From an uncultured Salinisphaerales bacterium (GTDB taxonomy: Bacteria; Pseudomonadota; Gammaproteobacteria; Nevskiales; CAJXLF01), in the NCBI GenBank assembly GCA_913055805.1, contig CAJXLF010000002.1, positions 372,001 to 436,000 on the forward strand: a DNA stretch of 64,000 nucleotides, read 5' to 3'. Within the stretch, counting starts at the first letter, position 1. Every line of letters starts with the position of its first letter. Both the position numbers and the translations under genes were made by a program. This document shows positions 1-64,000 of this stretch, one piece after another. The notes below the pieces were generated by a model. That model searched no databases. It saw only the letters and a program-made list of their open reading frames with translations, and was not told the DNA's origin.

Positions 1-376
1 ACCGACCCGGCGGTACGGACACGGCCGGCAGCTCCAGTGGATTTTCCCTGATCGCCAGACCCACAGCCTGCATAAGCAGTTTGCCTGACGCATCGTAAAG
101 GCTGGCGCCGACATAGCGAACCGTGCGTCCCGAACGTGTGACCTCGGCTTTAAGTGCCAGGCGTGCAATGGGAACCGGCTTATAGATTTCAACAGTAACG
201 CGGACGAAACGAAACCCGTCGCCCACTTCCTGCTCCATGGCCCGGGCCAACAATGCCGACGGCGGACCCGCATGCTGATGCCCAGTGCTCCAGGGTCCGC
301 GGGTCATAACCGTGGCCAGCCAGTCCTGCCCATCTGCCACAAAGAAGCTGTCCTGCGCCTGCTCGTCGCTCATCAT
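1..376 (-). CDS. Thioesterase-like (hotdog) protein, partial
   Basis: The reverse strand reads from ATG ATG at 376-371 through the left window edge, so only the first about 125 codons are present. Residues include GPWSTGHQHAGPPSALLARAME, then a strand rich in FVRVTVEIYKPVP. That pattern matches the N-terminal hotdog half of TesB-like acyl-CoA thioesterases (4HBT_3 type), which hydrolyse acyl-CoA in the cytoplasm. The overlapping frame with a GTG start at 383 is not the gene: it breaks at 189, while this frame stays open. The family call rests on sequence resemblance only and the substrate is unknown. Confidence 0.72.
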   Translation of the reverse strand, partial: MMSDEQAQDSFFVADGQDWLATVMTRGPWSTGHQHAGPPSALLARAMEQEVGDGFRFVRVTVEIYKPVPIARLALKAEVTRSGRTVRYVGASLYDASGKLLMQAVGLAIRENPLELPAVSVPPGR

Positions 377-461
377 TTGTCACTCATCTAATTGCCACCG
401 GGGTTTTTCAACGCAATTCGGCAGTCCATACTAATGCAGACCTAAAAGGGAGCCTATAAAG

Positions 462-866
462 ATGACAATCAGGATTTTCACCGCCACCGTTGCCGCCTTC
501 ATTTTTATTTTCGTGTTCGGCTGGGCCTTTCACGGCATTCTGCTGAAAGACATCTACGCCGGGCTACCGGCCGGACTGTACCGGCCCGAAGCCGGCATGC
601 AGGACTTCATCCTGTGGCTGCTGGGCGGTCAATTCGTGGTCGCGATTGCTCTCACTCTGCTGATTTCAAGGGCCGCCAACAACCAGGGTCTCAAGACAGG
701 CGCTTACTACGGTTTCATGATCGGCCTGCTGTCCGCCGGTTCGCAGATGGCCACCTACGCGCTGATGCCCATCCCCCTGGAACTGCTGGCCTGGTGGGTG
801 GCGGGCAGCCTGGTCGAAATGACCCTGATTGGCATGTTGATCGCTGATCTGGTCAAACAGGAATAA
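462..866 (+). CDS. Small integral membrane protein, unknown function
   Basis: 134 residues with about four hydrophobic segments: residues 5-28 (TATVAAFIFIFVFGWAFHGIL), about 46-66, about 82-104 and about 108-130. The start ATG follows an AGGGAGCC Shine-Dalgarno-like stretch. I recognise no characterised family. The adjacent downstream gene on the same strand is also a small membrane protein with a gap of only about 10 bases, so the two are probably co-transcribed. Inner-membrane location is inferred from hydrophobicity. Confidence 0.7.
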   Translation: MTIRIFTATVAAFIFIFVFGWAFHGILLKDIYAGLPAGLYRPEAGMQDFILWLLGGQFVVAIALTLLISRAANNQGLKTGAYYGFMIGLLSAGSQMATYALMPIPLELLAWWVAGSLVEMTLIGMLIADLVKQE

Positions 867-875
867 TTGCCGGCG

Positions 876-1232
876 ATGACACTGGGCCGCGCTTATCTGT
901 GGACGAGCGCCAGCCTGGCTGGCGGCGTCGCACTGAGCATCTACGAGCAGGACTGGGCGTGGTTTGCACGCAGCGGCTCACTGATCGTGATCATCGGCAT
1001 CCTGCTGACCTCCGCGCTGATCATCGAAGAGTTGCAACACATGCGCCATCGCAGAACGCGCGGCGACCAGGAGAGCTGGTCCAGTCATGACTGGGCGGAC
1101 GAGGCGGAAAATCATAAAAAGCTGAGGGCCGGAGAGGAAGAGTTCAGCGGACGCAGTCACGGGCTCTACCTGCTGGTGCTGGGCACCCTGGTCTGGGGTT
1201 TTGGCGATGTGCTGGGTCGCTTCTTCGTCTAG
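876..1232 (+). CDS. Small membrane protein, unknown function
   Basis: 118 residues from the ATG at 876; a TTG three codons upstream, directly after the previous stop, is the alternative. It has a hydrophobic segment near the N-terminus (residues about 28-48, SLIVIIGILLTSALIIEEL), a charged central stretch rich in Arg, Glu and His, and a second hydrophobic segment at the C-terminus (LYLLVLGTLVWGFGDVLGRF). The arrangement suggests two membrane spans around a cytoplasmic or periplasmic charged loop. No family recognised. It is likely co-transcribed with the gene at 462. Confidence 0.65.
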   Translation: MTLGRAYLWTSASLAGGVALSIYEQDWAWFARSGSLIVIIGILLTSALIIEELQHMRHRRTRGDQESWSSHDWADEAENHKKLRAGEEEFSGRSHGLYLLVLGTLVWGFGDVLGRFFV

Positions 1233-3013
1233 CGGCTCACCGGTAGTTGCACGCGGCGCCGCAAATCAGCGGCGGGCTCCTGCAACTCCGGCGAGGACAG
1301 CATTCGATGCCGCAGTTGCGCCGCATCCTCTCTCAGTCCCGAGCGCCACAAGGCTTCGTAGGCCAGTAACGCGAGGTCACTGGATTCAGCATCAGGCATT
1401 TCGGCCAGCTGCGACAGAGCCAGTTTGGCAGCCGGCAGAGGCTGATCCGTAGCCAGCAGTGAGCGCGCGGCATACTCGGCGCCCTGCTGGCGGATATCCT
1501 GATCCCCGCTGACCCTGGCCAGCTTGCCGCCGGCCAGCGCCACCGGCGCATGATAGCCCGCTGCCTGCATGTCTCGCAGCAGGACCAGTAAATCCTGCTG
1601 GCTGCTACGGAACCAGGCACTGAGATTGTCCAGGCCTTCGTTGAGGAAGCGGGTAGCGGCCGCTGGCTCGCCCAGCAACAGGCGTGCATGCACATCCAGT
1701 ACGCCATTGGCCTGGTCTGCAAGCGGGTCGGCGACCGGACCACGGCGTTGCCGCAACTCGCCTACCCGCACCAGATCGGCAATGCGTAACGCTGCGCGCA
1801 TGGCCGCGCGCTGCAAATCATCCGGCAAGTCCACAAAGCTGCGCTGCAGACGTTCACTTTCATTGAACAGCCACAGGGCCTGCTCCGCGCCACGACTTAC
1901 CCGTGGCAAAGCCTCCAGCAGTGTCTTGCCCGCTTCATCCCGAGCCCTCGCAGAACGTCCGCCCAGCACCAGAACGCTGGCCAGCGCCACCTGCTGCCCG
2001 GCCGGCTGCGAGGTTTGCAGAGCGGCTACCCACTGATTTTCGTAGTTGGCATCCAGACCCGCTGCAACGCCGAGAGAATGCCCCCATTCCTCATACGCAG
2101 CCCAGAGATCGTCCGCGTTCAGGGTAAACAGGCTGTCCTGTTCACTCCGGTGCACCGGTATGGAAAGAGCGCCAACCAGGGCATCCACCCGCTGTGCGTA
2201 TTGCTTCTTGCGGCCGGCGGCCCGCGCCAGGAGTATCAGCGCCCTGCGACGCTGCAGTGCGGAGGCGCCGTCGGTTTCCGCCAATTGCCGGGTGAGCGCA
2301 TAAACCTCATCGACACTGCCCGTATTCACCAGCAACTGCCCGGCCGCATAGAGTAAACGTCCATCGATACTGCGCTCTTCAAGCAGTTCGCTGACCGCTT
2401 CGGCATAACGCTCACGACGCATCAAACTGCGGGCATGTGCACGTAATGCATTGGCCGACTCCTGTGCCAGCAGGCTGGATGAAGGCCCGCTACCCTGCGC
2501 CTCGTTCTGCAAGGCATCCTGTCGGAAACGCCGCCAGGCGATATCCACGGCTTCATCATCCTGGGTGGCTGCATAGATCTGGATCAGCATCACCCGCCAG
2601 AGCTGCAGGCTGTGCATATCCCCTTCGGCCCACAAGCGGCGCTGTGCCAGCTCAAGCGCCACCTCGGTTTTCCTCAGAGCAAGATAGGCATGGACTGCCT
2701 GTATTTCCGCCCATTGCCTGAATTGACCTTCGGCATTGGCGGGCAGTGCATTATGCCGGGTGAGAATTTCGTTCCATTGTTCCAGCGAGCTATAGAGCGA
2801 AAAGCGCTGGCGTTCGAGCCGTTCCCATTGCGGGTAATCGGCAGACGACGATGGTTGTATGCGTTCGAGTTCGGCCAGCGCCAGTTCGTAGGCGCCACCA
2901 TGCTGCCATTGCCTTATCGCTTCTTCACCGTTGGCCCAGACAGCCGGCAGGAAAAGGGAAAAGACCAAAAAAAAGCGGACCTTCTTGCGAAGGCCCGCTC
3001 TTTTATTACGCAT
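1229..3013 (-). CDS. Exported TPR-like repeat protein, unknown function
   Basis: 594 residues. The N-terminus (KKVRFFLVFSLFLPAVWA, then NGEE) is a Sec-type signal peptide, so the protein is probably periplasmic. The remainder is almost wholly helical, with Ala/Leu/Arg-rich pairs such as AYELALAELERI, AVHAYLALRKTEVALELAQRR and YAEAVSELLEER, typical of degenerate TPR or solenoid repeats. No catalytic motif is visible. The first 16 codons are the same DNA as the intrinsic terminator of the rplS operon (2967-2999); an alternative TTG start lies at codon 16. The gene overlaps the convergent gene ending at 1232 by 4 bases. Confidence 0.72.
   Translation of the reverse strand: MRNKRAGLRKKVRFFLVFSLFLPAVWANGEEAIRQWQHGGAYELALAELERIQPSSSADYPQWERLERQRFSLYSSLEQWNEILTRHNALPANAEGQFRQWAEIQAVHAYLALRKTEVALELAQRRLWAEGDMHSLQLWRVMLIQIYAATQDDEAVDIAWRRFRQDALQNEAQGSGPSSSLLAQESANALRAHARSLMRRERYAEAVSELLEERSIDGRLLYAAGQLLVNTGSVDEVYALTRQLAETDGASALQRRRALILLARAAGRKKQYAQRVDALVGALSIPVHRSEQDSLFTLNADDLWAAYEEWGHSLGVAAGLDANYENQWVAALQTSQPAGQQVALASVLVLGGRSARARDEAGKTLLEALPRVSRGAEQALWLFNESERLQRSFVDLPDDLQRAAMRAALRIADLVRVGELRQRRGPVADPLADQANGVLDVHARLLLGEPAAATRFLNEGLDNLSAWFRSSQQDLLVLLRDMQAAGYHAPVALAGGKLARVSGDQDIRQQGAEYAARSLLATDQPLPAAKLALSQLAEMPDAESSDLALLAYEALWRSGLREDAAQLRHRMLSSPELQEPAADLRRRVQLPVSR
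2967..2999 (-). terminator. Intrinsic terminator of the rpsP-rimM-trmD-rplS operon
   Basis: On the minus strand AGCGGGCCTTC-GCAA-GAAGGTCCGCT forms an 11-bp stem with one G-T pair, followed by eight T residues. It lies 30 bases past the rplS stop and inside the signal-peptide codons of the next gene, so readthrough and translation of that gene may be linked. Confidence 0.85.
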
Positions 3014-3028
3014 GGGAGCAGGAAACGC

Positions 3029-3376
3029 CTAGGACAGCTTTTCCTTGATGCGGGCAGCCTTGCCGGTGAGGCCGCGCAGGTAATACAGCTTGGCGCGACG
3101 CACATCGCCACGGCGCTTGACCTGGATTTCGGCAATCTGCGGGCTATGTGTCTGGAACACACGCTCCACGCCTTCGCCATGGGAAATCTTGCGAACGGTA
3201 AACGCCGAATTCAGGCCGCGGCTGCGCTTGGCAATCACGATACCTTCAAAGGCCTGCAGACGTTCACGGTCGCCTTCCTTCACCTTCACCTGCACGACAA
3301 CGGTATCGCCCGGTCCGAATTCAGGTACTTCACTACGCAGCTGTTCTGCTTCCAGTTGTTCGATAACGTTAGTCAT
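3029..3376 (-). CDS. rplS: 50S ribosomal protein L19
   Basis: 115 residues, the usual L19 length. Diagnostic segments are [32 protein letters not shown] (split by me for length: [13 protein letters not shown] and [14 protein letters not shown]), [16 protein letters not shown] and [20 protein letters not shown]. The frame stays open 17 codons upstream, but the ATG at 3376 gives the standard N-terminus MTNVIEQLE. Its ATG overlaps the TGA of trmD by 4 bases (ATGA), indicating translational coupling. L19 sits at the 30S-50S interface. It is the last gene of the operon and is followed by a strong terminator. Confidence 0.97.
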
Positions 3377-4170
3377 GATTCCGAACCTCGTTTTTCCGCC
3401 TGGTGCGAATCTTCCGATCCAACACACTCGTCCTGTAAATATTCCTCGATCATGGTCTTGAGCAAGGCATTCTGCTCATCATTCAAGGCCAGACCTTCCA
3501 ATAACTCCGGGCGCCGCAACCAGGTGCGCCCCAGCGCCTGCTGCAATCGCCAGCGACGTATAGCCGCATGGTTACCCGACAGCAAGACTTCGGGCACCTC
3601 ACCCAGTGCCGACTGCTCGGGCCGGGTGTAGTGCGGGCAGTCCAGCAGTCCTTGCGAAAAAGAATCCTGCTCTGCCGACTCTACTGCGCCCAGCACACCG
3701 GGCTGCAATCTCAGCACCGCATCCATCAGCACCATCACCGCCAGTTCACCGCCGCTCAGCACATAGTCACCGAGCGAAACTTCCATATCCACTTCAGCTT
3801 CTATGAGGCGTTCATCCACGCCTTCGTATCGGCCACTCAGCAACACCAGCCCCGGCAGTGCGGCCAGCTTTTCCACCAGCGGCTGCCTGAGCGGCTCGCC
3901 CTGTGGACTAAGATAGACCACCTTGCTGCCCTGTGGCGCGGCCTGGCGTGCATCTGCAATCGCTGCCTGCGTCGGCGCCGTTTGCATCACCATGCCCGGA
4001 CCACCACCATAAGGGCGGTCGTCCACGGTACGATGCCGGTCCTGCGCATAATCACGCGGGTTCCAGCACCGCAGGTCGGTCAGCCCTTGCGCCATGGCGC
4101 GGCCAACGACCCCGTAATTCGTGACCTGCTCCACAAAATCGGGAAACAGGGTCACTACGTGAATCTGCAT
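3373..4170 (-). CDS. trmD: tRNA (guanine37-N1)-methyltransferase
   Basis: 265 residues. TrmD methylates N1 of G37 in tRNAs reading CNN codons, using S-adenosylmethionine, and so prevents +1 frameshifting. The SPOUT knot region is visible: [13 protein letters not shown], then [15 protein letters not shown] and [16 protein letters not shown], followed by the C-terminal helical domain with HYTRPE. The ATG at 4170 gives the family N-terminus ([12 protein letters not shown]). It sits between rimM (18-base gap) and rplS (4-base overlap), the standard ribosomal operon order. Confidence 0.97.
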
Positions 4171-4188
4171 ATTGGGTACCTGACTTCC

Positions 4189-4716
4189 TCAGAAATCCGG
4201 ATCCCAGTCGACGGTTATTTCGGCCGTCGGCAAATCCACTTTCCTGATAACCTGGTCCATAACGAAGGGAATCAATCTCTCCCTGTCGCCGTCCACGACC
4301 AGCACATTATTGGCGCCGGTCTCCATCAGGCTCTTTACCTTCCCCAACGGCTGACCACTCTCGGTCAGCACGCTCAAGCCGATCAGGTCGGCCCAGTAGT
4401 ACTCGCCTTCCGGCAAGGCTGGCAGTTCATGCCGCCATATGCCGATCTGGGCGTTGGTCAGACTGGCGGCCTGATCACGATCCGCGATGGCATTGCCCTG
4501 TACATCGGCCAGCTGCGCAATCAGGGCCTTGCCCTGAGGCCGTGCCTGCAAAACCTCGTAGGTTTGCCAACGGCCCTGCTGTTCAAGTTGCCACAGTTCA
4601 TAATCCAGAATGTTGTCCATGGGACGGGTATCGGAATATATCCAGACCCAGCCCTTGACGCCGTATGGCGCCCCAACCCGCCCCATCAGGACGCGCTGGT
4701 CATCATTCTGCTGCAT
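4189..4716 (-). CDS. rimM: 16S rRNA processing / ribosome maturation factor RimM
   Basis: 175 residues from the ATG at 4716; an upstream GTG at 4740 would add 8 residues and cannot be excluded. RimM binds S19 and helps mature the 30S head. Family segments are VGAPYGVKGWVWIYS near the N-terminus, then EYYWADLIGLSV with LGKVKSLMETGANNVLVV of the PRC-barrel domain, and LIPFVMDQVIRKVD near the end. It is the second gene of the rpsP operon. Confidence 0.95.
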   Translation of the reverse strand: MQQNDDQRVLMGRVGAPYGVKGWVWIYSDTRPMDNILDYELWQLEQQGRWQTYEVLQARPQGKALIAQLADVQGNAIADRDQAASLTNAQIGIWRHELPALPEGEYYWADLIGLSVLTESGQPLGKVKSLMETGANNVLVVDGDRERLIPFVMDQVIRKVDLPTAEITVDWDPDF

Positions 4717-4770
4717 ACCTTGTACTACGCGGCGACGCACAGCCTGGACTGTGGCCGCATCAGCGCGGTG

Positions 4771-5364
4771 TTATTCCGCGCTCTTGTCCTTGTCTTCGCC
4801 CTCGGCTGCATCATCGGCCGCGGGGGCTTCCTCGGCAACCGCCTCGGTTTCTTCGCCAGCAGCTGCTTGCTTGGTTTCTTCTTCGGCAGAGGCTTCCTCA
4901 GCAGCAGCCTCTTCAGCCGGAGCCTCAGCAGCGGCTTCTTCAGCCGGAGCTTCCTCGGCCTCGGCAGCGGCAGCCTCGGCAGCGGCAGCTTCCTCAGCCG
5001 CTTTTTCTTCTGCTTCCTTGGCAGCTGCTTCTTCGGCAGCGGCCTTCTCGGCGGCAGCGCGCGCAACCTTGCGTTTGGCAGCTGTGACTTCGGACTTTTC
5101 TTCAGCCGACTTCAGCTTCTCGCCCTTACGCAGCTTGCGCACCAGACCGGCGACACGCTCGCTGGGCTCGGCGCCGTTGGCTACCCAGTAATCAACCCGT
5201 TCCAGGTCCAGGCGCAGGATTTCTTCCTCGCCACGGGCCATGGGATTGAAGAACCCGATACGCTCGATATAGCGGCCATCACGGCGACGGCGCTCATCGG
5301 CAACAACGATCTGATAAAACGGGCGCTTCTTGGCGCCAGCGCGTGACAAACGGATTTTGACCAT
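4771..5364 (-). CDS. rpsP: 30S ribosomal protein S16 with a long Ala/Glu-rich tail
   Basis: 197 residues; most S16 proteins have 80-90. Residues 1-85 are ordinary S16 ([47 protein letters not shown]). Residues about 86-197 are a low-complexity extension that begins basic ([16 protein letters not shown]) and becomes strongly acidic, made of repeated [11 protein letters not shown]-type units, ending [10 protein letters not shown]. The tail is in frame and precedes the normally placed rimM, so it is not obviously a frameshift. S16 is an early-assembling 30S protein. The tail is probably disordered and surface exposed; its function is unknown. Confidence 0.95.
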
Positions 5365-5504
5365 TGACTTCGGTCCACCTGTATTCGTTAAAAACCTGCG
5401 GAAAAGAACCCCGCAGCAGCCCAGGGCCCAGAAACAAACCGCGCATTGTACGGATTTTCCGGGAAAAGTGAAGGATTATCTGTGCTTTTTTGCCCGCGCC
5501 CCGG

Positions 5505-6881
5505 CTACTGCAATGGCGGCATTCCGGGCGGCATGCGTCCTTTCATGGCCCGCATCATCTTGGCCATGCCCCCCTTGGAGAATTTCTTCATCATTTTCTG
5601 CATCTGCCCGAACTGCTTGAGCAGACGATTGACATCCTGTACCTGGGTACCGGAACCGGCCGCAATGCGACGCTTGCGGGAGGCGCGAACCACATCCGGA
5701 AAGCGGCGTTCCTGGGGTGTCATGGAATTGATAATGGCCAGCATCTTCTTCATCTGGTCATCGCCAGCCTGCGATTGCATGGCATTGGGCATCTGCCCCA
5801 TGCCGCCCATCATGCCCGGCAACTTGTCCATGATGCCGCCCAGACCGCCCATCGACTGCATCTGCTGAAGCTGGTCACGGAAATCGGCCAGATCAAAACC
5901 ACGGCCCTTCTGCAGTTTTTTGGCCAGCTTTTCCGCTTTCTGGTGATCGATATTGCGCTCAGCCTCTTCAATCAAGCTCAGCACATCGCCCATACCCAGA
6001 ATCCGGGAAGCAATACGTTCAGGATGGAACGGCTCCAGCGCGTCCAGTTTTTCGCCCATACCCATGAACTTGATCGGCTTCCCCGTAACCTGGCGCACGG
6101 AAAGCGCGGCGCCACCCCGGGCATCGCCATCAACCTTGGTCAGCACCACGCCGGTCAGCGGCAGGGCCGCTCCAAACGCAGCCGCGGTAGCGGCGGCATC
6201 CTGGCCGGTCATGCTGTCCACCACAAACAGGGTCTCCGCCGGATTCATCGCAGCATTGAGCGCCTTGATTTCGGCCATCATCGCTTCGTCGATAGCCAGA
6301 CGACCGGCGGTATCCACGATCATCACGTCAAAAAAGCCCTTGCGCGCAGCATCCAGCGCCCGGCGGGCAATATCAACGGGCTTCTGATCGCCCGTACTGG
6401 GGAAAAATTCAACACCCACCTGCTCGGCCACGGTGCGTAACTGCTCAATTGCGGCCGGACGATAGACGTCGCAGCTCACCACCATGACCTGCTTGCCTTC
6501 ACGTTCCTTGAGATAACGCGCCAGCTTGCCGGTGGTGGTGGTCTTGCCGGCGCCCTGCAGGCCGGCCATCAGCACAACTGCCGGCGGCTGTGCCTTGAGA
6601 TCCAGCCCTTCTCCGGTTTGCCCGAGCAGCTTGACCATTTCCTGGTTAACAATGCCCACCAGCGCCTGCCCGGGTGTCAGGCTGTCGAGCACTTCCTTGC
6701 CCACGGCGCGTTCACGGATATCGTCAATGAACTGTTTGACCACGGGCAGAGCTACATCGGCCTCGAGCAGGGCCATGCGCACTTCACGCAGACTCTGTTT
6801 GATGTTGTCTTCAGTCAGCCGGCCCTGGCCGCGCAGGTGCTTGAGCGTTTGATTAAGACGTTCGCTGAGATTTTCGAACAT
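5505..6881 (-). CDS. ffh: Signal recognition particle GTPase Ffh (SRP54)
   Basis: 458 residues. It has the helical N domain, the NG-domain P-loop GLQGAGKTTTTGKLA at about residue 108, DTAGRLAIDEAMMAEI (G3), TKVDGDARGGAALS (G4 region), and a methionine-rich M domain at the C-terminus (LQQMQSMGGLGGIMDKLPGM, then MQKMMKKFSKGGMAKMMRAM). Ffh binds 4.5S RNA and signal sequences of nascent inner-membrane proteins and docks with FtsY. It is transcribed toward the rpsP operon across a 140-base gap, and divergently from the CcsA-like gene at 7012, an arrangement common in gammaproteobacteria. Confidence 0.97.
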   Translation of the reverse strand: MFENLSERLNQTLKHLRGQGRLTEDNIKQSLREVRMALLEADVALPVVKQFIDDIRERAVGKEVLDSLTPGQALVGIVNQEMVKLLGQTGEGLDLKAQPPAVVLMAGLQGAGKTTTTGKLARYLKEREGKQVMVVSCDVYRPAAIEQLRTVAEQVGVEFFPSTGDQKPVDIARRALDAARKGFFDVMIVDTAGRLAIDEAMMAEIKALNAAMNPAETLFVVDSMTGQDAAATAAAFGAALPLTGVVLTKVDGDARGGAALSVRQVTGKPIKFMGMGEKLDALEPFHPERIASRILGMGDVLSLIEEAERNIDHQKAEKLAKKLQKGRGFDLADFRDQLQQMQSMGGLGGIMDKLPGMMGGMGQMPNAMQSQAGDDQMKKMLAIINSMTPQERRFPDVVRASRKRRIAAGSGTQVQDVNRLLKQFGQMQKMMKKFSKGGMAKMMRAMKGRMPPGMPPLQ

Positions 6882-7011
6882 GGATATTTCAGACGGGAAT
6901 ATTCAGCCGGCGATGGTAGCACGACCAGCCGGTTTACCGTTGACATACGCCACCTGAAAGCAGCTGCTTCTTGCCGATCCGCTCCGACCTGCCCATCATA
7001 GGCAGTCTGCT

Positions 7012-7836
7012 ATGAATATCACGATTGAAACCCTACTGTCCGGCCTGGCATTTCTGCTCTACGCAGCGGGCCTGATACCCTTGCTGCGTGCCCTGCTGAG
7101 CGGTGGCACCTGGGGGGATTTGCCCCTGCTCAGCCGCTGGCTGACGGCGGCAGCCATTACCGTTCATGCCGCACTCCTGTACCTGTTGATTGCCCGCGAG
7201 CATGGCCCGCATATCGGTATTGCCGAGGCAGCCTCGCTATTCCTCTGGCAGTGCGCCCTGCTCATCTGGCTGAGCAGTTTCCGCTGGCCCCTGGGCTATC
7301 TGTTCCTGGCCATGATGCCGGCCACCGCCATTGCCAGCCTGGGCGCATTGGCCACGGAATCAAAGCCCGATCCGCACAGCCCGCTTACCTGGATTATCGT
7401 CCTGCATATTGTGTTGTCCATGCTCGCTTATGGCCTGCTGACGATCGCCGCGGTACAGGGGCTGGTGCTGGCTCTGCAAGACCGCTTGCTGCGCAACCAT
7501 GAACCGCAGGACTGGCTGCGCCAATTGCCGCCGTTGCAGAGTATGGAAAGAATTCTTTTCCAGTTCATGGCCGGCGGCTTTTTCCTGCTCAGCCTGACCC
7601 TGCTGTCGGGATTCTTCTTTGTGGAAGACATCTTCGCCCAGCATCTGGCGCACAAAACCGCCCTGTCACTGTTTGCCTGGCTGGTGTTCGGCATCCTGCT
7701 CTGGGGACGTTGGCGTTTCGGCTGGCGCGGCAAGACTGCAATCCGCTGGACTTTGGGTGGCTATTGTTCCTTGTTACTCGCCTACTTCGGCAGTAAAGTG
7801 GTGCTGGAAGTGCTGCTCGGCACCGGATGGCAATAA
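7012..7836 (+). CDS. CcsA/YpjD-like cytochrome c assembly membrane protein
   Basis: 274 residues with about eight hydrophobic segments spread through the protein. The C-terminal half has the conserved layout of the CytC_asm (CcsA/CcmC) family as seen in YpjD: a segment with HIVLSMLAYGLLTIAAVQG, then SGFFFVEDIFAQHLAHKTALSLFAW with conserved histidines, and a final helix LLLAYFGSKVVLEVLL. It is divergent from ffh, where ypjD-like genes commonly sit. CcsA proteins handle haem for cytochrome c maturation; whether this short homologue does so is not established. Confidence 0.85.
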   Translation: MNITIETLLSGLAFLLYAAGLIPLLRALLSGGTWGDLPLLSRWLTAAAITVHAALLYLLIAREHGPHIGIAEAASLFLWQCALLIWLSSFRWPLGYLFLAMMPATAIASLGALATESKPDPHSPLTWIIVLHIVLSMLAYGLLTIAAVQGLVLALQDRLLRNHEPQDWLRQLPPLQSMERILFQFMAGGFFLLSLTLLSGFFFVEDIFAQHLAHKTALSLFAWLVFGILLWGRWRFGWRGKTAIRWTLGGYCSLLLAYFGSKVVLEVLLGTGWQ

Positions 7837-7927
7837 TGGATCACATGAGGCTGGCCGGCCCCTGTTACTTGACAGCGCCCGGCCCAACCCTTACTAAATA
7901 ACTTCATTCTCAGAGACTTAAGACTCC

Positions 7928-9220
7928 TTGGACGATATCCCTTTACCGTACCTCTACGGACTTCTCGCTCTGTTGATCGTACTATCGGGCTTCTTCTCCG
8001 GCTCGGAAACCGGATTGATGACCCTGAATCGCTACCGCCTTAGACATTTGCAGCGCACGGGTCACCTGGGCGCCAAAAAAGCGAGCAAGCTGCTGGAACG
8101 TCCGGACCGTCTCATCGGCGTCATCCTTTTCGGCAACAACCTGGTCAACATCGCCGCGTCGGCCATTGTCACCCTGATCGGCTACCGCCTCTACGGCGAT
8201 CTGGGCGTCGCCGTGGCCACTGTATTGCTTACCGTGGTTATCCTGCTGTTCTCGGAGGTCACTCCCAAGACCCTGGCGGCCATTCATCCGGAACGCATCG
8301 CCTTTCCCGCGGCCTTTGTCTACCAGCCGCTGCTGCGCGTGCTCTACCCGATTGTCTTCGTCATCAACCTGCTGGCCAATGGCATACTCAAATTGTTCGG
8401 TGTCACCCCGGAACAGGCGGCCGAACACAGCCTCAGTGGCGAAGAACTGAAAACCGTGGTGTCCGAGGCGGGCGCCATGATTCCGCGGCGCCACCAGAAG
8501 ATGCTGCTGAGCATTCTGGATCTGGAAAAAGTCACCGTGGAAGACATCATGGTACCGCGCAATGAAATTGCCAGCATCGACATCGAGGACGATTGGGACG
8601 AAATTCTCCACGAACTTATTCAGAACCAGCACACACGCCTGCCTGTTTGCCGGGGCAGTATCGACAACCTGATCGGTATTGTGCATCTGCGGCGGGTGCT
8701 CAACCTGGTTGCCGACAATCAGTTGAACAAGGAAACCCTGTTGGCCCTGGCGCGCGAACCTTACTTCGTTCCGGAAGGCACGCCGCTGAACCAGCAGCTT
8801 GTAAACTTCCAGAACCAGCACCGCCGTATCGGCTTTGTGGTGGACGAATATGGCGATATCCAGGGTCTGGTCACACTGGAAGACATCCTTGAAGAGATCG
8901 TGGGTGAATTCACCTCCGAACCCTCCAATCGCACCAAGCACATCCTGCGTGAAAACGACGGCAACTTCCTGGTGGACTGCAGCCGCACGGTGCGCAGCCT
9001 GAACAAGGCCATGGGCTGGAAACTGCCGGTTTCCGACAGCGGACCCAAAACCATCAACGGCCTGATTCTGGAACATCTGGAAAACATCCCCGAGGCAGGC
9101 GCCACCATGCAGATTGGCGACTATTTGCTGGAGATTGCGGAAACCTCGGCCAACGCCGTCAAAACGGTGCGCGTCAAGCCTCTGGGCCGGCGCAAGGAAA
9201 GCGAAGCCAGAACCGCCTAA
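7928..9220 (+). CDS. CNNM/CorB-type (HlyC/CorC family) transporter
   Basis: 430 residues. DUF21/CNNM membrane domain at about 1-180 with SGFFSGSETGLMTLNRYRL and ILFGNNLVNIAASAIVTLIG; tandem CBS domains at about 200-330 (VEDIMVPRNEIASID, FVVDEYGDIQGLVTLEDILEEIVGEF); CorC/HlyC C-terminal domain to the end. This order matches E. coli YfjD (CorB), linked to divalent-cation (Mg2+/Co2+) handling. The start appears to be TTG at 7928, since the next ATG falls inside the membrane domain. The last 4 bases overlap the convergent radA. Confidence 0.92.
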   Translation: MDDIPLPYLYGLLALLIVLSGFFSGSETGLMTLNRYRLRHLQRTGHLGAKKASKLLERPDRLIGVILFGNNLVNIAASAIVTLIGYRLYGDLGVAVATVLLTVVILLFSEVTPKTLAAIHPERIAFPAAFVYQPLLRVLYPIVFVINLLANGILKLFGVTPEQAAEHSLSGEELKTVVSEAGAMIPRRHQKMLLSILDLEKVTVEDIMVPRNEIASIDIEDDWDEILHELIQNQHTRLPVCRGSIDNLIGIVHLRRVLNLVADNQLNKETLLALAREPYFVPEGTPLNQQLVNFQNQHRRIGFVVDEYGDIQGLVTLEDILEEIVGEFTSEPSNRTKHILRENDGNFLVDCSRTVRSLNKAMGWKLPVSDSGPKTINGLILEHLENIPEAGATMQIGDYLLEIAETSANAVKTVRVKPLGRRKESEARTA

Positions 9221-10587
9221 ATCAGATCCAGCACCTCGGACAGCCGTCGTACCGGCTGGATCTCCACATCCTTGATCCCCTGCTTTGGCGCATTGGCCTG
9301 CGGCACGATTACGCGCTTGAATCCATGTTTGGCCGCTTCACGGATACGCTCTTCACCACCCTGCACCGGACGAATCTCGCCAGCCAGGCCGACTTCGCCG
9401 AATACCGCCAACTCGCGGGGCAACGGGCGGCTGCGAAAACTGGATAACAAGGCCAGCAACACCGCCAGATCGGCAGCGGTCTCATGTACGCGCATGCCGC
9501 CCACCACATTGACGAACACATCCTGATCCGCCATGGCAACACCACCATGACGGTGCAGCACCGCAAGCAACATGGCCAGACGGTTCGCATCGGGGCCCAG
9601 GGTGACGCGACGCGGATTACTCAGATGACTTTCATCCACCAGCGCCTGCACCTCCACCAGCAGCGGACGGCTGCCCTCCCGGGCCACCATGATCACACTG
9701 CCAGGCACGGCTTCTTCGTGTCGTGAAAGGAAAATGGCCGAAGGGTTGGCCACTTCCCTGAGACCAGCGTCGGTCATGGCGAAAACGCCCAGTTCATTGA
9801 CAGCGCCAAAGCGATTCTTGGCCGCCCGGATCACACGAAAACGGCTGCCACGGTCCGCCTCGAAATAGAGCACGGTGTCGACCATATGCTCAAGGACGCG
9901 CGGGCCGGAGATCACCCCCTCCTTGGTGACGTGACCCACCAGGATGACGGTAGTGCCCGTCTGCTTGGCGAAACGCACCAGTGCTGCCGAGCTTTCGCGC
10001 AATTGCGAAACCGAACCGGGCGCCGAAGTCAGGGCCTCACTGAAAATGGTCTGCACGGAATCGACCACCATGATCTGGGGTTTTTCCGTGGCAGCCAGAT
10101 CCAGAATACGTTCCACACAGGTTTCCGCCAGCAACGCAAGATCCGTATCCGGCAAGCCCAGGCGGCGGCTGCGCAAATGTACCTGCTCCAGCGATTCCTC
10201 ACCCGTGATGTACAGCCCCCTGGCCCGGCTGCTGAGATGGCTGAGCACCTGCAACAGCAGGGTCGACTTGCCAATGCCGGGATCACCTCCGATCAGAATG
10301 ACCGAGCCCGGCACCAGCCCGCCGCCAAGCACGCGGTCCATTTCCGCCAGACCACTGGCGGTTCTGGGCGTTTCGGCCAGATCAACATCCTTGAGCAGCC
10401 GGATCCGGGTTTCGCCGGCATAGCCTCCCGCACGCTGACGCTCGCGGGCTGTCGCTGTCGGCGGCGCGACCGCGGATTCCGTAAAACTGTTCCAGGCGCC
10501 GCAGTCCGGACACTGGCCGGTCCACTTGGGTTGCTGGCAACCACACTGTTCACAGGTATAAATCGTCTTGCTTTTGGCCTTGGTCAT
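9217..10587 (-). CDS. radA: DNA repair protein RadA (Sms)
   Basis: 456 residues. RadA is a RecA-like branch-migration helicase acting on recombination intermediates. N-terminal C4 zinc finger (CEQCGCQQPKWTGQCPDCGAW, Cys pairs at about 11/14 and 25/28), Walker A GGDPGIGKST, Walker B region IMVVDSVQTI, the RadA-specific KNRFG motif (AAKNRFGAVNELGVF) and a C-terminal Lon-protease-like domain. The ATG at 10587 is preferred to a GTG two codons upstream. It converges with the CorB-like gene with a 4-base overlap. Confidence 0.97.
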   Translation of the reverse strand: MTKAKSKTIYTCEQCGCQQPKWTGQCPDCGAWNSFTESAVAPPTATARERQRAGGYAGETRIRLLKDVDLAETPRTASGLAEMDRVLGGGLVPGSVILIGGDPGIGKSTLLLQVLSHLSSRARGLYITGEESLEQVHLRSRRLGLPDTDLALLAETCVERILDLAATEKPQIMVVDSVQTIFSEALTSAPGSVSQLRESSAALVRFAKQTGTTVILVGHVTKEGVISGPRVLEHMVDTVLYFEADRGSRFRVIRAAKNRFGAVNELGVFAMTDAGLREVANPSAIFLSRHEEAVPGSVIMVAREGSRPLLVEVQALVDESHLSNPRRVTLGPDANRLAMLLAVLHRHGGVAMADQDVFVNVVGGMRVHETAADLAVLLALLSSFRSRPLPRELAVFGEVGLAGEIRPVQGGEERIREAAKHGFKRVIVPQANAPKQGIKDVEIQPVRRLSEVLDLI

Positions 10588-10659
10588 GTTCACGCAATCG
10601 GCATCAATCCAGAATAGGATGAAGTGTACATGCTTACTGTGCCGTCATTAGCCAGAATG

Positions 10660-10686
10660 AAAAACGGGGCGCTCCTGCGCCCCGTT
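10660..10686 (-). terminator. Intrinsic terminator after the porin-like gene
   Basis: Minus strand: ACGGGGCGC-AGGA-GCGCCCCGT followed by TTTT. It lies 23 bases past the stop of the barrel gene and before radA, which starts at 10587 on the same strand. Confidence 0.85.
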
Positions 10687-10708
10687 CTCTGTGCGAAATT
10701 GGCGAATG

Positions 10709-11899
10709 CTAGAAGGCGTATTCCGCCTGCAGCCATAGACGCCGCGTGTCCACGCCGAAGGTATCCTTCGAATAGTCTGCGAACTTGGCCAGCAGCTTGA
10801 ATTTCTCATTCACCGGGTAAACCGCCAGCAAGTCGATTTCGTCACCATAATCCGCGCCCCCGTTATCGGCGCTGAAATCGTGGTAAACCGCCTTGAGCAA
10901 GGTCTTGCCCAACTTGGTGCCGACAACGGCGTACAGATCCTGAACGCCGTCAGCCGGCGTTGCCAGGAACAGATCGGCCCAGCCCTGGAAAGCGTGGGCG
11001 GTGGCGAGCGGCGTCATGAAAGCATAGGTGCCATCACCACCCAGGGATTCATAACCCGCTCCGGCAACCACAACACCGATGGGCATGGAGAAGTCGATCA
11101 GGAAATAATCGGATTCCTGGCCATCAGGCGCATCCGCGTAATCATCTTGGCGGGCGTATTCCAGCGTGTAGCCGAGCTGACTGAAGGTACCGGCCGCTCG
11201 CAGACCGAGGGTGCGGCTGTCCGCCTCTGTCTCGAAATCGAGAAGATAGGCATAGCCGGTCAGGGTCAGGTTCTCAAAACCCGTGTACTGGGTATTGAAC
11301 AGATGCGACGACATGTCGCGATCCTGGAAGAAAATACCATGCGCCTCATCGACATAGACGTAGGTCATCTTGGTGTCTTCGAACCAGGTGTTGCTCAGAT
11401 TCAGGGCGTCGTAGGTCTGCTCGTTCTGACGCCAGCCAACATTACCGATAAAGCGGGCATTATCAAGAATGATTCTCTGACGACCCACGATTGCCGTTGC
11501 GTTTTCAATCCTGTATCTCAGGTAGGCCTGATTGAGCTCCTCACTGGTCGGATCCGCGATCGTGGCGAATGCCGTGTGGCCATTGGTGGCGTCCAGCGAC
11601 GGAGGTCCGCTGTTATATTCCTCGTCGCCTCCGATTGCGAAAGTACCTTCAAACTCGACAAAGGCATCGAATCCCCTGTACTCGGCGGTGGCGTAACCCA
11701 GGCGTGCGCGCAGGGTCAATGCATCCGCATCCTCCTTGCCTTCCTGTTCTGCGGACTCGTAACGCAGGCGTGTATTAAGTGTCGGCTTGCCGCCGGTCAT
11801 CGCTGATTCGAGTGTTCCGCTTTCTCCGGCAGCATGTAATGAAGGCGGCAAACACATTACGGCCAGCGCCGTAAGCGTGATCTTCCCAAAGTTTTTCAA
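10709..11899 (-). CDS. Porin-like outer-membrane beta-barrel protein
   Basis: 396 residues from a TTG at 11899, chosen because GGAG sits 7 bases upstream and the following residues (LKNFGKITLTALAVMCLPPSLHAAGES) form a signal peptide. The frame is open 30 codons further up with a GTG at 11989, but that stretch is the regulatory leader. The mature protein is built of alternating strands with aromatic girdles (LNTRLRYESAEQEG, FDAFVEFEGTF, LRYRIENATAIVGRQRI, GYTLEYARQDDY) and ends in RRLWLQAEYAF, a classic C-terminal Phe barrel signal. It resembles alginate-export or phosphate-selective type porins; the substrate is unknown. It is a separate transcription unit with its own sigma-54 type promoter and structured leader. 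Confidence 0.85.
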   Translation of the reverse strand: MKNFGKITLTALAVMCLPPSLHAAGESGTLESAMTGGKPTLNTRLRYESAEQEGKEDADALTLRARLGYATAEYRGFDAFVEFEGTFAIGGDEEYNSGPPSLDATNGHTAFATIADPTSEELNQAYLRYRIENATAIVGRQRIILDNARFIGNVGWRQNEQTYDALNLSNTWFEDTKMTYVYVDEAHGIFFQDRDMSSHLFNTQYTGFENLTLTGYAYLLDFETEADSRTLGLRAAGTFSQLGYTLEYARQDDYADAPDGQESDYFLIDFSMPIGVVVAGAGYESLGGDGTYAFMTPLATAHAFQGWADLFLATPADGVQDLYAVVGTKLGKTLLKAVYHDFSADNGGADYGDEIDLLAVYPVNEKFKLLAKFADYSKDTFGVDTRRLWLQAEYAF

Positions 11900-11907
11900 A
11901 AGATTTC

Positions 11908-11973
11908 TCCCTGTGACCGGCAACTCGCGAACACCGCTCGCCTCTCCACACACAGGGATGGACGCCGTTGCCC
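11908..11973 (-). promoter_or_regulatory. Leader of porin gene: A1/G4 hexaloop and SD-sequestering stem
   Basis: On the minus strand GGGC-AACGGC-GTCC (11973-11960) is a small stem with a six-base loop whose first base is A and fourth is G, the ANTAR recognition pattern. Immediately downstream TCCCTGTG (11958-11951) can pair with CACAGGGA (11915-11908), which contains the GGGA part of the ribosome-binding site of the porin gene. Control could therefore be at translation initiation as well as transcription. Confidence 0.55.
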
Positions 11974-12015
11974 TAGGACTACTATTCACTGCGACCCCGG
12001 CCCCCTTCTTTGGGT

Positions 12016-12036
12016 GCGGTGATTTTCAACCACCGC
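12016..12036 (-). promoter_or_regulatory. 5' hairpin of the porin leader
   Basis: Minus strand GCGGTG-gttgaaaat-CACCGC is a perfect 6-bp stem between the sigma-54 type promoter (12061-12076) and the hexaloop hairpin. The stretches GCGGTGG and ACCCAAAG recur in the leader of the ANTAR-1 gene, so it may be a shared leader element. Confidence 0.5.
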
Positions 12037-12060
12037 CGGTCAGGATCTCGGGCATACAAA

Positions 12061-12076
12061 AGCAATCGGCATGCCA
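12061..12076 (-). promoter_or_regulatory. Sigma-54 type (-24/-12) promoter for the porin gene
   Basis: Minus strand TGGCATGCCGATTGCT matches the RpoN consensus TGGCAYR-N4-TTGCW, with GG and GC exactly 10 bases apart. It lies about 160 bases upstream of the TTG start, leaving room for the structured leader. Confidence 0.75.
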
Positions 12077-12122
12077 ATAAATATTCAATGCCGCAGAAAG
12101 AATACAACCCGTTGTTATATAT

Positions 12123-12149
12123 AAAAAAAACCCCGGCTTTCGCCGGGGT
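12123..12149 (-). terminator. Terminator of the DUF3034-to-OmpA operon
   Basis: Minus strand ACCCCGGC-GAAA-GCCGGGGT then eight T residues: an 8-9 bp GC stem with a GNRA-type loop. It lies about 100 bases after the OmpA-cupredoxin stop and separates that operon from the porin gene. Confidence 0.92.
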
Positions 12150-12248
12150 CGGAATCAAGTACCTACTGCACTATTCCCAAGCAGCGATACCGTCCATGGC
12201 CTCAAAGACGGTCGCGAGAGAAACATCCTTATTGCCGGCAAGCCGGCC

Positions 12249-13181
12249 TCAGCTGACAACGACCTTGCCGCTCATACGGCTGCCGTGAATAGCGCATACG
12301 TAGTCATATTCACCCGGCGCGTCGAAGTTTCTGCTGTACGCCGCGCCATGACGCAGCCGTGCGCTTTTGGCATCGTCGAATTGCACAATGTGATTGGAAC
12401 CACCATTGTTGGTCCAGACCACGGTCGTGCCGGCGTCAACTTCCAGAATGGCCGGTTCGAAAGCGTTATCTACAATCGATACCTGACTACCGCTGACTGC
12501 AGCCGGTGCCGCGGCCATTGCGGGCGCTGCCGGTGCGGGACTGGCGTGTGCATGATCCATGGGCGCTGCAGCCGCAGGTGCTGCACTCACCATGCCTGTG
12601 CCGAGAATGATCAGCTCGACGCGGCGATTCAGTGCGCGCCCGGCGTCAGTGTCGTTGTCCGACACCGGCACGCTTTCGCCATAACCCTTCATACTCATGC
12701 GTGTCGCCGGCACCCCTTGCAGCGTCAGATACTTCACTACGCTGGCCACTCGGCGGGCAGACAGTGACTGATTGTATTCAGCGGAACCGACACTGTCGGT
12801 GTGCCCCGCCACTTCAAAGGTAATGCCCGGCGCCTGCAACAGGGCAGCAGCCACCAGATCCAGCAACGCCTTGTCTTCCGGCGTCAGCGTCGAAGAGTTA
12901 AATGCGAAATGCAGTCCCTGCAGGACTATCTTGTCGCCTGTCTTGCAACCTTTCAGATTCGCGGATTGACCGCTTAGCGTTGGCAACACGCAAGGTGTTT
13001 TCGCCACGGGTGCGGGCGCCGGCGCCGGCTCGGGAATCTTGTCATAGACCTCGCTGGTCGCGCGCCATGCCAGTTTCGGATCACCCGGCGGTCGCAGCCC
13101 GGTGGTCGACAGCGTACAGCCAGTGACCTGGACGGCGACGGCCGCCAACACCACTGCCTTGAACATCGAAAAACGTTTCAT
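12249..13181 (-). CDS. Lipoprotein with OmpA domain fused to a copper-binding cupredoxin
   Basis: 310 residues. Signal peptide with lipobox VTGC (Cys22), then a segment (CTLSTTGLRPP, RATSEVYDKIPEP) nearly identical to the start of the small lipoprotein upstream. OmpA-like peptidoglycan-binding domain at about 78-195 (FNSSTLTPEDKALLD, GHTDSVGSAEYNQSLSARR, NRRVEL). An Ala/Pro/His linker follows, then a plastocyanin-like domain at about 230-310 (FEPAILEVDAGTTVVWTN, NHIVQF, YVCAIHGSRM). The type 1 copper ligands would be His264, Cys296, His299 and Met303. It is probably anchored in the outer membrane and held to peptidoglycan, presenting an electron-transfer copper site in the periplasm. It is the last gene of its operon. 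Confidence 0.9.
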   Translation of the reverse strand: MKRFSMFKAVVLAAVAVQVTGCTLSTTGLRPPGDPKLAWRATSEVYDKIPEPAPAPAPVAKTPCVLPTLSGQSANLKGCKTGDKIVLQGLHFAFNSSTLTPEDKALLDLVAAALLQAPGITFEVAGHTDSVGSAEYNQSLSARRVASVVKYLTLQGVPATRMSMKGYGESVPVSDNDTDAGRALNRRVELIILGTGMVSAAPAAAAPMDHAHASPAPAAPAMAAAPAAVSGSQVSIVDNAFEPAILEVDAGTTVVWTNNGGSNHIVQFDDAKSARLRHGAAYSRNFDAPGEYDYVCAIHGSRMSGKVVVS

Positions 13182-13289
13182 AAGCTTCTACTCCCTAACT
13201 ATTAATGTGTATTCCCCAGTCCCGGGATTCACGTCACTACCCGATCAGCAGTGACACAAATTCGATTGACCCCTGGTATGCACAGCCTG

Positions 13290-13475
13290 TTAATGGGCGG
13301 TTGCGGGTTTGGATTGACTTGCCTCGGGCACCTTGTCATAGACCTCGCTCGTTGCCCGTGTCGCCAGACTGTGATCAGTAGGGGCGCGCAGTCCCGTCGT
13401 GGACAATGTGCAGGCAATACCCGGGACCGAAATAGCCACCAGCAGCATGACCTTGAGCATCAATGAACCTTTCAT
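13290..13475 (-). CDS. Small lipoprotein, paralogue of the OmpA-cupredoxin N-terminus
   Basis: 61 residues. Signal peptide LKVMLLVAISVPGIAC with lipobox Cys22, then CTLSTTGLRAPTDH and RATSEVYDKVPEA, matching the first 30 mature residues of the next gene's product (CTLSTTGLRPPGDP, RATSEVYDKIPEP). The protein stops soon after. GGGAG lies 10 bases before the ATG. It is likely co-transcribed with its neighbours. The repeated segment may be a conserved interaction tag in the outer membrane; no family recognised. Confidence 0.75.
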   Translation of the reverse strand: MKGSLMLKVMLLVAISVPGIACTLSTTGLRAPTDHSLATRATSEVYDKVPEASQSKPATAH

Positions 13476-13513
13476 AAGCAGTACTCCCTGAGTTTGTTGA
13501 GTGGATTCTCCAG

Positions 13514-13690
13514 TCAGTTGTTAAAAGCGCCGGCACAATGGCCCGCGTCATAAACGTAGGTAATCGAGTTCTGGCCGCCGCAGTAGCCCTGCAAAGGCTG
13601 CAGGCCCACTGCTGACAACGTGCTGCATCCCGTCCCGGCGCAGATGAGCAGGACCAGACCCGCCAGGTAAATTTTCCGAATGTCTTGCAT
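13514..13690 (-). CDS. Small Cys-containing lipoprotein
   Basis: 58 residues, read directly from the minus strand: MQDIRKIYLAGLVLLIC, then AGTGCSTLSAVGLQPLQGY and further to a TGA at 13514. Lipobox AGTGC puts the lipidated Cys at residue 22. The mature part is about 37 residues, has two more cysteines (CGG and HCAG) that could form a disulphide, and includes SITYVYDAG. Its start (CSTLSAVGL) and the YVYD stretch loosely resemble the two neighbouring lipoproteins. GGGGAG precedes the ATG by 8 bases. Function unknown. Confidence 0.68.
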   Translation of the reverse strand: MQDIRKIYLAGLVLLICAGTGCSTLSAVGLQPLQGYCGGQNSITYVYDAGHCAGAFNN

Positions 13691-13735
13691 CTTCCCTACT
13701 CCCCGAGGCTCCCGGCCTCTTTCTGCGGACGGACA

Positions 13736-13882
13736 TCACAGGCTGGGTACCAGATCGCTGACGATCGCCACCGTCCCGAGCAACATCAGCCCGGCCCAGC
13801 CCAGCATTCCGAGCATCAGCAGTCCGGCCATACGCAAACTGCCGCCCATATCCGTAGTCATTGCCTGATTCGCCCTGTTCAT
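13736..13882 (-). CDS. Small single-span membrane protein
   Basis: 48 residues from ATG 13882 (SD CAGGGAGATCAAGCG) to TGA 13736. The sequence has a short polar N-terminus (MNRANQAMTTDMGG) and one long hydrophobic stretch, MAGLLMLGMLGWAGLMLLG followed by TVAIV, rich in Met, Leu and Gly. It lies 30 bases after the PepSY-type gene and before the tiny lipoprotein, in the same orientation, so it probably belongs to the operon. It could be a membrane subunit of the PepSY protein. No family recognised. Confidence 0.62.
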   Translation of the reverse strand: MNRANQAMTTDMGGSLRMAGLLMLGMLGWAGLMLLGTVAIVSDLVPSL

Positions 13883-13912
13883 CGCTTGATCTCCCTGTAT
13901 GGCTGTCCGTTT

Positions 13913-14842
13913 TCAGGCATTGGCTGCCTGACGACGACGACGGCTGCTACGCCACAGCATCCAGATACCACTGATGCTCAGCACCAGTGCCGCTACGCCA
14001 ACCATGTTGATGACCCATGGCCCGACAGAACCGAACAAGCGGCCGCTGTGAGCGTCGATAAGCACCTGTTCAATGGCAATGCTGGGGCGTGCATGGGGCA
14101 GGACTTTCTCCTGCTCAGGCGCCGGCAGGGCCTGTGCTTTCGACCAGCTGACCTCCATACCCGGAGGTAACGGCACCCAGTCAAGTCCATCCCGGGTGAC
14201 GAAAATATCCAGATCCTGCACAGCAACCAGACTGCCGTTATCCTCATTCACGAGACCGATACGGCGAATACTGGCGACCGGCAGGGTGTAGTCACTGAGC
14301 TGGTCCACCACACTGCCATCGGCATTCAGGATGACCAGGCGGTCCGCCGCCGCCACATAGAGCAGTTCCTGCCCACCCAGTTGCTGGCTGACAAAGCCCA
14401 GAGGGGCGGGAATCGCCTGATCCAGCGGCTGGCCATCCAGCACCGTGTTCTCGACCGTAGCGGCCAGCCAGTGACTATTGGCGCTGAAACCGCTCTTGGG
14501 CGCTTCGGCATGCAATCCATACATGGCTATCAACCAGGGCCAGTCGATCCGGTCGGCATCCAGCCCGAGGCTGACGCTCTGATTCAGGAGAATGCCGCTG
14601 GTGCCCAACCAGCCCATGAAAATGAAGGCAAATAACCCGGCCCGTTTGTGCCACTCACGCAGAGTGACCTGCAGATTCCTGGCACGTGTCTTCGAGGCCA
14701 GACGCCGCAGCCTGACCGGACGTATATGGATGACCTGCAACCGCCACGCGGTCACCCGGGATGAGAACCGGCGATTGCCGGGCTGATCAATCAGGACTTC
14801 CTGATTCTGCACTCTTGCCAGCTGTTCAGACATTTCGCTCAC
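13913..14842 (-). CDS. PepSY-associated transmembrane protein
   Basis: 309 residues. A cytoplasmic basic N-terminus of about 60 residues leads to REWHKRAGLFAFIFMGWLGTSGILL (first span, about 62-88), a periplasmic domain of about 180 residues, then WVINMVGVAALVLSISGIWMLW (second span) and an Arg-rich tail. The LREWHKRAG segment before the first span is typical of PepSY_TM proteins, which often accompany FMN-binding or reductase proteins and may carry electrons across the inner membrane through haem. Its ATG overlaps the stop of the FMN-binding gene by 4 bases, indicating tight coupling. Confidence 0.78.
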   Translation of the reverse strand: MSEMSEQLARVQNQEVLIDQPGNRRFSSRVTAWRLQVIHIRPVRLRRLASKTRARNLQVTLREWHKRAGLFAFIFMGWLGTSGILLNQSVSLGLDADRIDWPWLIAMYGLHAEAPKSGFSANSHWLAATVENTVLDGQPLDQAIPAPLGFVSQQLGGQELLYVAAADRLVILNADGSVVDQLSDYTLPVASIRRIGLVNEDNGSLVAVQDLDIFVTRDGLDWVPLPPGMEVSWSKAQALPAPEQEKVLPHARPSIAIEQVLIDAHSGRLFGSVGPWVINMVGVAALVLSISGIWMLWRSSRRRRQAANA

Positions 14843-15360
14843 CTGCTTGCCAGTTGGTCAAAGGTCAGTGCCGTACGCGCCATACGCTCCATCATCTTCA
14901 CGGAGAGTGTTGCGCCGGAAATATTGTCGACCTCACGGTCCAGCGCATTTCCTGCCGCACGGGCGCCCTCGAGTTGGTGCAGGAAAGCCGGCTCGGCCAC
15001 CTGTTCACCCCGCGACTCGCGGTAGATCAGCACGCGGGCCACTTCCACCATCCCGTTGTTGACGACAAAACCGCAGGTGGTCGGCACATAGCCTTCCTTG
15101 CCGATGTCGTCGAAAATCCAGGCGGTTCTGTCGCCGGCCCGCCAGTAACGCAGGCGTGCCTGTGGAAAGGATCGGCCAAATACCTGGCTCACCTCGGACT
15201 GTTTGCCGCCATCCAGGTTGAGCACTTCGGGTGCCGGCGGATTGGTGCCAAATACTTCGGCCAGAAAGGCCTCAGGTGTCTGAAACGTCTTGTAGAGCTC
15301 AAAGGCCATGGCACTACCCAGACTCAACACCATCATTAATACAAAAATCGCTGCTTTCAT
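14839..15360 (-). CDS. FMN-binding domain protein (NqrC/RnfG-like SGAT motif)
   Basis: 173 residues. Signal peptide MKAAIFVLMMVLSLGSAMA, then a compact domain ending in DNISGATLSV. The D-x-x-S-G-A-T pattern is the flavinylation site of FMN-binding domains: ApbE attaches FMN to the threonine, here Thr151. No apbE is in the window. Such proteins are periplasmic one-domain flavoproteins that pass electrons. It overlaps the PepSY gene by 4 bases, a pairing that suggests transfer of electrons between the membrane protein and the periplasmic flavin. Confidence 0.86.
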   Translation of the reverse strand: MKAAIFVLMMVLSLGSAMAFELYKTFQTPEAFLAEVFGTNPPAPEVLNLDGGKQSEVSQVFGRSFPQARLRYWRAGDRTAWIFDDIGKEGYVPTTCGFVVNNGMVEVARVLIYRESRGEQVAEPAFLHQLEGARAAGNALDREVDNISGATLSVKMMERMARTALTFDQLASR

Positions 15361-15386
15361 GATTTCACTGTTATTGCTTTAAAGGG

Positions 15387-15413
15387 CCCCATTGGGCACA
15401 AGGCCCAATGGGG
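15387..15413 (-). repeat. Perfect 11-bp inverted repeat in the operon
   Basis: CCCCATTGGGC (15387-15397) and GCCCAATGGGG (15403-15413) separated by 5 bases, between the truncated haemoglobin and FMN-binding genes. No long T tract follows on the minus strand, so it looks more like an mRNA-stabilising or processing hairpin than a full terminator. A second, longer inverted repeat (15422-15433 with 15476-15487, 11 of 12 matching) sits just after the haemoglobin stop. Confidence 0.65.
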
Positions 15414-15495
15414 AACCACGGGTTGCTGAACAAGGAGGGGCAGAGTCACGGGAGGAGAGAGTTCCCATTCCTGATTTGTCCAGCAACGACACGAC

Positions 15496-15987
15496 TTACC
15501 TCGTCACGATGACGCGTTCGAAGGGTGCGAGCGCCGCAATCAGCTGATTGCATACCGAATAGGGGGTATTCACCCGCTCGCAGGCGTTGTAGGCCGCTTC
15601 CACCACGGCATTGAACTCGGTGAGTGTGATGCCCAGATCGGCATGCGCCGCCTCCATGCTGGCGCCCTGATACTCGACGTTACCGCCAAGCACCATCTGC
15701 TCCAGCTGGGTGTTCAGGAATATCTGGCGATCAACGTTGCCGAATTCCCGGAAGATGTGATTGATGCGCGTGTCCAGCATGATGTAGTGGAACAACGCCT
15801 CAACCCAGGCGTGCACGCCGGCTTCACCACCGAATTCTTCCAGTGCATCGGCACTGAGACCCGGATAGGTCGGCATCTGCCCATGGGGCATGGCGTTTTT
15901 GTCAGCTGCCTGCACCTGCATGGAAATAACCATCAGCAGGGTTGCGGAAAACAGCATCAGATACGAACGTAGATTTAACAGTTTCAT
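15496..15987 (-). CDS. Secreted group 1 truncated haemoglobin
   Basis: 163 residues. Signal peptide to about residue 27 (ATLLMVISMQVQAADK). The rest is a two-on-two globin: FGGEAGVHAWVEALFHYIM, DTRINHIFREFG, QLEQMVLGGNVEYQGASMEAAHADLGIT. Expected haem residues are His115 as proximal ligand (in AAHADLGI) and Tyr68 at the B10 position. Most truncated haemoglobins are cytoplasmic; a signal peptide places this one in the periplasm, where it might bind NO or O2. It follows the DUF3034 gene by 45 bases. Confidence 0.86.
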   Translation of the reverse strand: MKLLNLRSYLMLFSATLLMVISMQVQAADKNAMPHGQMPTYPGLSADALEEFGGEAGVHAWVEALFHYIMLDTRINHIFREFGNVDRQIFLNTQLEQMVLGGNVEYQGASMEAAHADLGITLTEFNAVVEAAYNACERVNTPYSVCNQLIAALAPFERVIVTR

Positions 15988-16032
15988 AAGACTCTCCTAA
16001 TCTTCAGGTGAGTAAATTCCATTCAGACCAGC

Positions 16033-17316
16033 TTAGAAATCAGCCTGAAGCGAGATGTAGTAGCCGTGCTGTTCCGGCGTAATCGTGATGTCGCCGAGCA
16101 TGGCGTAGGCCATAGTGATGGACAGGTTCTTGCTCGGGAAAAACGCCACGAATACGTCGTACCAGTCGCTTTCCTTCTGTTCGAGGGTGCGGCCCAGTGC
16201 CGGCGTCAGGCCGGTACCGCCCAGGCTCGAGGCCGTCTGGTTGCCCAGATAGATATCCTTCAGGTTCTCGCCGTGCTCCTGGTACTCGAAGCCGATGGCC
16301 GTACCCTTGTTCAACAGGTAGGCAATCGAGCCCTCAAGACGCAGCTCCTTGTCGTTGCCGTCGGGCCCACCGAAACCGGTCAGACCGGTCTGGTTGGCCG
16401 AGGTGTAACGGGCCGTGACATTGACCAGGGTGTTGATGGGGAAGAAGATCTTGGTGGCCGCCACATAGGCTTCCCAGTCTTCCGATTCCGCGGCGCCGAG
16501 CGTTCTCAGCAATTCCTCGTTCTCGTTCTTCTTCCAGAAACCACCGATGGCTACCTGCGGAATCAGATTATCCGAATCGTAGATGGCCTCACCGAAGAGC
16601 CTCAGCTTGACGCCGAAGGACTCCATGGTGATGGTGGTGTTGAAGGGGTCGATACCCTGATTGCCGCCACCGCCGACCAGACCGCCAGTGGCATCGGATA
16701 CTAGCCCATTCAGGTCAAGCGTATCTCCCAGACCCGTAGGCAGTGAGCCATTGCCGGACAGCGCATTGGTCAGATCCGTCAGCTCCAGGCCTTGCCCACC
16801 CAGTGCATCGGTCAAACCACTAAGCGCATCCGGGTTGGAGCCGCTCAGGCCACCCAGGACACTCCCTACAATATCGCCCACCGAACCCGTGGCGTTGCTC
16901 GGGTCATTGAGCAGACCGTTGACCGAAACACCCCCCAGGGTGTCAGTCAGCAGACCCACAGTGTTGAAGGTACTGCCGGTGGTCAGATTGGACCGGGCAT
17001 AGGAAATTTCCAGACGGTCGTAGAAACCGACACGACCCGCCAGAGTGTTCAGGTGATAGTTGGCCAGATCCACATAGGTATACGACAGGTTGCCGTTGAT
17101 ACCGTCGCGGGTTTCATAGCCCGAAATAGTGGCCCAGGGTGTGATACCGCCACCGCCGGCGCCATCCACCATACCGACACCGCCGGTGGCCAGTACCTTG
17201 CCGTTGTTGTACCAGCTCGATGCAGCCATGGCATTACCGCTGGAAAACATGGCGCAGGCTGCGGCCACACCCAGCAGTCGCATAGCTCCAGACCTGTAGT
17301 TTCTTGATCGTTTCAT
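16033..17316 (-). CDS. DUF3034 family outer-membrane protein
   Basis: 427 residues from ATG 17316 (tandem ATGATG; GGGAG lies 6 bases before the second). Signal peptide ends at GNAMA (about residue 31). The mature start SSWYNNGKVLATGGVGMVDGAGGGGITPWA is the DUF3034 hallmark (given as SSWYNNGKVLATGGVGMV). Barrel-like strands follow, ending in HGYYISLQADF, a C-terminal Phe signal for outer-membrane insertion. Residues about 120-224 are a Gly/Leu/Asp/Asn-rich low-complexity insertion with repeats such as GLTDALGG and DLTNALSG. The domain's function is not known to me. It is the first gene of a sigma-54 type operon with a double attenuator leader. Confidence 0.82.
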   Translation of the reverse strand: MKRSRNYRSGAMRLLGVAAACAMFSSGNAMAASSWYNNGKVLATGGVGMVDGAGGGGITPWATISGYETRDGINGNLSYTYVDLANYHLNTLAGRVGFYDRLEISYARSNLTTGSTFNTVGLLTDTLGGVSVNGLLNDPSNATGSVGDIVGSVLGGLSGSNPDALSGLTDALGGQGLELTDLTNALSGNGSLPTGLGDTLDLNGLVSDATGGLVGGGGNQGIDPFNTTITMESFGVKLRLFGEAIYDSDNLIPQVAIGGFWKKNENEELLRTLGAAESEDWEAYVAATKIFFPINTLVNVTARYTSANQTGLTGFGGPDGNDKELRLEGSIAYLLNKGTAIGFEYQEHGENLKDIYLGNQTASSLGGTGLTPALGRTLEQKESDWYDVFVAFFPSKNLSITMAYAMLGDITITPEQHGYYISLQADF

Positions 17317-17340
17317 CATTTGCTCCCTTGATGGATCTCC

Positions 17341-17386
17341 AAAAAAAAACGCCACACCCGCGATTTGCGGATGCGGCGCCATTGCC
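17341..17386 (-). terminator. Attenuator unit 2 before DUF3034: hexaloop hairpin and terminator
   Basis: Minus strand GGC-AATGGC-GCC (17386-17375) has a six-base loop with A at 1 and G at 4. Its 3' arm is part of the terminator stem formed by GCGCCGCATCCGC and GCGGGTGTGGCG, followed by nine T residues. The two structures are mutually exclusive, the layout of an ANTAR antiterminator. It ends 25 bases before the DUF3034 start. Confidence 0.75.
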
Positions 17387-17414
17387 TTAAATACCGTTCT
17401 TAATGTCTGAAATG

Positions 17415-17463
17415 AAAACGCCCCGCTCACTGCTTTCGCTCATGAGAAGGGCGTCGTTGCCTT
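17415..17463 (-). terminator. Attenuator unit 1 before DUF3034: hexaloop hairpin and terminator
   Basis: Minus strand AAGGC-AACGAC-GCCCTT (17463-17447) is a hairpin with an A1/G4 six-base loop. Its 3' arm overlaps the 5' arm of a long stem ending GGGGCGTTTT (17424-17415). The unit has the same order as the one before the ANTAR-1 gene. Confidence 0.75.
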
Positions 17464-17490
17464 ACCAATGTTGTACCGATTGCAACCCGA

Positions 17491-17504
17491 CTCCGTCATT
17501 GGAG
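17491..17504 (-). promoter_or_regulatory. Upstream hexaloop hairpin (P1-like) of the DUF3034 leader
   Basis: Minus strand CTCC-AATGAC-GGAG: a perfect 4-bp stem around a six-base loop with A at position 1 and G at 4. With the hairpin at 17447-17463 it gives the dual-hexaloop (P1/P2) arrangement recognised by ANTAR proteins, although the linker here is about 27 bases and contains another small stem. Confidence 0.6.
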
Positions 17505-17555
17505 GTCTGCCACCGCATGGCAACAGATGGGTTATTGACCAGTCAGCTTCACTCT

Positions 17556-17571
17556 AGCAAGCTGCGTGCCA
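17556..17571 (-). promoter_or_regulatory. Sigma-54 type promoter for the DUF3034 operon
   Basis: Minus strand TGGCACGCAGCTTGCT is an exact match to the RpoN consensus TGGCACG-N4-TTGCW. It lies just before the ANTAR-1 stop region on the same strand and about 240 bases upstream of DUF3034, so the attenuator leader is transcribed from it. Confidence 0.85.
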
Positions 17572-17587
17572 ACTCCTTTTTTGCCTG

Positions 17588-18199
17588 CTAGGACAAGCTC
17601 TTGAGCAGCTTGTCCTTGCCCGCTCCACCCTTGCGCACATGCGCTGCCAGAATGGCCTTGCTGACATCGACGATGCGCTGACTGCGATTCATGGCCGTTG
17701 TGCGCAGACTGCTGTAGGCCGCCTGTTCACTCATGCCCTGCTCTTCCATGAGCAGGCATTTGGCCTGCTCGATGTAACGATGATCGGACAGTTCCTGCTG
17801 AACATTCTCCAGCTCATCCTGCAACAATCGCTGATTGATGAAGTACATCGACGCCACTTCGATCAGCGAATGCAGCAACAGCGGCGTCAGGGCCTCGACC
17901 ACATGCAGGATGACCCCGGATTGCATGGCTGAAATCACCATCTCGTCGCTGCCGCGGCGCGTGAACATCACCACCGGACAACGCCGGGAAATATCTATAT
18001 CAGACAGCGTTGCCAATAACTCCGGTGTGGGTTCATCAGCTTCAATCACCACGATTTCCGGATTCAGGAATTTCATCCTGTCTTTCAACGCACCGGTTAC
18101 CGGCACGACTTCCAGCAATGTGTAGCCCGCTGCTGCCAGCCCCGTCTCCAGACGGGTCCAGTCATCATGACAAGCCTGCACTACAAGCACACGCTTCAC
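17588..18199 (-). CDS. ANTAR-domain RNA-binding antiterminator 1
   Basis: 203 residues from the GTG at 18199, which has GGAGGG about 10 bases upstream and aligns with its paralogue; an ATG at 18217 or GTG at 18241 would extend it. Residues 1-120 are a receiver-like domain (VKRVLVVQACHDDWTRLE, MFTRRGSDEMVISAMQSG). The C-terminal about 65 residues are the ANTAR three-helix domain (YIEQAKCLLMEEQGMSEQAAYSSLRTTAMNRSQRIVDVSKAILAA). ANTAR proteins bind paired hexaloop RNA hairpins and prevent termination. The usual phosphoacceptor Asp is Glu53 and the acidic pair is missing, so it is probably not controlled by phosphorylation. Its own leader carries two attenuator units, suggesting autoregulation. 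Confidence 0.88.
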   Translation of the reverse strand: MKRVLVVQACHDDWTRLETGLAAAGYTLLEVVPVTGALKDRMKFLNPEIVVIEADEPTPELLATLSDIDISRRCPVVMFTRRGSDEMVISAMQSGVILHVVEALTPLLLHSLIEVASMYFINQRLLQDELENVQQELSDHRYIEQAKCLLMEEQGMSEQAAYSSLRTTAMNRSQRIVDVSKAILAAHVRKGGAGKDKLLKSLS

Positions 18200-18252
18200 T
18201 GTCGATTCCCTCCCCATTACTCTGCGACTGTCCTTGTGCACGGCTGTTGTTC

Positions 18253-18301
18253 AAAAAAAAACGCCTCCCCCATGCCATGCACGGAAGAGGCGTCATTGCC
18301 T
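18253..18301 (-). terminator. Attenuator unit 2 before ANTAR-1
   Basis: Minus strand AGGC-AATGAC-GCCT (18301-18288): A1/G4 hexaloop whose 3' arm overlaps a terminator stem (ACGCCTCTTCC with GGGGGAGGCGT) followed by nine T residues. It lies about 50 bases upstream of the GTG start. Confidence 0.78.
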
Positions 18302-18310
18302 ATGCACAAT

Positions 18311-18358
18311 AAAAAACGCCCTGCTCACGGCCAGGCCGTTGAGTAGGGCGTCGTTGCC
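18311..18358 (-). terminator. Attenuator unit 1 before ANTAR-1
   Basis: Minus strand GGC-AACGAC-GCC (18358-18347): A1/G4 hexaloop overlapping a long terminator stem, ACGCCCTACTCAACGGC against GCCGTGAGCAGGGCGT, then six T residues. It is nearly identical in layout to unit 1 of the DUF3034 leader. Confidence 0.78.
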
Positions 18359-18362
18359 AGAT

Positions 18363-18440
18363 CACCTGTATGCGGTTATTGCATACCCGACTTTGGGTGG
18401 CGATGGCCCGGGCCACCGCACTCAGTCATAACCGCAATCT
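18363..18440 (-). promoter_or_regulatory. Structured 5' part of the ANTAR-1 leader
   Basis: Minus strand: an outer stem GCGGTTAT / ATAACCGC encloses an inner stem GGTGGC / GCCACC. Overlapping the 3' arm, GTATGC-AATAACC-GCATAC forms a competing 6-bp hairpin. The words GCGGTGG and AGTCGGGT are shared with the DUF3034 leader, pointing to common descent. I could not find a clear A1/G4 hexaloop here. Confidence 0.5.
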
Positions 18441-18461
18441 CTTGGATTCCGTCATGAGTAC

Positions 18462-18477
18462 AGCAAAGCGCATGCCA
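18462..18477 (-). promoter_or_regulatory. Sigma-54 type promoter for ANTAR-1
   Basis: Minus strand TGGCATGCGCTTTGCT fits TGGCAYR-N4-TTGCW with GG-N10-GC spacing. It is about 260 bases upstream of ANTAR-1, preceding the two attenuator units. Confidence 0.78.
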
Positions 18478-18546
18478 ACTCTTCGAAGGTTGGCACCCAG
18501 GGAATACATTAGCTCTTTGATTTTTAAATGATTAATTTAAATATAA

Positions 18547-19134
18547 TCACTTTGATCGGGCAGCCAGCAGGGCGCGCGAAACATCCACCAACCGCTGGCT
18601 ACGATGCATGGCCGTGCTGCGTAACGAGGCATATGCCTCGTTTTCGCTCAGCCCCTCTTCCTCCATCAGAAAGTACTTGGCCTGCTCGATGTATCGCTGC
18701 TCAACCAGCTTGTTCTGCAACGTTTCCAGTTCATCCTGCAGCAGATGCTGGTTAAGGTAATACAGGGCGGCGACTTCGATCAGCGAGTGCAGCAAAAGCG
18801 GCGTCAGGGCCTCGACCACGTGCAGAACCACACCCAGCTGCATGGCCGTCATCACCATGCGGTCGCTGCCCCTGCGGGTAAACAACACAACCGGACAGCC
18901 ACTGGCATGTTCGACCTGGGCCAGCTGTTCCAGAACCTGCATTCGCGGCTCATCAGCCTCGGCCACCAGCATATCCGGCTGCAAAAGCTTCACCCGATCC
19001 TCGATGCGGGCCGTCGCAGGCAAAATATCCAGCAGACTGTAACCGGCTTCCACCAAACCGCTTTCCAGCCGCGTCCAGTCATCATGGCAAGCCTGCACCA
19101 TCAGCACACGCTTAACTCCCGCCCTGTATAGCAT
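18547..19134 (-). CDS. ANTAR-domain RNA-binding antiterminator 2
   Basis: 195 residues from ATG 19134 (GGAG six bases upstream). It is a clear paralogue of ANTAR-1 over its full length: VKRVLMVQACHDDWTRLE, VVLFTRRGSDRMVMTAMQ, VVEALTPLLLHSLIEVAALY and a C-terminal ANTAR domain (YIEQAKYFLMEEEGLSENEAYASLRSTAMHRSQRLVDVSRALLAA). The phosphoacceptor position is Glu59 instead of Asp. Unlike ANTAR-1 it has only a short leader, about 45 bases, with no terminator, so it may be made whenever its promoter is active and then open the downstream attenuators. Confidence 0.88.
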   Translation of the reverse strand: MLYRAGVKRVLMVQACHDDWTRLESGLVEAGYSLLDILPATARIEDRVKLLQPDMLVAEADEPRMQVLEQLAQVEHASGCPVVLFTRRGSDRMVMTAMQLGVVLHVVEALTPLLLHSLIEVAALYYLNQHLLQDELETLQNKLVEQRYIEQAKYFLMEEEGLSENEAYASLRSTAMHRSQRLVDVSRALLAARSK

Positions 19135-19177
19135 TTCGAACTCCGTTGATGGGTTTCGTTGCCTTTTATTTATTGCA

Positions 19178-19195
19178 GCGCAATATACGTGCCGG
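19178..19195 (-). promoter_or_regulatory. Sigma-54 type promoter for ANTAR-2
   Basis: Minus strand CCGGCACGTATATTGCGC: GG-N10-GC spacing and GGCACG-N4-TTGC agree with the RpoN consensus, with only the first T replaced by C. It is about 46 bases upstream of the ATG. Confidence 0.68.
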
Positions 19196-19280
19196 GTTTT
19201 GTTTCATAGAGAGAAAAGCTGCAATCCGGGGGGACTGCACCATTATTACGCTGCAATGCACAATTTGCGTGCTGGCAGGC

Positions 19281-19604
19281 TCAATTGTGACTGAGCTTCA
19301 GACCCACAACCCCGATAATAATCAGGCCCATGAAGGCCAGTCGCGGATAAGTGAAGGCATCTCCAAACCAGATCATGCCGCAAATGGCGATGCCGACCGC
19401 GCCCAGCCCGGTCCAGACGGCATAGGCCGTGCCCACGGGAATGCCCCGCATGGCATAGGAAAGCAACAGGACATTGATAACGGTCAGTACTGCACAGGCG
19501 GCGATCGGCCAGGGAGAAGCGTGCATATAGATCAGCTTCAGGCTCAAGGCCCAGGCAATTTCCACCCCGACCGCAATAAACAGAACCATCCAGTAGATGC
19601 TCAT
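19281..19604 (-). CDS. gdx: SMR-family guanidinium exporter (SugE/Gdx type)
   Basis: 107 residues, four membrane spans, the standard SMR size. The conserved proton/substrate glutamate is Glu15 (VGVEIAWALSLK). The Gdx-type signature is IPVGTAYAVWTGLGAVG, and the end is IIIGVVGLKLS, both closer to SugE/Gdx than to EmrE. Gdx proteins export guanidinium in exchange for protons. The start ATG overlaps the stop of the upstream transporter by 4 bases, so it is the last gene of a udg-rimI-transporter-gdx operon. I see no guanidine riboswitch upstream of the operon. Confidence 0.87.
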   Translation of the reverse strand: MSIYWMVLFIAVGVEIAWALSLKLIYMHASPWPIAACAVLTVINVLLLSYAMRGIPVGTAYAVWTGLGAVGIAICGMIWFGDAFTYPRLAFMGLIIIGVVGLKLSHN

Positions 19605-20848
19605 GACCTGACCGGCCTCACCCGGGACAACACCAGTGCACCAGCCACGAAAAGCAGCAATATCGAAAGTATGGCCATGCGTGAATTTCCGGTCATGGCC
19701 GCTGTCCAGGCCACCAGCAGCGGGCCGAGGATGGCGGCAAACTTGCCCATCATGTTGTAGAAGCCAAAGAACTCGGCAGCCTTGTCGACCGGGATGATGC
19801 GCGCATAGTAAGCGCGTGAAAGCGACTGAATGCCGCCCTGCACCAGGCCGATAACTGCCGCCATGACATAGAACTGCCACTCTGTCTGCAGCCAGTAGCC
19901 CCAGCAGGTCACGCCCATGTACACAAACAGGGCCAGGAAAATGCCCCGCAGAGTCCCCCAGCGCTCACCGATATAACCGAAGGCCACCGCCGCCGGGAAG
20001 CCAATGAACTGGGTCAACAGCAAGGCGGTAATCAGCGACTCGGAGCGAAAGCCCAGCGCTGCCCCGTAATCCACCGCCATGTGAATAATGGTGTCCACGC
20101 CGTCGATATACAGCCAGTAGGCCAGCAGGAATACGAATACTTCACGGTAACGCCGTACCTCGTGAAAAGTGTCCCGCAACTGTTTAAATCCCTGCCGCAC
20201 GGCCTGCGCCAATGGCAAACTGCCTGCCTTGCGGGTCTCGCGCACGCCGAACATCAGCGGCATGGCAAACACCAGCCACCACATGGCCACCATCAGGAAC
20301 GCGACTCGTACCGCCTGGGCCTGATCCGTCAACCCGAACCAGCTAGGCTGCAGCGTCATGCCGACATTGACGGCAAACAGCAGCCCGCCGCCCAGATAAC
20401 CCAGGCCATAGCCCAGGGCAGATACCCGGTCGCTGCGCTCGGCCGGTGCTACATCCAGAATCAGGGAGTCATAGAATACATTGCCGCCAAAGAACCCCAG
20501 CACACCCAGAAAATAGGCCAACAGCGCCCAGAACCAGCCGCCCTGGGGCACGAAATACAGCCCGGCCGTAGCCACCACGCCAATCAGCATGAAGCCGGCC
20601 AGATAGCGTTTGCGCCCTCCGGAACGGTCGGCAATGGCGCCCAGCACCGGCGCCAGCAGCATGATCATGACGCTGGCCGCCGCCACGGTATTACCCAGGT
20701 ACCAGGTGCTTTTGGTGGGCGCCAGATCCGCTGCCCAGTAGTTCTTCAGGAACAGGGGGAAAAACCCTGCGATGACCGTTGTGGCAAAGGCGGAATTGGC
20801 CCAGTCGTAGAAAGCCCAGGCCAGCACCTGGCGGCGGTTATATTCCAT
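19601..20848 (-). CDS. UMF1/Atg22-type MFS transporter
   Basis: 415 residues with about 12 hydrophobic segments. The N-terminus NRRQVLAWAFYDWANSAFATTV is the signature of the bacterial Atg22-like (UMF1) branch of the major facilitator superfamily. Further family features are APVLGAIADRSGGRKRYL in the loop between spans 2 and 3, and GLVQGGIQSLSRAYYARIIP. The substrate in bacteria is unknown; fungal Atg22 exports amino acids from the vacuole. It lies 24 bases after rimI and overlaps gdx. Confidence 0.85.
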   Translation of the reverse strand: MEYNRRQVLAWAFYDWANSAFATTVIAGFFPLFLKNYWAADLAPTKSTWYLGNTVAAASVMIMLLAPVLGAIADRSGGRKRYLAGFMLIGVVATAGLYFVPQGGWFWALLAYFLGVLGFFGGNVFYDSLILDVAPAERSDRVSALGYGLGYLGGGLLFAVNVGMTLQPSWFGLTDQAQAVRVAFLMVAMWWLVFAMPLMFGVRETRKAGSLPLAQAVRQGFKQLRDTFHEVRRYREVFVFLLAYWLYIDGVDTIIHMAVDYGAALGFRSESLITALLLTQFIGFPAAVAFGYIGERWGTLRGIFLALFVYMGVTCWGYWLQTEWQFYVMAAVIGLVQGGIQSLSRAYYARIIPVDKAAEFFGFYNMMGKFAAILGPLLVAWTAAMTGNSRMAILSILLLFVAGALVLSRVRPVRS

Positions 20849-20872
20849 GCTTATTAAGTTCTGCCTTCGAAA

Positions 20873-21346
20873 TCAGAGCAACAGTGCCAGCAGAATGGCA
20901 TCTTCTCGCCCTTGTGCCGCAGGATAGTACCCCCGACGCTCACCGATACGGCTGAAGCCGGCCGATTCATAGAGGGCGACCGCCGCGGGATTGGATGGCC
21001 GTACCTCCAGGTAAATGGCCGACAGGCGCTGCTGGCGTGCGAGTGCGATCAGCTGACCCAGCATATAGCGCCCAAGACCATTGCGCTGACGCATGGGTGA
21101 TACACAGAGATTCAGCAGATGCGCCTCCCCCGCTCCACAGGACATCAGAGCATAGCCCTGCACGCGGTCCTCGGCATCCAGTGCAACGCGGCAGGTGTAA
21201 CGCATGCGCAGGCAATCACGAAACACGCCCTCGCTCCAAGGGAACTGATAGGCCTGTTGTTCGATAAGCATCACCTCAGGCAGATCCTCTGCCTGCATGG
21301 CGCGGTCGCGCCAGCAAAAAAGCATTTCCTGCGGCTGGGCGCTCAC
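20873..21346 (-). CDS. rimI: Ribosomal protein S18 alanine N-acetyltransferase
   Basis: 157 residues. GNAT fold with acetyl-CoA binding motif SPMRQRNGLGRYMLGQLIALA and YLEVRPSNPAAVALYESAGFSRIGERRGYYP, which match RimI closely. It acetylates the N-terminal alanine of S18. The GTG start at 21346 overlaps the stop of the family 4 uracil-DNA glycosylase gene by 4 bases (GTGA). In E. coli rimI follows holD; here it follows the glycosylase. Confidence 0.92.
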   Translation of the reverse strand: MSAQPQEMLFCWRDRAMQAEDLPEVMLIEQQAYQFPWSEGVFRDCLRMRYTCRVALDAEDRVQGYALMSCGAGEAHLLNLCVSPMRQRNGLGRYMLGQLIALARQQRLSAIYLEVRPSNPAAVALYESAGFSRIGERRGYYPAAQGREDAILLALLL

Positions 21347-22191
21347 CGGCTCTCCGCAAGCAGACTGCGCGCGCGTTTGAGATCCTCCCAGGCCTTGCGC
21401 TTGTCCTGCGGACTACGCAACAGATAGGCAGGATGGTAGGTCACCAGCACAGGAAAAGACTGGCCGCCCTCGGGTAGCTGATACGCATGCATACCGGTGC
21501 GCAGGCGCCCCAGGGGTTCATCACTGCCGAGCAGATTCTGCGCAGCTACCCTGCCTACCGCCATAATGAGCCTTGGCTGCACCAGGGCAATCTGGCGTTC
21601 GAGATAAGGCCGGCAAGCCTGCGATTCTTCGGGCTTGGGATCACGGTTCTTCGGTGGCCGGCACTTCACCACATTGGCGATATACGTACCCTGCTCGCCC
21701 CCCCTGGGCGCGCGCGAATGATTGATGGCCGCCAGCATGGCATCCAGCAACTTGCCGGCTGGCCCCACGAAGGGATAGCCCTGGCGATCTTCTTCGGCGC
21801 CCGGCCCTTCACCGATCACCATGAGGCCTGCCGTCTGCACACCCACACCGAACACTGCCTGCTTGCGCTCTTCGCAAAGCCCGCACTGCCTGCAATTCTT
21901 CACACTGAGTTCCAGCTCGGCCCAGTCCATGCCGGAGACGCCCGCAGGTTCTGGCACAGGAGATGTCTGCGCTTTCCTTTCCGGGCTTGTCACCGGAAAA
22001 TCGGGTGCCGGCTCGGCGATGGCGCGCTCCAGGGCGCTGTCCAGAGGATCATGCTCTTTCGGGGATAAGTGTTCCGGCGCAGCTGCCGGAACTGATTGCA
22101 TCGCGGATTGTGCAGCCGCGCCGCGCCGCTGCCACAGGGAAATACCCATGGCATCAAGATAGCGGAGTCGAGTAGCAGCATCCATGCGCAT
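21343..22191 (-). CDS. Family 4 uracil-DNA glycosylase (Fe-S)
   Basis: 282 residues. The catalytic domain begins at about residue 90: CRQCGLCEERKQ with the first cluster cysteines, motif GEGPGAEEDRQGYPFVGPAGKLLD, then VVKCRPPKNRDPKPEE and CRPYLERQI with the remaining cluster cysteines, and TYHPAYLLR near the end. It removes uracil from DNA. The N-terminal 90 residues include MDAATRLRYLDAMGISLWQRR, which resembles the chi-binding N-terminus of the polymerase III psi subunit (HolD). With rimI directly downstream, the gene occupies the holD position. Confidence 0.9.
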   Translation of the reverse strand: MRMDAATRLRYLDAMGISLWQRRGAAAQSAMQSVPAAAPEHLSPKEHDPLDSALERAIAEPAPDFPVTSPERKAQTSPVPEPAGVSGMDWAELELSVKNCRQCGLCEERKQAVFGVGVQTAGLMVIGEGPGAEEDRQGYPFVGPAGKLLDAMLAAINHSRAPRGGEQGTYIANVVKCRPPKNRDPKPEESQACRPYLERQIALVQPRLIMAVGRVAAQNLLGSDEPLGRLRTGMHAYQLPEGGQSFPVLVTYHPAYLLRSPQDKRKAWEDLKRARSLLAESR

Positions 22192-22232
22192 AGCCTATGA
22201 GCAAATGGTGAAAAACGAAAGGCCGTTTATCG

Positions 22233-22382
22233 CCTCACGCAAAGGCGCAAAGGCGCAAAGAAAACTGTCATTTGAAGCCACCTCCAATTTAGGAAGATGG
22301 CTTGGACCACTACCCTCGCAATAACAGTGGCCTGAACCACGCCTGCATTACTCTCTTTGCGAGCTTTGCGCCCTTGCGCGAG
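22233..22382. repeat. Intergenic inverted-repeat element (CGCAAAGGCGCAAAG arms)
   Basis: Left arm at 22233-22260 contains three near-copies of GGCGCAAA (CTCACGCAAAGGCGCAAAGG then CGCAAAG). The right arm at 22350-22382 is its inverted, imperfect counterpart (CTCTTTGCGAGCTTTGCGCC). The roughly 90 bases between hold no gene. The layout is that of a small non-autonomous repeat or a large bidirectional hairpin between udg4 and leuA. Confidence 0.65.
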
Positions 22383-22391
22383 TCCAACAAT

Positions 22392-23951
22392 CTACACCGC
22401 GTCCATCTGCGGATGCTTGCGCTCCGAAGGTGTCTCCAAACGATTCAGGGCATTCAGATAAGCCTTGGCGGAAGCAATCACTATGTCGGTATCCGCACCC
22501 TGGCCGTTGACGATGCGTCCGCCCTTGTTCAGGCGTACAGTTACCTCGCCCTGGGCATCGATACCCTTGGTGACATTGTTGACCGAGTACAACAGCAACT
22601 CGGCGCCGCTACCCACGATCTGCTCGATCGCGGCATAGGCCGCATCCACCGGCCCGCCGCCTTCGACACTGGCGGTGAACTCCTCGCCGTCCACGCTGAT
22701 GGTGACATCCGCTACCGGCTTCACACCGGACTCACAGGTCACTTTCAGATGATGCAGCTGGATTCTTTCATCCACCTGGGCATGCGCCGCCTCAGTCATC
22801 AAGGCCTGGATATCTTCATCGAAGACTTCCTTCTTGCGATCGGCTAGCTCCTTGAAACGCTGGAAGGCGTCATTCATCTCGGCTTCCGAGGTGATCTCGA
22901 TGCCCAGTACCGCCAGGCGTTGCTTGAAGGCTGCGCGTCCGGAATGCTTGCCCAGCACCATGCGATTGGCTGCCCAGCCCACATCTTCGGCACGCATGAT
23001 TTCGTAGGTCTCACGGCTCTTGATTACACCGTCCTGATGAATGCCGGATTCATGTGCGAAGGCATTGGCACCGACAATGGCCTTGTTCGGCTGCACCGGA
23101 AAACCGGTGATATTCGAGACCAGGCGGGAACAGGTCATGATTTCCCGCGTATTAATGCGGGTATCGCAGGAGAATTCATCCTGGCGGGTGCGGACCGCCA
23201 TGACGATCTCCTCCAGGGAGGCATTACCGGCACGCTCACCCAGGCCGTTGATGGTGCACTCTACCTGGCGTGCGCCGTTTAGAACGGCCGACAGTGAATT
23301 GGCCACGGCCAGGCCCAGGTCGTTATGGCAATGCACGGAAAACACCGCCTTGTCCGAGTTGGGCACACGTTCACGCAAGTCGCGAATCAAGGCTCCGAAC
23401 ATATGCGGCAAGGTGTAACCAACCGTGTCAGGAATATTCACCGTAGTGGCGCCGGCATCGATGACGGCCTCCAGCACCCGACACAGAAAATCCGGTTCCG
23501 AGCGGCCTGCATCTTCAGGCGAGAACTCCACGTCGTCGGTGAAGTTGCGCGCCAGCTTGACGGCCGCTACTGCTGTCTTCAGCACCTCATCCGGATGCAT
23601 ACGCAACTTGTCACGCATATGAATGGGTGAGGTGGCGATAAAGGTATGTATACGGGCGCGGTTGGCCGGCTTCAGGGCCTCAGCCGCGCGTTCGATGTCA
23701 CCCGGATTGGCGCGCGCCAGGCTGCAGACGGTGCTGTTGCGCACTTCTTTGGCCACCGCCTTCACGCCCTCAAAGTCGCCAGGACTGGCAATGGCGAAAC
23801 CGGCTTCAATAACATCCACCTGCAGACGGTCCAAAGCACGGGCAATGCGGACTTTTTCGTCCTTGGTCATGGACGCGCCGGGGCTCTGTTCACCATCACG
23901 CAGGGTGGTGTCGAAAATGATCAAATGATCTTTGGAAGTTTGGGTACTCAT
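22392..23951 (-). CDS. leuA: 2-isopropylmalate synthase
   Basis: 519 residues from ATG 23951; a TTG 5 codons upstream is less likely. It condenses acetyl-CoA with 2-oxoisovalerate, the committed step of leucine synthesis. N-terminal TIM barrel with [12 protein letters not shown], metal-ligand region [15 protein letters not shown], then [13 protein letters not shown], and a C-terminal LeuA regulatory domain for leucine feedback (residues about 390-510). A leucine-rich leader peptide lies upstream, implying attenuation by leucine supply. Confidence 0.97.
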
Positions 23952-24046
23952 TGTGCTCTCACTCAATGGCGCTGCCTTGGCAACGCTAACTATATCTATG
24001 GGTTATAGCGGATTCACCCCCGCCCGGGTATCGGGTACTTGCTGCC

Positions 24047-24166
24047 TTACGGCAGAAGTCGCCCGCCGAGGAGCGAGAGAAGGAGCAGAAAAGGACGGGC
24101 ACAGGCCAATGCGGCAGCCGTTGCGGTTGCCGGATGAACGTTTGTTGATAACTGCCTGCTCGTCAT
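24047..24166 (-). CDS. leuL: leu operon leader peptide (leuL-like)
   Basis: 39 codons from ATG 24166 to TAA 24047 on the minus strand. The peptide starts MTSRQLSTNVHPATA and ends ARPFLLLLSLLGGRLLP: four consecutive leucine codons and eight leucines in the last 14 residues (CTG CTC CTT CTC, CTC CTC, CTT CTG). A hairpin CTGCC-GTAA-GGCAG spans the stop codon. This is the arrangement of ribosome-stalling attenuators, where slow leucine codons change downstream RNA folding. No clear T tract follows, so the exact terminator is unresolved. Confidence 0.72.
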   Translation of the reverse strand: MTSRQLSTNVHPATATAAALACARPFLLLLSLLGGRLLP

Positions 24167-24175
24167 AGTGGCGCA

Positions 24176-24204
24176 ACTATAGCCCAAAGCGCGGGCTAAT
24201 CCAA
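24176..24204 (-). promoter_or_regulatory. Probable sigma-70 promoter of leuL-leuA
   Basis: Minus strand TTGGAT, 17-base spacer, TATAGT. The -10 box ends 9 bases before the leuL ATG, so the transcript would be nearly leaderless at the leader peptide. Confidence 0.55.
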
Positions 24205-24247
24205 CAGCAAGACACTGAAATGTCTGCAGGAATCGGCTTACAGGGGG

Positions 24248-25063
24248 TTATGATTTGCCGCGCAGCAGATTGCGTACGTAAAGCACCGGGCCGGCCACCA
24301 CGTACACCATGAACACCGCAAACAGTACCCGCGGTGGATCGAACCAGATCAGCAGACAGACCAACACCATCACCAGCACATAGGTAAAGGGCACGCGCTC
24401 GCTGAACTTGATTTCCTTGAAGTTGGGATACTTGATCATATCCGCCACCATCAAGGCGCCGGCCGCCAGCGTAACGGCCAGAGACAGCAACGCCATATAT
24501 CCGGTGCCCGGCACACCAAAGTCATGCGCCACCCAGACAAAACCCATGGTCATGGCCGCCGCCGAAGGACTGGGCAGGCCGAAGAAATAGCCTTTCTCGT
24601 TCTTGTCGGGTTCCAGCACATTAAAGCGCGCAAGGCGCAAGGCGGCCATAGCGGCATAGAAGAAGGCTGCGGTCCAGGCCAGCTGCTTGCCGAAACGGCC
24701 ATAATCGATCAGGTCGTGCAGACTCCACTGGTACATCACCAGCGCCGGCGCCAGACCGAAGGTGACCATATCCGCCAGACTGTCGAACTCGCGGCCGAAG
24801 TCGCTCTGGGTATTGGTCAGACGCGCCACACGGCCGTCCAGCGCATCCGTGAGCATCCCCAGGAATATTGCGATGGCGGCGTAGAGAAAGTTGCCTTCGA
24901 CTGCCGACAACACCGCATAGAAACCGGCGAACAAGGTGCCTGTGGTAAACAGATTTGGCAACAGATAAATGCCCCTACGGCGCTTTTCGTAGGAATGTTC
25001 CTGCTGCTCTTCTCCGAACTCGTCGCTCACGGCCGGCCCCCGCTTGATTGGTTTAATCCGCAT
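24248..25063 (-). CDS. pssA: CDP-diacylglycerol--serine O-phosphatidyltransferase
   Basis: 271 residues from ATG 25063 (AGGA 6 bases upstream). It makes phosphatidylserine, the precursor of phosphatidylethanolamine. The CDP-alcohol phosphotransferase motif D-G-x2-A-R-x8-G-x3-D-x3-D is seen in DALDGRVARLTNTQSDFGREFDSLAD (key residues D, G, AR, G, D, D). There are about seven membrane spans and a basic N-terminus (IKPIKRG). It is a membrane-bound type II PssA, in the common ilvC-pssA-leuA order. Confidence 0.95.
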   Translation of the reverse strand: MRIKPIKRGPAVSDEFGEEQQEHSYEKRRRGIYLLPNLFTTGTLFAGFYAVLSAVEGNFLYAAIAIFLGMLTDALDGRVARLTNTQSDFGREFDSLADMVTFGLAPALVMYQWSLHDLIDYGRFGKQLAWTAAFFYAAMAALRLARFNVLEPDKNEKGYFFGLPSPSAAAMTMGFVWVAHDFGVPGTGYMALLSLAVTLAAGALMVADMIKYPNFKEIKFSERVPFTYVLVMVLVCLLIWFDPPRVLFAVFMVYVVAGPVLYVRNLLRGKS

Positions 25064-25101
25064 GGTAGTCCTGATTATCAGGCCCCGGTAGTGTTGCACG
25101 A

Positions 25102-25135
25102 CAAAGCCCCGGCCGCGAGACCGGGGCTTTGCTTT
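25102..25135 (-). terminator. Terminator-like hairpin between ilvC and pssA
   Basis: AAAGCCCCGG-ccgcgaga-CCGGGGCTTT: a perfect 10-bp stem 18 bases after the ilvC stop. Only a short T run follows on the minus strand (TTTGT), so termination is probably partial. Confidence 0.65.
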
Positions 25136-25152
25136 ATTGGCGATTGCAGCTT

Positions 25153-26723
<1,571 letters not shown>

Positions 26724-26906
26724 CGGTAGATTTGCTTGCCGGCGGAACGCCGCAACACCCCTGAAGTGCCGAAAATAGCGCGCCAAGGTAATGTTTTCGC
26801 CCCAGAAAATCAACTAGAATCAGGCTAAAAGGATGCATCACAGCTGTTGGGTGGGATAAACTACGCGGCTATTTTTAGCGCTCCCTACCCGATATCTGGA
26901 TTAAAG

Positions 26907-28745
26907 ATGACCGAAGATCACGCACAAGATTACTCCCACCCGTTGGCGGGCACCACGATGACCGGCTCCGATGTCATCGTACAGGTCCTTGCTGATGAGG
27001 GTGTGGATGTCATCTTCGGTTATTCCGGCGGCGCCATCCTTCCGACTTATGATGCGGTGTTCCGTTACAACAAGGAACATAACGACGCCATTCCGCTGAT
27101 CGTGCCCGCCAACGAACAAGGCGCCGGCTTCATGGCCGCGGGCTATGCCCGTGCCTCCGGCAAGGTGGGTGTGTGTATGGTGACCTCAGGCCCCGGCGCC
27201 ACCAATACGGTGACCCCGGTACGCGATTGCATGGCGGACTCCACACCGATCGTGGTGATCTGCGGCCAGGTGCCCACTGCCGCTATCGGCTCGGACGGCT
27301 TCCAGGAAGCGCCCGTGTCCAACATCATGGCCTCTGCCGCCAAGCATGTGCTGCTGGTGACTGATCCCAGCAAGCTGGAAGCCACTGTGCGCACTGCCTT
27401 CGAGATTGCCCGTACCGGCCGGCCCGGCCCGGTAGTGGTGGATGTGCCCAAGGACGTGCAGAACTGGGAAGGCACCTTCCATGGCGCCGGCAAGCTGCCC
27501 GTGCCTGGATATCGCCAACGCATGGCCAATATCGGCAAGAACAAACTGAGCGATGAAAAATGCCAGCATTTCTTCCGTATGCTGGCCGAAGCCGAGCGTC
27601 CGCTGATCTATGCCGGTGGCGGCGTGATCAACGGCAATGCCTCCAACGAGCTGCGCGATCTGGCCCACGCTTTCCAGATTCCCGTGGTGACCACACTGAT
27701 GGGTATCGGCGCATACGACACCACCGAGCCGCTGTCCCTGCACATGCTGGGCATGCATGGCACGGCCTTTGCCAACTACGCGGTGGACGACTGCGATTTC
27801 CTGATCGCGGTGGGTGCCCGCTTTGACGACCGAGTGGCCGGCGTGCCGGACAAGTTTGCCCCGCATGCCCGGCATATTGCGCATCTGGACATCGACGCCT
27901 CCGAGATCAACAAGGTCAAGGCGGTGCAGTGGTCGCATGTGGGTCTGCTGGAAGATGCGCTGAAGAAACTGCTGTCTCACGGGCGCAAGCAGGAATTCAG
28001 CAAGGACTACAGCGGCTGGCATCAACATATTGCCGAGCTGAAACAGACCTATGCCATGAACTACGACCGCGACAGCGCGCTGATTCAGCCCTATGCCGTG
28101 ATTGAGGAAATCAACAAGCACACCAAGGGCGCGGCCATCGTGTCGACCGGCGTGGGGCAGCATCAGATGTGGGCGGCCCAGTACTTCGACTTCAAGGATC
28201 CGCGTCAGTGGCTGACCTCGGGCAGCATGGGCACCATGGGTTTTGGTCTGCCGGCCGCCATCGGCGCGCAATTCGCCGCGCCCAAGAAAATGGTGATCAA
28301 CATCGATGGCGACGCCTCCATCCGCATGAACCTGGGTGAGCTGGAAACCGTGACCACCTATGGCCTGCCGGTGAAAACCGTGGTGCTGAACAACTACGGC
28401 GACGGCATGGTGAAGCAGTGGCAGAAGCTGTTCTTCCAGGGCCGCCTGTCCGCTTCGGACAAGTCGCTGCACAAAAAGGATTTCATCAAGGCTGCCGAAG
28501 CCGACGGCTTCGAGTTCGCCGCGCGCCTGGACAACAAGGAAGACCTGCCCCGCATCGTCAAGGAATTCGTGGATTTCCCCGGCCCGGCGTTCCTGGAAGT
28601 GATTATCGACCCGGACGCCGGCGTGTACCCCATGGTAGGCCCGGGCATGACCTATGCCGAAATGATCACGGGCGATTTCATCCCCAACCGCTATGAAAAT
28701 GGCAACGGCAAGGACCAGGGGCCGAGCAGTTCAGAAATGTTCTAG
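26907..28745 (+). CDS. ilvB: Acetolactate synthase large (catalytic) subunit
   Basis: 612 residues from ATG 26907. Thiamine-diphosphate enzyme joining two pyruvates, or pyruvate with 2-oxobutyrate. PYR domain with FGYSGGAILPTYDAVF and the catalytic Glu in PANEQGAGFMAAGYARAS; central FAD-binding domain; ThDP motif beginning GDASIRMNLGELETVTTYGLPV and continuing through NNYGDGMVKQWQKLFF. This last region differs from E. coli IlvB/IlvI (GDG with NN lacking QW spacing as here), so the gene may belong to a distinct branch. It is divergent from ilvH, with a 183-base shared upstream region. Confidence 0.93.
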   Translation: MTEDHAQDYSHPLAGTTMTGSDVIVQVLADEGVDVIFGYSGGAILPTYDAVFRYNKEHNDAIPLIVPANEQGAGFMAAGYARASGKVGVCMVTSGPGATNTVTPVRDCMADSTPIVVICGQVPTAAIGSDGFQEAPVSNIMASAAKHVLLVTDPSKLEATVRTAFEIARTGRPGPVVVDVPKDVQNWEGTFHGAGKLPVPGYRQRMANIGKNKLSDEKCQHFFRMLAEAERPLIYAGGGVINGNASNELRDLAHAFQIPVVTTLMGIGAYDTTEPLSLHMLGMHGTAFANYAVDDCDFLIAVGARFDDRVAGVPDKFAPHARHIAHLDIDASEINKVKAVQWSHVGLLEDALKKLLSHGRKQEFSKDYSGWHQHIAELKQTYAMNYDRDSALIQPYAVIEEINKHTKGAAIVSTGVGQHQMWAAQYFDFKDPRQWLTSGSMGTMGFGLPAAIGAQFAAPKKMVINIDGDASIRMNLGELETVTTYGLPVKTVVLNNYGDGMVKQWQKLFFQGRLSASDKSLHKKDFIKAAEADGFEFAARLDNKEDLPRIVKEFVDFPGPAFLEVIIDPDAGVYPMVGPGMTYAEMITGDFIPNRYENGNGKDQGPSSSEMF

Positions 28746-28889
28746 GGCCTTACTCACGGACGCCAGGGCGCAGTGCAGCCGGCAGGATATCCTTCGCATT
28801 CATCATATGCGCAGCCATAACTTCCGAGGTAATTGTCGCCATTCCTTCCGTCCTGCACGCTGAATGCAGGTTCGAGAAGACGATATGCG

Positions 28890-29783
28890 ATGACGACCCA
28901 GGAACTGCAACTTGTTACCGGTGACGGCCAGACCCTGACCGCTACCTCCTTTGTTCCCGACAGCGCGCCATCCGCTTCTGTCGTGATTGCCAGTGCCCTG
29001 GGCGTACCCCGCAGGGTCTATGGCCGCTTCGCCGCCTGGCTGGCCGAAAACGGACTGGCCGCCCTGACCTTTGATTACCGCGGTATCAGTGATTCGGAAC
29101 TTGAGGGTATCAAGGGATCGGAAGTGCGTTTTGCCGATTGGGGCGAGCAGGATATCCAGGCCGCCTTCACCTGGGCACTGGATACTCATCCTGATGCTCC
29201 GCTATTCCTGGTCGGCAACAGTTGTGGCGGCCAGCTGTTCGGCCTGGCGCCTGGCAGCAAACACCTGGCAGGCGCGGTGTTCGTGGCCGCGCAAACGGCC
29301 TACTGGAAAAACTGGCCCCTGCCCGGCCGCCTCAACATGGGACTGATGTTCAACGCCGTGATTCCATTACTGAGCATGGGCAACACCTTTCCTGCCCGGC
29401 GTATCGGCATGTCATCGGTGGATGCACCGGCCGGCGTTACCCGGCAATGGGCGCGCTGGGGGCGGCTGCCGCGTTATCTGTTCGACCCGAAAAGCGGCAT
29501 CGACGCCGGTCTCTATCGCAGCCTCTGCTTACCGGTGCTGGCCTACGGTTTCGACGATGACAGTTTTGCGCCTGCCGAGGCTATCGAGGCGCTGTGCCGT
29601 GAACTGCCCGCCGCAAAAATCGAGCGCCGCCAGATCAGCCCCGCCGAGGCAGGCGGTGCGATCGGCCATTTCGGGTTTTTCCGGGATAAATATCGCGCGT
29701 CGCTGTGGCAACCCACGCTCGACTGGCTGCGGGATATTCAGGCCCTGAACGTGGACAGCAGAAAACTCATGGCAGCCCGGTAA
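28890..29783 (+). CDS. Alpha/beta hydrolase family protein
   Basis: 297 residues from ATG 28890. The hydrolase fold is indicated by LAALTFDYRGISDSE, the nucleophile elbow region LFLVGNSCGGQLFGLA (Ser in GNSCGG), an acid in YGFDDDSFAP, and a late His in AIGHFGFF. The family includes RutD-like and predicted esterases; the substrate is unknown. It overlaps the convergent glycosyltransferase gene by 46 bases. Confidence 0.82.
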   Translation: MTTQELQLVTGDGQTLTATSFVPDSAPSASVVIASALGVPRRVYGRFAAWLAENGLAALTFDYRGISDSELEGIKGSEVRFADWGEQDIQAAFTWALDTHPDAPLFLVGNSCGGQLFGLAPGSKHLAGAVFVAAQTAYWKNWPLPGRLNMGLMFNAVIPLLSMGNTFPARRIGMSSVDAPAGVTRQWARWGRLPRYLFDPKSGIDAGLYRSLCLPVLAYGFDDDSFAPAEAIEALCRELPAAKIERRQISPAEAGGAIGHFGFFRDKYRASLWQPTLDWLRDIQALNVDSRKLMAAR

Positions 29784-30619
29784 CGGCCATAGCTGCGCAG
29801 GATGCCCTTTTTGTAGAACAGGGGCAGATAGACCAGGGTGCGGAAGAAATACTTGACGGCCTCACGCACTGCCATTTTGCGTGCCGCGCTCATGCCCCGG
29901 TACTTCTGCTCCATATACAAACGCGACGTCATCACATAACGCGTTTTCTTCAGCACGATCTCGGCCGTCGGCGGCGTGGATGTGCCCGGCGCATGAGTCA
30001 CCGAGGCATCCGGCGTCACGATCAGGGACTTACCCGCCAGTCGCGTGCGCATGCAGAGATCATCGTCCTCGTAGGTAAAGAAGAAATTCTCGTCGAAGAA
30101 ACCGATTTCGCGGATGTCGGCCATGCGCCACAGCATGACCGCGCCGGAAAAGAATTCCACGCACAGATCGCCTGAGGGTTCGATGTAGTTTTTGGGATAA
30201 CGGTCGCGGTCAAAGACATTCAGACGATAGGAGGTCTGCTGTTCACCGTCCGGATGAAACAGCACCGGGGATATGATCGCCGCATCGGGATAGGCATCGG
30301 CCTTGGCCACCAGCGTTTCCACCGTACCGGGATCCATGCGCGCATCCGGATTCAACAGCAGCACGAACTCGGTGTCCACCTGACGGGCGCCCATATTGAC
30401 TGCCGCCCCGAAACCCAGATTGTCGGGGTTAATAATGATCTGCGCATCCGGTCGCAACTGCCGCACCAACTCCAGGGTGTTGTCCCGCGAGTCGTTATCG
30501 ACCAAACACAGCTTCACACCCGGCGGTACCGCCGCCAGACATTCGCCGATTACCCGCGCACTGTTGAAAGTCACGATGACAATCGTCACCCTGGCCTGTA
30601 ATGCGTCCCCGTTCCCCAT
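29738..30619 (-). CDS. Glycosyltransferase family 2 (rhamnosyltransferase-like)
   Basis: 293 residues from ATG 30619. GT2 fold: VTIVIVTFNSARVIGECL at the N-terminus, CLVDNDSRDNTLELV, NLGFGAAVNMGA and the nucleotide-sugar metal site in LLLNPDARMDPG. ENFFFTYEDDDLCMRTRLAGK resembles the acceptor-side acidic cluster of dTDP-rhamnosyl transferases. It probably modifies a surface polysaccharide. The C-terminal 15 codons overlap the convergent hydrolase gene. Confidence 0.87.
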   Translation of the reverse strand: MGNGDALQARVTIVIVTFNSARVIGECLAAVPPGVKLCLVDNDSRDNTLELVRQLRPDAQIIINPDNLGFGAAVNMGARQVDTEFVLLLNPDARMDPGTVETLVAKADAYPDAAIISPVLFHPDGEQQTSYRLNVFDRDRYPKNYIEPSGDLCVEFFSGAVMLWRMADIREIGFFDENFFFTYEDDDLCMRTRLAGKSLIVTPDASVTHAPGTSTPPTAEIVLKKTRYVMTSRLYMEQKYRGMSAARKMAVREAVKYFFRTLVYLPLFYKKGILRSYGRYRAAMSFLLSTFRA

Positions 30620-30676
30620 ACCTGAAACCGTCAACCCCGGAAAAAGCGCACTTTATCAGCTTTGCATGCAGCGGGG

Positions 30677-31894
30677 TCAGCGTTCCAGGTCAGGATCGGG
30701 TATCTGGGTAAAGGCGATACGCATCGGCGCCTCGTCCAGGGCACCGTGGGCGGCACCGAAATAGGCCGCCTGTTTGCCGAAACGGCTGTTGAGCTGATCC
30801 ACCACCTCGGTCAGCCGGTCCCGGTTGCGGCTCTGCAGCTTGCCGAATAACGGCAATGTCGCCTGCTGGTGTTCCACCAGCCGGGTTAGCGCCACCCCCA
30901 CCGCCATCGGTTCCAGAGCAGGCCTCTGCCTCCACAACGCAATCAAGGCATGCTCAAGCTCCACTGTGTCCTGCGTCGCGGTAAATCTGGTCTGACGCGA
31001 CCAGCCGGCACGTCCCCGGTGCCGCACATAGAGTTGCATACCGCCCGCGTGATAGCCCATATCACGCAAACGCAGTGCCGCCTTCTGCAACATACGGTGC
31101 AGCACCTTGAGCGCATCCGCGTCATTACGCCGCGCGGGCGGCAAAACATGGGAATGCCCCACACTGCCCCGCTCAGTCGGCGCCTCGTAGAGGTCCTCTC
31201 CGCGCAGGCGGCGATACATGCGCTCACCTTCCACGCCGTTCCAGAGTTTACGCATGAGATGAACATCGGCCGCGCAAAGATCGGCGACCGTACGGATGCC
31301 GAAACCCTGCAGACGCTGCTCCATACGTCGGCCAATACCGGTAATGTCCCGCAACTGACGGGGATGAAGTGCTTGCGGCAAATCCCCTTCCCGGATCAGC
31401 TTCAGACCATTCGGCTTATTCATGGCCGAGGCCTGCTTGGCAATAAAGCGGTTGGGTCCGATACCAATGGAACAACGCACATATTCCCCTGCCCCTTCGG
31501 CAATCACCCGCTTGATGTTGCGGGCAATCTGTTCAGCGCGGGCGGGGCTCTGCCAACTGCCTGTGAGAGCGCACCACATTTCATCAATGGAGCGCACCGC
31601 CGACACCGGGATCTGACTCTCCACCAGTTCGACCAGGCGGTGGTGATAGCGAATATAAACCTCATGTCTGGCATGCACGCAGACCAGTTCGGGACATTTC
31701 TGCCTGGCCTCGCCCACGCCAGTGCCGGTTTTGATGCCGAAGGCCTTGGCCTCATAACTGGCGGCAATACAGCAGGTGGAATCCGTCATCACAGGCACTA
31801 CCGCTACTGGTCGCCCCCGTAATTCAGGCTGTTCCTGCTGCTCTACAGAGGCGAAATAACTGTCGAAATCTACGTAAAGCGCCCGTAAGGTCAT
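30677..31894 (-). CDS. Y-family (translesion) DNA polymerase
   Basis: 405 residues from ATG 31894. Catalytic acidic residues are in LYVDFDSYFASVEQ (Asp near residue 9) and SAVRSIDEMWCAL (Asp-Glu near 105). Other elements are YEAKAFGIKTG, CSIGIGPNRFIAKQASAMNKPNG and a helix-hairpin-helix DITGIGRRMEQRLQGFGI, followed by the little-finger domain. It belongs to the UmuC/DinB class; SIDEMWC differs from the usual SIDEA, and no umuD is adjacent. It shares a LexA box with lexA on the opposite strand, so it should be induced by DNA damage. Confidence 0.9.
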   Translation of the reverse strand: MTLRALYVDFDSYFASVEQQEQPELRGRPVAVVPVMTDSTCCIAASYEAKAFGIKTGTGVGEARQKCPELVCVHARHEVYIRYHHRLVELVESQIPVSAVRSIDEMWCALTGSWQSPARAEQIARNIKRVIAEGAGEYVRCSIGIGPNRFIAKQASAMNKPNGLKLIREGDLPQALHPRQLRDITGIGRRMEQRLQGFGIRTVADLCAADVHLMRKLWNGVEGERMYRRLRGEDLYEAPTERGSVGHSHVLPPARRNDADALKVLHRMLQKAALRLRDMGYHAGGMQLYVRHRGRAGWSRQTRFTATQDTVELEHALIALWRQRPALEPMAVGVALTRLVEHQQATLPLFGKLQSRNRDRLTEVVDQLNSRFGKQAAYFGAAHGALDEAPMRIAFTQIPDPDLER

Positions 31895-31940
31895 GTTTTT
31901 CCTGCCTTTAAAAACCCAACAAACAAATACTTGACGTATG

Positions 31941-31956
31941 CTGTTATTTCTTACAG
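31941..31956. promoter_or_regulatory. LexA (SOS) box between the Y-family polymerase and lexA
   Basis: CTGTTATTTCTTACAG, matching CTGT-N8-ACAG of the gammaproteobacterial LexA operator. It lies 31 bases before the lexA ATG and 46 bases before the polymerase ATG, so it can repress both directions. Confidence 0.93.
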
Positions 31957-31987
31957 TATAGTGTAAACCTTTACAGGAGCAAGGGTG

Positions 31988-32608
31988 ATGAGCCAGTTCG
32001 AAAAAGATCCGCTGACCAAGCGCCAGGCGCAGGTACTGGCCTGGATTGAAGAGTCCGTGAGTGAGCGCGGCATCGCCCCCAGCATCCCCGAGCTGATGCA
32101 GCTGCTGGGCTCCACCTCGCCGACCGCCGCAGCCGACCATCTCAAGGCACTGGAACGCAAGGGTTATATCGAGCGCCTGCCCGGCACGGCGCGCGGCCTG
32201 CGCGTGCTCAGCGAGGCCGCAGCCAGCAATGATGACTGGAACCTGCCTTTGATCGGCAAGGTGGCGGCCGGCAGTCCCATCAGTGCCATTGAAAATGTCG
32301 AGCGTGAAATCTCCATCCCCCCCGACTTGTTCAACAAGCGCCCCGACTATCTTCTGCGGGTACAGGGGGACAGCATGATTGATGCCGGTATTCTGGATGG
32401 CGACCTCATCGCCGTGAAGAAGAGCCAGACCGCGGATCGCGGCCAGATCGTGGTAGCAAGGCTCGAGGATGAAGTTACCGTGAAGGAGCTGCGTATCGAA
32501 GACGGTGAAATCGTGCTTCAGCCCTATAACCCGGCTTATAAGCCGATTCGCATTCCACCGGACCAGGTCTTTATCGAAGGCATTTATGTCGGCCTGATCC
32601 GCAACTGA
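31988..32608 (+). CDS. lexA: SOS repressor LexA
   Basis: 206 residues from ATG 31988 (a GTG immediately upstream at 31985 is in frame). N-terminal winged helix (LTKRQAQVLAWIEESVSERG, SPTAAADHLKALERKGYI). The autocleavage bond is Ala94-Gly95 (GKVAAGSP), with nucleophile Ser129 in VQGDSMIDAG and general base Lys166 in EVTVKEL. RecA-stimulated cleavage derepresses the SOS regulon. The box just upstream implies autoregulation. Confidence 0.97.
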   Translation: MSQFEKDPLTKRQAQVLAWIEESVSERGIAPSIPELMQLLGSTSPTAAADHLKALERKGYIERLPGTARGLRVLSEAAASNDDWNLPLIGKVAAGSPISAIENVEREISIPPDLFNKRPDYLLRVQGDSMIDAGILDGDLIAVKKSQTADRGQIVVARLEDEVTVKELRIEDGEIVLQPYNPAYKPIRIPPDQVFIEGIYVGLIRN

Positions 32609-32647
32609 AGACAACCCTCTAACAACGCCTCAAAGCAGGAGGAACTC

Positions 32648-32911
32648 ATGCTTAGCATTACCGCGAAATCCCTGAAAAAAAGTCATCTGGATACTTTCCT
32701 GGAAATATTTGCCGCAGACGGTCGCAAGGCCGTCAAGATCTGGGACAGCAAGAAACTCATGCCCGGCAGCCGTGCGCACAGCCTGCGCGGCGACAGTAAC
32801 CGGCTTTACGTCAAGCTGGGGCGTCTCAATGCCCGGGAAATCACAAGACTGGCCGCACGCATCAGTGAAATGGATGCCAGCAGCGACCAGCACCTCTGTG
32901 TGTTGCGTTAG
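32648..32911 (+). CDS. Small protein downstream of lexA, unknown function
   Basis: 87 residues, ATG preceded by GCAGGAGGAACTC. Sequence begins MLSITAKSLKKSHLDTFLEI and is mixed, soluble and basic, with LYVKLGRLNAREITRLAARI in the second half. It sits 39 bases after lexA and before a terminator, so it is almost certainly co-transcribed and SOS-regulated. In Pseudomonas the gene after lexA encodes the division inhibitor SulA, but this protein is shorter and I see no convincing SulA match. Confidence 0.72.
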   Translation: MLSITAKSLKKSHLDTFLEIFAADGRKAVKIWDSKKLMPGSRAHSLRGDSNRLYVKLGRLNAREITRLAARISEMDASSDQHLCVLR

Positions 32912-32941
32912 CCTCCACTAACCCACCTCACGCAACACCAG

Positions 32942-32974
32942 CAAGGCCCGCGTTACGCGGGCCTTGTTCTTTGT
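32942..32974 (+). terminator. Terminator of the lexA operon
   Basis: CAAGGCCCGCG-TTA-CGCGGGCCTTG then TTCTTTG. The stem is palindromic and could also stop transcription of purA-side readthrough from the opposite direction. Confidence 0.85.
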
Positions 32975-32979
32975 ACGAC

Positions 32980-34287
<1,308 letters not shown>

Positions 34288-34320
34288 CTATGTAGCAACT
34301 CGACTTGCAATAACCGGGAA

Positions 34321-35508
34321 TCAGTCTCTCAACAGCGACTGTCGTTCCCAATCCTTACCCTGCCGCACCAGTATCTCTGTGCAGCCCATCTGCTGTGCCT
34401 GCTCACGCAGATCACGCTCACACAATGCCGACACTACCCGGCAACCATCAGCCCTGAGGCGTCCAATCATTTCTGCCAAGGCAGCATCTTCCACGGCAGG
34501 TGCGAGAATCCGGATTTCTTCACTGCGGGAATTTGCGCACAGATCAACCAACAGATTCAGATCTGCACTGAACCCCGTAGCCGGACGACCACGCCCGAAA
34601 CTGGCGCCTACACCATCGTAGCGCCCACCACGCGCCACTTCCCGACCCCGGCCGGGTACAAAGGCGGCGAATACGACGCCGGTCTTGTAACGATAGCCAC
34701 GCAACTCGGCCAGATCGATATGAATCGGCAAATCCGGAAAAAGCCCACGCAGACGCCGGGCAATGGCAGATAGATCCGACAGTGCGGCCTGCACCCGCTC
34801 TCCTGCAGCACTGAGCCGCTGTACGGCCGTATCCAGCACGTCCAGATCTCCGTTCAGCTCGATCAATGCTGTGAAACTGCCCATCAGGCTCTCCGACAAC
34901 TGGCATTGACGGGCGAAAAGGCGAAGATCCGGCAAAGACTTTCTCTGCAGAATATCGAACAGTTCCGCACTGGTCTGAGTATCCAGTCCGGCGGATTCTT
35001 CAAATGCCCGATAGATACCGACATGCCCCAGATCCAGAGATACCTCATTCAGACCCATGGCCTCGAGGCTGGCCAGCATGAGGCGCAGAATTTCCAGGTC
35101 CGCATTCACACTGCTGCTACCGAATAGCTCCGCGCCTACCTGCAACGGGGTGCGGCTGCCCCCCATACCATCCGGACGGGTACGCAGGACACTACCGATA
35201 TAGCAATAACGGGCATTGCCCTCTTCGCGGATACTATGCGCATCAATGCGTGCAGCCTGGGTCGTCATATCCGAGCGCACACCCATCATGCGGCCGCTTA
35301 GCTGGTCGGTTAGCTTGAAGGTTTCGAGTTCCAGGTCATGACCGGCGCCGGTCAACAGGGAATCCAGATATTCAATCAGCGGCGGCCTTACCAGGTCGTA
35401 GCCCCAGCTACGATACAAGTCGAGCAGGCGCCTGCGAGCCTCCTCCAGGCGCCAGGCCTCAGGCGGCAGACTCTCTTCAACGCCTTCCGGCAGTAGCCAG
35501 CGTTCCAT
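34321..35508 (-). CDS. hisZ: ATP phosphoribosyltransferase regulatory subunit
   Basis: 395 residues. HisZ is a histidyl-tRNA-synthetase-like protein without aminoacylation function that activates the short form of HisG in histidine synthesis. N-terminal class II core (LPEGVEESLPPEAWRLEEAR, YLDSLLTGAGHDLE, MTTQAARIDAH, LQVGAELFG) and GGRYDGVGASFGRGRPATGFS. It lies between DUF2065 and purA, as in Pseudomonas. Its presence implies a short-form HisG elsewhere in the genome. Confidence 0.95.
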   Translation of the reverse strand: MERWLLPEGVEESLPPEAWRLEEARRRLLDLYRSWGYDLVRPPLIEYLDSLLTGAGHDLELETFKLTDQLSGRMMGVRSDMTTQAARIDAHSIREEGNARYCYIGSVLRTRPDGMGGSRTPLQVGAELFGSSSVNADLEILRLMLASLEAMGLNEVSLDLGHVGIYRAFEESAGLDTQTSAELFDILQRKSLPDLRLFARQCQLSESLMGSFTALIELNGDLDVLDTAVQRLSAAGERVQAALSDLSAIARRLRGLFPDLPIHIDLAELRGYRYKTGVVFAAFVPGRGREVARGGRYDGVGASFGRGRPATGFSADLNLLVDLCANSRSEEIRILAPAVEDAALAEMIGRLRADGCRVVSALCERDLREQAQQMGCTEILVRQGKDWERQSLLRD

Positions 35509-35533
35509 GGTTCAATTCAGGGGTATTAGATGA

Positions 35534-35725
35534 TCAGTGACGCAGGAATTGTAACAGGAACAGGCCACTGATCAGCACCCCGCCTGCCACAACTCTCAAG
35601 AAGCGTGGGTCAGTTTGACTGACCTGCAGCAGTGTGCGGCGCCATTTGTTTGGAGCAAGAAAGGGGAAAAGCCCTTCAAGCACCATCACAAGCGCCAACG
35701 CACGCCACAGGTCCTGCCACTCCAC
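35534..35725 (-). CDS. DUF2065 family small membrane protein
   Basis: 63 residues with a GTG start at 35725, three bases after the hflC stop. Two hydrophobic spans (WRALALVMVLEGLFPFLAP and VVAGGVLISGLFLLQFL) flank NKWRR. This matches YjeT/DUF2065, found between hflC and purA in E. coli. Function unknown; linkage with HflKC suggests a membrane quality-control context. Confidence 0.9.
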   Translation of the reverse strand: MEWQDLWRALALVMVLEGLFPFLAPNKWRRTLLQVSQTDPRFLRVVAGGVLISGLFLLQFLRH

Positions 35726-35728
35726 GAT

Positions 35729-36595
35729 CTAGCGACTGGAAGGGTTGAAGTATTTGAAAAGCTCCCCTTCCGGCTCGAGCACCAGCAAGTCGCTACTTTC
35801 TCCCATGGCCTTTCTGTAAACCTCAAGACTCCGGTAGAAGCTGTAGAACTCGCTGTTCTGGCCATAGGCCCTGGCGTAGATATCCGTCGCCTTGGCATCA
35901 CCCTGACCGCGAATCTGCTCGGCTTCGCTATAGGCCTTCGCCTGAATTACTTCACGCTGACGATCAGCATCTGCGCGAATTTTCTCGGCTTCCTCGGCCC
36001 CTTTCGCGCGAAAATCCGCAGCCACGCGCTTACGCTCGGAACGCATGCGGTTATATACCGACTCGCTCACGTCATCAGGCAGATCGATACGCTGTACGCG
36101 CACGTCAACCACCTCGATGCCCAGCTCGTCCACCTGCTTGTTGGCCATGGTGGAAAGCGTTTGCATGATTTCGCTGCGCTCGCCGGAAACGGCTTCCTGA
36201 ATGGTGCGCTTGCCAAACTCGGAGCGCAGACCCTTGCGGATAATGTCCGACAGGCGATCTTTGGCTACCACTTCCTCACCACGCGTTGCGCGGTAGAAAG
36301 TGGTCACGTCCTTGATACGCCACTTCACGTAGAAATCGACAATGACGTTCTTTTTTTCCAGGGTAAGGAAACGCTCGGGGTCGTTATCCAGGGTTAGCAG
36401 GCGGCGGTCAAAACGCCGTACGTTTTGCACGAAAGGCGTTTTCCATTGCAGACCCGGCTCATAGTCGGCACGCTTGATTTCACCAAACTGGAACAGGGCG
36501 GCGTACTGGCGTTCATCCACGACAAAAACCGAGCCCGAAACCACCATCAGGCCGGCGAGAGCAATAATCAGAATCGTTAGTTGACGGCCAGACAT
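35729..36595 (-). CDS. hflC: HflC, subunit of the FtsH-regulating complex
   Basis: 288 residues. N-terminal signal anchor (LTILIIALAGLMVVSGSVFVV), SPFH/band 7 domain (RFDRRLLTLDNDPERFLTLEKKNV), and a C-terminal coiled coil (KGAEEAEKIRADADRQREVIQAKAYSEAEQ) ending in the Tyr/Phe-rich segment SEFYSFYRSLEVYRKAMG. HflKC forms a periplasmic cage around FtsH and modulates membrane-protein proteolysis. It overlaps hflK by 1 base. Confidence 0.96.
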   Translation of the reverse strand: MSGRQLTILIIALAGLMVVSGSVFVVDERQYAALFQFGEIKRADYEPGLQWKTPFVQNVRRFDRRLLTLDNDPERFLTLEKKNVIVDFYVKWRIKDVTTFYRATRGEEVVAKDRLSDIIRKGLRSEFGKRTIQEAVSGERSEIMQTLSTMANKQVDELGIEVVDVRVQRIDLPDDVSESVYNRMRSERKRVAADFRAKGAEEAEKIRADADRQREVIQAKAYSEAEQIRGQGDAKATDIYARAYGQNSEFYSFYRSLEVYRKAMGESSDLLVLEPEGELFKYFNPSSR

Positions 36596-37734
36596 CAGTT
36601 TCTCCTCCGGCTGCGCAAATCCTGCACGCGACTGGAAGGCGTGCGGCTATCCGAGGTTCCACTGCTCGAGCCCGAACCGGAAGTCACACCCGATGACAGC
36701 CCCTCTGTCATACCACGCTGCTTCATCAACTGATCCAGCGGCAGGTACAGCATCTGGTTACCGGCCTCACTGTCAACAACCACTTTGCTGCTGTTGGCCA
36801 ACACTGACTCCATGGTTTCCAGATAAAGTCGTTTGCGTGTCACTTGCGGGGCGCGTTCGTATTCCTTGAGCAATAGATTGAAGCGGGCTGCTTCACCTTC
36901 CGCCTGCGCGACTACGCGCTCGCGGTAACCTTCAGCCTCAGCCACCTGACGGGCAGCGTTACCACCCGCTTTCGGGATGATGTCATTGGAATAGGCTTCA
37001 GCCTCGTTAATCAGTCGCTGGAAGTCTTCGCGAGCGCGTATCGCATCGGCAAAGGCATCCTGTACAGGCTCAGGCGGCTGCGCATCCTTCAGGTTGACCT
37101 CGGTCACGATCAGCCCCGAGGCGTAGCTGTCCAGCGCCTCCTGCAACAGATCGCGTGTACGCAACTCTACCTCGGCACGGCCTTCGGTCAGTATGAAGTC
37201 CATTTTCTCCTTGCCCACCACTTCACGTACGGCACTGCGCAGGGCCTGACGCAAGGTATCATCCGGCTCGCGCAACTTGAACAGAAAGTCCTCCGGCGAG
37301 TTCACCTTGTACTGGACGGCGATATCCAGGTCGATGATGTTTTCGTCCTGAGTGAGCATCTTTGCCCTGTCGGCCACGTTCCGAATGGCGTCGACATTGA
37401 CGATTTCAACAGACTGTACCGGCGAAGGGATACGCCAGTGCAGACCCGCACCCATCGTTGAATGGTATTTACCGAACTGCAACACGACCGCCCGTTCAGC
37501 ATCATCGACAGTGTAGAAGCCGGAGAAACCCCAGACCGCCACTGCAGCAAGAATAATCAGGAACACACCGCGTGAACCCATTCCAGGGCCACCCTGACCG
37601 CCGCCTCCACCGCCGCCGCGTCCAAAGCGCTGACGGAACTGTTTCCAGACTTCGTCCAGATCAGGGGGGCCATCGCCTTTCTGCGGGCCGCCACCCCATG
37701 GGTCTTGACCCTTACCGGGCTCATTCCAGGCCAT
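36595..37734 (-). CDS. hflK: HflK, subunit of the FtsH-regulating complex
   Basis: 379 residues. A Gly-rich cytoplasmic N-terminus (GRGGGGGGGQGGPGMG) is typical of HflK, followed by one span (GVFLIILAAVAVWGFSGFYTV), the SPFH domain (ERAVVLQFGKYHSTMGAGLHWRIP) and a coiled coil (AEAEGYRERVVAQAEGEAARF). The Ser/Gly-rich end is probably disordered. It partners HflC. Confidence 0.96.
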   Translation of the reverse strand: MAWNEPGKGQDPWGGGPQKGDGPPDLDEVWKQFRQRFGRGGGGGGGQGGPGMGSRGVFLIILAAVAVWGFSGFYTVDDAERAVVLQFGKYHSTMGAGLHWRIPSPVQSVEIVNVDAIRNVADRAKMLTQDENIIDLDIAVQYKVNSPEDFLFKLREPDDTLRQALRSAVREVVGKEKMDFILTEGRAEVELRTRDLLQEALDSYASGLIVTEVNLKDAQPPEPVQDAFADAIRAREDFQRLINEAEAYSNDIIPKAGGNAARQVAEAEGYRERVVAQAEGEAARFNLLLKEYERAPQVTRKRLYLETMESVLANSSKVVVDSEAGNQMLYLPLDQLMKQRGMTEGLSSGVTSGSGSSSGTSDSRTPSSRVQDLRSRRRN

Positions 37735-37862
37735 ACCTAGCTGACTCCTTAACGTTCAGGATTTTTTCAAGAATTGATTGATAACTAGCGGGAGTTTATC
37801 CCGCGCCCACAGGCAAGTCGACCTTGACACCTATGAAAGTTGCCCTGATCTGCCCGGTAGTT

Positions 37863-39149
37863 CTATATCAGCGTGATTTCACCCTCGGTGGCCATCAACC
37901 TGTCCAGTCTGGAACGCGGCAAGGCAACACGCATGATATGACTGCCATCGTCATCATTGCGCTCTGCTTTGACGGCGCCCAACTGAAACAGTTCAGCGCG
38001 CAGGCGCCCCGCACCAGGGGCCAGACGGATTTCTCTTTCCACCCAGTCGGGATACAGCGTGTCCGCCAGCGCCGAGCGCAGCAGCTCCAGGCCTTTGCCC
38101 TCCAGCGCGGAAACATAAACACGCAATACCCGACCCTGGGGATCACGCTCCACGCGGGGTTGCATCCCTTCGCAGGCATCGATCTTGTTGATGACCTCAA
38201 TCTGCGGCACCTGATCCGCGCCCACATCTTCCAGCACAGTCTGTACCTGGCGGATGCGCTCCAGCCGTTCGGGGTCTGAGGCATCGATAACGTGCAACAG
38301 CAGATGCGCCTGACGCGTTTCTTCCAGCGTCGCATTGAATGCCGCCACCAGATCATGCGGCAGATCCCGTACAAAGCCCACTGTATCTGCCAGTACCACA
38401 GGCTCGCCGATACCCAGGTCATATCGGCGGATAGTGGTGTCCAGCGTCGCAAACAACTGGTCTTCGGCATAGGCCGAAGCACCCGTCAGGGCATTGAACA
38501 GGGTGGACTTGCCGGCATTGGTGTATCCCACCAGTGCGACCAGTGGCACCTCGGCCTTGCGCCGCGCCTGGCGCCCCTGTTCGCGCTGTGCACGCACCTT
38601 CTCCAGCTTGCGCTTGAGACTCTTGATACGCACCGCCAACAATCGGCGGTCAGTTTCCAACTGGGTTTCACCCGGCCCTCTTAGGCCTATACCGCCTTTC
38701 TGGCGCTCCAGATGAGACCACCCACGCACCAGTCGTGTAGACAGGTGTTGAAGTTGCGCCAGTTCTACCTGCAGCTTGCCTTCATGCGAACGCGCCCGCT
38801 GCGCAAATATATCCAGAATCAAACCGGTGCGGTCAAGCACACGACACTTGAACAAGCGCTCAAGATTGCGTTCCTGGCTGGGACTGAGTTCATGGTTGAA
38901 AACGACCAGGTCGGCCTCTTGCGCTGAGACAGCCTCGGCGATTTCCTGGGCCTTGCCGGAGCCGGCAAAGTACTTGGGATCGGGAGATACCCGGCTGCCT
39001 CTGATCAAATCCAGAATCTGAGCACCCGCAGACCTGGCAAGGTCGACAAACTCAGTACGCGCAGCATCATCGGCGCCCCGCTCAGTGGGGGCGCCGATTT
39101 CCAGATGAACCAGTATGCTTCGGCTACCGAGTTGTGGACGTTCGAACAA
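37863..39149 (-). CDS. hflX: Ribosome-associated GTPase HflX
   Basis: 428 residues with a TTG start (TTG TTC GAA CGT), 16 bases after hfq; AGGG lies just upstream. N-terminal HflX domain (DPKYFAGSGKAQEIAE, NHELSPSQERNLERLF), a coiled linker, then G1 VGYTNAGKSTLFNALT, G3 LADTVGFVRDLPHDLV and G4 NKID. HflX splits stalled 70S ribosomes, notably after heat stress. Confidence 0.96.
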   Translation of the reverse strand: MFERPQLGSRSILVHLEIGAPTERGADDAARTEFVDLARSAGAQILDLIRGSRVSPDPKYFAGSGKAQEIAEAVSAQEADLVVFNHELSPSQERNLERLFKCRVLDRTGLILDIFAQRARSHEGKLQVELAQLQHLSTRLVRGWSHLERQKGGIGLRGPGETQLETDRRLLAVRIKSLKRKLEKVRAQREQGRQARRKAEVPLVALVGYTNAGKSTLFNALTGASAYAEDQLFATLDTTIRRYDLGIGEPVVLADTVGFVRDLPHDLVAAFNATLEETRQAHLLLHVIDASDPERLERIRQVQTVLEDVGADQVPQIEVINKIDACEGMQPRVERDPQGRVLRVYVSALEGKGLELLRSALADTLYPDWVEREIRLAPGAGRLRAELFQLGAVKAERNDDDGSHIMRVALPRSRLDRLMATEGEITLI

Positions 39150-39165
39150 AGCGCCCTATCTCGGC

Positions 39166-39426
39166 TTATTCGTTGCCGACGTTTTCCTCGTCATCCTGAT
39201 CATCCTCAGCGCCGCCCAGAGAGACATTGCGAGCCGGAACGATCGTTGAGATGGCATGCTTGTATACCATCTGGCTGACATTGTTTTTCAGCAGAACCAC
39301 AAACTGATCGAAGGATTCGATCTGACCCTGCAGCTTGATGCCATTGACGAGGTAAATGAAGACGGGCACACGCTCTCGACGCAAAGCGTTCAGGAACGGC
39401 TCTTGTAAGGTCTGGCCTTTAGACAT
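39166..39426 (-). CDS. hfq: RNA chaperone Hfq
   Basis: 86 residues. The Sm fold is complete: [20 protein letters not shown], the Sm1 motif [20 protein letters not shown] and Sm2 [13 protein letters not shown]. The C-terminus is short and acidic ([13 protein letters not shown]). Hfq pairs small RNAs with mRNAs. It lies between miaA (96-base gap, enough for its own promoter) and hflX. Confidence 0.98.
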
Positions 39427-39521
39427 TTTGGGTGTGCTCCTTTTTTATTTAAAGGAAAGAGTTAGAGTGAGTAAGTTCGCAAAAAAAGACAGCGAACCTG
39501 CAGAAAAGTTTAGCACAGGGT

Positions 39522-40493
39522 TTAGAAAATCCCGTCGATATTTTTTCCCAAACCTGCTGAGCGCAGGGCTTGCAAGGCTTTCGGCAGCAAATCCGGCGCT
39601 TCCGGGTCAAGCCATTCCTGGCGCGGCACGGAGCCCGGCCCGTTCCGCAACCAGGTCAACTGACGCTTGGCCAGCTGGCGTGTCGCGGCAATTCCACGCT
39701 GTACCGCCTCATCCAGAGAGTAGTCGCCATCCAGGTGTCGCCAGAGCTGCCGGTAACCCACGCAGCGCATGGACGGCTTGCCCGGATCAAGGCCGGGGTG
39801 AGCATGCAACCGGGCTACTTCCTCCAGAAAACCGGCCTTCATCATGAGGTGAAAACGCTGCTCAATGCGGCGATGCAACTCTGCCCTGTCTGGAGGATTG
39901 ATCACCAACCTGACACCGGGCCAGGGAAACTCAGCCTCCGGCAATTCATAGGCACTGGGGCCACGACCGGTGATCTCGAGGATTTCCAGCGCACGCTGGA
40001 TTCGCTGGGCGTCATTGGGATGAATACGTTCGGCCGTCTGCCTGTCTGCCTGCGCCAGGCGGGCATGCAAGGCCGGCCAGCCGCTCTGCTCGGCTTCGCG
40101 ATCGATAAGCGCGCGCACCTCGGGGTCGGCATCGGGCAAATCACTGAGCCCGTGGAACAGCGCGCTGAAATACAGCATGGTGCCACCGACCAGCAGCGGG
40201 ATGCGCCGCCGGGCGTGAATATCCTCAATTTCCCTGCGCGCGTCCGCGGCAAACCGGGCCGCCGAATAGCGCTCTGCCGGGTCGAGAAAATCGATCAACC
40301 TGTGAGGTGCGCGGGCCAGCAGCTCAGTATCGGGCTTGGCGGTGCCGATATCCATTCCGCGATACACCATGGCTGAATCCACGCTCACGATATCAACCGG
40401 CAGCTTCTCGACCAGGTCTACCGCCAGACCCGTTTTGCCCGAAGCCGTCGGTCCCATGAGAAAAATCACGGGCAGAGGTGCGTTGTCAGGCAT
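39522..40493 (-). CDS. miaA: tRNA dimethylallyltransferase
   Basis: 323 residues from ATG 40493 (a TTG two codons earlier is possible). It adds dimethylallyl to A37 of tRNAs reading UNN codons. P-loop MGPTASGKTGLAVDL, substrate motif SVDSAMVYRGMDIGTAKP, LVGGTMLYFSAL, and the C-terminal zinc-free domain with RQLAKRQLTWLRN. It follows mutL by 15 bases. Confidence 0.97.
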   Translation of the reverse strand: MPDNAPLPVIFLMGPTASGKTGLAVDLVEKLPVDIVSVDSAMVYRGMDIGTAKPDTELLARAPHRLIDFLDPAERYSAARFAADARREIEDIHARRRIPLLVGGTMLYFSALFHGLSDLPDADPEVRALIDREAEQSGWPALHARLAQADRQTAERIHPNDAQRIQRALEILEITGRGPSAYELPEAEFPWPGVRLVINPPDRAELHRRIEQRFHLMMKAGFLEEVARLHAHPGLDPGKPSMRCVGYRQLWRHLDGDYSLDEAVQRGIAATRQLAKRQLTWLRNGPGSVPRQEWLDPEAPDLLPKALQALRSAGLGKNIDGIF

Positions 40494-40508
40494 GGCCAAT
40501 ACGGAAAA

Positions 40509-42344
40509 CTATTGCCCGCGCAGGAAAAGCCGGTCCAACTCACCCAACTCCAGTTTCACCCAGGTCGGCCGGCCGTGGTTACACATGCCGGCACGTTCGG
40601 TGTGTTCCATATCACGCAACAGGGCATTCATTTCAGGCAGGGTCAGTTGACGATGCGCCTTGATCGCGCCCCGGCACGCAACGGTTGCCAGCACATGCTC
40701 CATGGCATGGCGCAGACGTGCGCTGCCTGTGTCTTCGTTATTCGCATCATCTTCATGTTCGGCGAGATCACTGAGCACATCCTGTATCAGCTGTTCCACG
40801 TTGATCTGCGAAGGCAGTAATACCGGAATGCTGCGGATTACAATCGCCTCCGGCCCACTTCGGCTGATCTCCATACCCATGCGTAAAAGCATCTCGGCAT
40901 GCCGCTCGGCAAGATCCGCCTCACTTTCGCTGAGCCTGAGACTCACCGGTACCAGCAAAGGCTGATTGGGCACCCGGCCGGCCTCCAGTCGGTTTTTCAA
41001 ACCTTCATAGATGATGCGCTCATGCGCCGCGTGCATATCCACCAGCACCAGACCCTCGGCATTCTGGGCCAGGATGTAGATGCCGTGCAGTTGTCCCAGC
41101 GCATAACCCAGCGCTGATGCTGATTCCATCTCTGCGGCTGGTCGCTGATCGCGTTCTGGCGAAACGGCAGTAGACGAGAGCACGGCTGGATCCGGCACGG
41201 GCTGTTTTGCCACCTCGTAGACAGGCTGAACCTCGCTCACCCGTAAGTGCAGCGCATTCTGCTGTGGCTGTCGATGGTCATCAGACCGGGGCTGAACGCC
41301 CGGCGGCAACAGCGTGACGCGGTGCGCATCGCCGGCATCCGCAGGACGCTCATCGGCAATGGCCCGGTGAACCGCGTGAAACAGAAAATCGAACACCAGC
41401 CGGCTGTCACGGAAACGGACCTCCTGCTTGGCCGGGTGCGCGTTGACATCCACCTGCGCCGGATCGAGTTCCAGAAACAGCACATAGGCAGGAAAACGCT
41501 GATTATGCAGAACATCGTGATAGGCGCGACGCAGCGCGGATTGCACCAGCTTGTCGCGCACCTGGCGACCGTTGACGTAAAAGAATTGCAGATCCGCCTG
41601 ACTACGGGAGAAGCTGGGTTGGGCGATCCAGCCGTGCAGGCGCATCCCGGCCGCCTCGTGATCAAGGCTCAGGGCATGCTCGATAAACCCGGTACTGCAC
41701 AACCTGGCAACCCGCTGAGTCTGCTCCAGTTCATCAGATGCGGCGCCCGCCTGCAAAATCTGGCTGCCGTTATGGCGCAACTCAAAACCCACATCAGGGC
41801 GGCTTAGCGCCAGGCGGCGGAACAATTGCTCGATATGGCGGAATTCGGTGCGTTCCGTCTTGAGAAACTTACGGCGCGCAGGAATGGCGTGAAAAAGATC
41901 GCGCACTTCCACCGTCGTCCCCGGAGGGTGTGCGGCCGGCCGTGGAGTATCCTGCCAGTCGCTGCCATCGCCACGCACGCTATAGCCCTGTTCAGCCCCG
42001 GCAGTGCGCGAGGTCAGTGACAGGCGCGCCACAGCGGCGATGCTGGGCAAGGCCTCCCCGCGAAAGCCAAGGCTGGCGACCTTTTCCAGGTCATCCAGAC
42101 TGCTGATCTTGCTGGTGGCATGACGCGCCAGCGCCAAGGGCAGCTCTTCCCGGGCTATGCCAAAACCATCATCGCGCACCCGTATCAGTCGCAGACCACC
42201 CTGCTCGACTTCCAGCAGAATATGCCGGGCGCCCGCATCCAGGCTGTTTTCCACCAGTTCCTTGACTACGGATGCGGGGCGTTCCACCACCTCCCCGGCG
42301 GCAATCTGGCTGATTAACTGGGGTTCCAGCTGGCGAATTGGCAT
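40509..42344 (-). CDS. mutL: DNA mismatch repair protein MutL
   Basis: 611 residues. GHKL ATPase N-terminus: IAAGEVVERPASVVKELVENSLDAGA, DDGFGI, RHATSKISSLDDL and GFRGEALPSIAAV. The C-terminal dimerisation domain (MHAAHERIIYEGLKNRLE) lacks the endonuclease DQHA-E motif, as expected for organisms that use MutH. It ends in ERAGMCNHGRPTWVKL. MutL links MutS recognition to strand incision. Confidence 0.97.
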   Translation of the reverse strand: MPIRQLEPQLISQIAAGEVVERPASVVKELVENSLDAGARHILLEVEQGGLRLIRVRDDGFGIAREELPLALARHATSKISSLDDLEKVASLGFRGEALPSIAAVARLSLTSRTAGAEQGYSVRGDGSDWQDTPRPAAHPPGTTVEVRDLFHAIPARRKFLKTERTEFRHIEQLFRRLALSRPDVGFELRHNGSQILQAGAASDELEQTQRVARLCSTGFIEHALSLDHEAAGMRLHGWIAQPSFSRSQADLQFFYVNGRQVRDKLVQSALRRAYHDVLHNQRFPAYVLFLELDPAQVDVNAHPAKQEVRFRDSRLVFDFLFHAVHRAIADERPADAGDAHRVTLLPPGVQPRSDDHRQPQQNALHLRVSEVQPVYEVAKQPVPDPAVLSSTAVSPERDQRPAAEMESASALGYALGQLHGIYILAQNAEGLVLVDMHAAHERIIYEGLKNRLEAGRVPNQPLLVPVSLRLSESEADLAERHAEMLLRMGMEISRSGPEAIVIRSIPVLLPSQINVEQLIQDVLSDLAEHEDDANNEDTGSARLRHAMEHVLATVACRGAIKAHRQLTLPEMNALLRDMEHTERAGMCNHGRPTWVKLELGELDRLFLRGQ

Positions 42345-42352
42345 GCGTCAAA

Positions 42353-42382
42353 TAAAAACCGGGCTGTTTCGAAGCCCGGTAG
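42353..42382 (-). terminator. Terminator-like hairpin between amiC and mutL
   Basis: Minus strand ACCGGGCTTCGAAACAGCCCGGTTTTTATTT: a stem CCGGGCT / AGCCCGG with a five-T run. It lies 25 bases after the amiC stop and 9 bases before the mutL ATG, so mutL expression probably depends on partial readthrough. Confidence 0.78.
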
Positions 42383-42406
42383 TGTAACGCGACTGGGAGA
42401 AAAGCT

Positions 42407-43768
42407 TCAGCTGTCGGTCGGAATGGTCAATACCTGCCCCACCCGCACCACGTCACCGCGAATGTTGTTCGCGGCACGCAGGTCGTTCAGGCGCACGCGA
42501 TATTGCTGGGCGATTTCCGAAAGCGTTTCGCCCTGGCGAATCTTGTGCGTGGTGAAAGCGCCCGCACTGGCCACGGTTTCTCCCGCGGGTCGGTAAGTCG
42601 AGAAGTACCCGTGTACACCGTCAAAAATCGCAGCAGCCATTTTCTTCTGATAATGCGAGGAACGCAGTTTCTGCTCTTCACCCGGATTGGAGATAAAGGC
42701 TGTTTCGACCAGAACGGAGGGAATATCCGGTGATTTCAGTACCATGAAACCCGCCTGCTGGACGGTTTTCTTGTGCAGATGCCCCAGCTTGCCCATCTGG
42801 CTCAGAATGCGTCCACCCACATCAAAACTGGCCTCCAGACTGGCGCTCTGGGTGAGATCAAGCATTACCGATGCCAAGGTATTGTCCTTGCCCTTCAGGC
42901 TGACACCACCGACCAGATCGGACGCGTTTTCACGCCGCGCCAGCCAGCGTGCATATTCACTGCTGGCGCCACGGCTTGACAGAACATACACCGAGCCACC
43001 GCGCGCCGAGCTGCGGCGAAAAGCATCGGCATGTATGGATACAAAAAGATCCGCGTCGTACTTGCGGGCCCGGTCCATGCGTTCACGCAGACCAATATAG
43101 TAATCACCATCGCGAATCAATACGCCCTTCATACCCGGCTGCGCATTAATCAGCTTGGCCAGTTCGCGCGATATTGCCAGGGCAACGTGCTTTTCCTTGG
43201 TGCCTTTTGGTCCGCGCGCGCCATGGTCTTCACCGCCGTGCCCCGCATCAATTGCGACGACTCGCAGCGAAGGGGTATATTTCTGCGTACCGTCGGGCAC
43301 CTGTGGCTCGGCGATGGTTATTTCCGGTTCATCGTCAACGATCTGGGGTTGCTGGCCGACCGGTTTCAGATCCACCACCAGCCGATGGCTGTACTGGTCA
43401 TTGGGGTCAAGAGCAAAACTCTCATGCTCGATCTGGCCTTGCACATCCAGCACCACGCGGATGTCATGGCCGTTGCGCACACCGGTACGCACCGACTTGA
43501 TCAGACCCTTGCCATCAATATTCTGATAGCTGCCCTTCTCGCCATAGGCATTGCGAATATCAATAACAACGCGATTGGGGTTTTCGAGCGTGAACAGTTT
43601 GTAATGAACACGCCCACCCAGGTCGAACACTATGCGGGTATGGTCGGGTGCGGCCCAGATGCGCACATCTTGCAAGGCCACCTTGGCCCAGGCATTACTC
43701 GACGCCCCCAGCATTAGTACGGCCAGTACGGCTGAATAGACGAATTTAGAGACGTTATCCCGGAACAT
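42407..43768 (-). CDS. amiC: N-acetylmuramoyl-L-alanine amidase with AMIN and LysM domains
   Basis: 453 residues from ATG 43768 (GGAGG upstream; the GTG at 43777 overlaps it). Signal peptide to about residue 28, AMIN domain (VRIWAAPDHTRIVFDLGGR), catalytic Amidase_3 domain with zinc residues in IDAGHGGEDHGARG, SIHADAF and the late Glu in VLVETAFISN, then a C-terminal LysM (IRQGETLSEIAQQY). It cleaves peptidoglycan at division. The E. coli gene at this position is amiB; amiC/amiB cannot be separated here, so the symbol is tentative. Confidence 0.93.
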   Translation of the reverse strand: MFRDNVSKFVYSAVLAVLMLGASSNAWAKVALQDVRIWAAPDHTRIVFDLGGRVHYKLFTLENPNRVVIDIRNAYGEKGSYQNIDGKGLIKSVRTGVRNGHDIRVVLDVQGQIEHESFALDPNDQYSHRLVVDLKPVGQQPQIVDDEPEITIAEPQVPDGTQKYTPSLRVVAIDAGHGGEDHGARGPKGTKEKHVALAISRELAKLINAQPGMKGVLIRDGDYYIGLRERMDRARKYDADLFVSIHADAFRRSSARGGSVYVLSSRGASSEYARWLARRENASDLVGGVSLKGKDNTLASVMLDLTQSASLEASFDVGGRILSQMGKLGHLHKKTVQQAGFMVLKSPDIPSVLVETAFISNPGEEQKLRSSHYQKKMAAAIFDGVHGYFSTYRPAGETVASAGAFTTHKIRQGETLSEIAQQYRVRLNDLRAANNIRGDVVRVGQVLTIPTDS

Positions 43769-43901
43769 GGGCAACACCCTCCACTAAATCCCTGGGCAGA
43801 TAGTCGCCCAAAGACTAGCCCCCCAATTTTAAAAATGCAAGTTTTTCTTTATAAACAGCAGACAACGCCAGCTTGTTTATCCAGCGCAAGAGAAACTACC
43901 G

Positions 43902-44381
43902 CTATCCCACTGACTCGTCGTCAGCGACGAGATTCTCCAGCCACTGTTGGCCACGCGCAGTGCCCGCCCGGCATGCAAGACGCCGACCCGGTGGCGCATC
44001 CTGAAACTGCAGACAGAGATCCGCGGCCGGTAACCAGCCCCGCCCGTGTTCGGGCCATTCCACCAGCAACAGGTCGGCTCCCGGATCAAAGTCCCGGACA
44101 CCCAGATATTCCAGCTCCTCAGGATCACTGAGACGATATAAATCCATATGGAAGATACGCAGCGGGCCGGCATTATACGGTTCTACCAGGGTATAGCTAG
44201 GACTCACGACGCGCCCCTCGACACCCAGGGCCCGCAAACAGGCTCTGGCCAGCGTGGTTTTCCCCGCCCCCAGGTCCCCCTGCAGAAGAATGACCCCACA
44301 CGGTGTATCCAGGCTTTTCGCCAGGCGCCGCGCAAACGCAGCGGTCGCTGCCTCGTCAGGCAGGTCGAAGAATACGCTCAC
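43902..44381 (-). CDS. tsaE: tRNA threonylcarbamoyladenosine biosynthesis ATPase
   Basis: 159 residues, GTG start. P-loop LLQGDLGAGKTTLARACLRAL, switch region SPSYTLVEPYNAGPLRIFHMDLYRLSDPEELEYLG and WPEHGRGWLPAADL. TsaE works with TsaB, TsaC and TsaD to make t6A37. It lies 3 bases after nnr, as in E. coli. Confidence 0.95.
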   Translation of the reverse strand: MSVFFDLPDEAATAAFARRLAKSLDTPCGVILLQGDLGAGKTTLARACLRALGVEGRVVSPSYTLVEPYNAGPLRIFHMDLYRLSDPEELEYLGVRDFDPGADLLLVEWPEHGRGWLPAADLCLQFQDAPPGRRLACRAGTARGQQWLENLVADDESVG

Positions 44382-44384
44382 GCT

Positions 44385-45884
44385 TCAATCCGGTCCGACC
44401 GATGGGTTCACCAGGCTGCGTAGATGCGGTAACAGATCACTGGGTAACAGACCCCTCTCGCCATCTTTTGCCGCCAGATCACCGGCCCGTGCATGCACAT
44501 CGACTGCCAGCCGCGCGGCATCGTATAAACCCAGGCCCTGCGCCAGCAACGCCACAATCACGCCGCCCAGCAAATCACCCATACCGCCCACCGCCATACC
44601 CGGATTACCCGCTGTGCATAACGTGACCGGCTGATTCTCAACCGCCACCAGGGTGCCCGCCCCTTTCAAGACTGCTACACCCCCATAGCGGGTTACCAGG
44701 CCCTGCACGGCACCCAAACGATCCGCCTGTATGTCAGCGTTGGAAGCTTCAAGAAGCCGCGCTGCCTCACCCGGATGTGGTGTAAGCACCCAGTTTGTCC
44801 GTTGCCCAGGATTGGCCGCCAAAAGATTCAACCCATCGGCATCCACCACCAGCGGTAACCGGCTGTCAATGACCTTGGCCCAGAGCACCCGCCCCCAGTC
44901 ACCCTGACCCAGGCCCGGCCCGAGTAATACGGCATCCGTCGACGACAGCAGGGAATCCAGGTCTTCGGGCGACTCCACACCCCGGCACATCAGTTCGGGG
45001 CGCGCCTGACTCATGGCGACAGCAGCCTCGGGGCGGGTAGCTACCGATACCAGGCCGGCGCCACTGCGCAAGGCCGCTTCCGCAGCAAGGCGAATGGCGC
45101 CGGCAGTACCATAATCACCGCCAATGCAAAGCACGTGGCCGTGCCGATTCTTATGCGCATCCCGTTTGCGTGGCGGCAGGCAACGCTGATACTCCTGCGG
45201 ACCGATGCGGACAACGGCCGGCGGCAATTCGTCATAAACGCGGGCCGGCACTGCAAGATCATCGAAAACCAGTTCCCCGGCGCAAGCGGGGCCGCTACCA
45301 ATCAACAAACCCACTTTCATGCCGATAAAGGTCACCGTTGTATCCGCACGAACAGCTGCGCCCAGCACTTGCCCGGTGTCTGCGTGCAGACCCGAGGGAA
45401 TATCCACACCCAGCACGCCTGCGCCCGCCTGCGCGGCCGCATTGATTCGCTGCACTGCATCCAGAAACGCCCCTTCGACTGCGCGATCGGTTCCGGTACC
45501 CAGCAGGGCATCGACCACTACATCGGCCTGCACCGGCGGCGCGGACATCACCGCAGGATAACCGCCGGCTTGCTTATAGGCCTGCAGGGCGCGCAGAGCA
45601 TCGCCTTTAAGCCGCCCGGGATCACAAAGCAGTTCGAGCGTCACATCAAGCCCTTCTGCCAGAGCAAGCATGCCGATGACGCAACCATCGCCTCCATTGT
45701 TGCCCGGCCCGCACACAATATGCAGATGCCGGGCATCAGGCCAGCGCTTGCGTAAAACGCCATAAGCCGCAGCGGCAGCACGTTGCATAAGGTCAAAACC
45801 GGGAATGCCATGCTCTTCAATGGCACGGCGGTCCAGTTCTCGCACCTGCTCGGCACGATATAGCGTATTGGGTAAGGCGCTCAT
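44385..45884 (-). CDS. nnr: Bifunctional NAD(P)H-hydrate epimerase / ADP-dependent dehydratase
   Basis: 499 residues. N-terminal YjeF_N epimerase domain (HIVCGPGNNGGDGCVIGMLAL, VVDALLGTGTDRAVEG), C-terminal carbohydrate-kinase-like dehydratase (GDYGTAGAIRLAAEAALRSGAGLV, VLTPHPGEAARLL, KGAGTLVAVENQPV, AGNPGMAVGGMGDLLGGVI). It repairs hydrated NAD(P)H. It is the most upstream gene of the cluster running to purA. Confidence 0.95.
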   Translation of the reverse strand: MSALPNTLYRAEQVRELDRRAIEEHGIPGFDLMQRAAAAAYGVLRKRWPDARHLHIVCGPGNNGGDGCVIGMLALAEGLDVTLELLCDPGRLKGDALRALQAYKQAGGYPAVMSAPPVQADVVVDALLGTGTDRAVEGAFLDAVQRINAAAQAGAGVLGVDIPSGLHADTGQVLGAAVRADTTVTFIGMKVGLLIGSGPACAGELVFDDLAVPARVYDELPPAVVRIGPQEYQRCLPPRKRDAHKNRHGHVLCIGGDYGTAGAIRLAAEAALRSGAGLVSVATRPEAAVAMSQARPELMCRGVESPEDLDSLLSSTDAVLLGPGLGQGDWGRVLWAKVIDSRLPLVVDADGLNLLAANPGQRTNWVLTPHPGEAARLLEASNADIQADRLGAVQGLVTRYGGVAVLKGAGTLVAVENQPVTLCTAGNPGMAVGGMGDLLGGVIVALLAQGLGLYDAARLAVDVHARAGDLAAKDGERGLLPSDLLPHLRSLVNPSVGPD

Positions 45885-45925
45885 GTCGCCATTATAGAAA
45901 AGCAGCGGAAAAAAACCTGGTTTGT

Positions 45926-47521
45926 CTATCGCTGCCTGAGATAGCGCTGCAGCAACATGCGGGTCGATGGGTCATGTTCGTCAGGATTGCCCGCTTCGAT
46001 GTCCTGTAATAGACGTCTGGCCAGGCGCTTGCCCTCCTCAACCCCCCATTGATCGAAGGCATTGATATACCAGATAACGGATTGCACGAAGACCTTGTGT
46101 TCATAAAGCGCCAGCAGCGCACCCAGGCAATAAGGCGACAGATCATCGAGCAGAATCATTGTGCTCGGCCGGTTACCCGGCAGGACCCGGTGTTCAGCCA
46201 GAGAGGCTCCATCTGCCTGCAGACTGTCGGCGCTGCGCCCTTCCATCAAAGCCTGCGCCTGGGCCAGGCAGTTGGCTACCAATGCATCCTGTTGCGACGG
46301 ATAAGGCTGATTCACCTTGAGCGGCAGAATGAAATCCACCGGCACAATCTGCGGCCCCTGGTGTAAACGTTGCATGAAGGCATGCTGGGCATTGGTACCG
46401 ACCTCACCCCATAAAGCAGGCGCAGTGGCATAACTGACCGGCTTTCCATCGCGGTCCACCGACTTGCCGTTGCTTTCCATTTCCAGTTGCTGCAAATAGC
46501 CTGGCAACCAGAGAAGATAATTACTGTACGGCAACACCACATGCTGGTTGACGCGCAGAAAATTGGTATGCCAGATACCCAGCAGTCCCATCACTACCGG
46601 CAAATTCTGCTGCAATGGCGCATGCCGAAAATGCGCATCCATCGCACGCGCACCTTCCAGCAGCGCTTCAAACGCAGGCAGGCCGATGGCAATGGCCAAT
46701 GCTGTACCCACGGTCGACCAGACGGAAAAGCGTCCGCCGACCCAGTCCCAGAAAGGCAACACCAGGCCGGCCCCGAAAGCCTCGGCGCGCTGGCTCCGGG
46801 CACTGATGGCAACAAAATGCTGACTGACACCTTCCGCCGGCACAGCGGCTTTTATCCATTCGCGCGCCAGCTCTGCGTTGGCCAGGGTTTCCGTCGTCGT
46901 AAAGCTCTTGGAGACCACGAGAAACAGCGTGGTTTCAGGGTCAAGCCCGCGCAGGGTTTCATGCAGCTCACTGCCATCTCCATTGCCGACGAAGTGCACA
47001 CGCGGCCGCCCGTCGCAATACGGCGTCAGGGCTGTCGCCAACATGCGCGGGCCCAGGTCAGAACCGCCGATGCCCAGATTCACCACATCAGTAACCGTCT
47101 GGCCCGTACCACATTGCCAATGCCCGCTGCGCACGGACTCGCAAAATTCCGCCATGCGCGCATAACCCTGTCGCACTGCAGGCATGACATTGAATTCTTC
47201 AGAAGGAAAAACAGCCGAGTGTTCCTGGCGTAGCGCCATATGCAGCACCGGCCGGTCCTCGGTGTGATTGATATGCTCGCCAGTGAAAAGACGCTCGATC
47301 CAGGCTGGCAATTCGGCCTGTTCGGCCAGCCCTGTCAGGGCCTGGAGAATGCTGTCATCAACAGGTTGCTTGGAATAGTCCACAAACAGACCGGCCACCT
47401 GCGCGGAATAACGCTGAGCACGGGCCGGGTCGGTGGCAAAAGATTCGGATATGCGTGGCGCCGGACCGGCAGCCAGAACCTGCAGTTCCCGCCAGGCAGG
47501 CAGCGAATCAGGTCGCGGCAT
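45926..47521 (-). CDS. pgi: Glucose-6-phosphate isomerase
   Basis: 531 residues from ATG 47521 (GTG 6 codons upstream is possible). Signature segments VNLGIGGSDLGPRM, LFLVVSKSFTTTETLANA, GGRFSVWSTVGTALAIAIG, and the catalytic Glu region WGEVGTNAQHAFMQRLHQG. It interconverts glucose-6-phosphate and fructose-6-phosphate. It follows panD, as in pseudomonads. Confidence 0.97.
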   Translation of the reverse strand: MPRPDSLPAWRELQVLAAGPAPRISESFATDPARAQRYSAQVAGLFVDYSKQPVDDSILQALTGLAEQAELPAWIERLFTGEHINHTEDRPVLHMALRQEHSAVFPSEEFNVMPAVRQGYARMAEFCESVRSGHWQCGTGQTVTDVVNLGIGGSDLGPRMLATALTPYCDGRPRVHFVGNGDGSELHETLRGLDPETTLFLVVSKSFTTTETLANAELAREWIKAAVPAEGVSQHFVAISARSQRAEAFGAGLVLPFWDWVGGRFSVWSTVGTALAIAIGLPAFEALLEGARAMDAHFRHAPLQQNLPVVMGLLGIWHTNFLRVNQHVVLPYSNYLLWLPGYLQQLEMESNGKSVDRDGKPVSYATAPALWGEVGTNAQHAFMQRLHQGPQIVPVDFILPLKVNQPYPSQQDALVANCLAQAQALMEGRSADSLQADGASLAEHRVLPGNRPSTMILLDDLSPYCLGALLALYEHKVFVQSVIWYINAFDQWGVEEGKRLARRLLQDIEAGNPDEHDPSTRMLLQRYLRQR

Positions 47522-47577
47522 CGCCCACCCCGGGGTCACTGCGGCCGATGCGCGGCATGCCGGACGCTATCGCCTGC

Positions 47578-47958
47578 TCAGGCGGCCTGCGCCGGAATGG
47601 TGTTTCGCGTATGGGTGATGTTGTTATCGACGTCGAGGTAGACCAGACGCGGCTGGTAGCGCTTGGCCTCACCCTGGCTCATGCGAGCATAGGTGCAGAT
47701 AATCAGACGATCACCAGGACTGGCCTTGTGCGCAGCTGCGCCATTGACGGAAATCACCCTTGAGCCACGTTCGGCAAGAATTGCATAGGTCGTGAACCGC
47801 TCACCGTTGGTGACGTTGTAGATCTCGATCTGCTCGTATTCCAGGATACCGGCAGCCTCGAGCAGTTCCTCGTCTATGGCACAGGAACCCTCATAGTCCA
47901 ACTCTGCGTGAGTAACACAGGCCCTATGGAGCTTGGATTTTAGCAACGTTAATTCCAT
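47578..47958 (-). CDS. panD: Aspartate 1-decarboxylase
   Basis: 126 residues. It forms beta-alanine for pantothenate. The proenzyme is cleaved between Gly24 and Ser25 ([12 protein letters not shown]) to make the pyruvoyl cofactor. Also visible: [32 protein letters not shown] and [20 protein letters not shown]. It is separated from panC by 142 bases. Confidence 0.97.
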
Positions 47959-48100
47959 GGCAGGCTCTCTTGTAGCTTCACCAGGTCGTTGAGCGGTGTG
48001 AGTTTTATTGGATAGCGAGCAGTGCGTCTACCCGTCATCCCCCCGTCATGGCAGTCATTCGTTGCCTACAGCCTTAGCGTATCAGCTGCATACAGGCACT

Positions 48101-48943
48101 TTATACACTTACCTCAATATTATCTATAAGTCGGGCAGAACCCAACCTGGCTGCCACCAGAAGCGCGAAATGGTGCATCGCAGTATCGGGTGCTGTCAAG
48201 TCCGGTGACGCGATCGTCATATATTCAGTTTTGAAGCCCCGGGCATCCAGCGTCTGCCGCGCCTCGTTTTCCAGGGCGGTGAAATCCCGTTCACCTGCGC
48301 GCAAACGCTCGGCGGTAGCGCATAACTGGGCATATAAGGCCGGCGCCAATGCGCGCTCCCCTGCGGTCAGATACTGGTTGCGTGAACTCATGGCCAGACC
48401 GTCGTCTTCGCGCACTGTGGGCTCGCCGATAATTTCAATCGGCAGATGCAATGCGCGCGCTAAGCGCCGGATCACCGCGAGCTGCTGATAGTCCTTCTGC
48501 CCGAACACTGCCACATCCGGCTGCACCTGGTTGAACAGCACGGTGACCACGGTGGCCACGCCGGTGAAATGCCCCGGCCGGTGCGCCCCGCAGAGAATAC
48601 TGTCCAGGCCCGGTACCTGCACCTCCACCGCCCCCGGCCCCAGCGGGTACATGGTGTCGACGTCGGGATGGAAAATCAGGTCGGCGCCGATGGCTTCCAG
48701 CGCCTGACTGTCGGCTTCCAGGGTGCGTGGATAACGGTCCAGATCTTCGTTGACGCCAAACTGGGTGGGATTGACGAAAATGCTCACCACTACACGGTCG
48801 GCATGCTTCTGCGCGCTTTTCACCAGCTGCAAATGGCCGGCATGCAGATTGCCCATGGTCGGCGCCAGGGCAATGCGCTGGCCCGCAGCCCGCCATTCGG
48901 CGAGCTGCGCACGCAGCGCGGAGAGGTCGGAAACGAGTTGCAT
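48101..48943 (-). CDS. panC: Pantothenate synthetase (pantoate--beta-alanine ligase)
   Basis: 280 residues from ATG 48943. HIGH-like motif PTMGNLHAGHLQLV, SIFVNPTQFGVNEDLDRYPR, HRPGHFTGVATVVTVLFNQVQPD, FGQKDYQQLAVIRR and REDDGLAMSSRNQYL. It joins pantoate and beta-alanine with ATP. The frame is open further upstream but that part overlaps panB in another frame. Confidence 0.97.
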   Translation of the reverse strand: MQLVSDLSALRAQLAEWRAAGQRIALAPTMGNLHAGHLQLVKSAQKHADRVVVSIFVNPTQFGVNEDLDRYPRTLEADSQALEAIGADLIFHPDVDTMYPLGPGAVEVQVPGLDSILCGAHRPGHFTGVATVVTVLFNQVQPDVAVFGQKDYQQLAVIRRLARALHLPIEIIGEPTVREDDGLAMSSRNQYLTAGERALAPALYAQLCATAERLRAGERDFTALENEARQTLDARGFKTEYMTIASPDLTAPDTAMHHFALLVAARLGSARLIDNIEVSV

Positions 48944-48951
48944 CGCCGTGC

Positions 48952-49773
48952 TCAGAAGCAGTGTTCCGGCGCCGGATAACTGCCGCCCTTGACCGCTTCG
49001 ACATAGGCGCCCAGTGCTGCCTGAACGTTTTCCGCGCCCTGCATGAAGTTCTGCACGAAACGCGGCTTGCGGCCGCGGGTGATGTCGAGAATGTCGTAAC
49101 TGACCAGAATCTGGCCGTCGGTGTCCGGCCCGGCGCCGATACCGATGACCGGCACACTGGCCTGCCCGGCAATGCGCTTGCCCAGGTCGGCCGGCACGCA
49201 CTCCACCAGCAACATATCCGCGCCCGCATCTTCCAGCGCCTTGGCATCCTTGAGCATGGCCTCGGCCGCATCCGCTTCACGACCCTGCACACGGAACCCG
49301 CCCAGCTTGTGAATCAGCTGCGGCTGCAGGCCGATGTGGCCGCAGACCGGAATGCCGCGAGCCGTGAGGTAGTCAACGATATCCGCCTCGATTTCGCCGC
49401 CTTCCAGCTTGATCATCTTGGCGCCGCCTTCCTGCATCAGGCGCGAGGCGCTGTCCAGGGCACGGTCACGGGTGGCATAGCTCATGAACGGCATGTCGCC
49501 CATCAGGAAGGCACGCTGCAATCCGCGCGCCACCGCGCGGCAATGGTAGATGAGGTCATCGACGGTGACCGGCACGGTACTGTCATGTCCCTGCAACACC
49601 ATGCCCAGTGAATCACCGACCAGCACCAGATCCACACCTGCAGCATCTTCCAGTGCTGCGAAACTCGCGTCATAGGCTGTGAGGCAGGCGATCTTCTCGC
49701 CTGTCTCGCGCATCTTGCGAAAGTCGGTCAGGGTAAGGGGTTTGGCGTCTTCTAAACCTTTTCCGGCATACAT
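48952..49773 (-). CDS. panB: 3-methyl-2-oxobutanoate hydroxymethyltransferase
   Basis: 273 residues. It makes ketopantoate from 2-oxoisovalerate with methylene-THF. Family motifs CLTAYDASFAALEDAAGVDLVLVGDSLG (key YD and GDS), DMPFMSYA, KLEGG, and GHIGLQPQ, then VECVP and GIGAGPDTDGQILV. It is 8 bases from panC. Confidence 0.97.
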   Translation of the reverse strand: MYAGKGLEDAKPLTLTDFRKMRETGEKIACLTAYDASFAALEDAAGVDLVLVGDSLGMVLQGHDSTVPVTVDDLIYHCRAVARGLQRAFLMGDMPFMSYATRDRALDSASRLMQEGGAKMIKLEGGEIEADIVDYLTARGIPVCGHIGLQPQLIHKLGGFRVQGREADAAEAMLKDAKALEDAGADMLLVECVPADLGKRIAGQASVPVIGIGAGPDTDGQILVSYDILDITRGRKPRFVQNFMQGAENVQAALGAYVEAVKGGSYPAPEHCF

Positions 49774-49814
49774 TTTTGCTACTCCAGAACAACGAGCGGT
49801 GTAGTCCTGAGCGG

Positions 49815-49842
49815 TTTTAAAACCCCGGCGCCAGAACCGGGG
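49815..49842 (-). terminator. Terminator between the deoxynucleoside kinase gene and panB
   Basis: Minus strand CCCCGGTTCTGGCGCCGGGG then TTTTAAAA. The stem is 7-8 bp with a short T run, 8 bases after the kinase stop. Confidence 0.72.
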
Positions 49843-49850
49843 GACAGTGA

Positions 49851-50471
49851 CTATAACGTAATCAACGATTGCGGGGTGCTCAACGCCTCCAGCAGAGCCT
49901 TGTAATCCTCACGACTGGAAACCAGATCATGGCTGTCGGCGTTTACGACAATCAACTGGGTTTCGCGGTACTGGCTGAAATAGGCCTGATAGGTCTGCGA
50001 CACCTGCAGCATGTAGTCCTCCGTCAGATTGAGTTCTTCATGCCGGTTGCGCTTGCGCACACGCTGCATGAGCACTTCCACGGGCGCATGCAGGTAAATC
50101 ACACAATCGGGCCTGGGCGCCTGCCAGGCCATGCGCCGGAAAATATCGTCGTAGAGATCCATTTCCGCGCCCTGCAGATTGAGCCGCGCAAACAACCGGT
50201 CCTTGTCGAAAAGAAAGTCGGCCACACAGCGGTTGGCAAACAGGTCACCCTGACGTAACTGATCCACCTGCTGGGCACGCTGCACCAGAAACGATAACTG
50301 GGCAGCCAGCGCATAACGCCGGGGCTCGTTATAGAACTTCTCCAGAAACGGATTTTCCTGGGGCTTTTCGAGGAAAACCTCGGCCGACAGGGTCTCGCCC
50401 AACCGGTGCGCCAGAGTGGTCTTGCCCACACCGATGGGACCTTCAATGGCAATGTAGCGCAGCTGATTCAT
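49851..50471 (-). CDS. Deoxynucleoside kinase (dNK family)
   Basis: 206 residues from ATG 50471. P-loop IEGPIGVGKTTLAHRLGE, catalytic region LEKPQENPFLEKFYNEPRRYA, the Asp-Arg-like segment NRCVADFLFDKDRLFA, and the lid RVRKRNRHEELNLTEDYM. The family (deoxyguanosine, deoxyadenosine and deoxycytidine kinases) phosphorylates salvaged deoxynucleosides. It lies between panB and folK, 10 bases after folK. Confidence 0.9.
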   Translation of the reverse strand: MNQLRYIAIEGPIGVGKTTLAHRLGETLSAEVFLEKPQENPFLEKFYNEPRRYALAAQLSFLVQRAQQVDQLRQGDLFANRCVADFLFDKDRLFARLNLQGAEMDLYDDIFRRMAWQAPRPDCVIYLHAPVEVLMQRVRKRNRHEELNLTEDYMLQVSQTYQAYFSQYRETQLIVVNADSHDLVSSREDYKALLEALSTPQSLITL

Positions 50472-50481
50472 GCCGGGCGCC

Positions 50482-50988
50482 CTATTCCGCTTCCGCCCAT
50501 GGCGCCAGCCCCTGGCCACCCAGCACCCGGGCCAGTTCCGCGGCTGCCCCCAGGCCCGGAATTGCGACATCGGGCGCAATATCAGCCAGAGGACGCATGA
50601 CAAAATTACGTTTATGCATTTCCGGATGCGGCACGGTGAGACGCTCGCTGTTAATCACATAACCCCCGTAGAGCAAGAGGTCCAGATCCAGGGTCCGCGG
50701 CCCCCAGCGTTGAGTCGCATTGCGCTCACGGCCTTGCTGCTTCTCGATAGACTGCAGGCAGTCCAGCAGCTGCAGAGCTTCAAGGTCGGTAAAGACTTCC
50801 ACCACGGCGTTACAGTAGTCCGGCTGACCTGCAACGCCCAGAGGTGCTGATCGGTAAACAGGCGAAACGGCCCCCAGGGACAAATCACTGGTCGCGCGCA
50901 GGGCCGACAGGGCTGTCTGCAATTGCTGCCGGGGCGCCTGCAGATTGCTGCCCATACCGAGGAAACAGCGAACACCGTGTTCAGGCAT
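50482..50988 (-). CDS. folK: 6-hydroxymethyl-7,8-dihydropterin pyrophosphokinase
   Basis: 168 residues from ATG 50988 (MPEHGVRCFLGMGSN). HPPK motifs: YRSAPLGVAGQPDYCNAVVEV, GRERNATQRWGPRTLDLDLLLYG and VPHPEMHKRNFVMRPLADI. It activates the pterin for folate synthesis. The open frame extends upstream into pcnB sequence but the family start is here; the gap to pcnB is 7 bases. Confidence 0.96.
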   Translation of the reverse strand: MPEHGVRCFLGMGSNLQAPRQQLQTALSALRATSDLSLGAVSPVYRSAPLGVAGQPDYCNAVVEVFTDLEALQLLDCLQSIEKQQGRERNATQRWGPRTLDLDLLLYGGYVINSERLTVPHPEMHKRNFVMRPLADIAPDVAIPGLGAAAELARVLGGQGLAPWAEAE

Positions 50989-50995
50989 AGATAAG

Positions 50996-52342
50996 TTAAT
51001 GCTGCGCCGGTTTGCGTCGACCCTGGCTACCTTGGCCGCCCTGGCCACCCTTGCGCCGTCGACGCCGGCGGCGCCCCTGCCCCCCGCCGGCCTCACCTGG
51101 TGCTGTGGCGGTCATTTCAGCACGCCGTTCCGCATTGGCTTCCTGCAATTCGGTCCACCAGTCCGCCAGTTCCTGCTCAACCTCACCGGCAGCAGCGCGC
51201 AGCAAGAGGAAATCATAGGCGGCCCTGAACCGCGGATGCTCGAGCAACCGCAAGGGTCGCTTGCCACGGCGCTGGAACAAGCGGCGCTGCAAATGCCATA
51301 TGTCCTGCATCGGCGTTGAAAACCGCCTGGGCAGGGAGACGCGATCCAGCAGCTTGCGGATGACCTCTTCGGACGCGCGCTGCAAGGCTTCCACCTCGGG
51401 TAACCCGTCGGTTTCCAGTGCATTCTTGCGCATCAAGGTTGGCGGCCAAAGCAATGCAGCAAAGAGGAACGCGGGCGTGACCGGCTTGTCCTGTTCAATG
51501 CGCTTCGCCGTCCCGGCAAGCGCCTGGCGAATCAAGGCAAGACTGGCTCCGGAATCATCCCGTCCCAACGCCTCTTCGGTTGCCTCGAATAATTTGCCCA
51601 AAAGCCCATAGCGTCGTAGCTGCTCGAACACCTCAGGCCCCTGCACTGCCATCAGCATCTTGAGCACTTCATCGAACAGGCGTGCCGGCGGCACTTCGTG
51701 CAGCAGGTCGCCCAGTGCGAATAGCGGCTTCTCGGTTGCCTCGTCAATGGTCAGATCCAGTTTTGCGGCAATCCGCACTGCGCGCAGCATGCGCACCGGA
51801 TCTTCACGATAGCGATCTTCGGGGTCACCGATCAGTCTCAGGCGCCGGGCGGCAACATCTTCCAGCGCACCCACATAATCGCGCACCGAAAAATCGGTCA
51901 CGTCGTAATAAAGAGCATTAATAGTGAAGTCGCGCCGATGGGCGTCCTGCTCGACATTGCCGTAGACGTTATCGCGCAGGATGCGGCCGCTTTCGTCGCA
52001 ACGTTCACCCAGGCCCTCGGTCTCGGCTTCCTGATGTCCGGCGCGGAATGTCGCTACTTCGATAATCTCCCGGCCGAACCGTACATGCGCCAGCCGGAAG
52101 CGCCGACCAATCAGGCGGCATTGCCGGCCGAAAAGATCCTTGACCTCTTCCGGCGTGGCCGCCGTGGCGATGTCGAAGTCCTTGGGCTGCACACCCAGCA
52201 GCAGGTCGCGTATTCCACCGCCGACCAGGTACGCCTCAACGCCCGCCTCCTTGAAGCGGTAAAGCGTCTTCAAAGCGCCGGGTGAAATGTTGGAGCGTGA
52301 AATCGAATGCTCCGAACGCGGAAGAATCCTGAGCTCGGTAAT
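50996..52342 (-). CDS. pcnB: Poly(A) polymerase I, probably with a non-canonical AUU start
   Basis: About 448 residues from the proposed ATT at 52342. It adds poly(A) tails that promote RNA decay. Nucleotidyltransferase core LVGGGIRDLLLGVQPKDFDIAT, RDFTINALYYDV, RYREDPVRMLRAVRIAAKL, C-terminal region ending in a run of basic residues (GRRRRRRRKGGQGG). The first standard start codon in frame is a TTG at 52273, but the upstream codons read ILPRSEHSISRSNISPGALK, which aligns with E. coli [20 protein letters not shown]. No ATG, GTG or TTG exists between a TAG at about 52411 and that TTG. E. coli pcnB is known to start at AUU. Confidence 0.93.
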   Translation of the reverse strand: MTELRILPRSEHSISRSNISPGALKTLYRFKEAGVEAYLVGGGIRDLLLGVQPKDFDIATAATPEEVKDLFGRQCRLIGRRFRLAHVRFGREIIEVATFRAGHQEAETEGLGERCDESGRILRDNVYGNVEQDAHRRDFTINALYYDVTDFSVRDYVGALEDVAARRLRLIGDPEDRYREDPVRMLRAVRIAAKLDLTIDEATEKPLFALGDLLHEVPPARLFDEVLKMLMAVQGPEVFEQLRRYGLLGKLFEATEEALGRDDSGASLALIRQALAGTAKRIEQDKPVTPAFLFAALLWPPTLMRKNALETDGLPEVEALQRASEEVIRKLLDRVSLPRRFSTPMQDIWHLQRRLFQRRGKRPLRLLEHPRFRAAYDFLLLRAAAGEVEQELADWWTELQEANAERRAEMTATAPGEAGGGQGRRRRRRRKGGQGGQGSQGRRKPAQH

Positions 52343-52494
52343 CGTTCTAAACCATTGGTTGTCGGGATAATCTTGGATGCGGCGGCATTCATGCCACAGC
52401 GGCGGCTATGATAACCGGCTTCAAAACTTTACGCACTGAGTGCTGTTCGACTACTCGCACGGCAAGCGGTTTCTGTCTATGCACTGCTCTCATG

Positions 52495-52560
52495 CCCGCA
52501 TCGTCAAGTAATCCGGGATGCCGCCCTCTCACGGCGAAAACCGGGGTTGATACGGGCCGT
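52495..52560 (+). pseudogene. Degenerate tRNA-Glu copy
   Basis: The anticodon arm and flank CGCCCTCTCACGGCG-AAAACCGGGGTT is identical over about 27 bases to the intact tRNA-Glu(CTC) 170 bases downstream, and GCATCGTC resembles its 5' end. The D arm is altered (AAGTAATCCGGGATG), the T loop reads GTTGATAC instead of GTTCGAGT, and the acceptor stem cannot pair. It is probably a decayed duplicate. Confidence 0.65.
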
Positions 52561-52654
52561 CCATGGCCCGGACGCTACGCGCGGCGTGGCCGTCCGAATC
52601 GGCTATCCTGACGATTCGTCGAGTCCGGGTACTCTCACCCCGGCCGTGATTCTG

Positions 52655-52660
52655 TATAAT
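52655..52660 (+). promoter_or_regulatory. Probable -10 box of tRNA-Glu
   Basis: TATAAT, a perfect -10 hexamer, 13 bases before the mature tRNA 5' end. No good -35 hexamer is visible at 16-18 bases upstream. A GC-rich GCGCTGCCCTC discriminator-like stretch follows. Confidence 0.55.
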
Positions 52661-52673
52661 GCGCTGCCCTCAC

Positions 52674-52749
52674 GCTCCCATCGTCTAGTGGCCTAGGACG
52701 TCGCCCTCTCACGGCGAAAACCGGGGTTCGAGTCCCCGTGGGAGCGCCA
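52674..52749 (+). tRNA. tRNA-Glu (anticodon CTC), CCA encoded
   Basis: Acceptor GCTCCCA pairs with TGGGAGC, discriminator G, encoded CCA. D arm with TCGTCTAGTGGCCTAGGACG, anticodon arm CGCCC-TCTCACGGCG with anticodon CTC (one base different from the common TTC), variable AAAAC, T arm CGGGG-TTCGAGT-CCCCG. Reads GAG codons; a TTC tRNA-Glu must exist elsewhere. Confidence 0.95.
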
Positions 52750-52883
52750 TCTCCATGATCCAGATTCAATCCTGTCATATATTGTTCCCTATGGGTCGCA
52801 AGGGGTCATAGCGCGACAGTCACTCGCCGCCTACATTGACGCTACACTGCTATCAGAAACATGAAATCAATGTGGAGAGAGAC

Positions 52884-54385
<1,502 letters not shown>

Positions 54386-54389
<4 letters not shown>

Positions 54390-55537
54390 CGTAGCTGCTT
54401 CTCCGCAACTACCTTCTCGTACAACGCCAGATGCTGGCGCGTATTACTGCTCCAGTCATGCGGCCGTGCCGCCTCGGCGCAAAGGGCAGCGTGTGACAGC
54501 CGCAGTTCAGCGGATTGCAGCAGTTGCTGCAGTGTATCCGACAATGCATCCGCATCGGCCCGTGCCATCAGACCAGCCTGCATATCCCCGGTAAACAGCT
54601 CCCCGGCGCCCACCTTGCCCCGCGTGGTAATGCAGGGCACGCCGCAGGCCATGGCTTCCAGCAGCGACATGCCAAAGGTTTCGATGCGCGCTGGATTGAT
54701 GTAAATGTCCAGCGCGTTGTACAGGGCATCCACATCCTGACGCGGTGCCAAAAAGCGAACGCTGTCACCCAGACCGGCTTCCGCCACCTGACGTTGATAA
54801 GGCTCTAGATTGTCCTTGGCCACAATCACTGTGAGCATGCGCCGGCGCAATTCATCCGGCAGACCGGCAATGGCCGGAATCAGCAGATCGGCGCCACGTT
54901 GTATCAGCTTGCCCGAGGTCACCAGACCCACCAACACCCGGTCTCCCACACCCAGCTGGTCGCGCAGCGCAATACTGGCCGGGTTGTCGCGCCGTGGGTA
55001 AAAACGCTCGGGATCATAGCCCGGATACACCACGGTGATGCGCTCCGGGTCTGCGTTGTAGCGGGTGATCAGATCATCGCGCATGAGGTGGGAGTTGGCC
55101 ACCAGCAGACGATAACGCTGCTCGGCCACCTGCTGCGCCTGGATGTCTGCAGTGACCTTGGCGCCGGGTATCAACGTCTTGCCGTAGATATGCTCGTATT
55201 CCAGATGGCGCGAATTGTGGATATGCAGCACGTCCTGAAACAGCGTTTCGCCATGCCCCACCACCAGGTCGTAGCGCCCGCTGCGCGCCAGACGTTCATG
55301 TTTGTCCAGAAACCGCTGCAAACGCCGCGGCTTGCTGAACAGCTTGTTCCAGACACTGAAGGGTTGGGCGCCCATACTTTCGATCATGGCCTTGTCGATC
55401 TTTTCGGCGAATACAGACACGTCCCAGCCAGCCGCCACCAGGGCCTTGATGTTGTAATTGAGAAGAATCACCTTGCCGCTGAGACCGCGCATGATGCGGG
55501 TGGAAATGAGAATACGGCGCTGTGAGCTTGTGGGCAT
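54386..55537 (-). CDS. Glycosyltransferase family 4
   Basis: 383 residues from ATG 55537. GT-B fold: N-terminal acceptor domain (ILISTRIMRGLSGKVILLNYNIKAL), linker VVYPGYDPERFYP, and C-terminal donor domain with the E-x7-E motif in INPARIETFGMSLLEAMACGVPC. It probably transfers a sugar from a nucleotide donor to a lipid or polysaccharide acceptor, at the inner face of the membrane. No other polysaccharide genes are adjacent. Confidence 0.87.
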
Positions 55538-55651
55538 GGTGAATGATATCTGCCGGTTAAAAATCTTAGCCCGGCAATGCATGTGAGATTGCCGTCTAGC
55601 GCAGCACTATAGGCCACGAACAGATTGTCGTAAAACCTGCCTCAGCAAATA

Positions 55652-56611
55652 TTATTCAGCCACAGCGGCAGACGCCGTACGCAACACCTGCCAGTAACCC
55701 GGCGTAACGGGCAAGGCTGCACGCTCTACCAGTAGTTTGTGCAGCAGGGGCAGACGGTAGTACGGCACCGAAGCCATGAGGTGGTGCTCGGCGTGGTAGT
55801 TCACTTTCATGGGCGCGACAGTAAGCCGCGCCAACCAGCCGGCCCGGGTGGTGCGCGTGTTGCGCAGAATATCCGGCCCCGGCTCCATACAGGCATGCTC
55901 GGCAATGGAACGGACCCGGATAAAAACACTGAAGGTGGTGAGATGGGCCAGTACCCACGCGCCGTACAACCAGAAAGCACCGGCCAATGCCAACAGACCA
56001 GCCAATATCAGATTGGCCGCAGCCATCGGCCACATGTTGTGTACGCCTTCGCGCAGATAATCCTGAAACTGCCGCCCGTTACGTGGCCGCCGCACAGGAT
56101 CGGCAGATACCGTGAACTCAAACACCCCGATGTCCATCAGCACGAGACCCACGATACGGCGCAGGCCGCTCAGGCCGCTGATATCGCGCAGCAATTTACG
56201 TAGCAGACCGCCGCGCGTTGTCGGGAAAGGAGCCACCAGACTCTTGTCCGGATCACGCTCGGTACCGGTGTGCGCATGATGGCGCATGTGATGCTCCCGA
56301 TACCGGTACACATCCAGCCAGATCGGCCGGGCACATAACCAGTCGGAGACAGCATCATTCAGGGACCGGGTTTTGAATAATGTGCGATGCGAAGCCTCAT
56401 GCGTCAGCACCGCCAACGCCAGTTGCAGGCTGCCGAGCATAATGATGGCGAGGATGAAGGTCAGGGGATTGGGCCACAGGGCAAGCGCGGCAAAGGTGAG
56501 TCCGATTGAAATCCAGACACGCAATATGCCCCACCAGCCACGCAGGTCCGAACGCATGGTCAACGCCTGGATTTCTTCCCGACTCAAGATGCCTCTCACC
56601 GAAACACTCAT
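55652..56611 (-). CDS. Membrane fatty acid desaturase
   Basis: 319 residues. Three histidine boxes bind the diiron centre: HEASH (71-75), HHMRHH (107-112) and HAEHH (273-277). Four hydrophobic spans lie between (for example TFILAIIMLGSLQLALAVLT, ANLILAGLLALAGAFWLYGAW). It introduces a double bond into acyl chains, or hydroxylates them, in the inner membrane. It is divergent from the crotonase-type gene, sharing a 119-base region with an inverted repeat. Confidence 0.88.
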   Translation of the reverse strand: MSVSVRGILSREEIQALTMRSDLRGWWGILRVWISIGLTFAALALWPNPLTFILAIIMLGSLQLALAVLTHEASHRTLFKTRSLNDAVSDWLCARPIWLDVYRYREHHMRHHAHTGTERDPDKSLVAPFPTTRGGLLRKLLRDISGLSGLRRIVGLVLMDIGVFEFTVSADPVRRPRNGRQFQDYLREGVHNMWPMAAANLILAGLLALAGAFWLYGAWVLAHLTTFSVFIRVRSIAEHACMEPGPDILRNTRTTRAGWLARLTVAPMKVNYHAEHHLMASVPYYRLPLLHKLLVERAALPVTPGYWQVLRTASAAVAE

Positions 56612-56692
56612 GCTCAGCCTCGCATATTGAACATTTCAAAAACAAACGTTAATTGAACTGACAAGTAATATTGCATATATTCCTGCATCTGT

Positions 56693-56709
56693 CATTACTG
56701 GTGGTAATG
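56693..56709. promoter_or_regulatory. Inverted repeat between desaturase and crotonase genes
   Basis: CATTAC-tggtg-GTAATG: a perfect 6-bp inverted repeat in the divergent intergenic region, 21 bases before the crotonase ATG. It could be an operator for a dimeric regulator such as a TetR or FadR-like protein; no regulator gene is adjacent. Confidence 0.35.
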
Positions 56710-56730
56710 CATAGTTCACGAAGGAAAAGC

Positions 56731-57651
56731 ATGACGATGGACTCTCTCAAGACCATGACCTACGAGCGCACCGGCCGCATCGCCAGGATCACCCTGAACC
56801 GGCCTCAACGCGGTAATGGCATCACCATGGATCTGCCGCGCGAACTCTCTGCATGCGTGGAAAGAGCCAATCTTGATCCGGAGGTGCATGTCATCGCCCT
56901 GGCGGGCAATGGTAGTGGCTTCTGTGGTGGTTACGACCTGGTCGACAGTGCCGAAAAAATGCAGATTGGCGAGCCTGATCCCTGCCGTCCGGAAGGTTCA
57001 CCCCTCGATCCGAAAGTCCAGGTCGTCAACCACTTACCGGACAGCACCTGGGATCCCACTATTGATTACGCCATGATGAGCCGCAACGTAAAGGGGTTCA
57101 TGAGCCTGTTTCATTCCGACAAACCGGTGGTCTGCAAGGTGCACGGTTTCTGCGTGGCCGGCGGTACGGATATGGCGCTCTGTTCCGACCTGCTGGTCAT
57201 CGCCGATGATGCCAAGATCGGTTATCCACCGGCACGCGTCTGGGGCTCACCCACCACTTCCATCTGGGCTTATCGAATGGGCATAGAAAAAGCCAAGCGC
57301 CTGCTGTTTACCGGCGACTGCCTGTCCGGCAAGGAAGCCGTGGAATGGGGCCTGGCTATCGAATCGGCGCCGGTCGATCAGCTCGATGAACGCTTCGAAA
57401 TCCTGCTCGAACGCATTGCGCGCATGCCGGTGAACCAGCTGATCATGATGAAGCTGCTACTCAACCAGACCATCATGGCGCAGGGGCTGCACAGCACCCA
57501 GATACTCGGCACGTTTTTCGACGGCATCACGCGTCATACCCGGGAGGGCTACGACTTCCAGCAAACCGCCATGCAGAAAGGTTTCAAGGAAGCTGTACGG
57601 CAACGCGACGAGCCCTTCGGAGATTTCGGGCTCTCCACGTTCAAGGGCTAG
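56731..57651 (+). CDS. Crotonase / enoyl-CoA hydratase family protein
   Basis: 306 residues from ATG 56731 (GAAGGAAAAGC upstream). Crotonase fold: ITLNRPQRGNGITMDLPREL, oxyanion hole IALAGNGSGFCGGYDL, and VCKVHGFCVAGGTDMALCSDLLVIADDAKIGYPPARVWG (key GGTDMALCSD). The catalytic Glu expected after the Gly pair is Asp147 here, and the protein is longer than the standard 260. It therefore acts on an acyl-CoA but perhaps not as a simple hydratase. Confidence 0.87.
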   Translation: MTMDSLKTMTYERTGRIARITLNRPQRGNGITMDLPRELSACVERANLDPEVHVIALAGNGSGFCGGYDLVDSAEKMQIGEPDPCRPEGSPLDPKVQVVNHLPDSTWDPTIDYAMMSRNVKGFMSLFHSDKPVVCKVHGFCVAGGTDMALCSDLLVIADDAKIGYPPARVWGSPTTSIWAYRMGIEKAKRLLFTGDCLSGKEAVEWGLAIESAPVDQLDERFEILLERIARMPVNQLIMMKLLLNQTIMAQGLHSTQILGTFFDGITRHTREGYDFQQTAMQKGFKEAVRQRDEPFGDFGLSTFKG

Positions 57652-57653
57652 GC

Positions 57654-58076
57654 CTAGGCCAATTCCCGCACCAGGGCCTTGTTAAATGCCTTGTATGCGC
57701 CCGGCAACTGCTTGCCCAGCAGCTTCCAGGAAGCATTGAAAAGCAGGCCGCTGAACTCTTCACCATGCGTCAGCAGCGTACGGTCGTCGGGCAGTGCTTC
57801 CAGCCTGAGGTAATGACTGCCGTAGCCCAGTTTCTGCAAACCGCCATGCCAGCGCAGTTCGCACTCGGGTTCAACCACATCAAAGCGCACGGGCAACGGC
57901 GTTACTGCCGGACCCACGCGAGCCCAGAGGATTCCGCGTCCGCCGGGTTTCAGATTCGCATGCGTGAAGTTGAAGATACGATTCCAGGACTTGTAGTGCT
58001 CAATGTCCTGCAACAGGGCCCAGACGCGCGATACCGGCGCATCTATTTCAATTTCGGTCTTGACCTCATTTGCCAT
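57654..58076 (-). CDS. SRPBCC (START-like) family protein
   Basis: 140 residues. The polyketide-cyclase/START fold is seen in VKTEIEIDAPVSRVWALLQD at the N-terminus, WNRIFNFTHANLKPGG, and a C-terminal helix (LLGKQLPGAYKAFNKALVREL). Such proteins bind hydrophobic ligands in a helix-grip cavity. It converges with the crotonase gene, leaving a 2-base gap, and lies 56 bases downstream of the hydrolase gene. The ligand is unknown. Confidence 0.83.
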   Translation of the reverse strand: MANEVKTEIEIDAPVSRVWALLQDIEHYKSWNRIFNFTHANLKPGGRGILWARVGPAVTPLPVRFDVVEPECELRWHGGLQKLGYGSHYLRLEALPDDRTLLTHGEEFSGLLFNASWKLLGKQLPGAYKAFNKALVRELA

Positions 58077-58132
58077 GAGTATTCCTTGGATAAAGCAGAA
58101 TGGCGGCAGTGTACTGCATCAGAACAGTCCGG

Positions 58133-59026
58133 TCAGGCCAGCCAGTCGCCTACCAGGGGCCAGATCTCCCGGGCGGCCGACTTGCTGACCACAATACCGG
58201 GATGATCGTAATCAACCGCAAAACCCTCAGCCCTGGCCGCCAGGCGGAACTCACGGTGCGGACCCGACATGTGACGGATGAAACGTTCGCAGCCGGCCGG
58301 TGGATCCACCTTGTCGGCGCCACCTGCCAGAGCCAGTACCCGGCAATTGACCGCCGCCAGCTCAGCCTGCAGATCCAAACTGCTCTGCGCCCGGGTGGTC
58401 CAGCGACAGGCGTCATCCATGGCCGCCGCAGGTTCGTCCTCAGGCCCCAGGCCGAAACGGCGGGCCGGGAAACGGCCAGTGATTCTGGACACCCCCTGAG
58501 TAAATAGTCGGCCCGGCCAGCGCAACATGGGCTTGTCCACCTCGAACTGCGAGGCGATGAGTACCAGTCCGCCAATCAGATCCGGATCCAGATGACGGGC
58601 TGCCGACAACGCAATGCTGACACCGCCAAAGGAATGCCCGATCCAGTAAGCCGGACGGTCTACAACCCGGGCTACCGCCCGCTGCACCATAGGCAAGTCA
58701 TGTTGCACGGCTTCTTCCAGTCCGGCGCGGGCCGGTTGCCGCCGGGGTGATTGCCCGGTACCACGCCGCTCGACCAGCCAGCAGCTGTGCCCCTGTTCCG
58801 CAAGATAACCCGCCAGACCGACGCCCTTTGGCGAAATCCAGAAATGCCGGTTGCTGAACATGCCCGGCAGAAAGATCACCGGCGCCTTGTTTGCGGACCT
58901 GCCAGGAGAAACACAGGTCAACGCAAAGCTGGCGCCGTCCTCAGCCTGTAACTGCCAGGTCTGTGCGCGGTGAAGACCCCACCAGGCTTCGTGGCCCTGC
59001 TGCTCGTCAAGAATGTAATCAGTCAT
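58133..59026 (-). CDS. Alpha/beta hydrolase
   Basis: 297 residues. Fold elements: VIFLPGMFSNRHFW (oxyanion region), CWLVERRGTGQSPRR, nucleophile elbow WIGHSFGGVSIAL with Ser, Asp in ALAGGADKVDPP and a late His in YDHPGIVVSK. The family resembles lipases and poly-hydroxyalkanoate synthase-like hydrolases. The gene is divergent from the acylase gene. The substrate is unknown. Confidence 0.85.
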   Translation of the reverse strand: MTDYILDEQQGHEAWWGLHRAQTWQLQAEDGASFALTCVSPGRSANKAPVIFLPGMFSNRHFWISPKGVGLAGYLAEQGHSCWLVERRGTGQSPRRQPARAGLEEAVQHDLPMVQRAVARVVDRPAYWIGHSFGGVSIALSAARHLDPDLIGGLVLIASQFEVDKPMLRWPGRLFTQGVSRITGRFPARRFGLGPEDEPAAAMDDACRWTTRAQSSLDLQAELAAVNCRVLALAGGADKVDPPAGCERFIRHMSGPHREFRLAARAEGFAVDYDHPGIVVSKSAAREIWPLVGDWLA

Positions 59027-59181
59027 ATCAGGAGTAAGTGGAAGCGATCCGAAGGTTCAGGCTATGCTTGATATGGGCGGATCATAACGCGGTAATGAAT
59101 ACCTCGCTGCTTCTGCAGGCAACGCGGCAAAAACAGAATAACCGCAAAACATACAACGTGCCCTTAAGGTTGGAGAGAACA

Positions 59182-61620
59182 ATGCAATTTTCATGGCAGG
59201 TCCTTACCCGCGCCGCATCCCTGGTGCTGGCAGCGTCCCTGATCAGCGCCTGTGGCGGCGGCAGTGACAATGACGACAACGGCGGCGACTTTACCTACGA
59301 TGCCCAGGTACGCCGCACTTCATTTGGCATCCCCCATATCAAGGCCGCGGATTACGGCAGCATGGGCTACGCCTACGGTTATGTGCACGCAGAAGACAAT
59401 CTGTGCGTGCTGGCGGAAGACCTCCTGACGATACGCGGAGAACGCGCCCGGCACTTTGGCCGCGACGGCAGCTACACCATTATCCCGAATGGCTCTACGG
59501 CCGGTAACGTGGATTCCGACTTCTTCTGGAAATTCGTCGCTACCGATGAAGCCATTGCGCCCATGAAAAACAATAGTGACCAGGAAGCGCTGGATGCCAG
59601 TCGCGGGTTCGTGGCCGGCTATAACCGTTATGTACGTGAACTGAAGGCTGGTCAGCACCCCGGACGTCACGCCGCTTGCCGCGACGAAGACTGGATTGCC
59701 GAAATTACGGAAGACGATGTCTACCGCCGTTATTTCCGCCTGGCCCTGCTCGCATCATCCTCGGTATTCGTGGAAGGCGTGGCCACAGCCGCACCGCCGG
59801 GCCCGGATAACCTGCCACTGCCGGTGAGTATCGACGATATCCTGGCGCTGGATCCCTCCGCCCTGCCCTTCGCCAGCGAACTGCCGTTCGCCAGCAATAT
59901 GTATGCGCTGGGTCCGGATGCAATCTCTGAGGAATCATTGCTGCTGGGCAACCCACACTTCCCGTGGAGTGGTACCGAACGGCTGTATCTTACCCATCTG
60001 CAATTGCCGGATGCGGAGATCATGGGCGCGGGTCTCTATGGCGTACCTGCAGCACTGATCGGCTTTAACGAGCATTTCGCCTGGAGCCATACCGTTTCCA
60101 CGGCCTTCCGCTTCACCTTCTATGAGCTCACCCTGAATCCGCTGGACCCTACCCAGTACATCTACAACGGTGAAATCCGCGACATGGAAGCGACCGATGT
60201 CTCGGTAGAGATTCTGGAAGACGATAGCAGCACTTCAACTGAAACACGCACCATGTATCGCTCGCATTTCGGCCCCATGCTGGAATTTGCCGTTTCTGGC
60301 GTACCGGTCCTGGAGTGGACCCTTGCCAAGGGCTACACCCTGCGTGACGCCAATGCGGAGAATGACCGCCTGATGAACCAGTTCTTCCGCTGGAACCGGG
60401 CACAGAGTTTCGAGGAATTCGTGGAGCTGCATGGCAGCGTGCTTGGCACACCCTGGGTCAACACCGCCGCCACCGGCCCCGGCAAACCGGCCTATTATGG
60501 CGATGTCACCGTGGTGCCCAACGTGCCGGACAGCAAGGTGCAGACCTGCGGCGCCATTCCACTGCAAACCGTCCTCGACCAGTTGATGCCGGGTTTGCCG
60601 ATACTGGACGGCTCAAGAGCGGAATGCGAGTGGGATACCGACGAAGACGCCCCGGCGCCGGGTATTTTTGGGCGCTCCAACCTGCCCAAGATCACGCGCA
60701 ACGACTGGGTGCATAACTGCAATGACAGCTACTGGCTCAGCAACCCCGCAGAACCACTGACCGGCTTTGCCGGCATCATCGGCAATGAGGATTCAGCACG
60801 CAGCCTGCGTACCCGGCTGTGCATGCTGCAGGTTATCCGTCGCCTGGATGGCACGGACGGACGGCCTGGCAACAGCTTCAATCTGGACACGCTGCAGGAA
60901 GTCGCACTGGACAGCGCCGTACTCAGCGCCGAGCTGGGCAAACAGGCCATACTCGACAGTTACTGCCTGCTGCCCACCGCGCTGGGCAGCAGTGGGCCGG
61001 TGGATATCGCCGAAGCCTGTACAGTGCTGGAAAGCTGGGACGGCAAGAACAACCTGGTCTCGGTGGGTGGTCATATCTGGCGGGAATTCTGGCGCCGCCT
61101 GGGAGGGCCCCTGCCCGTCGCCACGCCACTCAATGACCTGATCTGGACGACGCCATTCTCCGCCGGCGATCCCGTCAACACCCCCAGCGGCCTGAATGTA
61201 CTCAACCCGATTGTGGAGCAGGCATTTGCTGATGGTGTACAGGCAGTACTGGATTCGCCCTTTGACCTGGACACACCCATGGGCCAGATCCAGCATTCCG
61301 GCATCCACGAAGACTTCATTCCGATCGTGGGTGGCGAAGGTTTTGAAGGCTCCTTCACGATTGCCAGTTCCGGGCCGCTGACCGAAGACGGCTACAACGT
61401 GCGATACGGCAACAGCTATATCCAGACAGTGACCTGGGACAACAACGGCAACCCGGTGGCGGAGGGGTTCATCACCTACTCACAGTCTACCGATCCGGCC
61501 TCGCCGTATTACCAGGACATGACCGAAGCCTATTCGGCGAAGCAGTGGATTCATTTCCCCTGGACAGAGGCCCAGATTGCCGCCGACACCGAGGTGACGC
61601 TGCGCCTGCAGGGAGACTGA
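59182..61620 (+). CDS. Penicillin acylase family lipoprotein (AHL-acylase-like)
   Basis: 812 residues from ATG 59182 (GGAGAG upstream); the upstream 48 open codons are not needed. Signal peptide with lipobox ISAC (Cys24), followed by GGGSDNDDNGG. Ntn-hydrolase layout: alpha subunit segment VRRTSFGIPHIKAADYGSMGYAYGYVHAEDNL, spacer, then the nucleophile Ser238 at the new N-terminus (SNMYALG), NPHFPWSG and FNEHFAWSHTVS of the beta subunit. Relatives deacylate penicillins, aculeacin or N-acyl-homoserine lactones. The lipoprotein anchor is less common; it would act at the outer membrane or in the periplasm. Confidence 0.9.
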   Translation: MQFSWQVLTRAASLVLAASLISACGGGSDNDDNGGDFTYDAQVRRTSFGIPHIKAADYGSMGYAYGYVHAEDNLCVLAEDLLTIRGERARHFGRDGSYTIIPNGSTAGNVDSDFFWKFVATDEAIAPMKNNSDQEALDASRGFVAGYNRYVRELKAGQHPGRHAACRDEDWIAEITEDDVYRRYFRLALLASSSVFVEGVATAAPPGPDNLPLPVSIDDILALDPSALPFASELPFASNMYALGPDAISEESLLLGNPHFPWSGTERLYLTHLQLPDAEIMGAGLYGVPAALIGFNEHFAWSHTVSTAFRFTFYELTLNPLDPTQYIYNGEIRDMEATDVSVEILEDDSSTSTETRTMYRSHFGPMLEFAVSGVPVLEWTLAKGYTLRDANAENDRLMNQFFRWNRAQSFEEFVELHGSVLGTPWVNTAATGPGKPAYYGDVTVVPNVPDSKVQTCGAIPLQTVLDQLMPGLPILDGSRAECEWDTDEDAPAPGIFGRSNLPKITRNDWVHNCNDSYWLSNPAEPLTGFAGIIGNEDSARSLRTRLCMLQVIRRLDGTDGRPGNSFNLDTLQEVALDSAVLSAELGKQAILDSYCLLPTALGSSGPVDIAEACTVLESWDGKNNLVSVGGHIWREFWRRLGGPLPVATPLNDLIWTTPFSAGDPVNTPSGLNVLNPIVEQAFADGVQAVLDSPFDLDTPMGQIQHSGIHEDFIPIVGGEGFEGSFTIASSGPLTEDGYNVRYGNSYIQTVTWDNNGNPVAEGFITYSQSTDPASPYYQDMTEAYSAKQWIHFPWTEAQIAADTEVTLRLQGD

Positions 61621-62403
61621 TCAGGCGGCGTCGATCACCGAAGGGGTTTCGACCCTGGCCGGAAGTGCGGGATCGTTGATCGCCAGTTGGGTGACTATGC
61701 GGTCCCGCGCTTCGCGCGCCAGGCGCTTGCGGTCATAACCGGCCGCGGCAATCGGTTCGCAGGCAATCAGGTGCGCCCGCACCCTGGGCTGGCGCATGAT
61801 GGCCAGCAGGTTTTCCATGAAGCCGACATCGTCGATGTAAGGCACCACATTGTAATCACCACCAGGCACCTCATAACGAATAGCCAGCGGCTGCACGCAG
61901 GACTCGGTGGCTATTGCGGCCTCGAACAAACGCGCGTGAAACTGGCGTATGTGGCGTCCGTCCGTAGTCGTCCCTTCCGGGAAAAACAACACGTTCTCGC
62001 CTTTCAGCAGGCGTTCCTGCATGGTCTGTGAGGCGGCCTGGGTTTGCCAGGCGCCTCGTTCAATAAACACGGTATCCACGGCACGGGTCAGACGGCCGAT
62101 CATCGGCCAGCTGGCCACCTCGGACTTGGAAACGAATCCACGGCAGCCGGCAGCCATCATCACCAGCACATCGATCCAGGTGATGTGATTGGCGACCTGC
62201 AGGCAGCCCGGCTCGATGCGCCCCTCAACCACTACCTCTATGCCCAGAATCTCCAGCGCCTTGCGGCACCAGTGGCGGGCCAGTTGCGGACGCTGGTAGC
62301 GTCGCTTCTGCGGCGCGCTGACACCCAGCAAAACGAAACCCCAGCCGAGGTGAAGGCTCGCCCGTGAAATTCGCATGATCAATGAACCCTTAGCCGCCGC
62401 CAT
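61621..62403 (-). CDS. Lyso-lipid acyltransferase (PlsC family, OlsA candidate)
   Basis: 260 residues. PlsC motif I N-H-x4-D in VANHITWIDVLV, motif III VLFFPEGTTTDG, and motif FIERG. It has an N-terminal membrane segment (LHLGWGFVLLGVS). It overlaps the upstream OlsB-like gene by 1 base (TAATG), so the two are co-translated. In ornithine-lipid synthesis OlsA adds the second acyl chain to the lyso-ornithine lipid made by OlsB; on context it is likely OlsA, although it could be a 1-acylglycerol-3-phosphate acyltransferase. Confidence 0.87.
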   Translation of the reverse strand: MAAAKGSLIMRISRASLHLGWGFVLLGVSAPQKRRYQRPQLARHWCRKALEILGIEVVVEGRIEPGCLQVANHITWIDVLVMMAAGCRGFVSKSEVASWPMIGRLTRAVDTVFIERGAWQTQAASQTMQERLLKGENVLFFPEGTTTDGRHIRQFHARLFEAAIATESCVQPLAIRYEVPGGDYNVVPYIDDVGFMENLLAIMRQPRVRAHLIACEPIAAAGYDRKRLAREARDRIVTQLAINDPALPARVETPSVIDAA

Positions 62404-63209
62404 TAATGCGCTGTCAGCCCCCTTGAGCCTCGCTTGAGGAAATGCCGTGCATAACGCGGAGACATATCCGACACATTCAGCAGCATGAACACGTCGGCCA
62501 CACCAAAGTCCTCATCCCAGCAGGGCTCGCCGGCCGCACGGGCGCCGATGCTCAGATAAGCCTTGATCAGCGGAGGAATGTTCGGCTGCACCGACGACTG
62601 CATGCCGACAGGCAGGGGCAGCCGATGTCTCGGTTCAACACGAACATAGGATGGCGTCATGTATTTCTCCTGCAGCCGCTGCATGATGGCATGGGCGTTC
62701 AGACCGCCGTCACGCGCATCGATGCTTGCACAGCCGATGAGGTAATCATAGCCGTTGTCGAGAATGAATTCCGCCACCCGTGACCATAGCAGTGCGATGA
62801 CTGCACCGTTACGATAGTCGGGATGCACACAGGTACGACCCAGTTCCATGAAACGACCAGGCAGGGCCAGCACCGGGTCAAGTCTGAATTCGCTGGATGA
62901 ATAGAAACCGCCGGCACGCTCGGCATGCTCCTGGGTCAGTACCCGGGTGCAAGCCACTATCTTGCCCGTATAGGTATCACGAATCAGCAAGTGACGGCAG
63001 AAACTGTCATATCGGTCACGATCCAGCCTGAAAAAGCGACCCGACAACTTGGCGCCCATTTCCTTGCCGAATACCAGATAGCGCAGCCGCTGACTGGCCA
63101 GAACTTCACGCTGACTTACCGCAAAACTGGCACGGAATCGGGCCGGGTTACTGACAGCTTCCGGCGTACCCTGTCGTGCAATAACCGCTTGATTGAGCAT
63201 GACATTCAT
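62403..63209 (-). CDS. Ornithine N-acyltransferase-like protein (OlsB candidate)
   Basis: 268 residues. It belongs to the GNAT-like N-acyltransferase group that includes OlsB and autoinducer synthases: FAVSQREVLASQRLRYLVFGKEMGAKL, ACTRVLTQEHAERAGGFYSSSEF, MELGRTCVHPDYRNGAVIALLW, then YDYLIGCASID. OlsB transfers a 3-hydroxyacyl group from ACP to ornithine. A Pho-box-like repeat lies upstream, which fits ornithine-lipid formation in phosphate limitation. Confidence 0.85.
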   Translation of the reverse strand: MNVMLNQAVIARQGTPEAVSNPARFRASFAVSQREVLASQRLRYLVFGKEMGAKLSGRFFRLDRDRYDSFCRHLLIRDTYTGKIVACTRVLTQEHAERAGGFYSSSEFRLDPVLALPGRFMELGRTCVHPDYRNGAVIALLWSRVAEFILDNGYDYLIGCASIDARDGGLNAHAIMQRLQEKYMTPSYVRVEPRHRLPLPVGMQSSVQPNIPPLIKAYLSIGARAAGEPCWDEDFGVADVFMLLNVSDMSPRYARHFLKRGSRGLTAH

Positions 63210-63259
63210 CCCTTGTTACCTGATTGCGGCGCAGATTAAGACGCCCAGGTTTCGGCGGG

Positions 63260-63287
63260 ATGACGCGGGCATGACGGTTGCATGACA
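63260..63287 (-). promoter_or_regulatory. Pho-box-like triple direct repeat before olsB
   Basis: On the minus strand TGTCAT-gcaac-CGTCAT-gcccg-CGTCAT: three hexamers at exact 11-base spacing (plus-strand ATGAC[A/G] at 60, 71 and 82 of the 63200s). PhoB boxes are 11-base direct repeats with the core TGTCAT. The array ends 51 bases before the olsB ATG, with TTAATC downstream as a possible -10. Confidence 0.6.
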
Positions 63288-63419
63288 TTCAGGGTTCATG
63301 CCGCCCGTCAGCGGCATCAGGTTGCCAGAATATTCCTACAACGCGGCACGCGGATTACCGATGCACAGATTTTTGCGGATGGTTAACACTAGAGTCGTTC
63401 CTGGCACTAGGACGACCTC

Positions 63420-63689
63420 ATGGATGAAAGACAAGGGCTCATGGATGAGCCCGCCCCTCAAAGGATTCCCTTCGGTGAATACCTTGAAGTATGCAGGAAA
63501 CTGCTGCTGCTGAGCCTGGTCTCGGCAGCCATCCTGCTACCTCTGCACTTCTTCACCGGCGCTGGTACAGCCTTCAACGTCATGGGCCTGCTGACCTTTT
63601 CCCTGTTCGGCTTCAGCGGCCTGTTACTGACGGATCTGATCCCCGCCAACCGCGAGAAACACAGTCCCCGGGAACATCTGCACCATTAA
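63420..63689 (+). CDS. Small membrane protein, unknown function
   Basis: 89 residues from ATG 63420. A polar N-terminus of about 28 residues (MDERQGLMDEPAPQRIPFGE) is followed by two hydrophobic segments (LLLLSLVSAAILLPLHFF and AFNVMGLLTFSLFGFSGLLL) and a His/Arg-rich tail (NREKHSPREHLHH). No recognised family. It lies between the divergent olsB-like gene and ppx. Confidence 0.6.
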   Translation: MDERQGLMDEPAPQRIPFGEYLEVCRKLLLLSLVSAAILLPLHFFTGAGTAFNVMGLLTFSLFGFSGLLLTDLIPANREKHSPREHLHH

Positions 63690-63801
63690 CATAACGTTCA
63701 TCTGATTCGGGCAATATAAACTGTCCGGACTGTGCAGCGGCTGCCCGCTCGCCTACACTCAGGGCATAACCGAATTTTCTCCGCTGACAGCTATAAGCAA
63801 T

Positions 63802-64000
63802 ATGAACGATACCGTCGCCACCGTCGACCTGGGCTCCAACAGCTTTCACATGATTGTGGCCAGGTTAAGTGGCAGCGGCGACTTGCAGATCATCGACCGC
63901 CTGCGCGAAGCCGTGCGCCTGGCCGAAGGCCTGGAAGCCAGTAAAACCCTTCAACCCGAAGCGATGGAGCGCGCCCTGGCCTGCCTGGAACGCTTTGGTC
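63802..64000 (+). CDS. ppx: Exopolyphosphatase (Ppx/GppA family), partial
   Basis: The first 66 codons from ATG 63802 are present, running off the right edge. The start MNDTVATVDLGSNSFHMIVAR is the phosphate-binding motif of Ppx/GppA phosphatases; REAVRLAEGLEASKTLQPEAMERALACLERF continues the first domain (given as REAVRLAEGLEASK). These enzymes release phosphate from polyphosphate or pppGpp. Ppx versus GppA is not decided by this fragment. Confidence 0.9.
   Translation, partial: MNDTVATVDLGSNSFHMIVARLSGSGDLQIIDRLREAVRLAEGLEASKTLQPEAMERALACLERFG

Follow-up and report, generated by a model that had tools for sequence, protein, structure and literature searches.

An envelope redox module linked to nitrate assimilation in Nevskiales, with sigma-54 promoters and predicted ANTAR-responsive leaders

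Introduction

Nitrate assimilation is usually pictured as a cytoplasmic pathway. Expression of nas genes depends on NtrC plus NasT or NasR (PMC5424462). In Bradyrhizobium, the narK-bjgb-flp-nasC operon requires NasT and serves in NO detoxification (PMC4724949), and dual-hexaloop antiterminators are the targets of EutV (PMC3369931). PepSY-type flavinylated extracytosolic clusters have been described as well (PMC8238504, PMC11334425). Here, we analyzed a 64-kb stretch of DNA (the window) from an uncultured bacterium of the Nevskiales. Members of this order are mostly soil and water bacteria. A preliminary description of the locus had proposed an envelope redox regulon controlled by RpoN and ANTAR proteins, with a guessed link to nitrogen; comparative data supported such a regulon and tied it to nitrate.

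Results

All features of the locus listed here are located on the minus strand. The first operon gene encodes a DUF3034 outer-membrane β-barrel (16033..17319; Pfam 263.6 bits), the structure model of which comprises about 12 strands (pLDDT 62) and resembles FapF, OmpG, and other porins. The second encodes a secreted group-1 truncated haemoglobin (15496..15987) with a conserved His115 and a Cys pair. Its Pfam score alone was weak (18.8 bits at a cut-off of 21), but the assignment is firm at the level of the family; a profile comparison with HbN gave 6e-16, a match to HbN-class trHb1. His115 is invariant and corresponds to the proximal His F8. Position B10 is Phe66 by alignment, whereas O2-stabilising trHb1 proteins have Tyr; the Tyr B10 of HbN-like NO dioxygenases is absent from this haemoglobin, which weakens the classical NO-dioxygenase reading.

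The third gene codes for a periplasmic FMN-binding protein (14839..15360) with the SGAT flavinylation motif DNISGAT, which fits Dxx[ST]GA[ST]; the motif was present in all ten FMN-binding proteins compared. In most Nevskiales the cluster includes a gene for ApbE; the host genome encodes ApbE at another site. Next follows a PepSY_TM inner-membrane protein with two transmembrane helices and a periplasmic β-domain (13913..14842; PF03929, 46.5 bits). It contains only two invariant His residues (His65 and His265) in motifs flanking the transmembrane helices, whereas FoxB has two pairs; when its structure model was compared with known folds, only generic β-propellers matched, none of them below E 0.001. 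The remaining genes encode a 48-aa membrane protein with a single transmembrane segment (13736..13882), a 58-aa lipoprotein with a lipobox (13514..13690), a 61-aa lipoprotein (13290..13475), and a fusion lipoprotein of OmpA and a type-1 copper cupredoxin (12249..13181), which has its N-terminal sequence in common with the 61-aa protein. A strong intrinsic terminator (~12124..12150) ends the operon, the eight products of which all matched the preliminary description. An Alginate_exp/Opr-like porin is encoded further downstream (10709..11902).

The sigma-54 promoters of the DUF3034 operon (17556..17572; TTGGCACGCAGCTTGCT), ANTAR-1 (18462..18478; TTGGCATGCGCTTTGCT), and the porin (12061..12077; TTGGCATGCCGATTGCT) matched 13, 12, and 12 of 13 positions, respectively. 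They were the only sites on both strands of the window scoring at least 12 of 13, with 0.26 expected from Markov shuffles. Bare GG-N10-GC was very common (443 and 630 matches, one figure per strand); in these three promoters it is embedded in a TTGGCACG-N4-TTGCW context, which is kept by the orthologues. A near-perfect sigma-54 promoter was found in 37 of 40 DUF3034 leaders, as compared to about 1.2 of 40 in shuffles. The fourth promoter assigned earlier, a candidate -24/-12 site of ANTAR-2 (19179..19195; CCGGCACGTATATTGCG), is weak (10 of 13) and has no attenuator behind it; since 19 sites in the window reach a score of 10, it is not special by score alone. The host genome carries two sigma-54 genes. 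NtrC-like sites were good to strong at its own nas and nirB genes; upstream of the module they were weak, with a modest enrichment.

Tandem hairpins with six-base loops, each with A at position 1 and G at position 4, were found in all three leaders for which they had been claimed. The ANTAR-1 leader contains a P1 hexaloop (ACCC-AAAGTC-GGGT, 18385..18398), a P2 hexaloop overlapping terminator T1 (GGC-AACGAC-GCC, 18311..18358), and a second hexaloop overlapping terminator T2 (AGGC-AATGAC-GCCT, 18256..18301). The DUF3034 leader is built likewise from P1 (CTCC-AATGAC-GGAG, 17491..17504), P2 with T1 (GGC-AACGAC-GCC, 17414..17461), and a second hexaloop with T2 (GGC-AATGGC-GCC, 17341..17386). In both, every hexaloop after P1 shares sequence with the 5' arm of an intrinsic terminator, and P2 and the terminator are mutually exclusive. 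The terminator exceeds the P1+P2 form in stability by 11.6-16.4 kcal/mol; therefore, the leaders should be off by default. The porin leader carries a dual hexaloop (CCC-AAAGAA-GGG / GGGC-AACGGC-GTCC, 11960..12014). A clear poly-U terminator was not found in it, and a downstream hairpin covers the Shine-Dalgarno sequence instead. Overlap of hexaloops with terminators is clear in the ANTAR-1 and DUF3034 leaders but not in the porin leader, which probably does not act by terminating transcription.

The 3.4-Mb genome contained four instances of the combined pattern of hexaloop and terminator and no more, all of them at this locus; a reversed control contained none. Furthermore, 26 leaders of the Nevskiales type conserve a covarying dual-hexaloop antiterminator with a mutually exclusive terminator. 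Double-sided compensatory cells numbered 27 and 13 in these leaders, each value being reached in 0 of 500 shuffles. These loop bases were kept in most of the 26 relatives (P1: A1 in 23, G4 in 25; P2: A1 in 24, G4 in 23). R1, a leader model built from relatives alone, found more such leaders upstream of genes for OmpA-cytochrome c, a porin, NasS, NirB, and a TPR operon. Its best match in the host genome was P2/T1 of the ANTAR-1 leader, yet with 14.1 bits (E 4.4) this match was marginal; the probable reason is that the window leaders have a longer P1-P2 linker (26-29 nt) than most relatives (4-9 nt). An Rfam scan at gathering threshold yielded a tRNA only and nothing on the leaders; therefore, no curated family covers them at this threshold. 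Judged from sequence, the leaders are predicted ANTAR-responsive attenuators of the EutV/NasR type.

ANTAR-2 (18547..19134; Pfam ANTAR 56.7 bits) is NasT-like with a degenerate receiver and an ANTAR domain; its paralogue ANTAR-1 (17588..18241) is 65% identical over the aligned region. Both are about 33-38% identical to NasT of relatives. Acidic receiver residues are lost in both paralogues, with Q-A-C and Glu replacing Asp residues, whereas the ANTAR receivers of relatives are without such changes. NasS is encoded beside the module in relatives. No match to PF13379, the NasS family, was detected in the host genome; because this genome is 95.7% complete, a NasS may have diverged or be missing from it. 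Apparently, the module is run in the host lineage by two receiver-degenerate ANTAR proteins without a detectable NasS.

Gene set, promoter, and leader were all kept when relatives were searched for co-occurrence and conservation. A module of DUF3034, secreted haemoglobin, FMN-binding protein, and PepSY_TM protein, together with OmpA-cupredoxin or OmpA-cytochrome c, is conserved in Nevskiales, Zhongshania, and Spongiibacter; the OmpA scaffold remains constant while type-1 copper and cytochrome c domains swap. In Zhongshania and Spongiibacter the promoter is kept and the attenuator is absent. Loss of the attenuator in Zhongshania through lack of an ANTAR protein was considered and rejected, as both genera encode one. 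A lone DUF3034-haemoglobin pair occurred in a different family of the order; its neighbours, which were housekeeping, integrase, and restriction-type genes, offered no hint of its function.

Each of the 41 genomes of the order that carry the module also encodes the assimilatory nitrate reductase NasC. Module and nasC were at most 30 kb apart in 24 of the 25 genomes with both on one contig, often together with nasS-nasT, and an ANTAR gene was located within 30 kb of the module in 30 of the 41 genomes. In many relatives the module adjoins nasS-nasT, a nitrate/nitrite transporter, nirB, and nasC; the host itself has an MFS-NirB-NirD-FdR-NasC cluster with sigma-54 promoters. These data largely bear out the nitrogen link that had been guessed. 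Because NasC is universal and linked in genomes with the module, we regard the module as an accessory envelope arm of the nitrate-assimilation regulon.

Discussion

Sequence and comparison establish how the promoters and leaders are built, which genes form the module, that these are conserved, and that they are linked to nas genes. We propose, with a probability of about 0.55, that the module is an accessory redox arm of the nitrate-assimilation regulon in the envelope, namely an RpoN- and ANTAR-controlled electron relay serving most likely in NO turnover. For its operation, we infer a role of NtrC, ANTAR binding, the route and direction of electrons, and NO as a substrate. RpoN RNA polymerase, with NtrC as its probable activator when nitrogen is limiting, would start transcription, and the transcript would stop at the leader terminators by default. 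An active ANTAR protein may bind both A1/G4 hexaloops and hold P2 so that transcription continues; the basis of antitermination would be that the 3' arm of P2 is also the 5' arm of the terminator. Since the ANTAR-1 gene itself is located behind such an attenuator, the switch may reinforce itself. The PepSY_TM protein would draw electrons from quinol or a cytoplasmic pool and transfer them through the inner membrane to the covalently flavinylated FMN protein, which may pass them to the periplasmic haemoglobin and to the peptidoglycan-anchored type-1 copper (or cytochrome c) carrier; this relay would adjoin the outer-membrane barrel and the porin. Its likeliest role would be NO and nitrite handling at the cell surface, where it would turn over NO and similar reactive nitrogen species that arise from nitrite while nitrate is assimilated. 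Several findings weigh against this explanation: Phe at B10 of the haemoglobin, the modest enrichment of NtrC-like sites at the module, the missing attenuator in Zhongshania and Spongiibacter despite their ANTAR proteins, the lack of a NasS match together with degenerate receivers in the host, and linkers longer than those of the E. faecalis EutV targets.

Within the same regulon, the PepSY/FMN/copper chain could instead act as a periplasmic iron or copper reductase or supply metal for nitrate and nitrite reductases, with the haemoglobin as a haem or oxygen partner. PepSY-type flavinylated clusters are linked mostly to iron reduction and uptake (PMC8238504), and the module includes a cupredoxin; however, the conserved set lacks a siderophore receptor or metal transporter, and the haemoglobin is always present, although the loci were found via the haemoglobin and are biased in this respect. 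We consider this function unlikely. Less probable still is an uptake module, in which nitrate, nitrite, or an organic nitrogen source crosses the outer membrane through the DUF3034 barrel and the porin and the redox proteins are secondary: two outer-membrane barrels do share one control and the regulon is tied to nitrate transport, but the redox proteins are the most constant partners and the porin is missing near the module in many relatives. That unrelated envelope genes merely lie behind promoter-like matches is hardly credible; bare GG-N10-GC is very common, but genes, promoter, and leader are conserved in many genera, with covariation, which refutes this reading.

A further question concerns the signal only and is compatible with the electron relay proposed above. 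The host lineage may no longer sense nitrate, the twin ANTAR proteins being constitutive or having another partner, with nitrogen limitation via RpoN as the sole input. The missing NasS family and the receiver residues altered in both paralogues speak for such a loss; against it, the incompleteness of the genome leaves room for a NasS, and the attenuators, being kept intact, suggest that regulation persists. We regard the loss as a real possibility with the odds somewhat against it. Equally tentative is the more far-reaching idea that an envelope-spanning chain of PepSY haem, FMN, haemoglobin, copper or cytochrome carrier, and outer-membrane barrel might be a previously undescribed but regular component of nitrate assimilation in bacteria, detoxifying or converting NO and nitrite outside the cytoplasm, and rewired in the host lineage to a NasS-free, receiver-degenerate ANTAR pair.

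If a conserved redox module of the periplasm and outer membrane shares the two inputs of nitrate assimilation, nitrogen limitation and ANTAR readthrough, it would add an unexplored compartment to this pathway. DUF3034 proteins and a secreted haemoglobin would thereby gain a possible role, and the leaders provide a natural set of attenuators for studying how ANTAR proteins locate two hairpins. Furthermore, cultured Solimonas, Hydrocarboniphaga, or Zhongshania would allow a direct test of where assimilation-derived NO is handled.

The literature searched contained nothing relevant on DUF3034 or on the gene combination, in agreement with the earlier statement that no system of this composition was described; thus, the envelope target module is undescribed there, whereas its control logic belongs to a known type. 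The nas operons of Klebsiella (nasF) and Paracoccus (nasABGHC) combine Ntr control with ANTAR antitermination at leader hexaloops, as predicted for the module, and NasST adjoins the module in relatives; however, NasS-NasT and NasR systems target reductases and not envelope redox proteins, and the host differs by two ANTAR proteins, no NasS, and one attenuated ANTAR gene. The Bradyrhizobium operon, in which a haemoglobin and a flavoprotein are co-expressed with nitrate assimilation under NasT, resembles the content and control predicted for the module; its globin is cytoplasmic and single-domain and is accompanied by a flavoprotein, whereas the window encodes a secreted trHb1, a periplasmic protein with covalent FMN, a PepSY membrane protein, and outer-membrane parts. 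PepSY-type flavinylated clusters share the PepSY_TM protein, the flavinylated periplasmic protein, and ApbE, but they carry DUF2271/DUF4198 and iron links (PMC8238504, PMC11334425); haemoglobin and DUF3034 are absent from the main text of PMC8238504. EutV antiterminators also have two A1/G4 hexaloops with P2 and terminator mutually exclusive (PMC3369931); the linker comprises 5-12 nt in the EutV targets of E. faecalis, whereas the window leaders have longer linkers of 26-29 nt and a second attenuator in tandem.

Gene organization and promoters

All genes in question are located on the minus strand of the window and follow one another downstream in the order ANTAR-2 (18547-19134), ANTAR-1 (17588-18241), an eight-gene operon (17319 down to 12249) and a porin gene (10709-11902). 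The operon encodes DUF3034, a secreted truncated haemoglobin (trHb), an FMN-binding protein (FMNb), PepSY_TM, a 48-aa membrane protein, lipoproteins of 58 aa and 61 aa, and an OmpA-cupredoxin. Both the envelope operon and the porin-like gene reported in a preliminary description were recovered, separated by a strong terminator at about 12124-12150. The trHb-FMN intergenic region (15361-15495) contains a strong hairpin, CCCCATTGGGC-CTTGT-GCCCAATGGGG, with no T-run, which may act in mRNA processing or stability.

Four -24/-12 promoters had been proposed. Three sigma-54 sites reached a score of 12 or 13 out of 13, with no others in the window and 0.26 expected; the fourth, at ANTAR-2, scored 10/13 and is not distinctive there. 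A site of at least 11/13 was found in 37 of 40 DUF3034 leaders, the window's own included; in shuffles, 1.2 of 40 leaders scored as high as observed. Sigma-54 transcription is very probable. The host genome (G000) carries two rpoN genes (C7:109197 and C2:283794), one of which is possibly dedicated to part of the regulon.

Leaders and attenuators

In each of the leaders of ANTAR-1, DUF3034 and the porin, a first hexaloop hairpin (P1) is followed by at least one further hexaloop, and every loop has A at position 1 and G at position 4, as previously claimed. Overlap with terminators held for ANTAR-1 and DUF3034, where each hexaloop after P1 supplies the 5' part of an intrinsic terminator, giving two such units in tandem. 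The porin leader shows no clear poly-U terminator, and its downstream hairpin covers the Shine-Dalgarno sequence; control may therefore be translational. Across the entire 3.4-Mb genome, the hexaloop-terminator pattern was found at four sites, all within the ANTAR-1 and DUF3034 leaders, and at none in the reversed control. Upon folding, the terminator form was more stable than the form with P1 and the second hairpin (P2) enforced by 11.6 (ANTAR-1) and 16.4 kcal/mol (DUF3034), which fits termination by default unless a bound protein intervenes.

In an alignment of 26 leaders, P1 spans about 8 bp with a loop that is mostly AAAGNN/AATGNN, P2 reads GGAC-AYCGAC-GTCC, and the 3' arm of P2 doubles as the 5' arm of a terminator. 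Both-side changes occurred in 27 cells for P1 and P2 as compared to 11.5 in shuffles, and in 13 cells for the terminator as compared to 3.0; kinship can inflate such counts, but both collapsed upon a one-column slide, which preserves relatedness. A covariance model detected more such leaders before OmpA-cytochrome c, porin, NasS, NirB and a TPR-protein operon. ANTAR antitermination at the ANTAR-1 and DUF3034 leaders is highly likely. Zhongshania and Spongiibacter retain the promoter and an ANTAR gene and lack the attenuator. Zhongshania DUF3034 leaders (L040, L045, L048, L050, L051, L057) share conserved blocks such as GCACCCTTAA-AAGACGGAT and ACGCGGGGC, which may represent a different regulatory element.

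ANTAR regulators and nitrate assimilation

The paralogous, NasT-like ANTAR-1 and ANTAR-2 share 65% identity with each other where they align, and about 33-38% with NasT of relatives. They are the only ANTAR proteins encoded in the host genome, and NasS was absent from it; hence, their input signal has probably changed, and the pair may be constitutive or may bind another sensor. The receiver acidic sites, VDDD/VDDH and IDVD in relatives, read VQAC and Glu for Asp in both.

Next to the module in relatives lie nasS, nasT, a nitrate/nitrite transporter gene, nirB and nirD. Among 85 genomes of the order, NasC was present in 41/41 with the module as compared to 26/44 others (Fisher 1e-6, kinship ignored), and it lay within 30 kb of the module in 24 of the 25 genomes where the two share a contig (about 1.5% expected). 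In the host genome, a different contig carries a cluster for transporter, NirB, NirD, ferredoxin reductase and NasC, with two sigma-54 promoters and, upstream, the NtrC-like palindromes TGCAGTTTTCTGGTGCA and TGCACTATTGCGGTGCA. We therefore assign the module to the nitrate-assimilation regulon with a probability of about 85%, which largely supports the nitrogen link previously guessed. The host's own nas leader (L084, about 222-233) has a single hexaloop, CCC-AACGAG-GGG, over the Shine-Dalgarno sequence; ANTAR control of translation is possible there.

Distribution and descent

Genomes of the same order and named genomes were compared, the window being the only member of its family among them. 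Named matches belong to Nevskiales (Solimonas, Hydrocarboniphaga, Nevskia, Panacagrimonas, Stenotrophobium, Sinimarinibacterium and others), Zhongshania and Spongiibacter. DUF3034-trHb-FMNb-PepSY occurs in nearly all complete loci, near an OmpA-cupredoxin or OmpA-cytochrome c protein; ApbE accompanies it in most Nevskiales. Gene set, promoter and leader are all conserved in relatives. A concatenated tree placed the window beside Zhongshania and Spongiibacter (support 0.88) amid Nevskiales sequences, in agreement with their shared gene order. The tree position suggests that the module was transferred out of Nevskiales.

Sinimarinibacterium CAU 1509 has a tandem duplication of DUF3034-trHb, and Nevskiales STE_114 carries two copies about 12 kb apart (L034 / L054 and L017). 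A lone, 33-35% identical DUF3034-trHb pair from another family of the order (L015, 8452-9783) neighbors rpoD, integrase and restriction-type genes. Additionally, a four-gene operon for secreted TPR-type proteins of about 600, 950, 230 and 100 aa, the last bearing the motif LMPWKEE, neighbors the module (L020, 382-6062; L016, 15005-19452; many named loci), with its own dual-hexaloop leader in several relatives.

Module proteins

By profile, the haemoglobin belongs to the group-1 trHbs (HbN, 6e-16). It has an invariant His115 and carries Phe instead of Tyr at B10; its Cys pair is lost jointly in two divergent members, as expected for a periplasmic disulphide. The ApbE motif was present in 10/10 aligned FMN proteins (DNISGAT in the window), and the host has two ApbE genes. 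PepSY_TM has two predicted transmembrane helices, each with an invariant His nearby, and a periplasmic beta domain. The cupredoxin retains the His-Cys-His-Met set that typifies type-1 copper sites; a cytochrome c domain replaces it in some relatives. The DUF3034 model, of moderate confidence, is a beta-barrel with about 12 strands and is similar to FapF and OmpG. The products probably form an electron relay; NO/nitrite chemistry as their purpose is a tentative proposal.

A secreted Gly-rich protein near the module (L016, 14106-14771), which has LPTG-containing repeats, resembles the low-complexity insertion at about residues 122-222 of the window's DUF3034. The 61-aa lipoprotein (13290-13475) and the OmpA-cupredoxin (12249-13181) share the lipidated N-terminus CTLSTTGLR-P-D--LA-RATSEVYDK-PE; hence, one may derive from the other.

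Comparison with known systems

The nearest functional precedent is the NasT-dependent Bjgb-Flp of Bradyrhizobium, which guards against NO arising in nitrate assimilation (PMC4724949), but its proteins are cytoplasmic and belong to other families. A literature search, confined mostly to papers outside subscription, found no account of the module, of a NasT regulon containing a periplasmic haemoglobin, or of a function for DUF3034. Ntr plus NasR/NasT control logic (PMC5424462) and PepSY-flavin clusters (PMC8238504) are already known; the target module would be the new element.

Follow-up and report, generated by a model that had tools for sequence, protein, structure and literature searches.

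The window is a 64-kb stretch of DNA from a genome of 3.38 Mb in 21 contigs. All switch and ANTAR parts lie on its minus strand, where the gene order is ANTAR-2, ANTAR-1, a DUF3034 gene and genes encoding globin-like, FMN-binding, PepSY-TM and OmpA/cupredoxin proteins (Table 1). The ANTAR domains scored 58.2 and 56.7 bits against a Pfam cut-off of 27.3. The ANTAR-1 start has in-frame alternatives at 18217 and 18241. No further ANTAR domains were found genome-wide, leaving ANTAR-1 and ANTAR-2 as the sole candidate regulators. Two RpoN genes were present, on contigs C7 (109 kb) and C2 (284 kb), so sigma-54 is available to promoters. No match to the NrtA/NasS family (PF13379) was found in the 95.7%-complete genome. 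The DUF3034 protein contains a long Gly/Leu/Asn-rich insert (approximately residues 136-215; window 16675-16915, minus strand) which interrupts the match to its relatives. A terminator-like hairpin at 19239-19220 (minus strand) separates an SMR-type transporter gene from ANTAR-2 and probably marks where the transporter transcript ends.

Table 1. Positions of the genes, promoters and predicted RNA elements in the window.
Feature	Position	Strand	Basis or remark
NtrC-like palindrome GCAC-N7-GTGC	19258..19272		Upstream of ANTAR-2 promoter; putative function
Sigma-54-like promoter of ANTAR-2, CGGCACGTATATTGCG	19179..19194	-	Form CGGCACG-N4-TTGC, common before relatives' ANTAR genes
ANTAR-2 gene	18547..19134	-	Receiver-like + ANTAR domain; PF03861 E=2.1e-15
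Sigma-54 promoter of ANTAR-1, TGGCATGCGCTTTGC	18463..18477	-	1 of 13 strict genome matches; reversed control 4
Predicted three-way junction, ANTAR-1 leader	18371..18436	-	Closing stem TGCGGTTAT/ATAACCGCA, GCGGTGG hairpin, P1; leader MFE fold
P1 hairpin ACCC-AAAGTC-GGGT	18385..18398	-	14-leader covariation; detected by window-free model R2
P2a antiterminator hairpin GGC-AACGAC-GCC	18347..18358	-	Fold + covariation
Terminator T1	18311..18352	-	Overlaps P2a; -25.1 kcal/mol, 6 U
P2b hairpin AGGC-AATGAC-GCCT	18288..18301	-	Hexaloop + fold
Terminator T2	18253..18294	-	Overlaps P2b; -27.4 kcal/mol, 9 U
ANTAR-1 gene	17588..18205	-	PF03861 E=7e-16; GTG at 18205 preceded by GGGGAGGG
Sigma-54 promoter of DUF3034 operon	17557..17571	-	Also before nearly all relatives' DUF3034 genes read
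Predicted three-way junction, DUF3034 leader	17483..17534	-	P1 CTCC-AATGAC-GGAG at 17504-17491
P2a + T1, DUF3034 leader	17415..17461	-	P2a 17461-17450; T1 17455-17415, just 4 U
P2b + T2, DUF3034 leader	17341..17386	-	P2b 17386-17375; T2 17380-17341, 9 U
DUF3034 gene, first gene of envelope operon	16033..17319	-	PF11231 E=2.5e-78
Sigma-54 promoter of porin leader	12062..12076	-	Strict match
P1 + P2, porin leader	11964..12014	-	P1 CCC-AAAGAA-GGG, loop 12011-12006; P2 loop 11969-11964
Alginate-export-type porin gene, third putative target	10709..11899	-	PF13372; TTG start

An earlier note on this DNA had placed a sigma-54 promoter and two hexaloop-terminator units (loops AACGAC and AATGAC) before ANTAR-1, and these were located where it had put them. 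The strict promoter match at 18477-18463 reads TGGCATGCGCTTTGCT; sigma-54 assignment was based on the form TGGCAYR-N4-TTGC together with an RpoN gene, and both were found. The MFE fold of the leader was computed from a start at 18452. The P2a hexaloop ggcAACGACgcc has its loop at 18355-18350 and the P2b hexaloop aggcAATGACgcct at 18297-18292. In both units the 3' arm of the hexaloop hairpin is common to the intrinsic terminator. The bases with which the terminator begins also form part of the P2 stem, making P2a and T1, and likewise P2b and T2, mutually exclusive folds. The units are real, but the note treated each hexaloop with its terminator as complete and overlooked the canonical first hairpin, P1. 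No P1-type hexaloop for P2b lies within 75 nt of it, apart from P2a. No RNA family was matched in Rfam at gathering or relaxed thresholds.

The ANTAR-1 leader was also said to repeat the design of the DUF3034 leader, and this agrees with an identity of 82% over 198 aligned columns, spanning promoter to T2 (local score 112 vs. 29 ± 5.6; 0 of 500 shuffles as good). By sequence comparison the two leaders are paralogues. Each contains exactly three A1/G4 hexaloops in the same order. The unit 1 loop, AACGAC, is identical in both while that of unit 2 is AATGAC in the ANTAR-1 leader and AATGGC in the DUF3034 leader, where T2 is the stronger terminator (9 U vs. 4 U). Both of the words singled out as shared, GCGGTGG and AGTCGGGT, fall within the predicted three-way junction carrying P1, but AGTCGGGT takes a different structural position in each leader. 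It forms the P1 loop end and 3' arm in the ANTAR-1 leader and the P1 end and closing stem in the DUF3034 leader. As a single conserved functional word it was ruled out because of these differing roles. Between the two copies of T2, 5 of 13 pairs differ, three of them on both sides, and none is broken. Such changes fit a stem kept by selection in each copy, in a comparison of two paralogous leaders whose tandem units were absent from the related genomes examined.

Hexaloop-terminator units were found in 0 of 1000 dinucleotide shuffles of each leader, and three hexaloops in 7 and 12 of 1000 for the two leaders. The unit finder is strict: it counts one of the two ANTAR-1 units in the trimmed segment and no unit before DUF3034. 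The basis of the shuffle comparison is therefore the ANTAR-1 unit together with the hexaloop count. The pattern GCAANGNCGCC-N10..40-GGCGTTTT had four matches in the 3.38-Mb genome, two per leader, compared to one for the reversed control. A simple hexaloop pattern was too unspecific as a genome-wide finder and was dropped.

The earlier note overlooked a third target, the porin gene. Its leader (12076-11900, minus strand) comprises the sigma-54 promoter, a GCGGTGG hairpin, P1 and, after 29 nt, a P2 with loop AACGGC. Within these positions there is no U-run terminator and a hairpin extends to the ribosome-binding region, so the predicted fold suggests that this leader may act translationally. 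Homologous porins sit behind ANTAR units in relatives.

The nearest DUF3034 genes among named relatives were those of Nevskiales (Solimonas, Nevskia, Panacagrimonas, Stenotrophobium, Hydrocarboniphaga) and Zhongshania/Spongiibacter. The comparison genomes came from outside the window organism's family and a search of genome contigs for the ANTAR pair found no relative; an orthologous leader of the same family was thus absent from the comparison. In other Nevskiales most of the DUF3034 genes read are preceded by a sigma-54 promoter and a single assembly of P1, a linker of approximately 6-13 nt, P2 (in most cases ggacAxxGxxgtcc) and one terminator. The sigma-54/P1-P2-terminator arrangement before DUF3034 therefore recurs in other genera; the window alone showed two terminators in tandem. 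The tandem-unit pattern matched only the window among 85 genomes of the order, a search with fixed stem letters which other stems would escape. In a stem-independent scan the 78 other unit-like matches in relatives, some of them due to chance, contained no tandem units.

A second class of leader with a linker of 22-34 nt was found before NarK-like, NrtA-like, NirB-like and alginate-type porin genes and before one ANTAR gene (L004/L099). The window leaders have this long-linker geometry (26, 29 and 29 nt) and the loop style AAxGxx. In 14 long-linker leaders the P1-P2 helices were paired in 95.5% of cells and 21 cells were changed on both sides (shuffled mean 7.7). The P1-P2 covariation score was 0.503, compared to 0.205 when shuffled and at most 0.17 when slid. 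Covariance model R2 was built from 11 leaders of other genera with the window leaders left out. Its first three matches in the window were the porin (26.6 bits, E 3.6e-4), ANTAR-1 (21.5 bits, E 4.4e-3) and DUF3034 (18.8 bits, E 1.6e-2) leaders. Genome-wide the porin leader ranked first (E 0.019) and the ANTAR-1 leader second (E 0.23), both modest E-values, and the DUF3034 leader was not among the best 150 of 2497 candidates. Other genome matches of R2 (L216-L218) lie within coding sequence without a terminator unit and were put down to chance.

ANTAR genes with hexaloop(s) and a terminator upstream were found in L096, L097 and L099, so the motif is not a one-off, and an ANTAR gene behind its own type of switch is, on these sequences, not a single accident. 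Taken with the P1-P2 covariation and the same architecture before DUF3034 elsewhere, these attenuators strongly support the identity of the double attenuator as an ANTAR target, as far as sequence can indicate. The Panacagrimonas-type loci L093, L096 and L097 have divergent ANTAR pairs in which one gene has its own P1/P2-like attenuator; the P2 loop is possibly 7 nt in L093 and L096. ANTAR-type leaders occur Nevskiales-wide before DUF3034, OmpA-like porin, FMN_bind, nitrate and other genes (L118-L150), and no description of a Nevskiales-wide ANTAR regulon was found in the literature consulted. On contig C5 (approximately 244-246 kb) strict sigma-54 promoters precede NarK-like and NirB-like genes (L207/L208), but dual hexaloops are missing. 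A single hairpin, CCC-AACGAG-GGG, lies in the NarK leader, where the ribosome-binding site is presumed to be.

The published ANTAR target consists of P1 and P2, and its general definition permits a variable linker (Ramesh 2012, PMC3369931). Hairpins with A1/G4 hexaloops, the second overlapping the 5' arm of a terminator, were present here. The linkers of 26 and 29 nt exceed the 5-12 nt of eut and the 2-25 nt used for actinobacteria, and in EutV targets, with their 5-12 nt linkers, an additional 20 nt abolished EutV action. Long spacing per se is not new, since published coordinates put 46 bp between hairpins HI and HII of Paracoccus nasA. Long-linker leaders have a further hairpin, with its end 0-3 nt (in most cases 0 or 1) ahead of P1, and the sequences flanking these two hairpins are able to pair. 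With the geometry fixed, flank pairing exceeded that of permuted flanks (p=6e-5 with all 18 leaders; p=8e-4 with the 15 non-window leaders); this test superseded a free duplex test (p=0.006). The ANTAR-1 closing stem, present in the MFE fold, is farther from the junction and was unscored in the permutation test. The junction would shorten the path to P2a to 12 nt in the ANTAR-1 leader and 21 nt in the DUF3034 leader, which may reconcile the long linker with the EutV spacing limit. The long linker would be tolerable given the predicted junction and the existence of a 22-34 nt class among relatives. The literature search found no paper linking the term three-way junction with ANTAR.

ANTAR-1 and ANTAR-2 are 64% identical and form a lineage-specific sister pair (support 100/99). 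In the tree they group with NasT-type ANTARs of the order. Placing them in the clade of ANTARs found alongside DUF3034 elsewhere in Nevskiales was rejected (p-AU 0.004), a result to be read with caution given the long branches. The EutV G4-contact residues K149, E160 and Y164, and also R168, M172 and R177, are retained in both proteins. N173 is kept in ANTAR-1 and is His in ANTAR-2, R175 is Ser in both and R142 is His/Gln. As both proteins have the residues that hold G4 and the genome has no other ANTAR, either may be the one that acts. In the receiver-like domain Glu occupies the expected phospho-Asp position (EADEP; alignment read by eye), so activity may be governed by amount rather than phosphorylation.

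ANTAR-2, as the earlier note had it, has a short leader without an attenuator, and there is no A1/G4 hexaloop in its 5' region. Its sigma-54-like promoter had been overlooked. The form CGGCACG-N4-TTGC approximately 50-100 nt before ANTAR genes, with no attenuator, is a common type in the order which ANTAR-2 has kept. The palindrome upstream is one of two exact GCAC-N7-GTGC matches in 64 kb, and the ANTAR gene of L079 has one approximately 80 bp upstream in the same layout. Since this promoter is also sigma-54-like, promoters do not fix the time order of ANTAR-2 and ANTAR-1, and the missing attenuator is the one remaining argument that ANTAR-2 is made first. That absence underlies the proposed cascade from ANTAR-2 to ANTAR-1 to the envelope operon, which is plausible but unproven.

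The reading that fits best, and is held to be fairly probable as a whole, combines a sigma-54 ANTAR-controlled antitermination leader, an autoregulatory feed-forward circuit and a tandem duplication. Leader elements, leader kinship, the sister relation of the ANTARs and P1-P2 covariation in related leaders were established by sequence comparison; binding, termination, antitermination, the precedence of ANTAR-2 over ANTAR-1 and what the second unit does were inferred. By default RNA polymerase would halt at T1 or T2. A dimer of active ANTAR protein would be recruited at the P1 hexaloop, held in the three-way junction, and would catch the emerging P2a hexaloop, blocking T1. The contest of P2b with T2 would need an equal capture, giving a tight gate. 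ANTAR-2 could provide the first ANTAR protein, ANTAR-1 would then boost its own synthesis and both would open the DUF3034 leader, a circuit of positive autoregulation within a feed-forward loop. All four units may start together, with the attenuators serving as delay and threshold. That ANTAR proteins open both leaders is most likely on the sequence evidence. Points against this reading are P2b without a nearby P1, a P1-P2a linker longer than that of EutV, the N173/R175 changes, the lack of tandem units in related genomes, the sigma-54-like promoter of ANTAR-2 and the ANTAR-1 closing stem that did not score. The layout is most likely best explained by a tandem duplication of an ANTAR gene with the downstream DUF3034 leader, which would give the order ANTAR-2, leader copy, ANTAR-1, leader, DUF3034 and explain the DUF3034-type leader on ANTAR-1. 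Duplication breakpoints were not found.

A duplication needs no selected circuit. The paralogous leaders, the recent ANTAR pair and sigma-54-type promoters on both ANTAR genes suit an account with genuine ANTAR attenuation but without a cascade, in which the leader hitchhiked with the duplication, the ANTARs are redundant and basal readthrough of T1/T2 is enough to start ANTAR-1. This is a serious possibility, held at somewhat less than even confidence. Both copied hexaloop-terminator units are however intact, the T2 pairs changed in a compensatory manner and other genera also have attenuated ANTAR genes. It is improbable that the units divide the labour as an AND gate, with different ANTARs reading, for example, P1-P2a and P2b, and both required. 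The identical unit 1 loops, the differing unit 2 loops and the deviation of ANTAR-2 at N173 would suit such a gate, but both proteins share the G4-contact residues and EutV binds single hexaloops of various sequence equally (PMC8934654). T1 and T2 lie between two co-directional genes and have stable stems and U runs, as plain 3'-end terminators of ANTAR-2 without a regulatory role would; this is very improbable, as a sigma-54 promoter sits between ANTAR-2 and T1/T2, P1 and P2 precede the terminators and the same assembly stands before DUF3034 and its orthologues. Least credible is an ANTAR-independent small-molecule riboswitch in the 5' section, which is folded and conserved between the two leaders but matched no Rfam family and bears the P1 hexaloop, with the hairpin and P1 recurring in ANTAR-type leaders of other genera.

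A bolder form of the preferred ANTAR antitermination circuit is rather unlikely. Here one dimer would be relayed from P1 to P2a to P2b past serial terminators as a bistable switch, protein amount would be the signal instead of a NasS-type ligand, and P1 held in a junction and followed by a linker of 22-34 nt would define a second structural class of ANTAR target. Expression would then climb steeply with ANTAR concentration.

ANTAR proteins open single attenuators of metabolic operons. In the window an ANTAR gene is itself placed behind its target switch, copied and doubled in series, and no NasS-type sensor was detected in the genome. If the preferred reading is correct the circuit would convert graded input to a switch, and recruitment on P1 with hand-over to P2 would become testable on tandem acceptors and on linkers held by a junction and of a length that EutV rejects. 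DUF3034, a family of unknown function, appears as an ANTAR and sigma-54 target across Nevskiales beside nitrate genes and porins, a first lead to its role.

Among known systems, EutV/eut of Enterococcus faecalis (PMC3369931; structure PMC8934654) is alike in its two A1/G4 hexaloops, the second overlapping an intrinsic terminator, in its REC and ANTAR protein and in the control of multiple leaders of one locus. It differs in its 5-12 nt linker and one terminator per leader, compared to 26-29 nt and a predicted junction here, and its receiver is phosphorylatable whereas here Glu aligns with the acceptor position. NasT-NasS (Paracoccus nasA, PMC5424462/PMC3795266; Bradyrhizobium, PMC6759348) resembles the window in the grouping of the ANTARs with NasT-type proteins and in the long-linker leaders of the window type which precede nitrate genes in relatives. 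As a further likeness, the Paracoccus nasT gene depends on an NtrC site. Differences are the lack of a detected PF13379 protein in the window genome, the targets (DUF3034 operon, ANTAR-1 and porin) and the tandem terminators. The NasR-controlled nasF leader of Klebsiella (PMC3369936) shares the P1-P2-terminator logic and A1/G4 hexaloops, but NasR has its own nitrate-sensing NIT domain and the leader has a single terminator. No description of auto-attenuated Nevskiales ANTAR genes was found in the literature consulted. Nevskiales L096, L097 and L099 are alike in having hexaloop(s) and a terminator before an ANTAR gene, one of two ANTARs in L096 and L097, and differ in their single terminator and, in L096, a P2 loop of possibly 7 nt. 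The mechanism itself, ANTAR antitermination, is known; tandem terminators and a switch of its own type on an ANTAR gene are a variant of it.
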